From NCBI GenBank assembly GCA_001574975.1, contig KQ965740.1, positions 691,524-755,523 on the forward strand: a DNA stretch of 64,000 nt, written 5' to 3'. The notes under the pieces are model-generated. The model did no database searches. It worked only from the letters and a program-made list of their open reading frames with translations, and was not told the DNA's origin. Position numbers and translations under genes: made by a program. Shown here piece by piece: positions 1 to 64,000 of the stretch; position 1 is the stretch's first letter; every line of letters begins with the position of its first letter. The DNA comes from Gonapodya prolifera JEL478. Its lineage: Eukaryota; Monoblepharomycota; Monoblepharidomycetes; Monoblepharidales; Gonapodyaceae.

Positions 1-808
1 GTTGCATCTTTACGTCGAGACCGAAGAAATCTCACCCAGCGACGATCTTAACAAGGGACTTACTTGTCAACAGCCGTGAGCGTTGGTCAAAAACGTTAGG
101 AGACGCTTATGTTTTGTCTGAATTTTTGCTTTCGCTGGAAAACCTTAAAACAAAATCGCACCCCTTAGCAAAGCTAATCCCGCCTTTGTGGTGCTCTTCC
201 GCACGAAATGAAAGCATGCAGGACATTTGATAGATCGATTGGCTTATGCCGTAAACATGGTTTCTGCCAAACAAGTTGCTACTTCTACGTGGGACATTGT
301 GCTCCTGTTGTGGCCATCTTGTTGTTGGGTCGGAACTTCGTCCTGTGGATCAAGGTGAATTTGAAGCCAAATTGATAAAGGTCGGGGTGATCGAGAACAG
401 GTGCTGCACTCTGGCGGGACTCCACGTGGAGTGCGTCTCCCAGGTAGGATACAATCACGTTCCTTCTTGCCTGATGTGTTCCCCGCCGCGGGCCAGAGCA
501 TTGTCACGAGAGTCCCGCACACCACTTCAATTTTATTTATCAATTCCATGAACTCCACGTGGGGAGACTCGTTTTATGCTCAGACAAATAGGGCGGATTC
601 GTGTATGGGGCTTCGAGGGCTTGGGCGGAACCCTGGTGAGCTGCGGCCCAGATCAACAGTCTGAGTTGGCATCAGGTTCGTCCATGGCACACCGTCTGAG
701 TTGGCAAGTGACTCCGAAGGTTCTACAAAAGGACGCTCGAACCTTCCAAGACAAAGTCGCACTCTTCAACCGACCAGTCACCCTACTCATAGTCGGAACA
801 CAGCGACA
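1..808. other. Upstream non-coding region
   Basis: I see no convincing coding exon here. The reading frames present are short, overlap one another and show no recognisable protein motif. The right part presumably carries the promoter of the sugar transporter that starts at 809. Confidence 0.5.
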
Positions 809-2925
809 ATGAATATCAGAATTTGGTTCATCGCTTTGTGAGTCACAAGTCTGTCACCGTTGGCCTTCTCCTTTTCAACCATTCCTCTCCTTTCGCCTTC
901 AGCACGTCCGCCGTCGGCGGCTTCCTCTTCGGTTATGAAATCGGTATCATCAACCAGGTCCTTCAGATGGACTCTTTCCGTGTCTTCTTTGGGTGAGTTA
1001 TTGACGAAGTTGTTTCTTGGCATGTGGAAATTTCATCGCCCATTCCCTTTTTCCATTAAGCCTTTCAAACACGAACCGTCTGGGCAATGGAACCCTCCAG
1101 AACCTTGACGGATCTGCCGATCTTGAAGGAAACATTGTATCGCTCTTCTTGGCTGGGTGAGTTCTTTCACATTTCGCTTCCATCGCTTCTGTCCTTGACA
1201 TGATGTTCTTTTGGTTAGTTGCATTCCCGGTGCCGCTGCTGTCACTCTTCTTGCCGACTCCAAACTTATTGGTCGTAAACGCAGTATTATCATCGGTGCA
1301 GCACTCTTTGGTCTCGGTGGTATCCTCCAAGGTCTTGCCAACGGAATCGGATCACTCTACGCCGGCCGGTGAGCTTTGAGTGTCGTTTTGCCACGGTCTT
1401 CACGGTGGCTAATGTACTCCCTCTAGTTTCTTCTGCGGTTTCGGTGTCGGTATTCTCTCCGGAACCGTCCCTCTCTACATTGCTGAAGTTTCCCCAACTC
1501 CCTACCGTGGACGCATCACTGCCATCCAGCAGCTTATGGTGAGTCGCAAGAGTTGTTCTCCTTNNNNNNNNNNNNNNNNNNNNNNNNNNNNNNNNNNNNN
1601 NNNNNNNNNNNNNNNNNNNNNNNNNNNNNNNNNNNNNNNNNNNNNNNNNNNNNNNNNNNNNNNNNNNNNNNNNNNNNNNNNNNNNNNNNNNNNNNNNNNN
1701 NNNNNNNNNNNNNNNNNNNNNNNNNNNNNNNNNNNNNNNNNNNNNNNNNNNNNNNNNNNNNNNNNNNNNNNNNNNNNNNNNNNNNNNNNNNNNNNNNNNN
1801 NNNNNNNNNNNNNNNNNNNNNNNNNNNNNNNNNNNNNNNNNNNNNNNNNNNNNNNNNNNNNNNNNNNNNNNNNNNNNNNNNNNNNNNNNNNNNNNNNNNN
1901 NNNNNNNNNNNNNNNNNNNNNNNNNAAGGGTATCCTCAACAGGGTGAGTTGATCACGGAATACGTCGTTTTTTGTGCCTTACTCACGAATATTTTGGATC
2001 AGGTCATCATCGGCATTGTGCTCCAATTCTTCCAGCAATGGACCGGTATCAACGCCGCCATGTACTACTCGTCCGCCCTCTTCATCGGAATGGGTTTCTC
2101 TCGCGACACTGCCACCACCATCAACACCACTCTCCAGTCCATCATCAACGTTCTCGGCACTTTCCCCGGCATGTACCTCATCGAGCGCCCATGGGCCGGT
2201 CGCCGCAGGCTTCTCATCGGTGGTGGTCTCTCCATGTCCTTCTTCATGTGGCTGCTTGTCATGTGGGTTAAGCTCTACCAGAACACGGAGATCCCCGACC
2301 CGGCGAACCCTGGTTCGCTGATGGCCGACCCCGCCTCCGGTCCCGGCAAGGCTTTCGGTATTATGGGAGCCATCTTCATGTACCTCTACGTCATCAGCTG
2401 TAAGTTTTAATTTCGGTGATCGCGTTACATTTCGTGATGCTCATAATTCTTTTCATCAGTCTCCGCTACTTGGGGACCTGTCGTTTGGGTGTACCAGTCT
2501 GAGATCTTCCCTCTCCGTGTCCGCGGAAAGGGTGCCGGTCTTGCCACCATGTCCAACTGGATCAACAACCTCATCCTCGGAAAAGTGTGGCGTAAGTTTC
2601 ACGCCGCTCACCTTCCTCATTTGTCTACCTCACCGTGACCATCCTTCACCAGCATACGCCCAGAACCTCGGTGCCTACCAGTACGTCATCTTCGGCTGCA
2701 CTGGTATCGCCATGGCCGCGTACGTGTACCTCTTCGTTCCCGAGACCCGCGGTCGATCCCTCGAGCAGATGGACGAGATTTTCGGTGCTGAGAAGCCCAT
2801 CTCCGCCGGAAAGAAGGCCGAGCCCGAGAGTGAGTTGGAGTGGTGCGCTGCTATCTGACGTGCAGTGATTTAATCGATTCCCTTCCCGATTTTTAGCCAT
2901 CGCGCTCAACGTGACTGCCGTTTGA
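809..2925 (+). CDS. MFS sugar (hexose-type) transporter, interrupted by an assembly gap
   Basis: A plasma-membrane sugar porter of the major facilitator superfamily, expected to import hexoses or related sugars, probably with protons. The first exon (809-837) joins an exon encoding the start of TM1 (GGFLFGYEIGIINQV). Family signatures follow in order: the loop 2-3 motif LADSKLIGRKR, AEVSPTPYRGRI after TM4, QQWTGINAAMYYS in TM7, and PETRGRSLEQMDEIF after TM12. Splice phases agree at each junction I checked, and the last small exon ends with ALNVTAV and TGA at 2923-2925. The gap at 1564-1925 removes roughly TM5-TM6, so the protein cannot be read in full. The start codon follows a short leader and is only moderately certain. 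Substrate specificity cannot be read from the sequence. Confidence 0.88.
1564..1925. other. Assembly gap (362 N)
   Basis: A run of N inside the sugar transporter gene. Sequence resumes in frame-compatible coding DNA, so the gap probably hides an exon or two of the same gene. Confidence 0.99.
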
Positions 2926-3321
2926 GGTAATCGCCTCCCAATCTTATGTTAATATTTTTAGAAGATGGTGGAGAAGTAACTGATTTATCATAGAAGACGT
3001 TCTTCTGTAAAAAGGAAATTGAAAATTTTGGTTCTGCTACTCAAAATCGAATCCTTCCGAATGCTCGTCCAAGTCCACTGCCTCTTGTCTTTAGTTCCAA
3101 GTTGCGGTTACGACTTTAACTTATCAAGCCAGCAACCGCGAAAATTATACAGTCTGAGTACCGTCGACGCACTCGTCGACGGAAACGGCTCAATGAGTGA
3201 AGAGGCTTTCCTCCACCGAACGTTTATCTATTTACAGTTTACAATCTCGTCGCTGCTTTCGCTCTGGACGAGACCCCACCGGCCTTTTCTCGGGCGGCAA
3301 GAACACCAAGTTGCTTCCCCA
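2926..3321. other. Intergenic region between convergent genes
   Basis: Region between the 3' ends of the sugar transporter (+) and the thioesterase-like gene (-). No motif-bearing frame is visible; it presumably holds both 3' untranslated regions. Confidence 0.5.
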
Positions 3322-4473
3322 CTATGAAGAACAAGAACGCAAAACGAGAGAGCGGAATGAAATTCGACCTTGGCAAGCATCACACGCTTCTGCTGACTGC
3401 TCACCAGCAAGAATCTTCCCCTCCCTATTCCAAGCTGTCACCACCAACTCTGCCTGTCCTGCATGAGTCCATGTCAAGGCCGCATCCACGATTGCGTGCG
3501 TCCCATTATCATGCCCAGCATTGAAAAAGTGGATGGAGTACGAAAGTGTCGACCAGCCAACGAGGTGCGATGGAGAGGCTGGTGAGAGTGCCAGTGCCAG
3601 ATTGAGAGGGACGATGGCGTCGAGGAGCCAGATGAGGGCAATGGTGTCCAGCTTCCGCGGTGTGCGGAATCCTGGTCGTTTTTTCAGCTTTCGGCAGATG
3701 TTGCAACAGTGGTTTGCTTCACCCACCTCCCCACACGTAACTTGGGAAGTCGAAGCGACGTTGACGTTCACTGAGATCAGAGGAGCCCCGGTGGCCCGAG
3801 GTCTCATCCGCCGTCACCATATCCTCAACCTGTTTCGTGTGGGTGGTGGATATGCGAAAGTCTCTCAGAGCGGAAAATGGCGGCTCTGCAGCACCTCGAG
3901 CTCGTCCCATCGGTCCTTCGTATGGTACACATTCTTGAAGAGCCGGGAGTACTGGTGGAGCGCGGTAATGCGCTGATTCTAGTGAAGGAAATGCCGAAGA
4001 ATCGGATGCTTTTAGCGACTGCACCGTTGCATTGATGAGCACCACGGTAGTGCCATTTTGAAAGACTCTCAGGTCCAAAAATGCAAACCTGGATCCGCAC
4101 ACGAGTTTAAGATGATGAATCGTCAACTACGGAAAACATCTTACCGGCGAGTCCTCCGAACAACATCAATGCGAACTGTGCCATCCACCCCTCCAACAAA
4201 TCCGGCCAGAAAGCTCACGTGCAAGGCACTGGGCACGGCATCGAAGCCATCCGATGCGAGTTTGTGCAATGCCGCACTGACTGCGGCAGCAACCACGACT
4301 CCCCCGACCGCCGTTCCATGCTGGTTGGACCACTGCGCGGGTATCGACAGGCGATAAGTCGCTGCAGAAGATTCGCTCGACACGGTTGCCGGATGGGGCT
4401 GGATTGCGTCGTCAAATGGGTGCATTGAAGATGAAGATGACAGGATGCTGTGGCCGGCCACATTTGATTTCAA
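3322..4473 (-). CDS. Thioesterase-like (probable double hot-dog, TesB-type) protein
   Basis: Probably an acyl-CoA thioesterase-like protein. Exon 1 encodes an N-terminal hot-dog half with GTAVGGVVVAAAVSAALHKL (helix) and SALHVSFLAGF followed by a beta strand. The second exon reads FAFLDLRVFQNGTTVVLINAT, typical of the central strands. A later exon has WLLDAIVPLNLALA and LVGWSTLSYSIHFF, resembling the second half, and ends near GKILAGEQ, the place where family members carry a strand with Q. Exons 1 and 2 join in phase (donor GTAAGA, acceptor ATCCAG); the junction to the last exon and the exact stop are uncertain. It is encoded tail to tail with the sugar transporter. Substrate chain length cannot be inferred, and the assignment rests on pattern only. 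Confidence 0.6.
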
Positions 4474-4524
4474 GAGACATTACACTACCACCATTTAATA
4501 CGCCAGCTACAAACAGAACACCGA

Positions 4525-5470
4525 TCACTCTCCCCTCCAACCACCGCTCTTCCCACCGCTCTTCTCCACCACCCTGACTCCCGAAATGACAGCTCCCCTG
4601 TCAGCCGCCTTGCACATATCGTACAGCACAACAGCGGCCACGGAACACCCGTGCACAGCCTCCATCTCGCATCCTGTGCGGTCAAGTGCGGTGACCGAGC
4701 ACGAAACATGGATTGGGAAACGTGGCACCCGGCGCGGCAGCGTGTAGTTGTATTCAGCTGCCCGCGAGTCCGAAATGCGGGAAGATTCGGGGAGATAGTC
4801 CGTCGCACCCCCTTCCTCGCCCTCTTCGGGAACGTCGGGAATAACCACCTCCACATCCACCCTACCGATATTGACCATATGGCACATGGGCACCACGTCC
4901 CACGTGCGCTTCGCAGCAGCGGTTCCCGCGACTTTGGCGACCGCAACCGCGTCGCCTTTCGCGAGGGCTCCCTTTCGCAGCAGACGTGCCGCGTGCGCGG
5001 AGAGGTACAGGGAGCACCGTGCAGACGCGTGCCGGAGAGTTGGCGGTTTTGAGAGAACGTCCACCATGTGGAGCGCACCGGAGGATGTAAGATGAGTCAA
5101 AGTCGCAGAGTCAGGGGGAGATGCACTTGATGGCAGCGTTTGGGTGGTGGAGGGCTGGATTCCAGTTGGGGTCGACGAAGCCACCAGAGCTGGTTCCTCC
5201 TCCACTGCTGTGGACACTTTCGCTGACCTCCTCCCAGCAGCCTTTGTGGCAAAGCCCCTGAGCGACTGACCTCCTGCGTTGTGAGCTATCCCACCAAGTA
5301 AGTTCAAAGTAACCTTAATCGACGAAGAATATGAGGTTATGGGAAGTTGAGGCAAGCGTGCAATAACATGGGCGAGTGCAAAAGTGGCGGGAGAAACTGG
5401 AGTATCCGTTGTCGAAACCGTCGATTCCGGTCGAAAGAGTGTAGTATCGGTGGAGCGGGTATACTTGCTG
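4525..5470 (-). CDS. MoaC-like half of a MOCS1-type gene (cyclic pyranopterin monophosphate synthase)
   Basis: Molybdenum cofactor biosynthesis, step 1b: converts the cyclic 8,5'-deoxyguanosine intermediate made by MoaA into cyclic pyranopterin monophosphate. MoaC signatures are clear: MVDVLSKPPTLRHASA near the start of the domain, AGTAAAKRTWDVVPMCHM (the family's conserved KRT..IP.CH region), then TGCEMEAVHGCSVAAVVLYD and MCKAADRGAVI, ending [14 protein letters not shown]. The stop is at 4525. The preceding 80 or so residues are Ser/Thr-rich and basic (RGFATKAAGRRSAK), compatible with a linker or a mitochondrial presequence. An in-phase acceptor at 5471 would fuse it to the upstream MoaA exon. 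It could instead be translated separately, although I see no clear ATG before the domain. Confidence 0.85.
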
Positions 5471-5798
5471 CTGACGCTGAGGTGACGAGGGGCGTGGAGA
5501 GGCTCTGCGGTGTGACGTGAATGGGTAAAAGTATCAGAACCACATTGGAATCGTCATCCTCGCAGCCCAACTTCGACTTCGCTCCTCAAACTGCTCCAGC
5601 TGTTCGCCAGTCCTCCCCCATTCCCCCTTGACATCGCAGCTCACCTTGATCCCAATACACTGCGTCAATCGCCTCCAATGCATTTCTCCGCACCAACTTC
5701 GCACCTCCTCATATCCCTCAACACCAAGCTTATATCCTCCATCCTTTCACGACACGGGCCCCTTTCCCTCTTTCCCCCTCCTCACAACTCCGCCTCCC

Positions 5799-7926
5799 TC
5801 ACCCCCCGATCAACACCATGGGCCTGTTTCCCCCCCTGGCCAACTCACCCGCCCCCTTATGCCCGGCCTCCTTCTCCCACACCGCCTTGCCCACCACGCC
5901 CATGATCCTTCTCTCGGCCTCTTCCGCGCCGAGACTGGGGTCCCTCAGAGCGCCCCTCAGGTCGAGCTCCCGCCCCGAGTGGAGACAGGCCTTGACGTGC
6001 CCGTCGGCAGTGAGACGGAGGCGGTCGCAGGTGGGGCAGAAGTGAGACGTCATGGAAGTGATGAATCCAAGGCGTGTGGACGGGTCAGAAGGGAGGTGGA
6101 AGGTCTGAGGGCGACTGAGAGATCGGACGAGGAGTGACAATCACGACGACATACTCACCTTTGCTACTTCCCCACCGCCATTGCCCTCCACCTCCACCAA
6201 CTGTCCAAATTCGTTCTCGAGGACATCCCTCATCTCCCTGTACGACACCATCTCTGTCCTCTCCCACCCATTGCCTCCAAACGGCATGAGTTCGATGAAC
6301 CTCACCGGGATCTTGTGCTGACCACACCAACGCTCTCCGAGGGCAAATTCACGGATGAAGCTGACGAGGTGTGAAAGGTTTACGGAACGGAGGACGACGA
6401 CATTGAGCTTGACACGGATGGAGTGGGCAAGGAGGGCATCGAGAGTGGCCAGGACGGAGGAGAGACCTGGCGAATGGACAGGACATATGAGTGGGTATGA
6501 TGAAATGTCAAATGGCGACGAGCGGTTGACAATGTGCCAGCGTTTGGTGGGAAGCTCTCATACATGGGCGACGGGTTGCTGCTCTCTCTCTGCCCGAATG
6601 ACATCTAGCCTCCCACCCCGTCAGAAGTTGCAACTCGAGTCGGTTTATGCGCTTCAGCGTCACCATCCAGAAGCCGGTCCCTCATTCCCCATTGACAATA
6701 AACCAAATGGAATCCTCACCTCTCCGCCTCGCTACCCTCTCAAACCCCTCCTCATCTAACGCATCCAAGCTCAGATTCACACCGTCCAGTCCCGCCTCCT
6801 TCCACCCCGCGACCTTTCTCGCGCCCGCGATGCCGTTCGTAGTCATGACGATCTCATTGAGTCCCAGCCCCTCCTTACGCATGGCGTCCAGAGCACGAAC
6901 CACGTCAAGCATGTCCTTGCGCAGTGTGGGTTCCCCGCCCGTCAGTCGGATCTTGTCCACGCCGTGAGAGATGAACAGTCGGCATAGGGTCAGAAGTTCA
7001 GGGGTGGTCAGCAGAGAGGGCTGGGGCGAGAGTGGCGCGCCTTCCGGTGGCATGCAGTATGTGCCTAGAAGAAGGGAGTAGTGAGCGGGGAGTTACAAAA
7101 TGTCATACGATAAAGCAGGGTAAAGAAAAGCGCGATCTGAGTCTACGCTCTTTCGGAAAATTTGATGTTCCAGTCAACCTTCCCTCTGGGGTTTCCCAAT
7201 TTCGGATTACCAGCCTTGTTTCAATCTGTTTCGCCCCAACAGTAACTCCCCGAAGAAGAAAATTGTCCTTATTTGCAGTTCCAGTCCCCCGACACCAGCA
7301 CTGAACTACTCACACCTCAAATTGCACCTCTCCGTCAGTGACACCCTCAAGTACCTGTGCCTCCTATCGAATCTGTCTACCAGAGGATGAGGCTGTTTCG
7401 CCCTGTCGGCCGGCCACACTGGTGTCAGAGCGTCGATCGGTGCGGGTCCGAAGGGATCCTCCGCCGGGGGAGCAGGGGAGGACAAGGGGGGTGGGAAGAG
7501 TGGGTGAGGGTTGAGGCGGTCGATGGAGGCAATGCGAGCCTGGTGGTGGAGGTGGTGGGCGATTGGGGTCAATGAATGACAAAGCACCAACGTGGGATCG
7601 TAATCGACAAGGACCACTGGACGTCATTCCGGTGCCGAAGCCAGAAAATGTGGCTTTGACTTTCTCATCTATCGCCTCGTACTCACCCGTGCCCGTTCCT
7701 TGGCCGCCATCATACCCGCAACAGCAACTCGGTCCGTGTCCGTGCCACCGAAGTCCACGTCAAAACCCTCTCCTCCTGCCAGTTCCTGACGGCTCAGTGC
7801 TGTCGCATGCGCCGATGCCAACGATCGAGAGCGTAAGCAGAGGGCGGGGATCGGGACGTGGAGTGTGGGGATGGTGCGCACTCTGGGACGAGAGTGCAGT
7901 GCGATGAGGGTGGGGAGAGCGCGCAT
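5799..7926 (-). CDS. MoaA-like radical SAM GTP 3',8-cyclase (MOCS1A half)
   Basis: First enzyme of molybdenum cofactor biosynthesis; converts GTP with S-adenosylmethionine and two 4Fe-4S clusters. Exon 1 encodes an Arg-rich leader (MRALPTLIALHSRPRVRT), plausibly mitochondrial. The radical SAM motif CNLRCTYC is split by an intron between its second Cys and the TYC, and the phases restore it exactly. Then follow KIRLTGGEPTLRKD, VMTTNGIAG, NLSLDAL, VKLNVVVLRSVN and VRFIELMPFGGNGW. The C-terminal cluster has the CX2CX13C spacing (CPTCDRLRLTADGHVKAC). The protein ends in IGG, matching the functionally important free C-terminal Gly-Gly of MoaA. All six exon junctions I checked are phase-consistent. 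The stop codon overlaps a 5' splice site leading to MoaC (see findings). Confidence 0.9.
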
Positions 7927-8363
7927 GGCTGGGACGGGGTATCGTATCTGAGCGGGCCGAAGGAACTTCGGCAGTGATCACGGGAAGGTCGGGGTTGCAC
8001 TCGCGGAATTTTAGCTTCCGCTATCTTCCTGTGGTCGGCCCGTACAATCCATGAATCCACTCTCGCCCCATTACATAATATTGCATTACTCCCTGTTTTC
8101 GGTTGCTTCCTACTCCTTAAAGTAAGCGTACCATTTTACAAAGATTTGTCCACTCAGGCGCTTCTCCCCATTGTTTCAGAAAAGCTTATTTTCTTAGGTT
8201 GGCTGATGATTGGTTGCCACTTCCGTGTTCCTCTCTGCACATTACAGCCAGATTTTGCATATATTATGAAACGAATCTACCGCAAATCATATCACAATTG
8301 AATGAAAAGACTTCCATATCAAGACTGCCATAATATTACCCCCTGCGTGCATCCGTCACGATC

Positions 8364-9224
8364 TCAAGGTCCCCTCTGAACCACGCTCCGCTTCTTCTGC
8401 GTACGTCCCCGCGCTGAGCGAGGGGTGTCCTCTGGCTCATCCTCCCCGGACCGTCGTCTCTTCTCCGACGGGCCCTCACCTACATGCGCCGAGTCCGTCC
8501 CTCCCGCAACCACAGCCGAGGCGTCACCTTCCTGCCTCAGTCTTTCCCTCACTTCCATCAGTGCGAACCCCAGGAGGTTCGTTCCCTTCCACAGAGACGG
8601 TTTCCAAGCGTCCCGATTGCTGGCCCCCAACCCTATTCCCCATATTCTATCTCGTGGTGACGCTTCTACCAGGACACTGTCCCCCGTGCTGAGCAGGTAC
8701 TGCCCCATGTCCTTGTTTTGGGTAAACTTTGCGATGTTTCCCCTCACGACCAGATCATAACGCACTGCACTCCAAGTCTCCTCGTCAAACCCCGTCACAC
8801 CTCGCCCAAGGGCCTTGGCCTCGGCTGGCTTGGACGCCACCAGGATAGCATCCAACGACTCCGTGTCGCCAAACGTTCGAGCCTTTTCTGCCATCATAAA
8901 GTGTTCTGCCGCGGGGTAGGTGACACCGTCAACCACGAAGCGCGCAGGGAAGAATTGGCTGAAGCACGCGGCGTCGACGTGGTGAGGGTTCTTTTGCGTG
9001 TGTCCCCAAAAGTGGCGGAAGTCAATGTGTTCGCCCGCAGCGTCGCGGGCACGGAGCGCAGCAAGACATTCCGAGGGTGTCGGGTATGTTGTCATGATGG
9101 CAGATGGGCGAGAGAGGTATGGCTTGAACGATTGGTGGCTCAATAAGGGGAGGACGGTCTGAACGAATGGGGATTGCTGAATGATTGAGGTTAAATTGGG
9201 GAGGGCAAGTGCCATCTTCGCCAA
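8364..9224 (-). CDS. NADAR domain protein (YbiA/DUF1768-like)
   Basis: Intronless gene of about 286 codons. The NADAR domain occupies roughly residues 65-220: FRHFWGHTQKN, the substrate-pocket segment VDGVTYPAAEHFMMAEKA, GDTESLDAIL, AEAKALGRGV, KFTQNKDMGQYLLSTGD, LVEASPRDRIWGIGLG and WKGTNLLGFALMEVRERL. Family members are linked to NAD/ADP-ribose metabolism, and bacterial YbiA hydrolyses N-glycosidic bonds of damaged riboflavin intermediates, so a house-cleaning N-glycosidase role is the best inference. The N-terminal 43 residues before the second Met are hydrophobic and could be a targeting leader; translation could instead begin at MTTYPTPSEC (about 9095). The C-terminus is basic (KRRRSGEDEPED, RTQKKRS) like a nuclear signal. 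Confidence 0.85.
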   Translation of the reverse strand: MAKMALALPNLTSIIQQSPFVQTVLPLLSHQSFKPYLSRPSAIMTTYPTPSECLAALRARDAAGEHIDFRHFWGHTQKNPHHVDAACFSQFFPARFVVDGVTYPAAEHFMMAEKARTFGDTESLDAILVASKPAEAKALGRGVTGFDEETWSAVRYDLVVRGNIAKFTQNKDMGQYLLSTGDSVLVEASPRDRIWGIGLGASNRDAWKPSLWKGTNLLGFALMEVRERLRQEGDASAVVAGGTDSAHVGEGPSEKRRRSGEDEPEDTPRSARGRTQKKRSVVQRGP

Positions 9225-10170
9225 AGTAGCGGTCTTCAGAATGTAATACTGTAGTCACAGACAGAAGTAACAAGGCGGACCCGTTTGGCCATTGCTCGCG
9301 TTGCATTTTCGCTTATATTTTATCGTCTAAATCTATGGTGTGCAAACTCTTCCGAATTTCAACCCCCTCACCAACCATAACGTAGCCAGAAAAGTCAACT
9401 GGACAGTGTTCGAAGCCTTTCTCAAGCCAAGTGCATAAACAACTCAGTTCTTGACACGAAATGTGGAGCTTGTTAATTTGCACTCGGCGAAAAATGCATG
9501 AGAACCGAACATGGCTGGGTCGTTTCGCTTATTCTTCTCCACGCCTCCTCCCCACCGCCGCCTCCTCTCTTTCCCCCCTTCACGTCAAAGTTCATCAACG
9601 TGCTAACTTGACGTTTCCCGCTTGCCGAGACGAGACGGGGTCTCGGTGAACAGGTAACGAAAGGGTTGTTTCCCGCCGAAATGAACAGGGAATAATAATG
9701 GTCTATGGAACTCCATCAAAGAGGCAAACCAAGAAACGCTGAATAAAATCCCAGTGTCGCCACTCTTTATTATCACTTTCTTGTGCTCACGAGGAAGAGA
9801 CAGGGAGCTTTGTTGCAATAGATGCCCACAAAAGCCACCAGATAGATTTGTAGAACACTGACCGTTTGCTATGCGCTACATCCCCCGAAAACTTTCCGCT
9901 GCTGTCCTCTCCCAGCTGGAATCCCCAACTCGGTGGTCAGGTTCCAAACAGACCTTTCCCCAAGGTGACAGAGTCTCCCAGCCACTACTGTACTCCTCTC
10001 CACGATTTCTCCCAAATTTCCACACACCATCCCCTCGAACGTGCGTCGATTCCTGGCCCGACCCGGACCCCTATAAATTTCTCTCTCGTGTATTTCGCCA
10101 GGTGTCACCGTCACAGCCAACCTGTGCGCAGCATCCTCTACCTGCCAAGCGCTCGGACTGATCCAGGGAC
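9225..10170. other. Long intergenic region upstream of the first polygalacturonase
   Basis: No credible coding exon. The region separates the divergent NADAR (-) and polygalacturonase (+) genes and should carry both promoters. A TATA-like CCTATAAATTTC lies near 10070. Confidence 0.45.
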
Positions 10171-10260
10171 CCCCTGATGGCACCTGCCGAGACCGCCCTA
10201 CGCCTCGGGGGTATGACGAATAAAAGCGGGCGGGGATTTCACGCCAAAGAGTCATCGGAA
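10171..10260 (+). promoter_or_regulatory. Proximal promoter block shared by the first two polygalacturonases
   Basis: The block contains CCCTGATGGCACC, a GCCGAG box, an AT-rich GAATAAAAG about 80 bp before the ATG, and GATTTCACGCC. The same elements in the same order occur at 12713-12775 before the second copy (CCCTGATGGCACC, GCCGAG, ATTAAAAAG, GATTCACGCC). Conservation between duplicates, combined with position, suggests a core promoter. Confidence 0.5.
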
Positions 10261-10301
10261 GCAGCCAGTTTTGCCATCCTCCCCCCGCACAGGACAAGAA
10301 C

Positions 10302-11742
10302 ATGAGCGACCGAAACAGCAGCTGGAAGTTTCTCTTGGCCACGCTGGCAATCGTCCCGGCATTGGCGCAGGCGGTGAGTCGGCATTTTAAGGATGGCATT
10401 GTGGTTTTGACCAATACTTACGTCCGTCTGGTTTGGACACACCCCGATCCGCAAAACGCAGACCCCTCAGCAATGCGTGATCAAATCGTATGACACCGTC
10501 TCCAACTGCCTCACCTCCTCCAATATCGTAATCCAAGGCCCATTCACCGTTCCCTCGAACCAAGTGATCGACATGACCAATCTGGTTTCGGGGGCCAAAG
10601 TGACCGTCAAGGGCACCATCACATGGGCGGCCGGGACGCTCAACAAGACCAATTGGCTCTTCAACATTGGGGGATCCGGCGTCACGTTTGATGGAACTGG
10701 GGCGACGTTCGATGGTAACGGCGCTTCGTATTGGGACGGCAAGGGCGGGAACGGTGGCGTGCCCAAGCCCAAGATGTTCCGGTCCTTATTGACTGGCAAC
10801 TCTCTCGTCAAGGGGATCAAGATCCTGAATGCGCCTGTGCACGTCTTTACGATCCTGGGCTCCGACACGACCTTCGACCATATCACCGTGGACGACTCGG
10901 CGGGGACGAGCAAGGGCCACAACACGGACGCCTTTGGTGGGTACCTTGGGTGTCGCGCGTTGATGCGACAAAGACTAACGGAACGCCTTCCCTCCCCCAC
11001 ACACACCAGACGTCAGCGCGACAAACATCATCATCCAAAACTGCATCGTCATCAACCAAGACGATTGCCTGGCCGTGAACTCGGGCTCCAACATTCGGTT
11101 CCTTAGCAATCAGTGCACGGGGGGCCACGGAATCTCCATTGGGTCTGTCGGAACAGGGCAGACAGTGTCGGATGTGCTTGTGCAGAACTGCACCGTGAAC
11201 AGCGAGGATAATGGTAAGGGTCTTCGCCTTCATCTGTTGACGTGGAAAAAAGTCACTGAGTTGCGTCCACTGCCAATTTGCTTTCTATTTGTCCCTGCTT
11301 CCGCCACCAGGCCTCCGGATCAAGACGATCAGCAACGCGACAGATGGTTACGTGCGCAACATTGTATGGAAGGACGTGATTTTGAACAGCATTGGCAAGT
11401 ACGGTATCGTGATCCAGCAAGACTACCAAAATGGAGGTGTGTATCCGTTGCAATCTTGGTTTGGTTTCTTTCGGTCAAGCTTAATCACACGACGCCCTTC
11501 TTCCTGCATTGTCTTTACTCCTCAATGCAATTCCAGGACCCACTGGCACTGCAGGTTCTGGAGTCCCAATCACCAATGTGACTGCGATCAACGTGCACGG
11601 CACGATGGCGTCGGGCAGCCGCAGCAACATCTATATCCTGTGCGCCGCGTGCAGCGAGTTCACCTTCAGCAAGGTCGCGATCACGGGCGCCGCACCGAAC
11701 TGCACGGGGATCAGCCCGGCGCCGCAAGGTTGCAGTGCGTAG
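10302..11742 (+). CDS. Secreted polygalacturonase (GH28), intact copy 1
   Basis: Hydrolyses alpha-1,4 linkages of homogalacturonan in pectin outside the cell. Exon 1 encodes a signal peptide (FLLATLAIVPALAQA) and is followed by an intron exactly at the mature N-terminus, which begins QCVIKSYDTV. The right-handed beta-helix shows all GH28 catalytic motifs: GHNTDAF (NTD), NQDDCLAVN (DD), [13 protein letters not shown] (GHG) and GLRIKT (RIK). Five introns with in-phase junctions were resolved. It ends with a Cys-rich tail (LCAACSEF, NCTGISPAPQGC). The length of about 370 residues is normal for a fungal endo-enzyme, and no substrate-binding insert suggesting exo-action is evident. The neighbouring tandem copy at 12.8 kb is a pseudogene of the same family. 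Confidence 0.93.
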
Positions 11743-12710
11743 AAGTGGAGTGCGTTTGGTGTACTTGGTGGCGACTTGCCTGTGAGCAACGATTTTGTTT
11801 TTGCACGGACTGTGGGTGGACGGCGTTACGTAGATGAAAAATATCTCAATGTACATAGAAGCGAGTTTTGCGGAGCTTCTTTACGCTTGATCTGATGAAT
11901 GATATGTGACAACGGAAATACGAAAGATAGACTCTTTCATTGCGTAGATGCATAACATCTTCCTCCCTTTTGCACTCCGATCGTACCATAAAATTATCCT
12001 GCCTGACAGTCTTCGGGGACGTCGAGAGCAGCACGATTAGCGGATTTCGGGTACAAGATCATTGATACACAATTGGTGAGAGCAGTATGACCTTAGTGCT
12101 TAGGGGCTTTCAAACGAGAGAATGCCGAGTGTTTTCGGAATGAGGAAGAAAGCCTTTTCTTCCGAAGATTGGAAAGGAGCGACAGTGAGGATGAGGCGAG
12201 GGGGGGGGGGGGGGAGGGGGCGTTCCGGGTCCAAGCCGTGAATGAAAAGGTTGGTCACTACCAACAGAAATAGTCTATTGCAGCAAAGAGCGAATTCAAT
12301 CCATCTCCAAATAGAATCCTAGTTTCGGCTCCATGATGTCATCATCAAAGACAACAACCAGCTGTGACAGCGAGCAAAGTCACCGACAGGTCCCACTGAA
12401 AATGGGCACAACGTACACTTGCACACCTCTGACACACGTTTTCATAAGAGCTGCATTCCGCGAAAGGCCCGAAACAGTCCGCACCCCGGGCCAACTTCAT
12501 TGATCCCTTGAAAGGTTCAAACCTGAAGATCAGCTCACCAAATTACATGTTCTTCTCCCACCTTTCCCCGCCGCTGCCCATCCCGCCTGCGTCTCTCGCT
12601 GCCCCGTCCCGAAGCGCTTTTCATGTCATCCCGCCAGTCCCCGGCCTGTTGTGCAGTCGTCGGCGGTGCATTATCGACCTTGTCATTTCGACAGATCCAC
12701 ACGCCCTGAT
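11743..12710. other. Intergenic region with a long G homopolymer
   Basis: No gene is visible. A run of about 15 G lies at 12200-12214. The right end leads into the promoter of the second polygalacturonase copy. Confidence 0.5.
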
Positions 12711-12780
12711 GGCACCGCCGAGCGCCCTTTATCGGCGGGGTATTAAAAAGCTGGCGGGGGATTCACGCCGAAGAGCCACA
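12711..12780 (+). promoter_or_regulatory. Duplicated polygalacturonase promoter block
   Basis: Matches the block at 10171-10260 in element order and spacing, with TATTAAAAAG at 12741-12750 in place of the AT box. It is still recognisable although the gene behind it is disrupted. Confidence 0.45.
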
Positions 12781-12819
12781 TAACAATCAGCAGCTCATAC
12801 TCTCGCACGGAACAAGAAC

Positions 12820-14338
12820 ATGAGCGACCGAAGAGCAGCTGGGCGTTTCTGGGGCGGCGCTGGCTATTGTCCCGGCGTTGGCGGTGAGACGGCAGTGAGG
12901 TGGGGATGGCAATGTGCCATGTGGTTACGTCAACTCACGCCAGTCCTCAACTACCTCCTGTCAACCACCAACTCCCCAGCAATGCGTGATCAACTCGTAC
13001 GACACCGTCACCAACTGCCTCTCCTCCTCCAACATCGTCTTCCAAGGCCGCTTCACGGTCCCCTCGAACCAAGTTATCAACATGACCAACCTGGTCTCGG
13101 GGGCCAAATTGACCGTCAAAGGCACCATCACATGGGCCCCCGGTACGCTCAACAAGACCAACTGGCTGTTCAACATTGGCGGGTCCGGCGTCACGTTCGA
13201 CGGCACTGGTGCGACGTTCGACGGCAATGGCGCGGCGTACTGGGACGGTCTGGGCGGAAACGGAGGCGCGCCCAAGCCCAAGATGTTCCAGTCCTTTTTG
13301 ACGGGCAACTCCCTCGTCAAGGGGATCAAGATCCTCAACGCTCCTGTGAACGTGTTCACCATCTTCCGGTCCGACACGACGTTCGACCATATTACGGTGG
13401 ACGACTCGGCGGGCGACCCTGTAAACGGGCAAGAGAAGGGCCACAACACGGATGCATTTGGTGGGTGGTGTATTTTTCTCGCTCTTCGCTTAGGTCTGGA
13501 CGTCACTTTTACCATGCCCCATGTGAACACATCTAGACGTCTCCGCTACCAACATCGTGATCCAAAACTGCGTCGTGGTCAACCAAGACGACTGCTTGGC
13601 GGTCAACCAGGGTTCCAACATCAACTTCATCAACAACAAGTGCACGGGGGGCCACGGCATTTCGGTCGGGTCCATTGGAACAGGGAAGACGGTCTCAGAC
13701 GTGCTTGTGCAGAACTGTACCTTGAACAGCGAGGATAACGGTGCGTTTGCGTTTCATCGTCCGGTACCTGTCTTGCATGTACGGAGGTACGAAGTTGCGT
13801 CCACTTGCCAAACTGCTCTCCCCTTCCCCCCNNNNNNNNNNNNNCCTCTTCCCCTGCAACTGCGGCTATGACGCGCAAGCCTCCGGATCAAGACAACCAG
13901 CAACGCGACGAACGGTTTCGTGAAGAACGTTGTGTGGAAGGATATCACGCTCAACAACAACGGCAAATACGGCATCGTGATCTAGCAGGACTACCAAAAC
14001 GGAGGTGGGTGTCCCGTGCTCTTGTTTTACGCATTTGTGCTTGCATCAGGCCCACTTGGGCATCTGTCAAAAACAGCAAATTAAAACATGTGCTGACATC
14101 TCCTTACCTCGTCCCCCTCCCCACACATCCAGGACCCACGGGAGTACCCGGCACGGGTATGCCCATTAGCAACGTGACCGCGATCAACGTGCACGGCACG
14201 ATGGCGGCGGGCAGCAAGAACAACATCTACATTCTCTGTGCGGCGTGCAGCCAGTTCACGTTCACCAAGGTCTCCATCACGGGCGCTCCGCCCAACTGCA
14301 CGGGCATCAACTCGGCGCCGAGGGGCTGCAAGGCGTAG
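12820..14338 (+). pseudogene. Polygalacturonase (GH28) pseudogene, copy 2
   Basis: Closely related tandem duplicate of the copy at 10302. The mature body still reads as GH28 ([31 protein letters not shown]), but three kinds of damage are visible. The signal-peptide exon lacks two single bases relative to copy 1, so it no longer encodes a signal peptide and enters the next exon out of frame. The acceptor before the RIK exon reads CAA instead of CAG at 13876-13878, and using the next AG shifts the frame by one. In the following exon the codon matching Gln (CAG) in copy 1 is TAG at 13983-13985. The last exon (ending 14338) is otherwise well preserved. A 13-N gap sits in the preceding intron. The leader indels could be sequencing errors; the nonsense and splice changes are substitutions and less easily dismissed. 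Confidence 0.85.
13832..13844. other. Assembly gap (13 N)
   Basis: Short N run in a pyrimidine-rich intron of the polygalacturonase pseudogene. Confidence 0.99.
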
Positions 14339-14640
14339 ACGGCGCGCTCTGTTTGCATGGACGACTGTGAGATATTAGAAGTTATCAACAGGAAGAATCT
14401 GGGGGTTCTTTTGCGTTTGATCAATGAAATGCGCTGATCAACAAATCGAACAAATCGAAATTATGTCCGTGCAGGAGTTAAAAGGTGAAATGGTGTGAAG
14501 GTGAAGTGTGGAGTGAGGCTCATCAAATGACCCAAAAAAAACTGGCCGCAGCACTCATCGCAAAACACTACACAACCCCGATTCGCCCATCACGCCACAC
14601 GCATCGCCTCTTTTTCCTTTTTTCCACATCCCCTCCCGCG

Positions 14641-17600
14641 ATGACATCATCCCGTCTCGCATCCGCCCTTGCGCGTGGCGACCGCGTCGTAACATCGCTG
14701 ACCCGCGCGCAGATGCTTCTCACGATCGGCGCACCCCCGGCACACGACGACCCCACAACGGAATGGCTACACGGCGTGCACGCGGAGCGCATGGTGCCGC
14801 ATGTGGGCGAAGCACTTGCGCGACTGCCAGACAACGTGTACATTTCTGCGCTTGTGCAGGACGCGCATGGGCTGAGCCAGAGCTGTCGTGCGATGTTTTC
14901 TCTGGTGGACTCGGACACGGCTCGCGCGCCGTCGCTGGCTGCGCGTAAGACGCAGGTGGAGGACACGCTGCTTGCGGTGCTCGGGCCATCCGCGTACCTG
15001 TACTCGTTCGCGTGTGTGGCACCACTGGCTGCGGCATCGCTGCACTCCCTGGGGCGAGACGCGGTTGATTTGTTGATGCTGCCCTGCGTGGAGGCTGCGG
15101 CGGCGGTAGTTGACGTGTGCACGGCGGCGGCGGCGGTTCTCGAGCACGGAAACTGGACGCACACAAAAATCGAGCGGCAGCACTGGCGCGACGGCGGAAT
15201 TGAGCTCGTCGAGGATGCCCGTGCCCGCATCTACGCCCCACACGGGTTGGCGGGGGACTCCTCCGCACGTGCCGCGTCACACTGGCACACAGCCCGATCC
15301 GCCGTCCGCTCCGCAACATCATTCCTCGAGTCTGCGCTGGGAGCTCCCTCCCGCCGCCGTGACACTTCCCTCGGAGACCCCTTGCGTCCACTCGACCCAG
15401 CACACCCATCCTACCCTGTACTTGTCCACCCGTCCAACCCTCCGCCCTCGCCATACCCACTCACCCGCGTGCGCCCAGACATCATGGCCCGTCTGCGCGC
15501 GTCCTCTGTTCGCCTCGTCAACGTCATGCACGTTCTCGTTGACCGCGCATTGGCCGCCGCAATGGCCTTCTCGCGCGTTCCCGCCGAGTCACAGGAACAC
15601 GGTATCGCATCCGCCGCGAGACTACTTGGACTTGAAATCCAGGCGTCGTCGCCGTGGGGGTCCCCGTCCGGGTCCGAGGGCAGGTCGCCCCAGCGTGAGA
15701 ACGTGGGCAAGTCACCGTCGGGACGGCGGAGTGACCACGTCCCAATGATTGAGACACGCACAACGGGGCATGGAAACCGGGCCGACACAGCAAGGTCACG
15801 AAGTCGTCATAGACTCCCCAACCCCCGGATGGACCACCAGATCACGGTCGACACTTTGCCGGTGCCTGCACCAGTCCATGCACCTGTCCTTGCTGAACGC
15901 CCATCCATGAGTTCCGTGTACGTACTTCATTCCATTTACTTTTACTGTCTCTCCAACGTTCCCTCTCACGTATTCCCCAACACCTTGTGCCACCCCATCA
16001 CGTTCCGTCCGCACTCCTCGACCCACCAACTCCACCAGCCCATCCCACCCCTCCCCCGCACCATCCTCTGTGCTCCTGGCCCCCTCCCACTCATCCGCAT
16101 CCACACCTCCCACAGGCCACCGCATGCCGCGCGCTTCCGTGTCCGCACCCTGCGTGCCCGCCCTCGGCCCCGGGACCACCACGCGGAGACCCCCACCGTT
16201 GGCGTCGTGGAATGCGCGCGTCCCCGCGCGTGAGGTGGCACTAGCAACGGCGGGCGACAAGGGCGGAACCGAGGTGCAGAAGGCGGCCTTGTGCGAACCG
16301 GCTGCTAGCGGTGAGACCCTGCTGGGCGACGAGAACGAGGGCGAGCCAGAACCCACGCCTCCTACAGTGCCCACTCCACCTGCAATCTCCGCTCCCGACA
16401 CCGCGGCATCTACATCTGCATCTGTACACCCCACCCACACAAGAGACACCTCCACCATCCGCCTCTCATGCTCCGCGTCTTCCCTCGCCCCACCAAGCTC
16501 CACCACATCCCCTCCCGCCGTCACCTTCTCTACGCCCGCATCCACATCAGCCCCCACATCACCGCCCCTCCCGATACTCGCCGCCCCGCTGTCCCCGCCA
16601 CACTCCCCTGAAACGCCTGCGCTGTCTCGGTCCCTCCCACGCACCCCGGCACCCCTCTCGCGTTCATCCACAAAGTTGGACCTCGCCCCCGTGGAGGTCG
16701 TGCTTGTCCCGATGCAGCTGCCCCCCAACGTGCTGGAGGCACTGGCGAGGGGTGCGCTGGGAAGTTCAGGCGGCGCCGGTGCGAAACCGGGGGGGAGGGC
16801 GCGAGTGCGAACAGGGAGTACCGGCGTGTGCAGGGAGGATAAGGTCGCGGCTATGGGCGTGTCATGGAAGGACGAGGTCGGCACCGTAATGGGAAAGGAC
16901 AGGACACGCGCACGAGGGAGGAGCAGGACCAGAACAAGGACGCGGACGGAGAGCGGCGAGAAACTTCTCAAAACCGGTTCGCGGGTGGCTCCGGCGTGGG
17001 AGCGTGCAAAGGCCCTCTCCCCACCTGCCGAGGTGGAGCTCACGGTGATCCCTATGGACTCTCCCCCCGTTGCAGATGCAGCACCCCACCCTGCCCTGCC
17101 CGACACTACCTGCGCCATCGAGCTTCCCCCTACACCGCCGTCATCCAGTGAAGATCCCTCGCCCGCGTCGCTGGGGCCACCCGCTATCCCACTCACACTG
17201 TCCCGCCCCGCCAGCACACCCCGCGGACCCCGCTCGCCGTCCCACGCGCGAGGGACCGTGCTCAAACCCACACCCGCCGTGCCTCGTCCTCCGAGGCTCC
17301 AAACGACGGCCGTGCTGCTCTCCCGCACCTGCAACATGCACCTCTCGTGGGACGTCCCCGGGGCGACAACCGCGCGGCCGCGGGGCGGCGTTATGGCGGG
17401 GGTGCTGGGGAGGCAGCCAGGGCGGGGCGAGACTCGGTGGCGCCGCGTGTGCGCGGAGTTGGTGGTGAGCTATGACGTTGGCCGCGCGGAGCGCGCCATG
17501 CGAGACGGTGGTGGCGGCGGGATGCCCCCGCTGGACGCCGCGGAGGTGCAAGTGTGGGATGTGGTCAAAGTGGCGACGGGAAGGGGGTGGGAGGATTTCG

Positions 17601-17981
17601 TGAGTTATGGTTGTGGGGGAGTTTGTGGCCCTGACTGTTCACACGGCTATCCCAAAGGTCGATCGCGCCGTCCCGCCCCCCTTGCACGCCTTCCCGCTTC
17701 AACACGCGCTGATCGACACGCCCAAGTCGGTCTCGTCAACACGGGACCCTGCCCACCTCGTGCGCGTGCGGCTTGTGTCGGGCGTGGACTGCGTGCTGGA
17801 GTTCACCGGGGACGAGGAGGGCGAGGAGCGCGCCAAGTGGGATAAAGCTCTGAGAGCCGTCGTGGATGGGCTGCTCAGAGGGTGGAGACGCCGCGGAGGG
17901 GCGACAGGTGGTGGCGGTGCGGCAGCGCAAGGTTTGGCAAGGGTGGAGGGGAATAGTGGGGGTGGGGGGATGGTACGGTAA
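14641..17981 (+). CDS. Large protein of unknown function with possible PH-like C-terminus
   Basis: I do not recognise this gene. The chosen start at 14641 follows an in-frame upstream ATG at 14485 whose extra residues look non-conserved. The N-terminal 300 residues are Ala/Leu-rich and helical (LHGVHAERMVPHVGEALARL, SAYLYSFACVAPLAAASLHSL). The middle is a long low-complexity Pro/Ser/Thr-rich stretch with a basic RSRTRTRTRT run. The last 250 residues look folded: LLSRTCNMHLSWDVPG, CAELVVSYDVGRAERAM, and a final exon with VRVRLVSGVDCVLEFTGDEE, then ERAKWDKALRAVV, which resembles the last strand and helix of a PH domain. Introns lie near 15920-16115 and 17600-17657. The exact donor of the first intron is unresolved because the phase I expect is not met by the visible GT sites. 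GC content is very high. Confidence 0.6.
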
Positions 17982-18282
17982 TCCTGTGGGTAGAGTACCG
18001 TAGACAGTGGTCCATGTCGGTTGGGTTTTGTTCGTACATTGATCTCTGTGAGCATTTTCTCTTTTTTGGCCACACTCCATAGACTTTTTTGTTATGATTC
18101 TAATTTCCGTAATAATCTATCCGGTTAAGAGTCACGCATGGTTCCGGTGACTCGTCAAGCGAAGGAAAAAAAGAGGGGGAAGTCGAGTTCAACGGGTAGA
18201 ACAACAGCAACACACTCATTCATTAATCAAGATGTACATCACCAACGAAGGTACCAAAATAGACTAAAAAGGCAACAATTGC
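17982..18282. other. Intergenic region between convergent genes
   Basis: AT-richer 3' flank between the unknown gene (+) and the dioxygenase (-); no gene seen. Confidence 0.5.
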
Positions 18283-19852
18283 TCACTTGTCCGCCTTTGT
18301 GAAGCTCTTCGTGGCCCTCTTCAACAACCACTCTCCCGCAGTGAGCACACCTCCGCTGTCGGACCTAAACGCGGGCGCCATGATATCCTCGCTTCCGTCC
18401 ACTTTCTTTTCGGTGTTGATGAGCGGGCTGTTTATGGGCACGAGCGGGGTCGCAAACGCAGGTCGCGCAAAGTAAGCGATAGAGTAACGCCGAGAATACT
18501 TGTATTGCGGGTCTGCCGACGGCACGACGCGGTGCATGGTGCTGCGGAGGTATCCAGAGGACCAGAATTGGATGATGTCGCCGCTGGTGCGGGGTGAACA
18601 ATGGGTGTGAAGTGATGCACGCACAAAGAAGCAGATGTAAGAGACTCACAGGTTTACAACGCAAGCATTGGGAACAGGGGGAACGTGGACCCATTCTTTG
18701 GTTTTGGGAAGTTGGATTTGCAAGCCGCCTGTCTTGTCGCCGAACAGGATGGTAATGGAACCCCAGTCGGTGTGTGCTCCGACTCTTACTCCAGCTTGCT
18801 CCTCGGTCCTGTCGGTGGTCGCAACAGGAGGAGGGTAGTGAAGGAACCGAAACGTGTCCCCGCTGGGTGCGTCGTAGCTGTGGGCTTTTTCAAAGGCGAG
18901 ATAGCCTGGAGTTCCCTCAGAATCGGGAATGCGGAGACCGAGCGCGATAAGTTGAAGGCATTTGAGGGCAAGAGAGTGGAAGTGCTAATGGCATGGCATT
19001 GAGTGACAATTCCGTTTGAAAATGATCAAAGTACGTACGCGAGAGTAGTACTCTAGTTCCGTCCAGTACTTTTTGAGCACTGCCGGGTGCTTCCGGTTCG
19101 AGTACCCTGGGTGTTGGTCTCCCCACTTGGCCATGTTGTACATCTCCTTGTCTTTCGACAGTGTTGTGGGGGACGGGGGGGGAGAGGGAGGGGGATAGGG
19201 GGGGGGGGGTCCATGAGACAAAATGCGCAACCTCCTTATTCTTCAAAGCAATCACTGTCAGTAATGCCCGACGGATCTAACGACTGGCCCCCGATGCCCA
19301 TATATCCCTGGAATGGGGTTGAGAATGGGGCTCAGTTTGAAATTTCCAAATCCGAAAGATGTCTACATACAATGTGGTCCTGATCCATCCAGTATGGCGT
19401 TTTCTCCTCGGCGGGTTCAGCAAAGTACTCTGCGGAGATGCGGAACATTTCTTCGATTTTCTCCCTGTTGTGTTGAGTGTGTTGAGGGGGGAGAATTAGA
19501 TTGGGTTACATCATTACCCATCGAAACTGACATGTCTCAAGATGTCACCCACGTTTCGATGCCGAGCCCGGTCAAGTAGAAAAACCCTGCAAGAGTTTAT
19601 GCAGATCTTAGCTCTCCTCGATGAGTCCCTTGTTGTGGAAGTGTGCAACCCACCAACTTCATTGGATGCTTTTGTCAAGCGATCAGCGAGCTGACGCGAC
19701 TGCTCTGGCTTGTTTACGGGATCAAAATCGCTCAAGTCCAGAACGGCCAGTGGCAACGTCGACGCATCAATGTTTGAAGATGGTGCTGGTGCTATAGCTC
19801 CGGCCTTGGAGGTTGCCGTATGGACTGACTGAGTTTCGAGGGCGGGGGTCAT
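18283..19852 (-). CDS. 2-oxoglutarate/Fe(II)-dependent dioxygenase (isopenicillin N synthase-like)
   Basis: Cytosolic non-haem iron oxygenase of the plant-type DIOX family. The N-terminal DIOX_N part reads LAVLDLSDFDPVNKPEQSRQ and, across an intron, EVGGFFYLTGLGIE. Further exons give EKIEEMFRISAEYFAEPAEE and GYMGIGGQSLDPSG. The double-stranded beta-helix carries the iron ligands in GAHTDWGSITILFGD (H and D) and in MHRVV (distal H), and the RRYSI sequence supplies the R-x-S 2-oxoglutarate or substrate motif. The tail is basic, ending TKADK. The length of about 400 residues is typical. Fungal relatives act in secondary metabolism, nutrient scavenging or unknown steps; no biosynthetic cluster surrounds it, so the substrate is unknown. 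The poly-G tract near 19200 lies inside an intron. Confidence 0.85.
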
Positions 19853-20111
19853 AGCGATCGAGCAATGGTGGAAAGCAGGGAATGGCGTCGCGATAATGTC
19901 CTCTTATATAAAGGCAATCGGCGGAGCGGAGGATGGAATTCCCGGCGTAACCGACATTCCGCGAACATTCTTTTCTTGGCTTCTTCTATTCACAATATGC
20001 AATTTTGCCCATTTATGAGACGGAAAAGAATACAACGCTTCTTCGGAAACACAGCAACAGAGCCAACTCTTCTTCCCATTTCGGGCCATAACCCAACATT
20101 CAGAAAACCTC

Positions 20112-21848
20112 TTAACGAACAACGACGACCTTGGGGTCGTGCGCGACGGGCGCGTAGCCTAAGCGGGATGAAACGGACAGGGTTAGTTGGACTGCAAACA
20201 ATCAGTTCCTCCGGGGACACTGACCGTAGTGAGGGGCCTTCCCACCACGCATCGAGGCAACACCGTGTGCATTGCGGTCATGAGTGAACCATTGGACAAG
20301 GCCACCAATGAGCGCCACAACAGCGAACCCGACGATCTGATGGAGGTGGGGCGTTGGGGTCATTGTATGATCGCGGAGCGGCTACTGCAAAAAGACTTAC
20401 CATAAGAATGAGCTTCCAGTCGAGGTTGTAACCGGAGTTGCTGACACCATTGTTGATGAAGCCCGAAATAAGACCGGCGAACCCAGTCTTGGCGAACACG
20501 TCGATTCCGGTGAACAGCGAGTACGACCCGGAAATTGCAGTGCTGGTAATAATGAGAGGGTTCTCGAGGAAGTGGGCTGCAGGTCAAACAAAAGGCACTT
20601 CAGCACGCATTATTGTTGCAGTACAGCAAGGAGGAACCAACCCGCAATACCGCCGGCGATAACAAAGACGGCAACCATGATCCAGAATCCCGTTTGGCTG
20701 GGAATAAGACCCTGCATTGATGACACGCTGTGAGAATCCTTATTGAAAGCCACTTCGTCAATGAAGACTTACGCCTGGCCTCAGACCCTGAAGGAACACG
20801 GCCAAGACGAAGCCGCCTACAGCACCGAGGAGGACAAGACCCACGCGCCACAAGAAGAGCGCCAGGAAACCACACACAAGCCCAGCGACGAGGATGATGA
20901 TCACTAGGGGACATACAACGATTGATTATATCGCAGAGTGTCAAGAGACAAGTTGCATCATACTCACGGTAGAAGGCTTCGCGAGATATAGCGACCTTGT
21001 AACCACCATCAGGTTCCGCATTGGTGAGGATAGCAAAAGCAAGGTAGCCGCCGAACAACGCGCCACCTAACCATAAAGTTAGCACTACAAGTACGCGAAT
21101 AAATGAAGGTGATGCGTACCAAGGAAGAGGACCGTTTTGAACAGACGGACTTGTTGACGGAAGCAAATCAGAAACCACTCGTGAATGCACCCCGCAGCTG
21201 AGCTACCCACTTCCGAAGAACACAAAGAGAATGCCGATAACAATGTTGATTACGGCACCAATGACGGATGACACCGTCAGGTCAGCGGTGGGGGCGACTG
21301 GATTTGGTTAATGGGGAAGAAATCAGACACTTCCAACACAATCGAAAAAAGTATCCATCACATGCAGGACTCATTTCAAGCGATTGCGGCGTCATCTGCC
21401 GTATCGCTAGGTCGGATACTCACATGGGTTGAACTTCGCGAGGGTGGAGTTGACTAAGGGCAACCAACAAAACCAGTCACAAAGGCTGGTAGGGCGAAGC
21501 ACAGCAGATTCACAGAAAACTCACTGTCACCGGTTGATGGTACAACCGTAGAGCTGCAGAGAGAAGATTGGTGAGGATCCTGTGAGTACTACTTGGTCGC
21601 ATCAATGAAATCACATCCAAAACCACGCCTTCCCAGTCCGACGAGAACCATATCCTCGTGAATCCCATCATATCATTGTTTTGCTTTTGATCCTGAGCCG
21701 TCCAGGTTCATCCATCGAAGAGAACTGCTGGGACTCACGTTCCGGGGAAGGTCGGTGTGGACGATTGAGCGGCTGCCAGAGCAGAGAGAAGAATCACAGC
21801 TGCGCAGGCATGTGCGAGAAAGCGGGTGAGTTGGGAAACGCGGGACAT
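20112..21848 (-). CDS. TMEM198/TM7SF3-like multipass membrane protein (DUF4203)
   Basis: Many-exon gene. Exon 1 encodes a cleavable signal peptide (FLAHACAAVILLSALAAA). Short exons then lead to a membrane core that splices to VVIGILFVFFGIR-like sequence followed by LFKTVLFLGGALFGGYLAF, the hallmark start of the TM198 family. Further hydrophobic exons read IIILVAGLVCGFLALFLWR, VGLVLLGAVGGFVLAVFLQ, FWIMVAVFVIAGGIAAHF and KLILMIVGFAVVALIGGLVQ, giving about seven membrane segments. The last exon is chosen because an in-phase acceptor at the GCTTAG near 20166 yields HYGYAPVAHDP and a basic end. In animals TMEM198 affects Wnt/LRP6 signalling; the fungal function is unknown. Some micro-exon borders are tentative. 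Confidence 0.72.
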
Positions 21849-22091
21849 CGGTGGAGAGGGGAAGTTTGAAGCCTAATAAACCGTTTTCCCTCCACACAGC
21901 ACCGCCCCCACAAGCACCGCCTGCTGCTCATGAACCCAACCAAATCCTTCCGTACCAACTCTTGGTCGCACTTAGCATATTCTGTAATTGGAAAATATGG
22001 GGATTAAGCTCTCCCTTTCAAAGAGAAAAGGTTTGACTACTATGAATATTTACATTCATCTCGTGGACTCAGCGTCGAGACCTCCACTGAA

Positions 22092-23452
22092 TCAGCACCC
22101 CTCAGGTGCCGGGCTAATACCACTGCATTTGGGAGATGCACCGGTGATAGAACCTTTGCTAAAAGTGAAGTCGTAGCACGCAGCGCAGAGAATGTAGATG
22201 TTGTTCCTGCCCTTGGAGGCCATGGTGCCTTGGACGTTGATCGCGGTGAGGTTCGAGATGAAATTCCAGAGCCCGGCTTGCCAGTGGAACCTATCGGACA
22301 AGCAAATGAATTCGTATATGAGCAGAAGGGGTAAAAGAGGGAAAGTACCTCCATTTGATAGTCCTGCTGGATCACGATACCGTCCTTGTTAATGCTGTTC
22401 AGAGTTATGTCCTTCCAGACAAAATCTTTGACAAATCCGTTGGTGGCGTCGCTAATTGTTTTGATTCGGAGACCTTCAGAAAAATCCGTCAGCAACAAAC
22501 CATATACTGCGCGAGGAATGATAACCGTACCATTGTCATTGCTTGTGATGGTGCATCCTTGAACCAGCACGTTGGAGACAGAGTTTCCAGTTTTAACGGA
22601 GCTGGGGAGGGAGCAACGAATGAATTTGTTCCTCCAATGTGATCCAAGGGCGCCACGGCTCACCCAATGGATTCCGTGACCTCCGGTGCACTGGTTGTCC
22701 AAGAACTGGATGCCAGATCCGGAGTTTACTGCCAAGCAGTCATCCTGCTTGATGACGATACAGTTCTGGATGATAATGTTGGTGGCAGAGACGTCTCCAT
22801 GGACAGCAGCGATAGATTGTATTCGGGCGAAAGCGGAGCCTACACTTCAACTCACCAAAGGCGTCGGTGTTGTGGCCTTTCTCTCACCCGCTGTGTCGTC
22901 CACGGTGATGTGGTCAAAGTGGTGTCGGAACCGCTAATGCTGAAAACATGGACCGGCGCATTCAAGATCTTGATCCCCTTCACCAACGAGTATCCTGTGA
23001 GCAGTGACTTGAACATCTTCGGTTTGGGAACGCCGCTATTCCCGCCCTTTCCGTCCCAGTGCGAAGCGCCGTTGCCGTCAAACGTAGCACCAGTACCGTC
23101 AAACGTGATGCCAGACCCGGCAATTGTGACCAGGCAGTTTGTTTTGTCAAGTGTCCCCGCCGCCCACGTGATGGGCCCTTGACGGTGACTTTGGTGCCGG
23201 ACTTGAGGCCGGACATGTCGATGACTTTGTTCGAGGGCATGGTGAATGGGCCTTGGATGACGATATCGGTCGACAAAAGACACTTAGATACAGAATCAAA
23301 AGAGTTGATAATACATTGCTGATGGGGAGCGGCGTTAGTCCGGAGAATGTTGGGAGGAGCGGGTGTTTAGTTCTCACCGCATATCCCTGAGAGCGAGACA
23401 GTTCGGTGAAGGCGAGCAGCGGCACTGGAATATGTAAGTAGCGCCGAGGCAT
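22092..23452 (-). pseudogene. Polygalacturonase (GH28) pseudogene, copy 3
   Basis: Aligned by eye to the intact copy at 24148-25520. It retains a leader (MPRRYLHIPVPLLAF...), the mature core, KQDDCLAVNSGS, CTGGHGI and [14 protein letters not shown], and ends at 22092. At least five coding indels disrupt it: single-base deletions near 23175 (in KG-ITW), near 22917 (TTFDH), near 22881 (GKSKGHN) and near 22260, plus a two-base deletion near 22672 that turns GHGISIG into GHGIHW and alters the exon end. The NTD region is therefore out of frame. The number and spread of lesions favour a true pseudogene over sequencing error. Confidence 0.85.
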
Positions 23453-24147
23453 TTTGCGAATGGGGACTGGGACTGCTCGTTGAGAATCGACGTTCGTGAG
23501 AGTTAAGGGAGGCACGTGGACGTGGACGGAGGTCAGGGTTTGAAAGGGGCAGCCCCCAGGCACCTCTCCACTATCCGCTAGGCAACTTAATGCCCGAGAG
23601 GCTCGGTCCACTCTTGGAGGAGAGAAGTTTTACATGCGTATGCGCCAGGCGAATTATTCGGATGGCGGAACCGTCCAAGTTCCGGTGCTTTTCCGAGGGT
23701 GTCATGATTATTGATCTGATTGGCCGGTTTTCACACGAAAACAAGCATGTATGTATTCGATTTGCGAAACCTCAGGTAATTATGCACAGAGAGCAAAAGA
23801 CCGCGAGAGCAAAGGGAAGTCTATGAGACACGTTAAGCGTTCCAGAATTGAATCTCCCTCCAATCATCTTGATCCATTTAGCAACAGAAAACGTTGAATC
23901 ACTGCCTCCCGTCAAAGAGAGAGAATAGCAAGCGGAATTCGGGAAGTGGACAGAAAACAAAAAATTCTCGTGGGCGAAAAAAAGATAAGGGTGTATTGTT
24001 TTTCGGCTGTCCGACAGTGGACAATTATTTACATATGTATCAGCGTACGATTGATCAATCCATAAATATCAAAACCGGACCACGGGGTTTCACACAGAAG
24101 ACTGTTCCACCGTCGGACGCGACAGCACCCCTACGCAGTTCCTGCGT

Positions 24148-25520
24148 CTAGCAGCCTTGCGGTTTCGGGCTGATGCCAGTGCAGTTGGGATTTGCACCGG
24201 TGATACCGACCTTGCTGAAGGTGAACTTGCTGCACGCAGCGCAGAGAATGTAGATGTTGTTCTTGGCGCCCGATGCCATGGTGCCTTGGACGTTGATCGC
24301 GGTGACGTTCGAGATGGGTATTCCAGCGCCAGGGATGCCAGTAGGACCTGTTGGACGCGAAATGAATTCGCGTACCGAAAGCTCAACAAAATTCTGAGCG
24401 TACCTCCGTTTTGGTAGTCCTGCTGGATCACGATACCGTAGTTGTTGATGCTGTTCAGGGTAATATCCTTCCAGAGAACGTTCTTGACGGATCCGCCGGT
24501 TGCATCACTGATGGTCTTGATACGGAGACCTGGCGTTGCCAGAGTTTGTCACAAGAGTGTTTCAAGAAACTGGAATCTTTGAGAGAGGCTCACCATTGTC
24601 TTCGCTCGTGATGGTGCAGCCTTGAACCACCACATCAGAAACGGTTTTCCCACTTGCAATGGACCTGACAGGGGAATGGGGAGTAAACAAAACTGCTCCT
24701 CTCCAATGCGATCGAGCAATTAACAACTCACCCAATGGAGATTCCGTGGCCTCCGGTGCACTGGTTGTTCAGGAATTGGATGTTAGACCCGGAGTTTATT
24801 GCCAAGCAGTCGTCCTGGTTGGTGACGATGCAGTTCTGGATGATAATGTTGTTGGCAGAGACGTCTACATACATTCAATGATATTCGGTCAGGGTGAACT
24901 ACAGAACCGAGACACAGCACTCACCGAAAGCATCTGTGTTGTGGCCTTTGCTCTTGCCTGCTGTGTCGTCCACAGTAATGTGGTCGAAGGTGGTGTCGGA
25001 ACCGCCAATGCTGAAGACGTGGACCGGTGCGTTCAAGATCTTGATCCCCTTGACCAACGAGTTTCCCGTCAGGGTGGACCGGAACATCTTGGGCTTGGGC
25101 ACGCCCCCGTTGCCGCCCTTTCCGTCCCAGTACGACGCGCCGTTGCCGTCAAAGGTGGCGCCGGTGCCGTCAAATGTGATGCCCGAGCCGCCGATGGTGA
25201 ACAGGTAGTTGGTCTTGTCGAGTGTTCCCGCGGCCCACGTGATGGTACCCTTGACGGTGACTTTGGTGCCGGACTTGAGGCCGGACATGTCGATGACCTC
25301 GTTCTTGGGGACGGTGAAGGGTCCTTGGATGGTGATGCTGGTCGAGGCGAGACATTTGGACACGGTGTCGAACGAGTTGATAACGCATTGCTGAGAAGAG
25401 AGTGTAATCGCCCAAGTCTGAGAAGAAGCGGGCCCGATCTGGTTCTAAAGCTGTGAAACTCACCGCGTAGGCTTGAGAGCTGGCCAACGCCAGAGTCAAC
25501 AGCAAGAGGATGGCGCGCAT
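24148..25520 (-). CDS. Secreted polygalacturonase (GH28), intact copy 4
   Basis: Extracellular pectin depolymerase. The signal peptide [19 protein letters not shown] lies in its own exon, followed by an intron and the mature start [10 protein letters not shown]. Catalytic motifs are complete: [26 protein letters not shown] and [13 protein letters not shown]. It ends [12 protein letters not shown] with stop TAG at 24148-24150. Introns fall at the same places as in the copies at 10302 and 12820, with one additional intron after GHGISIG. The leader differs from that of copy 1, and the body reads [23 protein letters not shown], so the two intact enzymes belong to diverged subtypes. The gene lies tandem with, and upstream of, its degenerate sister at 22092-23452. 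Confidence 0.93.
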
Positions 25521-26249
25521 GATTCAAAATGTTTCCGATGGGAGAGGAAGTCGGAGTACAGACAAGACAGCAATTGGAACCCCTGTTTTATAGTGTTCGT
25601 CGGCTTGGCAGGTCATACGCGCCGTGAGGGAAGTTTTAGGTTCAGGATCCACTAGAAAACGACCTCAAGGGCGTCGACGTGCAGCGGAAATGCCCGATCG
25701 CGCCTTTTTGCAGCCGCGGAACAAGAGGATCGCGACGGTCCGAGTTCAAACCGGTGGTGGATGGTGTCCGGTGACTTTTTGGGGAAAAGGTTAGTGTGCT
25801 CTCCAGTGGGAAACACAACAGGGAGGCAAGGGAACGTCAACGATCAGGTAGTACGTTACACGTCCAAACAAGAGAGTGCACCGGCGGCTTGTATTAATAT
25901 TCTGTACGCTCCGCAATCCACAGAACGAACTTCCAAATAATTCGGCGGTTTGTTTCGCAAATGCTGCCACCCGTCACATTTGGAACATTTGATTTCATCC
26001 ATGAATCCCTTCACATAGGACAACGGGTGTATAATGGTGCGGGGAACAGTTCATTCCGACGATCAGGAGAAGGAAACAATACATGCCTTTCCCTCCTCCC
26101 CCTTTCTTTTCTGCATTGGGGTTGGGTCCCAAGAAGCAAGTTGTCGTTTCCGAAACTCGCCGCTAGCAGTCAGGTTAAACGTGACACATCACATCTTGGG
26201 AAAGAAAGCAAAAAGACCAATATCTATCACTGTAGCATATAACATCGTC
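25521..26249. other. Intergenic region, divergent/convergent spacer
   Basis: 5' flank of the intact polygalacturonase and 3' flank of the ankyrin gene. No coding exon with recognisable motifs. Confidence 0.45.
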
Positions 26250-27116
26250 TCAGGTCTCCGAATATTGTGGAAGAGCTTCCGCAGATCGCAACCTGTCGGC
26301 GACACCGTTCACGTAGTCCCATTCGTTCTTAAACCTCCCAAGAGCTCTTACGGAGACCGCGGCGCCCCTCCGAATCAGTACCTTGACAATTTCCATATTG
26401 GCTTTCTTCTTGACCCATACATGGGCGATATTCGCCGACGGCTGCAGATCGGTCACAACCACAATAGCGCCAGGATGGTTGCACCGCTCCTCGTCGTTAC
26501 TCAAGGCGTACTCCAGCGCAGACACGTACGTGTTCGAGTCGCGCCAGCGCCGAGCCTGCCACAGGTCCCAGGTCCAGTTGGTGCGGACCCGGCAGTCCCC
26601 TTGAACATTGCTGCGTCGCCTTTCAACACGGGCAACCCTTCGGTAGAGCCCGGCGTCCCGTTGCGTCCGGTTTGCGCCGCCCACTGCGATTTCAGAAGCT
26701 GCACGTACTCGAATGCGTTGGGGACGGCCCACGAGATGCGTTCGTTGGGGTCCGCACCTTGGATTATTGATGTCGTCAAGGACTGTCATCAGTATCTTCC
26801 TATGTAGGTGCATCCCACCCCACATCCACACACTTACCTGCGATCAAGAGCTCATCGACGACGTCTCCTCCACGTATGGCCAAACAAAGCGCCGACTCGG
26901 TCACCTTGGTGTCCTCCCAGTAAGCATACTCATTTGCCTTGATGAATCGCCTTGACGACGTATAGCGGCCTTTTGTGGTGACCGATTTCCGAGCGTGTGG
27001 GCTGGCGCCGGCAGCAACCGCGGCCGGACGAGGTCCAGGTTGCATTCCTCGATGGCCGCGATCAAGGTAGCGTCATGGGCGGGTGTTGTGGACTCAGCTG
27101 GAGTTGCGATGATCAT
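26250..27116 (-). pseudogene. Ankyrin-repeat protein gene with two frameshifts
   Basis: Two exons separated by an intron at about 26763-26842. Ankyrin-like units are visible: TESALCLAIRGGDVVDELL joining across the intron to IAGADPNERISWAVP, and NMEIVKVLIRRGAAVSVRAL near the end. The opening MIIATPAESTTPAHDATLIAA runs into a similar unit (LDLV...AAGASPHARK), but only after a frame change near 27020. A second frame change occurs at a G run near 26593 (MFKG then DCRVRTNWTWDLW). One inserted base at each site would restore a continuous ankyrin protein of about 260 residues. Both sites are GC-rich homopolymer-like, so sequencing error and real decay are both possible. Partners are unknown. Confidence 0.6.
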
Positions 27117-27880
27117 GTGGGACGTTACAGTAAGAGATTTATATTACGGTTTAGCCGATATATGGAGGAGTCCTGCGTCACCCTCCACACTCGCCACCTC
27201 TCCCGCCCCGGTGCATCATTGGGACAACTCCTGGACAAGAAAGCACCTGCTGCAGTCGCTCTGCTCTCGGCTGCCACACAACTCTGTCCACGTCAACAGA
27301 GGCCACAGCACTGCCCCCGCGCATTGGAGAATCAACGACAGCGGTACAAGAGGGCACAAGCACCACGCCAAGACATCCGCGGCTTTGCTTTGCCGGTTAC
27401 CGCTCGTTGTTTGTCAAATAGTGCGCAGGGAAGAAATGAAGAAACGGACGAAAGTGTAGCTCGGCTGAACACCCATCCCTCCCTGGAACGAGCGCGCACG
27501 GTGGTGGTTTGGCAAAGTGTTGCCCTGGGTGTTCTGCCGATAACGCTTACGTGTCCATGCAGAGATGAAGACTTGGAACGAATGTTTCGCGGTGATCACG
27601 TCGAGGAAGTTCGCACTTGTTTGCTCTGCAAGAGGACGACCCGCCGTTTTCACACCGGCACCTTTCCTTTCGCTTCCCGTGTGTCAGTTTATTTGCGTGG
27701 TAATGGACAGATGGATCACAAGAAGATTACATTCGGAAGTTGCCGTAAAGATGAGGAGGACGGAGCACAAGGCAAATGTACCACAGGGTAAATTTGCATA
27801 TATTTTTCCATTCAAAATTGTATTCTCTGAAGGAGAGTGAGATTTACCTATTCCCATGAAGTTCTCGCCCAAACCAACGA
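27117..27880. other. Intergenic region
   Basis: A long open frame runs through this stretch on the + strand, but its product is compositionally odd and overlaps the ankyrin exon. I see no supportable gene. It should contain the ankyrin promoter and the GH79 3' end. Confidence 0.45.
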
Positions 27881-29855
27881 TCAATACCAGGTCTTTTCGA
27901 AAGTGAGCATGGCAATCTCGCCAGCACCAAGCAAGAAAGTCTGGTTTGCAACGGCAGTCCTTCCAGCGGTAGCATTAAAAGTCACGTTCAAGGGAGAATC
28001 AAGGCTTTGTCCACCCCACGTGCTAATGAGGGTCGAACAGGAATCAGGTTCCATCCTTCACACTGTTCGCAATTGCAAAAATCAGACTCACAGGCCCGAT
28101 GTAGAATTAGTGTACGGCGCCGAGAACTTCTTGGCGAAGATCTTGGTGTTGGCGAGCTTCCCAAGCAGCACAATCGGCACTGCCGGTGCCGTCACGTTCC
28201 CAGGAAAATTTGGCTGGTGGCTGATAAAGATGGCCCTGGCGATGTGGTCGTCCTCGTACACCCCGTATGCCGCAACCGCGTTATTGTTGCTTGCAAGCTC
28301 GACGATCTTGGTTTGGGGTTTCGGCCCGATGAGCTCGCCTACGATGTATGCGGCGTAGTAGGCGGATTGGACTTTGGGCGCCTCCGAAGCGTAGGGACCG
28401 ATGGAGATCGCGCTCGGCTGGAGAAGACTGTACGCGTAGCCGATACCGTTATGTAAATGAATCTGCTTGATTCCGTTTACGGCGTACTGCAGTGCGTAGT
28501 CGACCAGGAAGATGACGGCCTCAGCGGCGTCACTCATTCCGATGATTCCGTGCCTGAAGACAACGTCATGCGGGGAACACGTCGGGCTCGACTTCAACGC
28601 TTATAAAATGCAGATGACCGGTAACACACCTGGCAGCAGTGTTGGTTTCTCCCATTACAAGACCCAGGCCAGCACTGGCGACTTGGGCTCGGTGGGCTCC
28701 ATGGATAGAGACGTTCGCACGAACGCCGTTTTTGCCGAGCAAAGATCCTTGGGGAGGGTTTAGGCCGGGACCGAGGTTCACAGTCTGTAAGGCCGCGGAG
28801 TCAGATGCGCCAAGAGCTATGATGTCGCCTTTCACCCAAAACTCACACTGTAAAAGTGCTTATTCCACATGCCGAGGTACTTGGAGACCACGCTTTCGTT
28901 CGCGTTGAGGACGCTCGTGGGAGCGAATTGGCCGAACCGATACATGGCGTCCGAGAACGATCCGCCGTAGAACTTGGGGTGGCCGGTGCCCCAAGGGTCA
29001 ACGGCTTTTGCAATAGCAGCCAATGTTGACGTCCACGCAGCCGTGTAGTTGAAGACGTCAAAGTCGGGGAGTTTGCCGCCAAAGAGGGTGACGCTATACA
29101 GGTCGGGCTGTTTCGATTGTGCGTTAGTTCCCAAAGAGGAGTCGGGACAATAAAAAGATGCAACCCACTTCATTACCAAGTTCGAGGAACGATAGAGTCT
29201 GTTTTCCGGTGTATTGTTTCCCAGAGCCGTAGAAGGCATCAACGATAGCCATAGCCTGATTAACGGACTCGGTAACGTTCAGGGATTCCAAATTGATCCC
29301 CCATACGCTTATTGAGGAAAACAATGATTCCGAAGACTCGAGATTCCGAATGACCGTGGAGGCACTCACAACTGTGTGCCAGCAGGGAAGTTCCCACTCA
29401 GCTGGTAGAACTTGGGTGAGAGGTAGACGACACTTGCGGGCGGATACGGAGAGGTTTCGGTTGGAGTTGGGTAGGTAGAATTAACGTATTCCACAGACGA
29501 GGAGAGGAAGGCCTTGTCCTCTGAGCTTCCTGAATGGTGTAGACACCACTGGTAAGTATTCGATGCGCTCGATTTCCGTGAATTCACACGAACCTCCAAC
29601 GCGAATCGGTGGTGCAACGCCCGTAAGTTTCTTGAGATTGTTGAGCGCGGTGTTCACGAAATCATTAGGCTTCCCCACGGCAGGTCCCGCCCACGCAGAA
29701 AAATCGCTCAGCTCGATGGACAAGCCGACCAAGTCTTTGGGAAGGTCCTGCGCCCAGGAGGGGGAGGTTGCGGGGATGTACGAAGTTGTGGTGGCCCAGA
29801 CGGGATTCCCAAACAGGGACAGAGTGAGTGCGACAATCGGGGACGTGATGTGCAT
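27881..29855 (-). CDS. Glycoside hydrolase family 79 beta-glucuronidase-like protein, secreted
   Basis: Likely releases glucuronic acid (or its 4-O-methyl form) from arabinogalactan proteins or similar polysaccharides. The signal peptide reads MHITSPIVALTLSLFGNPVWA. The catalytic barrel shows LVGLSIELSDFSAWAG and PPIRVGGSSEDKAF, which is restored by an intron inside the Gly-Gly codon. The acid/base region ELGNE joins across a phase-0 intron to PDLY (NEPDLY). The nucleophile region is LVMGETNTA. The C-terminal beta domain carries IKQIHLHNGIGYAYS, FISHQPNFPGNV and, in the last exon, FLLGAGEIAMLTFEKTWY. At least seven exons, with phases consistent where checked. A truncated inverted copy of its 5' end lies 1.5 kb away at about 31357. 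Confidence 0.88.
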
Positions 29856-31329
29856 TTTTCGGCGGTTAATTGGCTTTGGTGGAGCATTTTATTGCGCTGA
29901 CAGATGACCATGTCGCCCGATCGGACATTTTCGCCTCAGGTAAGTTTTGTTTCGGCGTGATCAGGAGCCATTATAAACCCGGGAAGATGTGGCCGCTTAT
30001 TCTCTGCTGACTCTCCAAAAGCAACAAGGGGATTCAGTATGTATCCCGTAAACATGGGAGAGAACTTCTCACAATCGATGCCCCCATCCCGATACTCCGG
30101 GAAAATGAAGATTGAGATTCCATGTGTACGAACACAGATCACATCATTAAGTCGTGAAGGAGACGAGATGCTGTTGCCGTCAACTTGATTTTGAGGGGAA
30201 CGCACACCATGTCACTGGAAAACTGGATGGTCCTTGTCACTGATCAAAGTCCTCTTTCGAAAATTTTGCAGGAAGCTCCGACCAAGATTCCATTAACAAG
30301 ACGACGTCATCATTTGGAGCTCGGTCACAGCCATCTCCATCTGTTGTTCATCGTTAGTGCAAGCGAAGACTTCTTCCAACGCTTTGGAGGGCCTGACATC
30401 TTCGGAGGCTGAAGCGAGGGGCGGCGGCTTTGGTCAGGGTTCCGACAACCTCGCATCAGTCTCGCACCTCTTCTCCACCTCTTTCTCATTCACTTGCACT
30501 CTCTTTATAACCAAAATTGATTTCAGTTGCTGTGGTAAGTAACCATGGTGGAACAATCAACACTCAGCTTTTCAACTGCGTTCAGAGGCAAACAGAGAAA
30601 TGCGAGCGGCCATCGATCCCTCTTGGCATCCTGCGTCGTGCCAGGTTGAGGATTCCAAGATCAGGGTGACTAACGATGAATCGCTGCGATCGACCCCTGT
30701 TGCACAAATTCAAGCGTTGTCTCAACCAGCGGAACCATGCTTCTCTCATCGTATGGCGGCGGAACTTGCCTTAGAGAACCCTCTCAACCCATTTATCAGC
30801 AGCCTGCGTTGGGCAATGTCGACCAGTACATCCGTGCTCACCAGTCGATCGGCCCCACAATGTGTGGATCTCAGCATTCTTACACTCCCAAAGAGAACGT
30901 CTGAAGAAACGAAAGTGGAACCACCAAAACTTGGACTTAAGAAGTGACAAGAGTTTACTACGCACAGCTGCGCGGACTTATTGGAACGGTGATTTGCGAG
31001 GATGTCTACACATGTGTTTTGGGAGGAATCCCGTTCTCAATAACAAAGATCTGTGAATACAATATTCCAACTCTCATGCATGTAGGCCAGATCTTTACGC
31101 TTCACTGCATGCAAAATAATGCGGCTTCGGCTTCTTCCAAATCAAATGCTGGTTGCGAGAGGACTAGCCGGCTCTGAGGCAAACTCAGTCGGCGATTTCC
31201 GTTTCTTATTTCAAATCATCTCTGATTTCTCCACCGGGTTTGTAATGGGCCCACCAAGGATTCCGGCAGTTACCTGAGGCAAATAGTTAACCGATCAGGC
31301 GACATGTGATGTTAGCAACAAAACATGCA
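29856..31329. other. Long spacer with one doubtful reading frame
   Basis: No recognisable gene. Frames around 30543-30947 (+) start at plausible ATGs but change frame without clear splice signals, and their products match nothing I know. The stretch lies between the GH79 gene and its inverted fragment, so it may have been affected by that rearrangement. Confidence 0.4.
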
Positions 31330-31490
31330 ACTGCCAAAGCCAAGTAAGCACTGAAAATGCACATAAAATCGCCGATTGTTGCGCTCGCCCTTTCCCTGGT
31401 GGGGAATCCCGTCAAGCCGCCACAACAGCGCACATGCCCGCCGTCGATCGAGCTGAGCGTCTTCGGAACAAGCAACTTGTACGCCGTGAG
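31330..31490 (+). pseudogene. Truncated, inverted copy of the GH79 gene 5' end
   Basis: The ATG at 31357 opens MHIKSPIVALALSLVGNPV, nearly identical to the GH79 signal peptide at 29855 (MHITSPIVALTLSLFGNPV), then jumps to SIELSVFG, matching SIELSDFS of the functional gene after loss of the intervening residues. Similarity extends about 25 bp upstream of the ATG (CCAAAGCCAA...GAAAATGCACAT in both). No catalytic-domain sequence follows. It is on the opposite strand from its parent, so this is an inverted partial duplication. Confidence 0.8.
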
Positions 31491-31684
31491 TGTGGGATAA
31501 ACGAATAATCATTGCAAGTCCGTATCTACAGATTAGGATTACTTCCTACGATGCGCCAGTCATTTACTGACGGCGAATACATGTCCTGTGTTGCAGTGAG
31601 ACGATGATTCATTGTCCCTTCCTTGCAATAACGACCCATGTGGCATCCCGACGCACCTCCATATATTCCAACCTCTCGTCCACA

Positions 31685-32699
31685 TCACGCACTCCTATGA
31701 TACAGGTAATTCCTCGCACCTGCCACAAGCAACGCCGTCAGGATCCAGAAACTCCAGTATTTTGCACGTAACGGCTCAATGAGCGATTGCAGAGCACCAC
31801 CGTCGGGGACGGGAATGAGTCGGTCAGACCCCATCATGAGTCCGGGGCGGTCGAGGTATCTGGGAGAGACCAGGATGCAGTGAGCAAGGTGAACGGTGAG
31901 GCCATTTGCCTTTGTCACCTCGGGTTCGCTTCGCGGGGCACTCGCCTCCGGCGGACCCCTCGATCAGTGATTCGCACCAACGCGTCAGGCTCGCTGCGCT
32001 CGCGGGGCTCGACTCTACTTCATTTGGCTTCGCCTCGTTCGTTCCGTCACGCTCCGCCTCGCCCCCCAAAGGTGACAAGACGAAAAGGATTGTAAACATA
32101 CTTGGGCACACCATCCATGATGCATGCGGGGGTAAGGAAGGTGTCTAGCCGGCCTTCACAGTATACGCTGGTTGGATCGGGGTGCTTCGAGTGAGCAGAT
32201 GTGCGGTGGCCGATGAAGGAGTCATGGAAGTGGACTTACTGGGCCATGGGCTTCCACCACCCCACTCCTCGGTCGCTGCACGTAGGAGGAAAGAGCGTGC
32301 GCACGCCAAACTGTTTCGGCGGGTGAATGAAAACGGGAACATGACTTTGCACGATGGTCCATTAAGTCTCTGGTGAGAATCCACCGCCTCTGGGCGATTG
32401 AGCGTAGTACACACCATTTCGCGCAGCTATGCCGCACCGTCTTGTCTTCGCGGTCTGGATCGGAGGTAAACGTGTCGGTAGCTCCGCTGATGGTGACATC
32501 GGTCTCCTTGAAGATTGCCGCCTCAATCATCGGCGCGGAGTGGATTCGTGTGCAGTCCGAGCAGTGGCACACTGTCATCATGAGCGGAGGCGCGAGAGTT
32601 GTAATCTGGAAAGAAGATGGATAAACGGTGCTCGTAGAAAGATGGACAGAGGGAACGCACTTTGACGCTACCACACGGGCACGAGAACTCGCGGAACAT
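31685..32699 (-). CDS. CENP-V/GFA (DUF636) zinc-binding domain protein
   Basis: Exon 1 (MFREFSCPCGSVK) splices with donor GTGCGT to an exon with MMTVCHCSDCTRIHSAPMIE and VRHSCAKC. The CxCG...CHCxxC...C pattern supplies the structural and catalytic zinc ligands of the GFA fold, as in bacterial glutathione-dependent formaldehyde-activating-like proteins. Downstream exons are less certain. A phase-compatible model gives TPACIMDGVPKYLDRPGLMM across a 242-bp intron (31860-32101), then PDGGALQSLIEPL and a hydrophobic YWSFWILTALLVAGA near the C-terminus, which could be a membrane anchor. That intron carries an inverted-repeat-bounded CG-rich insertion. The activity is unknown; many family members are not formaldehyde enzymes. 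Confidence 0.68.
31912..32078. mobile_element. MITE-like CG-rich element with 9-bp terminal inverted repeats
   Basis: The element is bounded by TTGTCACCT (31912-31920) and its exact inverse AGGTGACAA (32070-32078), 167 bp in all. The interior is packed with short CG-rich words such as CTCGCTGCGCTCG, GCCTCCGGCGGAC and GCTTCGC. It sits wholly inside an intron of the GFA gene. No target-site duplication is obvious and no protein is encoded. Three interior words recur in the intron array at 49.65-50.0 kb. Confidence 0.55.
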
Positions 32700-33109
32700 A
32701 TTTAGTGATGTCGATGGCCAGAGCGTGTCGTTGCAGCAATTTAAGCCAGTCAAGGGCCGTGGTCCTGTATTTGTGGTCGGGTGACACGTAGCCTTTGCTT
32801 CCGTGGGACCACGTCGGCACTTGATTCTTTGCCATCGGCATCGCGGCCCAGCGCGAAGACACTCGCATCGTCAAGAATCCTCAGGTTCTTCCCGCAGAAC
32901 ATTGATTGCACATCTGCAAACTGGAATCTCCCGCATAGGAGTTCATCACATCACACCCTTCGCACAAACCCTCTTTACAAACGAAAAGAAAGATCATGTA
33001 TTCGTCGTTATCTTCATGAATGAAGTGCTTTCTGCAACCCCATCTCTTCGAATCAACCCTCGTTAAACTCCTGCCTGTATCGATGACCCAAAACACCCAC
33101 TCCCCATCC
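32700..33109. other. Intergenic region between two minus-strand genes
   Basis: Short frames only; no motif seen. It should contain the GFA promoter. Confidence 0.4.
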
Positions 33110-36100
33110 TCACTTGGGAACACCATCTCCCGAACCCTCCCTTGCCGGCGCAATAGCAATCGCAGCAGCTTCTTCTTCTCCCCACCTCACCTCTTTCCCC
33201 TTGGACTCCCCCTCCTGCCCCGGAGCGAATGACAATGACCGCCCGACTCCGCGCTCCCCGTCACCTTCTCTGCGGGAAATTTTGCTGCTACCACCAACAC
33301 GCTCGGGCACATAGTAACGGTACTCGTACGACATAGGCTCCACCGATCCCCCCGACGGCTCCCGCGACCGGAGAATGCCACGCTCGCGGCCTTGGCCTTT
33401 GGGCTCTTCCATCCTTGGGGGCGTGCGGTCCCTTGATCCGCTCCTGACCCTCGATGCGTCCGGCTGCCGCGGCGGGGACACGCTGAACGACCGCGATGTG
33501 GGGAACTTGCGTGGAGACACGGTAACGGCGTCCCTTCGTGTCTCGCGGAAATCGTCTATCTGGGGTGCCGGACGCCTTGGTGGAGACCCGGCTCTCTCCA
33601 CGGCTTTGCGCGACACTGGCACATCCCCCGCCGACAACTCGGAAGGCGGGGCCCTTGCTGACTCGTGGGTGCGGCTTGTAGACAGGTACTCCTCTCTCTC
33701 CAAAGTCCCCGACGCATGCGGTCCCGCCGTGAGGAGTCCTCGCACCGCACGAGGCGGCGTGATGGGTAGCACCTACAATTCACACAGCACATATTGTCAG
33801 TCAGCGGAACCCCAACGAAAAGCCCCTGTCCTCTCGCAAAACGCGACTCACCGAAACGAACGTGGACAGCCTCTGCAGAGCCCTCTGCGTCTCGTTCGCG
33901 TTGCGTGTCACATCCAGCAGAAACCGCTCCATCTCGGCCCGCTGGTCCTCAAGCAGCCCGCGGAGGTAGCTTGCCTCGTCAGACTTGTTCCTCAGTCGCG
34001 CAATAAGATCCTCACGCTCGCCAAGGAGACCTTTCAAGATTTGTTATTTGAGGATTTCCACGCACTCTCAAGTCTGAAGCCTGCAACTCCAACCGAAACT
34101 CACCGTCCATTGTCCTGGCCATCGACCGCCTCTGCTCCACTTCCTGCGCAATGGTTCTCTCGGCCTGTTGATTCGATAATTCTTGCCATTACCACCTCAC
34201 ACCACGACCCAATGCGCTCGACTCTCACCGTCAAAAGTGCATGGTCCCGCTCACCTAACTCCTCGTAGAGATTCCGTTGCGTTCGAAGCTTCAAGTTGAC
34301 CTCGCGTTGCAGGCGATCGTTCTCGGTCTCAAGACGCGCGTTACCTTGGGAGTAAATAAGTTGTGCCAAATCAGCCCTTTGCTCTGTCCCGAGCCAGCAA
34401 AAGTGCAAAGGGGAACACGTACGACTAGCCTTCTCCTCCGCGGCGACTGTCTTGGCAGCAAACTCCTCGAGGCGGAGATGCAACTCGTCGGTTCTTGCAA
34501 GTGCGGCGCGCTCGGCGGCGTTTGCCTTATCGCAAACGAGGTCAACAAGGTAAGTAACCATAATTTCCATTTAAAGGAAGGCCCGACCCACCCTTTCGAC
34601 CTGGGCCACCAGCTCTTTCACAACTTTATCCTCCATCCTCGCCGACCCTCGCAGGTCCACTCCGACTCTATCCCTCGTCCCCTCGATCATGGCCGCGAGT
34701 TCGTCACCCTTGCGGACCGCGATCTCCACGTTCTTCTGCAGGATCTTGATCTCCTGGTCCTGGCTCAATATGATCTCGTCCACCGTCTTACGTTCCGCCA
34801 GAAGCTGCGCGATGCGGTCCTGAAGCGCCTTCACTGTCTCGCCGGGCTCGACCCTGGTGACGGGTTCGGGTTGCGTCACGGTGGCGACACCGGTACCGGC
34901 GCCGGGCTCGGGTGGAGCCGATTGGGGCAACGTCGAAAGGCGGTACTGGACGTCGGCCAGGCGGTTCCCAAGCTCGCGGTTCTCGATCCGCAGATGGTTG
35001 ATCTTGGCCAGGAGACGCTCCATATCCTCCTCGGCGTCCTTTCTGTCGTATGAGTCGCGTTTGCGCACATTCTCGAGCTCTTTTGCGTAACGGTCTCGTT
35101 CCACGGCCAGATCCCTCACTGCGAGCTGCCCTTTACGCAACTTGGCCTCAAGGATGGCCTTCTCCGCTTCAAGCTGTCTCACCGTGTCAAGACTCTCCGT
35201 AGAACCGGATGATGCCACCACGGGGCTCCACGCTCGGCCGAGTTCCTTGCGTTGGGTCGCGGGCTGCTCTCCCGTCAAAGAACCAATCTGGTCGGGTGGG
35301 TACGTGGCAGGTCCTGTGACTTCGACTTTGTGCTGCTGTGTTGTGATCGTGTCCACCGGCAGAGACACAGGCGCTGTCTCAAAGTCGTGCGTGATCGCAG
35401 GAGCTTGCATGGTTTCCCTTGTGACAGCGTCAGAGGGAGGACCAACAGATACCCCAGTTTTGCGTTTCTCGTAGGTCACGGGAGGACTGACATAGCCTTC
35501 CGACCTTATTGTGGTGGTGGAAATGGCTTCCAAGGGTGTTGGCCGACTCTGGATCGCCGCAGTTGGCTCGGCAGAGAGTGCCGCGAGTGGCGCCGGTTGT
35601 GCTTTCTCGAGTTCTTGGAGCTTCAGGAGATGCAACAAGCAAATGCGGTTATTATACGTCAATGGATTGTGTACTTTGTACCGCTACCTTCTCAGAAATA
35701 TCTTTGTCGGCCTTCGCGAGTGTGACGCTTCTAACGACACCCGAGCCATCACCGCGTGGTGGGGCGATGTACTCTGCCAGGACGAATCCTTCGTCTTCCT
35801 TGCCGTGAGTGGGAGACGCATCTTCTGCCACCGAGGTGGAAGGGAGTGGGGGGTCCGAGACAAAGGGTGACGAGGCGCTTGTGGATGGAGGTGGCGGCGT
35901 GACGTCTTCTGTCTGGAGAGACGATTGACCTTCAATAGTAGCTGCCATGTGTGCCTTTGGCAGCTTTGGAGTTGTAGCTGTCTCCGTTTCGTGCCGCGAT
36001 AGCGTCGTGTGAGGACTTGTGGATGGTGACGCGGCAGATCTTCTGCGTGATGCCGTGATGGTTCCCCTCCTTTCAAGCGAGAAGTAGTCCTTAACCTCGT

Positions 36101-36309
36101 CCAAGCTCTCGCGGCCTGTGAAAAACGACGGAGTGTCCTCCGCGGTTGAAGCAGGGACTGGTGACGCGAGTGGAGTGTCCGCACCTAGGGCGATAGGAGG
36201 AGTCTGTGGCCCGGACGCGGCGAGAGTGACGCTCGATGTGCGGTCCAGGGAGAAGAAGTCCAGGTTGGTGGCGTCGCTCGTTTTGAAGAGAAGTGTTGGG
36301 TTTGTGTGA
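33110..36309 (-). CDS. Long coiled-coil protein of unknown function
   Basis: No family recognised. The N-terminal third is Ser/Thr/Pro-rich (TNLDFFSLDRTSSVTLAASG, then DYFSLERRGTITASRRRSA). The central exons (about 34.1-35.6 kb) form heptad-rich coiled coils: LEAEKAILEAKLRKGQLAV, ERLLAKINHLRIENRELGNR, VKALQDRIAQLLAERKTVDE, EDLIARLRNKSDEASYLRGL, and similar. The C-terminal 200 residues are disordered and phosphosite-like (SPPRRPAPQ, SRSFSVSPPRQPD, SGSRDRTPPR), ending GDGVPK. At least six exons. Such an architecture suits a cytoskeletal, polarity or septum scaffold, but that is inference only. The first exon and start codon are unresolved; an acceptor CCACAG at about 36310 suggests upstream coding or a leader. 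The gene is divergent from the ubiquitin-ZZ gene. Confidence 0.6.
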
Positions 36310-36691
36310 AGCCTGTGGCAAGGTCGGTGACACCATTTCTCATTCTAAACCAGCGTTCTTTTTCATTTTCTTGTCTTCCCTTGATCTCCTTCCTTTATTT
36401 TCTTGTTCTGTGCGTTGTAATATTTGCTTTTTGGAGAGGAAGGCATAACATGACTTGCTCGCCTCTGAGGGTAATTGAGGCGGCGACTCAAAGAGAATGT
36501 CGTGCATCAGCAGAGAGCGGCAGGAAGGATACTCTGTGACTAGATAGGTTCTATCTCCTTCTTCAAAACAACCTCCCAAAGTTGAAAAAAAGGAGAAGGC
36601 CACTGCCTGCCACCTGCGGCCACCAGACCGCCCACAGCAGCCCTCTCTCCCCCCTCTTCACGCTCTTCTCTTACCGTCGACGCAGCGTGCG

Positions 36692-37999
36692 ATGGTGTCA
36701 TCGACAGTTCGCTACAGGCCGCAGCTCGCTCCACGCACACTCAAGTCGCAGTCCGCAACACACGACCATTCGGACCCCGTCGCATTCTTCACGGTCGAAG
36801 TCCTGTTCAAGGAGTAAGAGCAACTCCCGACTATGTATGCGAGAGAAACGTGGTGTGCTTACTTCGCGGAATCAACCTGTGCAAAACACACCACCCCCGA
36901 AACACACCAATAACAGCAATATCGCCTATAAAGAAGGAGCCTACAAGGTCCGCTGCTGCTCAAAAACTACGTGCGAATTGTTGCTTAAGAAGCTTGCAGA
37001 AAATGTGGAAGTCTCTTGGAGTGAGTTGCAAGATCAGTCACGCTTGTTGAAGGTTGGAACTGCCGCACAACGATTCACCGAATGTTTCCCTCTTTCAATT
37101 CATCGCTCTGCGTGAATCCACACTGATTCAGCCGATCTAAATGCTTCGATTGCTTCGTCGGGGGAGAAACTCTTGTCAAGTGACCGCCTAACCTCGAACA
37201 ACATCAAGCTTAGCGTGAAACGTGATCGCGAGGTATCGCATTTTACCTCAAGTGGTACCACTTCACAGTCGGTTGCTGTCACAACACTGACGGGCAAGCT
37301 AGTTACGGTGCAGGCCCCTGCAGTTGACCCAGCCCAGCGCAATCCCCTCGTAGGGGGAATGAGAGTGTTTGTGCGAACGCTGACAGGAAAGGCAATTACG
37401 ATCTACGTCAATCCGAGCTCTACCACCGAGGATATTAAGTACAAAATCCAAGCGACAGAAGGGATACCCCCAGATCAACAACGCCTCATTTTCGCTGGAA
37501 GGCAACTCGAAGATGGGAGAACCATGGCCGACTACAACATTACACCCGAGTGCACTATGCATCTTGTGCTTCGCCTGAGAGGAGGAATGGTGCGAGCAAA
37601 GACACATGGCAAAGATCGACAAATCGCTCATCACCAGCTTTATAGTATATGCCCTCGTCAGGACGCGTTGAGTTCGACGCGCTCCCAATGGACCCCCGTG
37701 CAGAATCTCCACACGTCGGAATTCGCTGTGACAACTGTGGAGCCGTTGACTTTAGTGGCCCACGATATAAATGCACAGAATGTGTCGATTATGATCTTGT
37801 GAGTTTTACATTGGTTTCCCCCAGAGCAGCCACTTTCGCCTAAACTGCAGTTCACCTTCCCGTTCAGTGCTCGTCATGCGAGGAGCATTCTGACATTTTT
37901 CACCCTCTCGAACACCCTCTGGTCAAAATTGCCACGCCCAACGCGCTTCCTCAGATCTTCGAAGGAGCGAAGTACAAATCTACCTGGGATGAGGAGTGA
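36692..37999 (+). CDS. Ubiquitin-ZZ zinc finger fusion protein
   Basis: Five exons (36692-36813, 36917-37020, 37132-37589, 37646-37798, 37868-37999) join in phase to 322 codons. Residues about 32-115 (FFTVEVLFK to NIKLSVK) may form a divergent beta-grasp. Residues 152-227 are a full ubiquitin ([39 protein letters not shown]) retaining L8, I44, V70 and the Gly-Gly, but with Arg at 6 and 48, Thr at 33 and Pro at 63; lysines 11, 27 and 29 remain. After GG comes Met, a spacer, and a ZZ zinc finger (residues 256-295) with ligands C256, C259, C271, C274, C280, C283, H291 and H295. ZZ fingers bind N-terminal or histone-tail peptides. Cleavage after GG would free a modified ubiquitin plus a ZZ protein; otherwise it is an integral domain, as in autophagy- or proteasome-linked adaptors. 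Confidence 0.85.
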
Positions 38000-38235
38000 G
38001 AGGGAAGATTGTCTTACTTGCTATCGGAGAGGTGTTGTTCTTGCCTGCTTGTCGAACAGATGGTAGGAAGGGGCAATGGTGGCGTGCAAGCATGAATTTT
38101 TCAAATGCAAACTCGTTGTATTCCTTCACCGATTGAAAATCGTACTGGAAAAAGGGTGGTGGGGGGGGGAAAAATAGGTCCAAATTTGGAACCTTGAGCG
38201 GGTTCCGTCACGGAACCTCACGGGTGATCGCTATA

Positions 38236-41200
38236 ATGCCCACGACCTCTGATCCTTCAGAGGCCTCCGAAACAACTGGTCTGCTCGGTGGTACACCCGA
38301 TGCCACGTCGAACAGCCGCCGTGTTTGGTCTCTCGGCCACCCACGGCCGTCCCTCGAGGATGTGGAAGACGAAGGGCCTGAGGGGGAGCCCGAAGAGGGC
38401 TTATGGCCCACCATTCGGAAAGTCGCCACGAGGCGGGCGTACAGACAGGTCAGGATTGTGATTGTCCTGGTGGCCATGGCGGTTGGTCTCCTCATCGGTG
38501 GGTTCGTGGTGCAAACGCTCACTGCGGCAGCAAAATGATTTAATCTGGACCTCACGACGGGTGCAAAGCTGGGTCGATAGTAATTTTTCGGAAGGCGAAA
38601 GCGATGTCAGCCCATCGCCGGCCGCTGTGGAGTAGACTCCGGCTTCCCTCCTCGGTTGTAAGTGACCGAGTCAACACAAATCGACATGGAAACGATTGGA
38701 TAACTTTGGTATCCTTAGATCCCTTTGCACTATGATTTGGATTTCTACACTGACTTGAAAAACTTCGAGTTTGGGGGCACTGCCACGATCCAACTGACAA
38801 CCCTCGAGGAGACCGACGTCATTGTTTTGAACACCAACTCGCTTCAACTAAGCGATGCCGAGCTGACGACGTGGAGTGGTGCTGACCGCGTTGCCGCACA
38901 AGCTGGTTCCTCTTGGGAGAGCCCACTTTTCAACCAGACAATAGTTCACAACTCGCAAATTGCGTTCAAGCTTGCTGCTCTCCTTCCAGAAGGAGCGAAT
39001 GCAACGATTCGTCTCAAGTACAAGGGTAACCTCACTGACTCTTTAAAGGGGTACTATCGATCCTCATACATTGACGATAATGGCAACAAACGTTGGCTGG
39101 CAAGCACTCAATTTGAAGTAAGTTATACTCGTCTGGTGAAGTACAATATCAGTGTGTGACCCTGGAGATAGTCCACAGATGCTCGAGCAGCGTTTCCGTG
39201 CTTTGATGAGCCGGCGTTCAAAGCCACTTTCAGCGTCTCTATGCACGTTGAAAAGCCATACCACGCCATTTCAAATATGCCCGTGCTATCCGTATCTGAC
39301 TACATACCGGGGAATGGACAATCAGCCCTTCGGAAAGGCGCTTGGAAGACTTACACGTTCCAGGAGAGCCCCAGAATGTCGACCTACTTGGTAGCATTTG
39401 TTACAAGCGAATTTGAGTACATTGAAACGTTGACTCCAAGGGGAACAAAGTGAGTTATGTTGTTGCTGTCATTGAGTCAGTGTAGTAAACTCGAATGTTG
39501 AAGAATCCGAGCATACACCCAGCCCAATCATACCGCCCAGGCCCAATATGCTCTTGATGTTGCCAGAGATGTACTTCCGTACTATGAGGCGATGTACGGA
39601 ATTCCATTCCCTCTCCCGAAGATGGACATGATCGCAGTTCCTGATTTTGCAGGTGAGATCAGAGGAGACCACAAATTGCAGTTTTAGAGTCCATGCGTGA
39701 CCAGATCCCCCTCTTTGTTCCAGCTGGTGCCATGGAAAATTGGGGATTGGTCACGTATCGCGACACGGCGCTCCTTTACGACCCTCAGCTCTCTTCTGCT
39801 TCTGATAAAGAGCGTGTGGCTGTGGTGGTTGCGCATGAGTTTGCTCACATGGTGTGTTAATTTACAAATGTCGAGGTCTTTCCATGCACTCAACATATGC
39901 CGAATTTCAAGTGGACAGGCGACCTTGTGACCATGCAGTGGTGGGACGGTCAGTTCTTGCTTACGCAAATACAACCCCAACCAACACTAATATCGTCAAC
40001 CTACCCAATCTTAACCCTCAAAAACCGCACCCTCCCGACCACCCCAACACTCAGACCTGTGGCTAAATGAAGGCTTTGCAGACTTCATCGAACACATCGG
40101 GACAGATGCCGCCGCAAGAGCAAGCGGCGAGAACTGGCGTATGCAAGACCAGGCTATTGTTGACGCCCAAGTCCCGGCGTTCGACACAGACTCCAGCGCG
40201 TTCACGCATCCCGTTGCTGCCAGTGTCGTTGATCCTGTCGAGATTGATGCTCTGTTCGACGATATTAGCTATGCTAAAGGAAGTTCTCTGATTCGCATGC
40301 TCCGGGCATGGGTGAACGATCTCGGCGGCGATAAGGGAGGAGTTGGGGATGTACCAGATCGTGACTATTTCTTCAGGTAATTTGGCTTGTCCACCACCTC
40401 GAATTCCATCTGTGCCAATTCCTTTCGTTTCTTTCTTGAAAACAGCCGAATGCACGAGTACTTATCATCACACGCTTTTCATAATGCCCGAACAAGTGAG
40501 CTCTGGGAAGCCATGGACCCAACTGGATCTTTTGGAGTCAATGCGACAATGTCGACCTGGAGTGAGTCTTCGCCTTCTTGAAAAGTTGGTTATGGCGTTA
40601 CACTTCACACACTTGAACGTGAACAGCGGATCAGCCAGGCCATCCTGTGGTAACAGTAAATTGGACGTCAGCAACCACTTTCACTGTCCAGCAACAACGA
40701 TACACATTATCACACATCAATGGTGTCCGTCCCGGTGGCCAGCTCTGGACTATTCCGTTCACTTTCGAAATTTTTGACGCGGAAGGCCGTCTTATTCAGA
40801 GTTCCAAAACTCTTTTGCTCTCGGGAAGCGAGCCAGTAGAAATCCAGGTTTCTACTTCTTCGATTCCCATCTCTGCATCAGGATCACTCGTACTCAAGGC
40901 AAACGTCGGACAAACAGGATTCTATCGTGTCGTCTACCCATCTTCTACGTTTTCTTCCATCGCCAAGAACCCATCAGCATTTTCTCTTTCTCCGGCTGAC
41001 CGGACAAGTTTGGTACTTGACGTTTTCGGAGCATCTCTAGGAGGACGTGATGATAATGTTGAGGGCATGTTCGATTTCCTTACTTCTTTACTCGCCAAAG
41101 AGAACGACGTCATTGTGTGGTGGGCAACCTTCTCTCGATTGACTTTCGCATTCTCGCGAAACGGTGCTTGGAATCTTCACCCCGGTCTTTTCCGACTTCA

Positions 41201-42169
41201 GAAGTGGACTGCCAAAATTGTCAAGCCTCTTGTTGATACCGTCGGCTGGACCGAAGGCGGAGAACCGAACCACTTAAGGAGTTTGCTCCGCGCTCAAGTT
41301 TTGGCAGTGGCTGTAGCGGCTGGCGAACCCAGCACCGTCGCCGCGGCTCGTAAATTGTTTAAGGACCTCAGGGGCCCTAATCCTCCGACTCTGTCACCAG
41401 AGGTGCTGGACGTAATCTACGGTGCTGAAGTCCTTTAGTGAGTTGTGAATAATTGGACTGTCGCCAACCTAATTGATACCAACTTGCAATGGCAGCGGTG
41501 GGGAGGAAGCATATGAATTTGTGTTCGACCTCTACCGGAAGGCCACCTTTGCCACAGAGAGGCAAAGACTTATCCGTGAGTATGAAGCTGACCTCATGCG
41601 GTCAATGCGAGGTTTTTGTTCACCGGTCTATATCTTCAGGTGCCCTCGCAAAGACCCCAGATCCCCCCCTTATTTCTCGGAATCTTCATCTCATATTTTC
41701 AGATGAAGTCCGCTTGCAAGACAAGGGTTTAGTACTCAGTGTCACCGCATCATCTTCTCTAACTGCGACACTCTTGGTGTGGGATTTCATGAAGGACAAT
41801 TGGTCTTTGTTTTCGAGTCTGGTGAGCAAAAGTAGCTTATTAATTGCAATTTCATTTTCGACTCAACTCCCATTTGAATAGGGCGGATCTGGTCTCGGTA
41901 ATAGGATCGGACAGATTGTCGCCACCATCACGGAGCAGCTACCTTCCGAAGCCTCTGTACTGGATGTGGAACGGTGGTGGAAGCAAGCTCTTCCTGGTGG
42001 AAAGGAGTTCTGTGATACGTTTTCAAATGATGAAGCTTGCACCAGAAAGCTTCCCCCGGGAACGGCGATATTCGTGCAGAAGGGCGCAGAGAAAGCGCGT
42101 GCTCGAATTGAATGGGTTCGAAGATATGGCGATCGCTTAGATTCTTGGTTGAGGGATTTAAAGTTCTAA
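38236..42169 (+). CDS. M1-family zinc aminopeptidase, type II membrane form
   Basis: Removes N-terminal residues from peptides, with the active site in the vacuole/secretory lumen or outside the cell. Exon 1 encodes an acidic cytosolic tail ([11 protein letters not shown]...) and one membrane anchor ([19 protein letters not shown]). A tiny exon near 38630-38657 encodes LRLPSSV, which joins [13 protein letters not shown] as in the canonical RLP..v.P.HYdL start. Then come [26 protein letters not shown] split by an intron from [12 protein letters not shown], and [17 protein letters not shown], giving HEXXH-18-E plus the GAMEN exopeptidase motif. [11 protein letters not shown] follows. The C-terminal ERAP1-like helical domain includes [20 protein letters not shown], and the stop is at 42167-42169. 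Roughly ten exons; the length of about 900 residues fits the family. Confidence 0.9.
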
Positions 42170-42415
42170 TAGAGTCAGTCCTTCTCCCCTCTTGCTTCCA
42201 TCCTTTCTTCCTCGCACGAGAACAAATGTATCGCATTCAAGTGACGTCACCCAACTCGAAGAGGCGTGAGTAATAACACAAAATCACACCTAATACAAAT
42301 TTCAATTCAACATGAAACGCAATGTCTTCTTCGTATGCAACTAATACATGAGTAACTAAGCTTTTTCATTTACATAACTAAAAAACTACTTTTTCAAGTC
42401 CACTGTATGCGAATG

Positions 42416-45400
42416 TTACTTCCATGTAACAGAAAACTCTTGGAGACCGTTAATTTGTAATCCCACAAGCCTCAGGCTTCTTCCACCGCATGACTCCAGT
42501 GTTCCCGAGCGTGAGCTCTCACTCCATTCCCAGTGCGGCGTTGATTGTAGTGGTCCTTCATTTATATTCATCCCAGCAACAGTCACCGTTTGTGGTTTGT
42601 TGAGTATTCCTCCCTCAGGACAACCCAATCCAAGCACCGAAACTTCGCGTACGACAATCGGTTTTGAGTTCTCGCAAAAAGTGCCCTTCCAAACACACTT
42701 TCCAATAGTGCATTCAATGTAGACTTCTGTCATCGATCCTTGATCCACATGGAGACTTTCGCCATCGTCCACATAAAGCCAACCGTTTGCCTTTCCATCG
42801 AGATCAAGAGCAACAAGAATCGAGTATTCACCACGATTAAGTAGCTGCGCAGCTGTTTCGACACTTTGGTGAGGGATGAAGAATTGAGGGATGATGGCCC
42901 CTCCCCGAACATGAAGAGGTATTGTCAAGATGTCAGCCAAAAGTCGAACCCATTGTCCAGACCCATTAGTCAAGTCAGCTCTCTCGCGATGCAGCGCATT
43001 TTCCGAGATACCCGAAAGGAGCACCTCAAAGGTTGCCAGATCGTACCACAGACCACGAGGGAAGTATGCCACTACTTCTCGTGCGTGCTCTTCCAGAACA
43101 GGACTGGGAAGTTGAGAGAGGTAATTAGGGGCTCTCTCCCCGCCGCCGATACCACGAAACTCACCTCACGAGGACGCTGTCGCCTATAAGGAACTGTCTT
43201 TCAATACCGTACGTCTCTGGGTCCTCTTGGTATGACCAAGCGAGTGCCCGAAGCACAAAGTGCCCTTCTTTTGACGCGAAGTGGAGAAGAGTGTACTAAT
43301 CATATCGTTTCGTTAGAAACCAGAAGCAGCGTTATCCCAAGCAAAGTTACCCACGTATAAGGGCATCAATTTATATCGAATGGACATAGCCCTTCTGCTC
43401 GCTTCTGCAACAACTTCCCATCTGAAGGGTTCCTGGTCCTTTGCTTCGATGGTGTTGTGGTTTCTCGAGAAGGGGAAGAAAGCTCCCACTTCCATCCACC
43501 GCGCGCACAGCTCTTCCGAAGCTTCCCCAAGGAATCCACAAATGTCCGGCCCTACCATGGGTATACCGAAGAGCTGGAAGTTGAGGACGCCGGATATAGA
43601 CTGTTGCATCGACTGGAAGGTTGACCAGTTGTCGCCAAGCCAGTGCGCAGCGTGGGAGCCTGGCAAAAGCAGGGGTCAGGCTCCAATTCACTTCATCGCG
43701 ACAATGCTGATAAGAAGGGCGTATCTCACCTGTGCCACTAAACGAAGACCTTGTCAGAATGAATGGCCGCATGTTGGGTCTGATGTCCGTGAGCGCTTTG
43801 CGTGTGGCGATAGCCTCCATATGTCTTCAAAAGTTGAGGCTATCAGTACGCCGCACATTCTTTAAACAGTATCTTACATACCCGTAAAGGCTATGAGCAT
43901 TGAACTCTCTGATTCCACCGTAATGAAGCGCATCAACAGATGCTGGTTGACAGGAATAATCACTTGAAAGTAAAGCTGATCGATCATCATTGTCTTACCT
44001 GTTTTTTCGCTTAAGTCCGCATTCCTCCCAGCGTTGTTAACGCGGTAGTGCGGGCTTGAACTCGAACTCGGTGGTACGGCTTGTGTGTCGTCATCAGAAC
44101 CGATCCTCCTGGGACTCTTAATCACAGGATTTTGGAAACATGATCCTGAGCAAAAGTTTGCTGGTTCATTCCTACCAAAAAAGAATTGAGCGGTCAGTGT
44201 GCTTTCTCAAGATATCCTTCCGACGGGTCAAGTGCTTACATATCGATCCAAAGCCCGTCAACTTCGGCCATCTCCAGCAATCCACGCACTTCTCTTGTCC
44301 ACCAACTGGTTGCGTTGGGATGGAACCAGTCCGGGTACGCAGTATAACCTGGCCACACCAACCCAATCTCGATCGCCGTACCATCAGCATTGCGAATAAA
44401 ACATCCCGCCTTGACGCCCTCCTCATAGGATTTGTACCCCTGCTCGACTTTAATTCCGGGGTCTAAGATGACCACGACGCGTTGTCCGCGGCTGTGCATC
44501 TCATCTAACAATGCCCGGACATCCGATAAAGGAAATCGAATCGGATCAAATGTGAAATCTCGGTACTCTGACATGTAGTCAATGTCGAGGAAGAGAACAT
44601 CAAGAGGGAGTTGATGGTCGCGGAAAGATGAGACAACGGAGCGGGCGGCTGCAATGGACGGGAAACCGTAGCGACTCTAAACACCCAGGATACTGCCTCA
44701 GACAGATATCATTGATATACCCAACATGTAGCGAAGTCGAACCTGCATGTATCCCAGAGCCCAGTACGGTGGCATGGCAGGTCTCCCAACAAGGTCCAAA
44801 TATTGCGACACGACGTCTTGAGGCGTTGGTCCAACAAAGAAATAGAGATCCAGAACTTCTGAATTGGAACGGTATACGAGTGAACCGGACCGTAGAATAA
44901 CATCTGTTGGATGGGAAGAACGAAGGAACTGGTTCCATCGGGAGAGTGAATTTCCCTCCCCCCCCATCGTTCCCAGAGAACAATTACTCACAACACCGTG
45001 CGCTTTCCCGTCTTGAATCTCCATGTAGAACGGGTGCACTCCGTACACGTTCTCTTTGACCGGGCTGGGGGCGTCTCTCGCCCAAAATGCTTGCCTCGTG
45101 TTGTCGGGGTTCCTCCGGAGGGAGTCGACGGTTTCTCCCAAGCCGTAGATTACTGCATCTGATGGCAGCACTGTGGCCAGCTGTAAAAAGTAGGGACTCG
45201 CGACAAGAGGGTAGTCGGGGTTGGAAGTGCTGAAGAGCGGAGTGGAGGAGCCTTTGCGATAAACACTGAAGGCTGTAGGAGCACAAAGGCAGTTGGCGTT
45301 GGCGCATTTCGACTGTATGCTAGAGTGAGAAACTTACAAAACGGATGGGAAGTGAACTTGACCTCATACTGGAGATCTTCTGGCATAAGCGGAGTCTCCA

Positions 45401-46330
45401 TGCCATCCATACCATCCGGCACGATACTTGACGGAATCTCCCAGCTTGTATCGACCAAGTCATCCTCGGTTTGTTTCCTCTGGGAGTCCACTACGAACCC
45501 CTCGTGTCGCTTTCGTGGCGTGTCGGCTCGAGAGTTGACATCGATATGATTTCTTCTGTCCCGCGGACGAACGCGAACGCGAGCGCGTTGCTCTGTTTGA
45601 AACCATACGTCCACCGTTAGAGTCTTGTAATCCTGCCCGTGGACGTTGCAGCGGGGTTCTTGGGCCGTCACTTCGGACACAATGTGACGCGGTGACTTTG
45701 ACGCACTGAATGCGAGCTTGGTAGTGATGAATCAGGGGTCAGTATGAAAAATCAAAGAGTTCAGACACTCCATCTCCCCCACTCACATCGTAGCCGAGAC
45801 AAGGGAGCGGCCGCTTGTAGACACACCACGGACTACTCCTGGTGGTGGATGGAATCCAGCAGCAATCCCGCGCGCGGCATTCGTGTTCGGAAATATCTTG
45901 GCATTGTCATGTGATTTTTCGGGAGGAAAAGTCCGAGTCACCACGACGCCAGAACAGAAAACAAAGGCGCCCTCCCGTATTTTCCCCCATAGAGCGAGAA
46001 AAAACATTCCTCGTCTTACTCACCACTCCAACCACAATCTTCCGCCGTGTCGCGGACCCCTCCTTGCTGAACAACGGGACACCCAGGCTGACCCACATCT
46101 GTAGCTCGCACGCACCACGGCAGACCGCTTCCAGACGCATCGGGTCTCCAGCAGCAGTCGCGAGCGTTGCATTCGTCCGGCTGGATCCCCAAGTACCCGC
46201 ATTCGACGCGAAACTCCGCCGTTACGTTGCGCGGACACGACGCTCCCGCCGATCGCGCTGGCGGTAGAAGAGAAAGGAAAACGAGGCTTGCCTTGACGAG
46301 GGCTTGAAACAGCCCAGCAGGAGGCCTCAT
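42416..46330 (-). CDS. GH31 alpha-glucosidase with two N-terminal trefoil domains, secreted
   Basis: Similar in plan to lysosomal acid alpha-glucosidase; removes terminal alpha-glucose from glycogen, starch or maltose. Met at 46330 starts a signal peptide (ALVKASLVFLSLLPPARSAG). Trefoil 1 is CGYLGIQPDECNARDCCWRP; trefoil 2, in a separate exon (45.79-45.91 kb), is DISEHECRARDCCWIPS followed by SSPWCVYKRPLPCLGYD. The GH31 N-domain includes YGLGETVDSLRRNPDNTRQ. The barrel has RPAMPPYWALGYMQ, VVVILDPGIKVEQGY, the nucleophile motif GLWIDMNEPANFCSG (split by an intron after DM), the acid/base region HWLGDNWSTFQSMQQSI, and AFFPFSRNHN. The C-terminal part has FPRGLWYDL, IPLHVRGGAIIP and a final beta domain ending at 42416. 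At least ten exons. Confidence 0.9.
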
Positions 46331-46786
46331 GGGGGTGGGTTTCGGTGATGAGAAAAGTGGAGCTTCTGCTTTGGACGAGTGAGGAGGAGGGGAGATGGTG
46401 CTGAGTGCCGATGGGAGACGCCGGCGCAACCCGGGCAACCCCAAGTGAACTAAAACCAAGAGCTCACCCACAAAAAACGTAGATCAACGGGATCGGGACT
46501 TTGGGTCCGATGTAACGCCGACTCACGGGCTCATCACTCCGGGACCCACCGACCCACAATTGATACCAATGGAAGGATGACAAAGGTGACACCTGCACCC
46601 CAGTGACAACGCCTATTCTCGGATCGAAAAGCAGCACGATATGCGAGTCCCTGGCACGGTTGGTTCCAAGTCGTAGCGACACAAGCTCCACCAACGCACG
46701 AATGAAAACAGGACCTGTTTATGTACACTGTACACACACTCCACGTATATACACTATTCCGCACTCCCGTACCTCCACCCACCGAC
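46331..46786. other. Intergenic region
   Basis: 5' flank of GH31 and 3' flank of the next minus-strand gene. No supported coding exon. Confidence 0.45.
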
Positions 46787-48160
46787 TCACATCATCTTCT
46801 CCACACCTTTATACTCCCTTATAGGAGTCGAGAACACCACATTACGCGCAAACTTCACGCCGGCTCCCACTGCGTCGGGGCTCTCGTGCTCGTGCTCGTG
46901 CTCCAGGGGGCTCTTTCCTCCCTTATCCGCCGGAGGATGTGCCGCGCGAGCCTCGGGGCTCTGCGCCGCCCCCGCTTCAACCTCAACCTCCCCGCCCGCA
47001 CCGGCACCCTGCACCTCCCCAGAAGCCCTGACGAGCGCGGCGTGCGGCACAGTGCAGTACACGGTCCGCCCCTCGTGCGCGTGGTGCGTCCAGATCGTGA
47101 TGGGGTTGCGGAAGGCCGCGAGGGTTGCCTGTGGTGGTGGTGTCGGTGAGGGGTGGAGTGTAGGTGCGTGCGTGGTGGGTGTGAAGTGTGAGGTGAGAGG
47201 TGTGTGAAAAAAACATTTGAGTGTTTCACTCCGAGCCACAGCCTTCCCCCCACCCCACCCTAACGCACCTCATCAGGCATCCTGGTCAAATCAACCTCAT
47301 CAAACTCCTTCTCGAAGTCCGCCCGCGTCGTCGACTTCCACGTGCGCGTCGACATGTCAGGTGGGGGCGGGGTTAGGTCTTGGCTGTGGTGGGAGGGATG
47401 TTGGTCGTGGTGCGGGGAGAGGGGGGCGAGGGGGGGAGGAGTGGGGGAGGGAAGGAGAGGGAGGGATAGAAGGGGAGGGGGGAGGGAGAAGGTGGGAAAG
47501 GAGGAAAAAAAGTGTGAGAAACAACGCAACCAAAGCCCACCGCGCAAAGCCACCACGGATCGCAAAAAAGGCCATGTCCCCACAACGTCCGTGCTAGTTC
47601 TGTGTCAGTATTCAGCATTCGTGTGTATGTCCCTCAGCTCCTCGCTCCTCGCGCACTCGCGTCAGACGATAGAGAGAGCTACCATCCGCGAAGTCCTCGG
47701 CTTTTCGTCTTGCCCATTCCACGCCACACATTCTCCGCGCCAAACTCACATCGCCCTCTCCAACATCTCCTTCTCCATCCTCGCCCTCCTCACGCCCACT
47801 CTTGGTTCCTTGGCCGCCGCTCCTGCTCCCGTGCCTGCAGCGCCGCCCATCCCCCCGCTGCCTGCCCCCGCGCCGGACCCAGAGCCGAGGCCGAGGATGG
47901 ACCGGGATTGGTCGGATGTGGTTGTGGTGGGTGGGGTGGATTGGGGGGGTGTTGGGGGGTGCAGGAGGTCCTGTTTGGTGGGGGCGCGGGCCAGAGTGTG
48001 AGGAAGTGGGTGAGGCAAGGCTTGACAAGACACGTGCTTCTCGCATATGCGTGTCCCCCCGTGCACGGGAAGAACGGGGTGCTAGTGAGGAGACACCCAC
48101 CTGCCTGCCCTTTTTGGAGATCTTCTCGATGTCGCGTTCGGGGAATCCTACGGCGCGCAT
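46787..48160 (-). CDS. Hypothetical spliced protein
   Basis: Not recognised. Four exons join in phase: MRAVGFPERDIEKISKKGRQ; a Pro/Thr- then Gly/Ala-rich linker ending RRARMEKEMLERA; PPPDMSTRTWKSTTRADFEK to EVDLTRMPDE; and TLAAFRNPITIWTHHAHEGR, TVYCTVPHAALVRAS, a charged low-complexity stretch with HEHEHE, and FSTPIREYKGVEKMM with the stop at 46787. Donors are GTGGGT, GTGAGT and GTGCGT, with acceptors ending CAG. The total is about 230 residues. Phase agreement at all three junctions is the main argument that the gene is real. An acceptor-like CCCCCAG just upstream of the first Met suggests that a 5' exon might be missing. Confidence 0.5.
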
Positions 48161-48315
48161 TTCGACTGGGGGCGTGAACGGGATCAGTCAGTGTGATTTC
48201 AAGGACAGTACAGTGAGTCCAGTCTGTCAGTTTTCGTTTTGCAAAGGCGATTCCAAGGAGATGGAGGCCCTCAGATTCGCTGGGCAGTATGAATCCAATC
48301 TCATCGAATCTCTCA

Positions 48316-48482
48316 GAGTTCGTTCGTCAGAATGGTTCCATCCCAGCAAGCCCTTCAGATCCAGCGAGGTCCCAGTTCATTGGTGAGGTCGATTCCAAGT
48401 ACAGCGAATTCGTTCGTCAGCATGTATTCCACATCCAGCCAGGTCGGAGTTCATTTGGTGGAGGATGATTCCAAGCATATCG
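48316..48482. repeat. Degenerate tandem repeat, about 90-bp unit
   Basis: GTTCGTTCGTCAG-type starts at 48318 and ATTCGTTCGTCAG at 48408 are 90 bp apart, and the following segments remain alignable (ATCCAGC.AGGTC..AGTTCATT, then GATTCCAAG). Weaker echoes of GATTCCAAG appear further left near 48249. No coding function is apparent. Confidence 0.55.
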
Positions 48483-48580
48483 AAATGCATTCAACCTGTC
48501 CGACTTGTTCTTTATTCAAAGCGATCCGATCTTGTCGATGCTTCATTTTCATTGTATGCGATGCGCGATGCGATGCCATC

Positions 48581-48742
48581 TCATAGCCAAGGCAACCCCT
48601 TCCTCCCACCGTAATCCACGCCTAGTCCGCCAGCCATCAGCGCAAGATACGCACCCCAGTTCCCGATGAGTGTGGCACCGACCGGCCCGTGTCTGTTCCA
48701 AGCGGAGTCGATCGTTGTGTTGAGTGCGGGGTGGGTAGGCAT
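48581..48742 (-). CDS. Possible small membrane protein, 53 aa
   Basis: ATG at 48742 to TGA at 48581. After a short polar start the product has a hydrophobic, Gly/Ala-rich segment (GATLIGNWGAYLALMAGG) and ends in DYGGRKGLPWL. It could be the last exon of a longer gene or a complete small protein. No family recognised. It lies divergent from the APE1-like gene with about 365 bp between starts. Confidence 0.3.
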   Translation of the reverse strand: MPTHPALNTTIDSAWNRHGPVGATLIGNWGAYLALMAGGLGVDYGGRKGLPWL

Positions 48743-49107
48743 CGTGCAGTGTGTGTGTGGGGGGGGGGGCTGCAAGGTGCGTGCGAGTGGGGTGCGGGTG
48801 GGGTTGGGCGAGGGGCTGCAGCAGGGATCGCTCTTGTGGGGTGTACGTGTGGGTGGAGAAGCGGAAGCTCCGATCGGTGCTGCGGTCGCCGGGTCCCTGT
48901 GCCTGCGCCTTCCCTCACCGCACCGTCTTCGCAAACTGTCTTCTCTTTCGCGTCTCGGCTCCGTCTCCGCGCGCCGCACACTCCCCCACTTGCCTCGCTC
49001 TGCCGTGCCACGCGCGCACCCTCTCTCCCTCCCGCCTCGACTCCTGCCACTCTCGCGCACGCACACGCACACACCCGCATTTGATTCGGCACGCGCACAC
49101 ACAGCAA

Positions 49108-51688
49108 TGCCGCCGCGAAAGTCCAAGTCGACCGATCGCACAGACGACGTGCTAGAACTTCCGTCCAAACGGAGGAAATCGGGACATGCAAAGATGGACG
49201 ACGTGACCGGGACGGGCGACAGCGTAGCACAGGCACACCCGGAACTCGTGGACGGAGCAGACGCGGCTCAGGTAGAAGTGAGCGCCGCCATCTCGCCGGC
49301 AAAGAAAAAGACCGCAAAGGCACCTTCCAGCAAGAAGAGGGCAAAGAAGGACCAGGAGACCTCACCTGCCGATGCCAAGACTGCTGCCGACGTGATAGAC
49401 CCGACAGCAAAGGACTCTACCGATGTCAAGGACGCCGAGAAACCCGAGAAGCCAGACCACAACTACCCAGTCAACACAGCCATGCCGACATCGTACGACT
49501 TTCTTCCCCCCAAAGCCGAGAAGTCGGTCAGAATCGTGTCGCTGAATGTCGCTGGGATCCAGGCGGCCAGGAAGAAGGGTGCGTGTTGGGTAGGGGGGGG
49601 GGGGGGGGCGTCGAGCAACGGAGGCCAGAGGATGGAGTTGCGAGACGCGAGGTCTGGATTGCGACGCACGCAAGACCGAGCTGTCCGAGGACACGAGCGT
49701 AGCGAGTGTGTCCGCCGGAGGCAATGTACCGTAGAGCGGAGAAGTTGTCGCGGACCCAGCACCGAGGCGCTGACCGAGGCTATCCGCCGGAGGCCAATGC
49801 GCCGTAGAGCGGAGAAGTTGTCGCGAAGCGAGCCCGAGGCCTGAGCCCCGCTAGGTGCTGACCGAGGGTGTCATCCGGAGGCGAGATATGCTGTGCGAAG
49901 CGCAAGTGATCCAGTGCGAGTGAAGTGGAGTCGAGATATGCTGTGCGAAGCGCAAGTGATCCAGTGCGAGTGAAGTGGAGTCGAAGCGAGGTCTGGAGTG
50001 CCAAGTGCCATATTGAGACGGGATGGCGGGATCATACCGACCAGTGGAGTCTGCTCACCAACGCCCCGCGTCACCGCCTGTGCGCCTGTGCGGGATCTGC
50101 ATCTTCGACTTGGTCGTGTGATGGAGTCTCTTACCTTCCCCGCACACCGCACAGGCCTGGACACCTACATCCGTGCCGAATCCGCCGACATCCTGTGCCT
50201 CCAAGAGACCAAACTACAGGCACAGGACGACGCCGTGTTTGCGGACGTGTATCCGTGGCGGTATTGGTGCGTTTGAGGGGGGGGGTGAGGGGGTATTTGG
50301 GGGGAGAAAGAGGGGAGAGGGGAGAAAGGGGAGAAAGGGGAGAAGCGGGGACAAGGAAAGAGGGACGGTGGGAAAAGGCGGACAAGGTGCGATGGTGGAG
50401 TCGGGAGATGGGCAGCGTCACAACCAGGACGGCCACGACGGAAGCTGTCAGTTGCGGCATGGTACTGGAGTGTCGTAAGCGGACACGTGCGCATGTCTTG
50501 TCCTTCTTCTTTCCTTGCACCATCATCCACCATACACCACCCACACCACCCACCGCCACCGCGCCACAGGTCCCTCTCGAAAACCAAAAAAGGCTACTCC
50601 GGCACCTGCGTCCTCTCCAAACTCCCTCCGCTCTCCACCCGCCTCGGGATCCCCACCACCACCACCACCACCCCTGCCCCCACCGAAGATGAAGACGACG
50701 AAGGCCGCGCCGTGACGCTCGAATTCGAGTCCTTTTACCTGGTGGCCAATTACGTACCCAATGCGGGGCAGAAGCTCGAGAGGTTGGCGCATAAGAGGGA
50801 CTATGCGGGGTGGGTCAGGGAGTATTTGGTGCGTGTGGGGCGGGGGAGAGCGGGGTGCTGGTGTTGATTTGGGCAGGCTGTTAACCAACTCACATACCGC
50901 TAACCCCCCACCTGCCCCTTTCCCCCCCCCCCTTCTCCCCCTACCCGCCCCCTCCACCCTTCCAACCACCGGCCCCAGGCCTCCCTGCAAACCACCAAGC
51001 CCGTGATATGGACGGGCGACCTGAACGTGGCCCACACCGCGGTGGATCTGACGCGGCCAAAGGGAAACACGAGGACTGCGGGGTTCACGGTTGAGGAGCG
51101 CGAAGGTGGGTGTCGACGGGGTTTGGCTGGGGGTTGGGAGAAAAGATGGGAGAGGGTGAAAGAGGGGAAGTGGTTTGACCGTCTGGCGATGGGCACATTA
51201 ACACCTACCAACACCCACCACCACACACAAAACCCGCTCCCCAGACTTCTCGACGACCCTGACCCAGCTGGACCTCGTGGACCTCTGGCGCCACTTGCAT
51301 CCGACGGAGCAGGACTACACGTACTATTCGTACAGGTTTAATTGCCGAGGTGAGTTTGGGTGGTGGTCGGGTTGGAGTGGGCGTTGCGTGACTTACTCGT
51401 TCTTGTGTCCCCCTCCGTTCGCGCTTCCCTTTGCCCTCTCCACAACCCCCGCCTGCAATGCAGCGAAACACCTTGGATGGCGGCTTGACTACTTCGTCGT
51501 GTCGCGTGCGCTGCTGGACAAAGTGCGGTCGTGCGAGATACGGAACAAGGTGTACGGGTGTTCAGGTGCGTTGCAGTGTGGAGGTTTGTTTTTTGTGCGG
51601 TGTAGAGTGGGTACTGACGGTGTGTGCTTTTGTGTCGGTGGCGCTCTACGCAGACCACGTGCCGTTGGCGTTGGAGATTGAGGTGTGA
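49108..51688 (+). CDS. APE1/exonuclease III-type AP endonuclease
   Basis: Nuclear base-excision repair enzyme that cuts 5' to abasic sites. The N-terminal 130 residues are disordered and Lys-rich ([25 protein letters not shown]), carrying probable nuclear signals. The catalytic domain starts [17 protein letters not shown], then, after a large intron, [20 protein letters not shown] (metal-ligand Glu in LQETK), [40 protein letters not shown] (Asp/Asn), [21 protein letters not shown] and [11 protein letters not shown] (catalytic Asp-His), with TGA at 51686-51688. At least seven exons; the later small ones match human APE1 order. A Thr/Pro insert ([16 protein letters not shown]) interrupts one surface loop. 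Intron 1 (about 49579-50152) is unusually long and holds repeats. Confidence 0.9.
49647..50001. repeat. CG-rich repeat array in an APE1-like gene intron
   Basis: The array is flanked by direct repeats GCGAGGTCTGGATTGC (49647-49662) and GCGAGGTCTGGAGTGC (49986-50001). It contains an exact 50-bp tandem duplication (49883-49932 and 49933-49982) and a longer-spaced pair around TCCGCCGGAGGC (49711 and about 49782), each followed by CCGTAGAGCGGAGAAGTTG. The words GTCCGCCGGAGGC, CGAGCGTAGCGAG and GAAGTGGAGTCGA are shared, inverted and nearly exact, with the element at 31912-32078. Confidence 0.8.
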
Positions 51689-52021
51689 CGTATGGAAGGG
51701 GTATTAAGGACCCCATTTGGATTCGGTGAACAGAGGGGATGTCAGGTTTCCTCATGTTCGAGTTGGAAATAGGAGAAAGGTGTTTTTGAACAGTGCAAGC
51801 AGAGCCAGAACAATGAAAATATTCGATTTGGTAAGGTGGTCTTACCTTGCAGAAACGGAGAGAAGAGAAGATTGGCCGCTGCGTTGACGTCCCTTGGCGC
51901 ATTGTTTCTTGCGAAGATCTTCGCTTCACACTTTTCTCTGCTCGGCAAGACTCCCACCAACCTTTGCTTCCAACAAAACATCATCATCGGCAGTGACCAC
52001 CCGATCGCATCCTCCCCGGCG

Positions 52022-54681
<2,660 letters not shown>

Positions 54682-54695
54682 TATTTTATCTCTAA

Positions 54696-57600
54696 TCATC
54701 TCCTTAATGAATATCTCATGTGTCGCCTCTTGCTGGTAATAGCAGAGTCAGAGTCAGAGTCCATTTCCGAGTGAGTCGACAGATCGGAATCACTGGACCA
54801 GGAGCGATCCCGATGGGCTCGTTGTTGCTTTCGCTCTTTCTTCTTCAACAAGCGGACCATAAGATCATCAACACGCAGTTTGGCGCTCGGAAAACGTTGT
54901 GCGGACATCACTGTGCTTTGGCTGCTTTCCAGGGACCCCTGATCCGGCGCTTTTGGTCCACTTGCCACCTTCAAAGACAGCGTTTAAAAATTATGCCTCC
55001 ATCAACTCCTCCCTGTCAATTCTCACTTTCGATGATACTTGAAGGAGATTCCTCACAAGGAAGACTTTAATAGTCTGATAGACTCTTCTGTGGCCAACGA
55101 TCTCCTTCACTAATGCCGTGTATCGTTCACGTTGGTGTTTTTTGACATAGAAGAGACGCTCGATTACAGATTCCGCCACAACCTGTATTATAATGTTCCA
55201 ATTGCCATAATTTGCTTGAACCCATTTGAACTGAGGTATGTCTCACCTTCTTCTTTGGTTGCCACTCGTTCACAGTAGCTACACGTGATTTGAGTCGTGA
55301 TCAATGATGGAATATTCCGGCGCATCAACGCTTTTCCCCACCTTCTCTTGGGGTCTCCACCTTTCGGTTGTTCCCGATGAAACCCCGGCATTTTGACGCC
55401 CCGCACAGGCATTTTTGCATTTCCTGCCCAACGTTTTCGTACCTGTAGTCGTATGTGAGCTCTGTCCGAGCAGGGATATCTTCACTTGCAAAAAGGCCAA
55501 CAGCATATTCGCCGCCTATTCCCCTGGACAACAAGAAAAGTGAAGTTAACCGTCAATAGAAAGTTGGGATATTTGGACTGGGACCTTACCACTTTTCGAT
55601 GTGGCAGTTCGGGTCACAACTGTGGTTCACGAAGCGTGCTTCAGTCCCCTTGCGATGAGCGTCGATAACTTCCCCCTCTTGATATTCCAACATGTAGAAG
55701 GCGTGATTATTGGCATAAATAGTTGACATGCGGTTCAGACATGTGTCCTCAGAAATGATTTCGCCACGATATTCGCAAACAAGAGAGCCCTTGGCAATCG
55801 GGACCAATGTCCGGAGGCCAAAGCCGCGGGACGATACCTTTCAAATAAAAGGTCTGTCAAACGACACGTTGCGTCGGAACAACCTGCTTTTGCAATATCA
55901 AGCATACCCAGCAAACTTCCAGTTCGGCAACCTTTTCGCCCAGCTGAAAGCGTCTATTGGTGCATTGCTCTCCACATGGACATAGATCCACATCTAGAAG
56001 TGCCGCACATTCGCAAAACTAGCCATAAATGGGCTCGAGTTCGAAACCCACCACATTCGACTTGCGTAACTCGGTTTATGCAATCATCCAAGCATCCTGG
56101 GCCTCCACCCTTTGGTGCGATACAATTGCAAACAGCGGGAATGCGAGGGGGCCGAGGTTTCCTCCTCACAAATATGTCTATTTGAGGATCGTCATTCGAG
56201 GAAAGGGCAGGCTGAGCAACAAGACTTACTCTTATCTACGTCTTCATACTTGCTGGGACGCTCGGTACAGTTCATGGCCCTCAGCTTTCAAGAAGATGCG
56301 TGGAGTTTGATCTGGTTCATGCATCCTACATCACTCACATCATGTATACCACCGTCAAGACACCATTTCTCCAGATCCCATGGAATGGCAAAATCTCTCT
56401 CGGTCTCCATCAGAAGGGTTCTCAAGTGGTCCGTTGGAAGCACAACTTTGAAATGCTGCATAGAATCACTAGATGTGGGCGTAGACAGATTCTCATTCAC
56501 TCCACTGTGTTCGCTTTTGGTGCGACGAGTAATGTCCTTTGAAAAAATGCCACAGGGAAGATACTCTTTTGTCTGTGAGAGTGGGGATTCTGTAAAAAAT
56601 ATCGGCACGTCGGGTTCCAAGAGTGATTCGTTTTCTTTCGCAGCTCTTTTCGCTCTTAATTGCGAGTTGCTGTGCTCAGCGCGAGATTTCGAGTCCATCG
56701 AGCGCGGTCGAGAGCGGTCGTCTTCGTCAGAATCCTCGTCGTCTGTCCCATCAGTTCCATTGGTGCGTTGCCGCTTTGACGAAGGGAAACGGAAAGAGCT
56801 ACCGCGCGTTCGCTTGCTGCCCTGTCGAAGAGATGTGGGAGAATCCCTTTCCAACAATTCCAATTGCATTCTTGCAATACTTTGGAGCTCCGGTAGTTCA
56901 GCTTGGACTGCGGGATCATCACACCAACCAAGAATACGTTTGACTGCACCTCCTAAAGGCGCACCAACAAGCTTGCGTAAGGCGACTTCTGCTGCTACGC
57001 CAAAAAGGTCCCAATCGTGGACAGAATATAAAGTTGGAACTGGGGACATGAAGAATCGTTCAATTTGGTCCCTTGATGTGAGCTTTATACGATGCTCCGA
57101 GATTCGGCAGGCTGGAGCGCTGTACAGATTGGGGAGTGGTTGTTCATGCAGATGATACTCATCAGTGGCTGTGGATGTTGCACCATTTGCGTTGTCATCG
57201 TTCTTTGGAAAGTGGCATTCAAAATCACAAAAAAAAATACAGTTACTGCGGGGTACCACACTCACTAGTTCAACAGGGGCGTCGATTCCATTCAGTGATT
57301 TGTTGTTCGAATCCTCGAGGGTCTTATTCAGAAAGTCGGAATTTGTCGAAGAGTTCACAAATTTCGGGTCCGATAGCCTCTCGTGCTTTGCTAAATCGAC
57401 GGACGCCTCCTGTGAAGTTGGGGCCACAAATCTTCGTCCACTTCGCCGGCTGTTATTAGGGATATTTGTGCTCCCAGATATTGTGGGAAAAAATGGCTTT
57501 CCCTCCGGGGAAGGGGGCTGCGGTGCTTTCCCAAGAGGCGCGACAATACGACCGGTGGGTGGTACAGAGTTTGATATAGGTGGAGTGCTTCCTGGGGGGG

Positions 57601-58160
57601 CTGTATTCTCCTTCAAAGTCGCAATACGGCGGCGTTTAGAGAGGGAGGGATCAGTCATGGCATCATTCGACTGATTGGATAAAGTGGGTTTTTCATCGAG
57701 TTCCCGAAAGGTCTTGGAGTCAGCTGGGGCGAAAGCTGTCAACCAGACAAATGATGCAAACTCATTGTGCGAGATGGGCCAAAGCTCTCACTATCGCCGC
57801 CAATATCACGTTTTTGTGGATCCTGTGAGACAGTTCCTGACAAAATGACTGCGCTAGAAGCGCCACGTGCACTCTTCCTCGCGTGAGGGGCGGTGTTGAC
57901 AGCGTTGCGAGATGAAGAGAGTGGCGGGGACACAGCGGTGGACACAACCTAGAATCCACGCAAGGGGAAGCTGAGCATCAGGCTGCAAATGCCTTACGTA
58001 GAGGATCCACTTACTCGAGGGGCACGTCGCGATGTTCTGGAAGGGGTTGCGTCTACAAGAGTACGCGTACCGTTGCTCTCCAGAGCCGCATCAGATTGTT
58101 CTTCCTTGGGGTCAGTATCCGGCACATGGTGAGGGTCATGGCTGATTCTGGATAGCGCAC
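54696..58160 (-). CDS. ASH1-like histone H3K36 methyltransferase (AWS-SET-post-SET)
   Basis: Chromatin enzyme. The N-terminal 550 residues are mostly disordered (SNQSNDAMTDPSLSKRRRI...) with a folded patch near DQIERFFMSPVPTLYSVHDW and GAPLGGAVKRILGWCDDPAV. The AWS domain follows: CNCIAPKGGGPGCLDDCINR, VTQVEC, then LCPCGEQCTNRRFQLGEKV. SET reads FGLRTLVPIAKGSLVCEYRG, EIISEDTCLNRM, ARFVNHSCDPNCHIEKW, then across an intron LFASEDIPARTELTYDYRYE. Post-SET is KCLCGASKCRGFIG. These Cys patterns and the DDC.NR/NHSCDPNC blocks match ASH1/SET2-type enzymes and not EZH2 or SUV39. After the SET domain, phase-consistent exons give TVNEWQPKKKVVAESVIERL and a Lys/Ser-rich end. No bromodomain or PHD was seen. 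The 5' end is uncertain. Confidence 0.85.
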
Positions 58161-58702
58161 GAAGAAATCGTGTGTCGTTTAGCCAAAAGTCAATGCAACT
58201 CCAGCAACGGCCTCAATCGAGCGATGGTTCACCGATCAATCAGACGAAAGAAAAGCGTCCAAAAGACATGTCGAAAAGTCTAGAGATAGAAAGAGTACAT
58301 CCCCGAAAACAAGTTTGAAAACACCAGGCAACGTTCTGGTATCGAACAATCTCGATGGCATTGGCAGCTCTGTCCAGCAGCCATCCGGCGTAAAAACATT
58401 CCGCTATAGGTGCAAAAGCTCACCTTCCACCTGTTTTCAGCTCCGCTGTACGAATCGATTTCCGCGATGGAGGCATAGATAGAAGTCGCTTGAAAACGTT
58501 CCGCTATCACCAAGAACAATAATTTCAAGTCGATTTGTGTCCCTGAGCTATCTGGAGCTACCGCGGTGCGAAATCGGTGTTGAATCAATTGAATTAGGGG
58601 TGCCGTCGAATTGGGGTGCCGCGGCCCTATCCCAGGGAAGGATTTCGCCAAATATTTTGTAACGTCTGCCGCATTTTTTGATGGAAGCGATGGAGGCATC
58701 GG
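58161..58702. other. Region between divergent genes
   Basis: Frames exist on the minus strand (58280-58760), but I found no splice model or motif that makes them convincing. The stretch probably carries the 5' ends or promoters of the ASH1-like (-) and the large unknown (+) genes. Confidence 0.35.
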
Positions 58703-61700
58703 ATGGCAGATGGAGGGCGCTATCGAAGGTGATTGTCTCTTGTTTCAAAGCCTTTAACAACTAGGCCTGATGGACGATTGACACAGTTGCGACTGGCCAC
58801 CAGTTCGTCGGGGTTCTTTGGAATCCTTTCGGGCGCAGAATCGCGACGATCCCAGCTCACAAAAATATTTGATGACCTTGGGGAGGCAATCGCTGAACTG
58901 CAGTTATTGCCGCCGAGTGCATTTACTTCTGATTTGCACTTCCCGACGACACGGTCCCATCCCCCTTACCCTCCAAGCGATGAAACAAACATGGATCTTA
59001 TTGATGTCACGGACTTCAGACACTCGCTTCTTCCTCTTTCCATGGACCTGGTTGAGCTTCCCGACCTTCGTGCTTCCCTGCAAGCACGTGTTCGGACCCC
59101 GACAGATTTAAGCACAGTCGCAGACTTTTTCTCCACAATTGCATCCGCGTTTATCGTTATTGAATCTCGAGCCGAGAATGGTGAGTAGCCCTGAAGCCTC
59201 GTGGAAATTGAAGAGAAGCGCGTTACCAGTATTCGCATAGAAAACTCTCCCACTTCTCCATCTTTGCCTCACCGTCTGATCTTGCAATTTTTTTCGGGTC
59301 ACTATCCTGAAATTTTATACAACAAATGGCCTCACAACAAAACATCACCTTTGGATGATCTTGTTGAACAGTATGCAGAGCTTGCAGAAGTGTCAAAGGG
59401 TGTTGCAAATGCCCTACTGTGGTGAGACCACTTTCGGCGCGCTAAGTTTTTTAGGCTTTTGTCTGATCCCTTTGATGTAATACATAGGCTGTGTTCTCTT
59501 CAGCACCTGTAAGTTGTGATCTTTTCTGTGCGTAGTGCACGCTCACGAAGCTGGATGAATCACAGAAAAATCTCTTCTGGTTGGTGGAAGCGTGAGGGCC
59601 AATCAATACCTTCTCCAAAGACAGTCGAAGGTAATAATGTCACGGCTTTGTTCCGTATAATGCCGAATGTGCTCATTTATGTGCCATATTGATAGCAATT
59701 TTCAATTCATTTTTTGGCAAATCTTCAACTCCTTTGGAAAGTAAAGTCGGTTTCTTCGCAACGTCTGTTGAACTCCTCAACTTTGCACTGCCATCTCTGT
59801 GGCTGTCCTCTCATCATGCAACCATCAGTGTATCAGGCTTTGATGAGTTGTTGGAATTTGCTGCGATGCATTCAAACAATGAAGAAGCAACTTCAGTTTA
59901 CTTACGGGTGAAAGTGATTTGCCAATCCCGAAACAATTATTTCCTTCCAATGGTTATTTACGCTGGATTTTCTTACCTTCTAGGAATCTATATTCTTTGA
60001 AAAGGGAAAGCCACGTGTGCAATTTGATCTCAATCCTGCAGAATTGTCTGAGAGATGGTTCACAACACTGCACATTAATTCAGGAGTAGCTTCAGAAGAG
60101 GTGAACACTGCCTGTTGCTGTTTTGTCATCTGTAATCATTTTTACAAAGCATCAAACGTTCTTCCAGAAAGTTGTTCTCTTGTGCTATCTCCTAAACTTT
60201 TCTGATGCAGCGGCACAACTTGCATCTTTGTACAGTCACTCAACTGCACCAAAGTTGGAAATACTTTTGAAAGCTCTAGAATCTTCTGGACAGAGACATT
60301 GGCTTCAACACTGGTTTGGAATCTCTGATGGAACTTTTGGTCTTAGCCCCAGAGTGAAAATTTCAGATCAACTTGATCCCAAAAATTTTGAATTACTGCT
60401 CTCCAACATTGAAAGCAAAACTGCACTCCTATCTCATGGAAGCTTGGAGTCTCATAAGAACATTTTAACCGTTAGTAAACTTGTCAAGAGACTGAGAGCA
60501 CAAGTAAAGAAGAAGCAAAGCGTTCTTGTCACAAGTTTTATCTATCTTTTGAAAACATTTGTGTTGATTTTTGCAATTATTTCTGCTCAGATGATGACAC
60601 AAAGGGTTAAAACTCTGCAACTTGTTGCTGACAATGTTCAAAAAGCATTACATTGTACTTCAATGTGCTCTGGAGACTTTGGAAGGAATTATTGTTTCTT
60701 AATGGAAAAGGGCAACAAATTTGGGGATGCATTCTTGAAGTCTTATGCTGCTCCTTCAATGTCTGCTTTTAAATTTATTTTTGGGACTCCACAGGAAATT
60801 TACTTCAGTTCTTTCCCAGAAGGAGGACCTTTGCCCTTGCAATGGATTGTTGCTGTGGAGGACCACTTATATTCCATTTCTGATCTTGCTGTGGGAAGAG
60901 CTCTCCATGGTGCTAATGCTCTTTTTGCTCATTTGAGGAAAGATGTAGTTGTACATCGAAATGCCATTGGTTCCATTTTACAGAAGCAACTGACTCACTA
61001 TTATCATGTAAGCTTCAAGTTGTTGTTCTTATGAAATGCAGTTTACAAAATCTTAATCACAATGCTATAAGTCTTTCACAGAAGATGTTTTCTTACCACT
61101 AGCAGATCACCATATTGCAGTGGAAACATTGATACTTTATCAGGCACTTCCCGCATCATCCTACTTCTCCCCATTTTTTCAATCATTGGTTCAACAAAAA
61201 GCTTCAGTTGTGGCCTTCACTATTTCAGTAACTACACTGAACACACTCATGGGTCAAAGGGCAGTGGAGTTTGTTGACCCTTACACTTCTGAGCTGCAGC
61301 AACTATTCTCATGTTTTCTCCAGAGAGAAATGAACTTTTTTGCTGCAGCTGCTGATAAAATTCATAAAAAATTGGCCATAAAATCTCAAATTCTTCTTTT
61401 TAAAGCAACTGAAATGGTTTTTGGAGATTGTTGGTCAAGAAGGGATCCTGCAGAATTTGAAGAGTTTTTAAGTGCTCCAAAGCTCCCTTCCCCCATCTTT
61501 GGTACAATCCAGAACATATCCAGCACTTTAACTGCTACTTCCTTGGAAAACCAATCTACTAAGGTCATTGCATCTCCCATGGAAATTATACAGAACACTG
61601 ACAGTCTCATTTTGAATGTCTCTGTGATGGAGGAACTTGACCATTCAATGCAGATCCCATCAGAAGATTCTGTGATAAGCTCTTCATTGCAGGATGATAG

Positions 61701-62451
61701 TGATGCCTTTGAAACAATTGATTTTGTTGAAATCAATGATATTGAAGTTACTTCACCATCCAATGTTGATAGCCATGTTGCTCCTATATCTTGTTCTGAA
61801 ATCAGAAGGGAAAATTCGGCAAGTGATTCCCCTCATCAGGAAAAACTCATTACAGAGGCAGAAGATCTCAGCTTCAATCAGGATTATTCCCTGCCATTTC
61901 CAGTAATAATAAATGGCAATTGTGAAGTTGATGATACTTTGAGACTTTTCAACTATCCTTCAGAGCCAGAAATATGCAGTAATACTCCTCATAATTTGAT
62001 TCCACTTCAGCAAACACAAAATGTATTGGATTCAAAGGAACATGCCTCACATCCCCCAACAATTGAGGCAGTTGACCCATTTTGGTGTTTAAAACCCCCT
62101 CTGTTTCTTATTGAACAAAATATGTGTGATGCTTCCAAGAGTGAAGAAATCTTATCACAACCTCACACCAATGAGGAAGATTATTGGCGTGACTCTGAGT
62201 CAGAGGGAAATATTATCTACCATCCAGGATTTGAACATAGGGAAGAAGAGCAGTGTCCAAAATCTCTCTTTTCAATCAATCATAATTTATGCACTGGATC
62301 TGAGGGAATCAAATATTTGCAACAATCCAGCAAAACTTTGGAAGAACATTTCTACCATTCCTTCAAAAAGGTTTCTCCTTTCTCACCTTTTGTAGACTTT
62401 GTGACAGGGGTTGACACCTGCAAAGTCTCAATGACTGAGCAACTTACTTAA
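58703..62451 (+). CDS. Large protein of unknown function crossing a base-composition border
   Basis: I do not recognise a family. Exons can be chained: PDGRLTQLRLATSSSGFFGI and AELQLLPPSAFTSD; then (G|AA junction near 59240) NSPTSPSLPHRLILQFFSGH and EQYAELAEVSKGVANALLWL; KSLLVGGSVRANQYLLQRQ; FATSVELLNFALPSLWLSS; VQFDLNPAELSERWFTTLHI; KVVLLCYLLNFSDAAAQLAS to LVKRLRAQ; then, after an intron (GTAAAG to CTCAG), MMTQRVKTLQLVADNVQKAL to SILQKQLTHYYH; and a long last exon (61120-62451) with LVQQKASVVAFTISVTTLNT, LFSCFLQREMNFFAAAADK and an acidic Ser/Glu-rich tail. Predicted mostly helical. Its 3' two-thirds is almost devoid of CpG. A start at 58703 needs a 36-bp intron and is doubtful. Related gene classes such as gamma-tubulin complex proteins were considered but their motifs are absent. 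Confidence 0.6.
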
Positions 62452-64000
62452 TCTACTATTCACGAATGTTTGAAGTCTTGCATTATTTATTACATAAAAT
62501 ATAGTTCATTTTGCCCAGAGAGAGTACATTCCATTAGTTGAGCATAACTTGGCACATTAAATTCAATACTGCAAAAATAAAATTTACAGTTCTTAATGGG
62601 ATGTCATTTGGTATACTGTTTTGGTCATTACCATCACCCTTTGATCCATTTTCTCCTTCTCTCTTCTGTATCTCTTATCTCTGGAAAACCCAGAGGAGAG
62701 AGGAGGAAGAAAATAAATTAGAGAGAGTGTACCTGTTGCCCTCACCTGGATTGCAAATTTTTCTGTGGGCCAATTGAAACTCTGAACCCAAATAATGCAT
62801 TTCAAAACTATCCAAGTTTTGTGAATGTGGGTGAATGCTACTTGTAAGGCATTCTTCTGGCATGATTTTTTTTCTCTTCTATGATACCTTAATGGGAAAT
62901 TCTACAACGTCACACACCGTGTCATCTGCAAGATCAAGAGATGTTATTTGGCCTGACATTTATAAACAATATCTGAATAATTAGCAATAATTAAAGAAGT
63001 AAGAAAAATGGTGAATTGTGGATGGAATGCAACAGGAAATCATTGTGAACATAAGAAGGTCTCTCAAAGTCATGTTTCTTGCCATAGCTATGACATGGCT
63101 AAGAAAATTTTACCACGCAGTTTTTTCTAATACTGGCATGAAATGGGTAGAAGATTCTGTAAAAGTAATGCAGCTCACAATAAATAATTGCGCACCAAAA
63201 ATAAAGTGATGTTCAAACCTATGCCTAGTTTTGCAAGATCAATGAGAATTGAGATACAGAAGTACAGAACCTTATTGGGCAAGAGGTTTTCAGTTCCTGC
63301 CAGGGGATGCCAAGAGAACCCCAGAGCCCATTAGGGACACATTTTATTGGCCTCCTATCCAGACATCATCTCTTCTGTCATGGTGATTACTTATTTGCAA
63401 CCCTGCATTTAATTTTAAAGCACCCATAGCTTATGAGTTCTATTCCAATACTGACTGCACTCCAAAAAAAATAGTTGAATGGCCAAAATCTAATTTTGAG
63501 ACCCCCTAATACAGCAGTCAGTTGCATGTAGATTTGAACATTCAGTCAAGATTATTTCATAACTGGATTAAAAAACAGATAGTAATAGGGAGTTTTTGCA
63601 CCACATTTGTTCCTGTAAATTTACCAAAGAGCCACAGTGGCTCAGCCCTGAGAAAATTTTGACCATGAAAAAATATGCTTGCCCAGGTCTGGGGAAACCA
63701 CTTTGCCTGACCATGTTCTCTGTGTCACAAGTGTAACATACCCCCACCCAGGGGAGTACCCCCACTCAAAGGAGGGATACCCCCACCTCTTAGTCTTTTA
63801 CTTTTGAATAACAGGTTTGATACTTTTAAATATTTTAGTTATGGACTTTGGTGATTGAATTTTTAAATATCTTACTTATATTTGTTAAACCAGTAACAAG
63901 CCCAACATGTTTTCATATTTCAGATCACCAAAAATAAAAAAGCTTGGATTATAAGTAATATTTATTTTACATATAAGAACACATCAAATTTGTATGGTAA
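62452..64000. other. AT-rich, CpG-depleted non-coding region
   Basis: No gene supported on either strand. CpG occurs about five times in 1.5 kb and not at all after about 63190. A small cluster of TACCCCCAC words lies near 63738-63790. The window ends inside this region. Confidence 0.6.

Follow-up and report, generated by a model that had tools for sequence, protein, structure and literature searches.

Few known proteins are as constrained as ubiquitin, and linear ubiquitin fusions normally undergo fast cleavage. In Gonapodya prolifera JEL478, a gene at 36692-37999 (plus strand) of the window, i.e., the whole stretch of 64,000 nucleotides that was analysed, encodes a diverged ubiquitin which lies inside a longer protein and is joined to a ZZ zinc finger. 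Is this ubiquitin released as a tag, or does it work where it stands? Natural ubiquitin variants inside longer proteins show which parts of the molecule matter in a fixed setting. Judged from the sequence, the most likely answer, to which we give a probability of roughly 0.45, is that the protein is an adaptor in which ubiquitin would act as a docking ligand and the ZZ finger as a reader of N-termini.

The gene and the domains of its protein

The splice sites were picked by hand from the reading frames and from related copies of the gene; a gene predictor was not used. Splicing gives five exons and a protein of 322 amino acids with no internal stop, and the four introns (103, 111, 56 and 69 nt) are all of the GT-AG type. 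An earlier note on this DNA had arrived at the same start, end and number of exons, and had described a fusion of ubiquitin to a ZZ finger through Gly-Gly-Met; indeed, Pfam finds both domains in the one spliced open frame. The 151 residues upstream of the ubiquitin are absent from that note. The protein consists, in order, of an N-terminal domain, a ubiquitin stub, ubiquitin and the ZZ finger.

Exon 1 (36692..36813, on the plus strand like all the features given here) encodes residues 1-40 and part of 41, which form an N-terminal extension and the first strand of the N-terminal domain; its start and donor positions agree with those of two related copies, L034a and L062. The core of the domain, which includes a stretch of 31 residues, is encoded by exon 2 (36917..37020), which aligns with L033, L034a and L062. 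Exon 3 (37132..37589) holds the end of the N-terminal domain, the linker, the ubiquitin stub, the ubiquitin and Met228. Exon 4 (37646..37798) encodes a conserved segment of 17 residues and the first part of the ZZ finger, and exon 5 (37868..37999) the remainder of the finger, the C-terminal tail and the TGA stop.

The ubiquitin domain (37359..37586, residues 152-227) is recognised by the Pfam ubiquitin profile PF00240 with E=2.2e-25 (residues 154-225, profile 1-72 of 72). It is identical to the canonical ubiquitin of the same genome at 55/76 positions (72.4%) and differs at 21/76. Its C-terminal LRLRGG is followed by Met, by intron 4 (37590..37645, GTGCGA...TATAG), which lies immediately 3' of the Gly-Gly-Met codons, and by the ZZ exon. 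Lysines 11, 27 and 29 are retained and the other four are changed (K6R, K33T, K48R and K63P), so that the 76-residue ubiquitin, its tail and its four substitutions are seen again as the earlier note had listed them. The hydrophobic patch which the note had called intact also stands: 13/13 tested positions, which we take to be those of the Ile44 patch, the tail and the E1/DUB contacts, are unchanged, R42, Q49, H68, V70, R72 and R74 among them. The probability of this under random placement of the changes is 0.0095 (0.093 for the patch alone and 0.13 for the tail alone), which are modest values that ignore structure and site tolerance and depend on the set of positions chosen. The ordinary sources of ubiquitin in the genome are polyubiquitin genes on two contigs (C32 and C44), a Ub-S27a gene (L040) and a Ub-L40 gene (L041).

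The ZZ finger (37727..37918, from C256 to H296, PF00569 E=2.3e-10 on the spliced protein) is split by the intron at 37799-37867. It is complete, as had been claimed: its ligands are C256xxC259, C271xxC274, C280xxC283 and H292xxxH296. Among 41 distinct PDB sequences matched at E<=0.01, those of MIB1, HERC2 and KCMF1 are nearest to the ZZ profile of the family, and p62 ranks lower. The ZZ domain of p62 is described as holding N-termini in a pocket with three acidic residues, D129, D147 and D149 (PMC8038991), and that of HERC2 likewise as binding N-termini via acidic pocket positions (PMC9001736). When these positions are mapped by the spacing of the cysteines, all three are Asp in the window protein (D257, D276 and D278), and two of the three are acidic in L033, which has Lys at the second, and in L034b.

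Residues ~33-106 align as a domain which is conserved in four copies (the window gene, L033, L034a and L062). Pfam gives a weak, sub-threshold match to UN_NPL4, a ubiquitin-fold family, over residues 46-102 (E=0.0022, 18.9 bits vs a cut-off of 21.9), and a UN_NPL4 match is obtained for one of the four members scanned singly. Profile comparison with ubiquitin found no relationship, and the search against solved structures gave no match at E<=10; a second ubiquitin-fold domain at the N-terminus is only suggested. An AlphaFold model of exon 3 alone has a mean pLDDT of 31 and was left out of the evidence. PB1 was considered as an identity for this domain and dropped, the Pfam scan giving no match. 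A WTDL motif within the domain, similar to an Atg8-binding motif, was set aside as well, since neither L033 nor L034a conserves it.

Between this domain and the ubiquitin lies the stub (37272..37358), where a stretch of 19 residues resembles residues 3-21 of canonical ubiquitin with a score reached by 1/5000 shuffles; against the gene's own ubiquitin, 8/5000 shuffles score as high, and in a DNA test 13/2000. The stub ends with NPLVGG, which abuts Met1 of the ubiquitin. Because of this resemblance, and of the Leu-Val-Gly-Gly placed directly at Met1, the stub looks like a decayed ubiquitin unit that once stood ahead of the present one. L033 and L034a were examined for a similar stub, and neither has one that could be recognised.

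Related copies and the constraint on them

The genome (47.6 Mb, 207 contigs) was searched with three proteins of the family as queries, which revealed at least four related copies at three places besides the window gene; such copy numbers are lower bounds, since the genome searches score the best candidates only. L033 (contig C5) is an open frame of seven exons and 303 amino acids with the same order of domains, in a model built by hand in which one donor is GC and another is a weak GTTGGG. It is 41% identical to the window protein over the whole length, so the arrangement of ubiquitin and ZZ finger goes beyond chance. The 13 residues just after the ubiquitin are identical in the two proteins (13/13). 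The ubiquitin of L033 is 47% identical to ubiquitin and carries R72V and G75L, V70 being changed as well; it keeps 6/7 positions of the Ile44 patch (P=0.040) and 10/13 of patch and tail together.

The other three copies are damaged. L034a (contig C27) is full length, with a TGA inside LRLRGG, more damage in the ZZ part, and a frame change or an unrecognised intron upstream of the ubiquitin. L034b, which adjoins it, is truncated at the 5' end: what is left of its ubiquitin part is the final 21 residues, with an internal stop and a tail that reads LRLGGG, followed after a damaged join by the ZZ exons. L062 (contig C35) is truncated at the 3' end and holds the first exons only. An intron follows Gly-Gly-Met directly in the window gene, L033 and L034a, while the two parts of L034b are separated by 13 nt only. 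Thus, two of the five copies (the window gene and L033) look functional and three are broken, which means that the family is not stably maintained. Relatives sought in bacterial and archaeal genomes gave 113 pattern matches and in viral contigs 11, none of them confirmed; none were expected, since this is a fungal gene with introns.

Over 291 aligned codons of the window gene and L033, pS is 0.86, i.e., saturated, and pN is 0.41. By part, pN is 0.32 for the ZZ finger, 0.38 for the ubiquitin, 0.46 for the N-terminal part and 0.61 for the linker before the ubiquitin, which is the least conserved. When the window ubiquitin is compared with four canonical units, pS is 0.81-0.90 and pN 0.20-0.21. 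Saturated silent differences together with a lower pN speak for purifying selection over a long time and against decay, the saturated pS allowing no exact ratio.

The lysines vary between the copies. K33 and K63 are missing in all three that were compared (the window gene, L033 and L034a), and K6, K33, K48 and K63 are lost in both the window gene and L034a, where they are replaced by different residues in each. The loss of 4/7 lysines in the window ubiquitin has a hypergeometric P of 0.087 given 21 random changes. L033 has lost three (P=0.83) and retains K6 and K48. In L034a, which is damaged and shares its ancestry with the window gene, five are gone (P=0.024); the figure is rough, as three inserted residues were left out of the comparison and two gaps and a stop scored as differences. 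Selected lysine loss was therefore not accepted as shown on these three P values. The chain-limiting ubiquitin of the earlier note fares accordingly: K33 and K63, absent three times out of three, speak for it, whereas the P of 0.087 at 28% divergence and the K6 and K48 of L033 do not, and lysine loss as a chain-limiting feature is suggestive at best.

An adaptor or a precursor

The ubiquitin had been seen before either as released with a ZZ partner or as a fixed ligand in an uncleaved adaptor. Both options are sensible, and the second has gained support from L033, which retains the fusion without G75 and R72. In such an adaptor the ZZ finger, with its complete acidic pocket, would grip the N-terminus of a cargo protein, and the ubiquitin, with its intact Ile44 patch, would serve as an internal ligand through which the complex docks on ubiquitin receptors, which might be those of the proteasome, Cdc48 or the vacuolar sorting machinery. 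The cargo would then be handled as though it were already ubiquitinated. The ZZ domains of fission yeast Nbr1 are described as bringing cargo to the vacuole via the ESCRT route (PMC9582228), and an Nbr1-like route of this kind is one possible setting. The binding of cargo, the docking partner and the uncut chain as the main working form are predictions for the window protein. If they hold, the reading of N-termini and a ubiquitin signal would be combined in one chain, and an E3 ligase would be bypassed.

Because of G75L and R72V, L033 is not plausibly cut or conjugated, and should undergo neither. Since most of the patch, the ZZ finger and the junction are nevertheless preserved in it, cleavage does not appear to be needed for the function of the family, and a function in one chain is the simplest role that the two open copies could share, given that the fusion is kept in a copy which probably cannot be cut. 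From this, the role of the ubiquitin seems to be mainly that of a docking surface within the protein, not of free ubiquitin. The adaptor has difficulties of its own, however: the LRLRGG-Met of the window copy and its 13/13 patch and tail positions suit cleavage, and L033 has only two of the three acidic pocket positions and a changed V70.

The main rival is a processed precursor, which we regard as a real possibility, favoured less than the adaptor. Housekeeping deubiquitinases would cut after Gly76 and yield two products: a two-domain modifier, made of the N-terminal domain and a ubiquitin with a free Gly-Gly, and the ZZ part as a separate protein of 95 residues. The modifier would be conjugatable and hardly extendable, since its M1 lies inside the chain and K6, K33, K48 and K63 are absent. 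This fits the intact junction with its unchanged patch and tail, and the loss of these four lysines in both the window gene and L034a with different replacements. The remnant in L034a, which reads LRL-stop-GGM, probably once ended LRLRGG too, and the other genes of the genome in which ubiquitin is joined to another protein (S27a, L40 and ubiquitin-AN1) should also be cut. On the other hand, L033 is open despite its lost G75 and R72, L034b has LRLGGG, the loss of lysines in the window copy does not by itself reach significance, and there is no evident reason for the ZZ finger to stay fused if it is always cut off. A more specific form of this idea, a second ISG15-like modifier that evolved from polyubiquitin as an N-extended ubiquitin without M1, K6, K33, K48 and K63 sites, made as a precursor with the ZZ finger, seems unlikely to us; if true, a single cut would give a chain-capping modifier and a reader of N-terminal signals that may place it. 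Whichever product is considered, no ubiquitin of 76 residues would be set free, since residues 1-151 precede Met1 and contain no complete ubiquitin for a deubiquitinase; the cut after Gly-Gly would leave the N-terminal domain attached. In this respect the first of the two earlier options loses ground. The adaptor and the precursor can both be partly true, as the window copy may be cut in part or wholly.

It is rather improbable that the gene is a former polyubiquitin-ZZ fusion in decay, still open and no longer used. Three of the five copies are indeed broken (by stop and frame damage in L034a, 5' truncation in L034b and 3' truncation in L062), and this ubiquitin, a protein normally almost invariant, has diverged by 28%, but five open exons, GT-AG introns, all the zinc ligands and every tested patch and tail residue are preserved, and silent changes are saturated against a pN of 0.20-0.21 to canonical ubiquitin and 0.41 to L033. 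An erroneous joining of two neighbouring genes is very hard to credit. It would explain the place of intron 4, exactly 3' of Gly-Gly-Met, and why the unspliced ubiquitin frame continues for 70 codons to a stop; the same join and the same intron place recur in L033 and L034a, the phase is kept, and the gap of 56 nt has no room for a promoter. The interest of the family lies in its two open copies: one keeps the conjugation tail and the other has lost it, and the ZZ finger and the whole or almost the whole Ile44 patch are preserved in both. They are a natural experiment on ubiquitin as a tag vs ubiquitin as a docking surface.

Known ubiquitin fusions and other loci

Ubiquitin fusions described in algae include Ub-actin and Ub-NiSOD, with ubiquitin at the N-terminus, inside or at the C-terminus (PMC6332867). 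Like these, and like Ub-S27a and Ub-L40, the window gene joins a Gly-Gly ubiquitin in frame to another protein; it differs in that its ubiquitin is diverged and internal and is fused to a ZZ finger. In ubiquitin-AN1 proteins (ZFAND4/An1 type), a zinc finger follows the ubiquitin. A gene of this kind is present in the genome on contig C153 (L049:1500-2900, minus strand), with two or more canonical ubiquitin units, an in-frame tail and an AN1 finger (PF01428 E=2.1e-9 for the exon piece downstream). The join to the AN1 exon was placed by eye. Ubiquitin followed by a zinc finger therefore occurs in two different forms in this genome: AN1 is another zinc fold, and the ubiquitin units of L049, whose 5' end is outside the model, are canonical.

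In OASL and the UBL-UBA shuttles (Rad23 and Dsk2), a ubiquitin-like domain that is not conjugated serves for docking, a role like that predicted for the ubiquitin of L033. In contrast to them, the window protein has no UBA or OAS match, and the window copy keeps its Gly-Gly. With p62 and NBR1 it shares a ZZ finger with an acidic pocket for N-termini and a possible function as cargo adaptor, and unlike them it carries ubiquitin rather than binding it via a UBA. Pfam gave no match for PB1, FW, UBA or OAS (for PB1 and UBA at E<=1, two proteins scanned whole). ISG15 and FAT10 are tandem ubiquitin-like modifiers, and the product of a cut may likewise have two ubiquitin-fold-like domains in a row ending with LRLRGG, but with a stub between them and with weak support for the N-terminal fold. 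ISG15 is described as identified in vertebrates only (PMC9722776). Among the matches listed in the open-licence literature there is no ubiquitin-ZZ fusion. Within this scope, and no further, the statement of the earlier note that it knew of no described system with this architecture stands; the fusion appears new relative to known ubiquitin fusions, although relatives may well be present in databases of fungal proteins.

Several other loci of the genome encode ubiquitin-like or ZZ domains. A diverged ubiquitin (a stretch of 37 residues) with a C-terminal extension, in which a ZZ finger was not seen, is found at L036:2498-2700 (minus strand; C5:658500-663500); a sequence after it, CAVCLEVL, looked RING-like by eye and was rejected as a RING finger, as Pfam gave no match. 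On contig C73, near its end, a ubiquitin variant (L035:2818 onward) reads LRLRGG-GPVDGREKW and is part of one open frame of 406 residues that continues into an Arg/Ser- and Pro-rich tail. Diverged ubiquitin-like stretches, one with an LRLDGG end, are present on contig C3 (L045:1870-2530). L037 (C133) and L038 (C36) are near-identical ubiquitin-like genes, called Dsk2-like by eye, which are either a recent duplication or uncollapsed alleles. Two ZZ-rich loci, L063 (C25:340500-347000) and L064 (C18:154500-161500), have seven and nine ZZ matches, respectively, in similar blocks.

Downstream of the window gene and on the same strand, a frame that resembles a membrane anchor by eye, and for which Pfam gives no match, precedes a gene for an M1 aminopeptidase (window 38236-39159, PF17900 E=8.1e-21).
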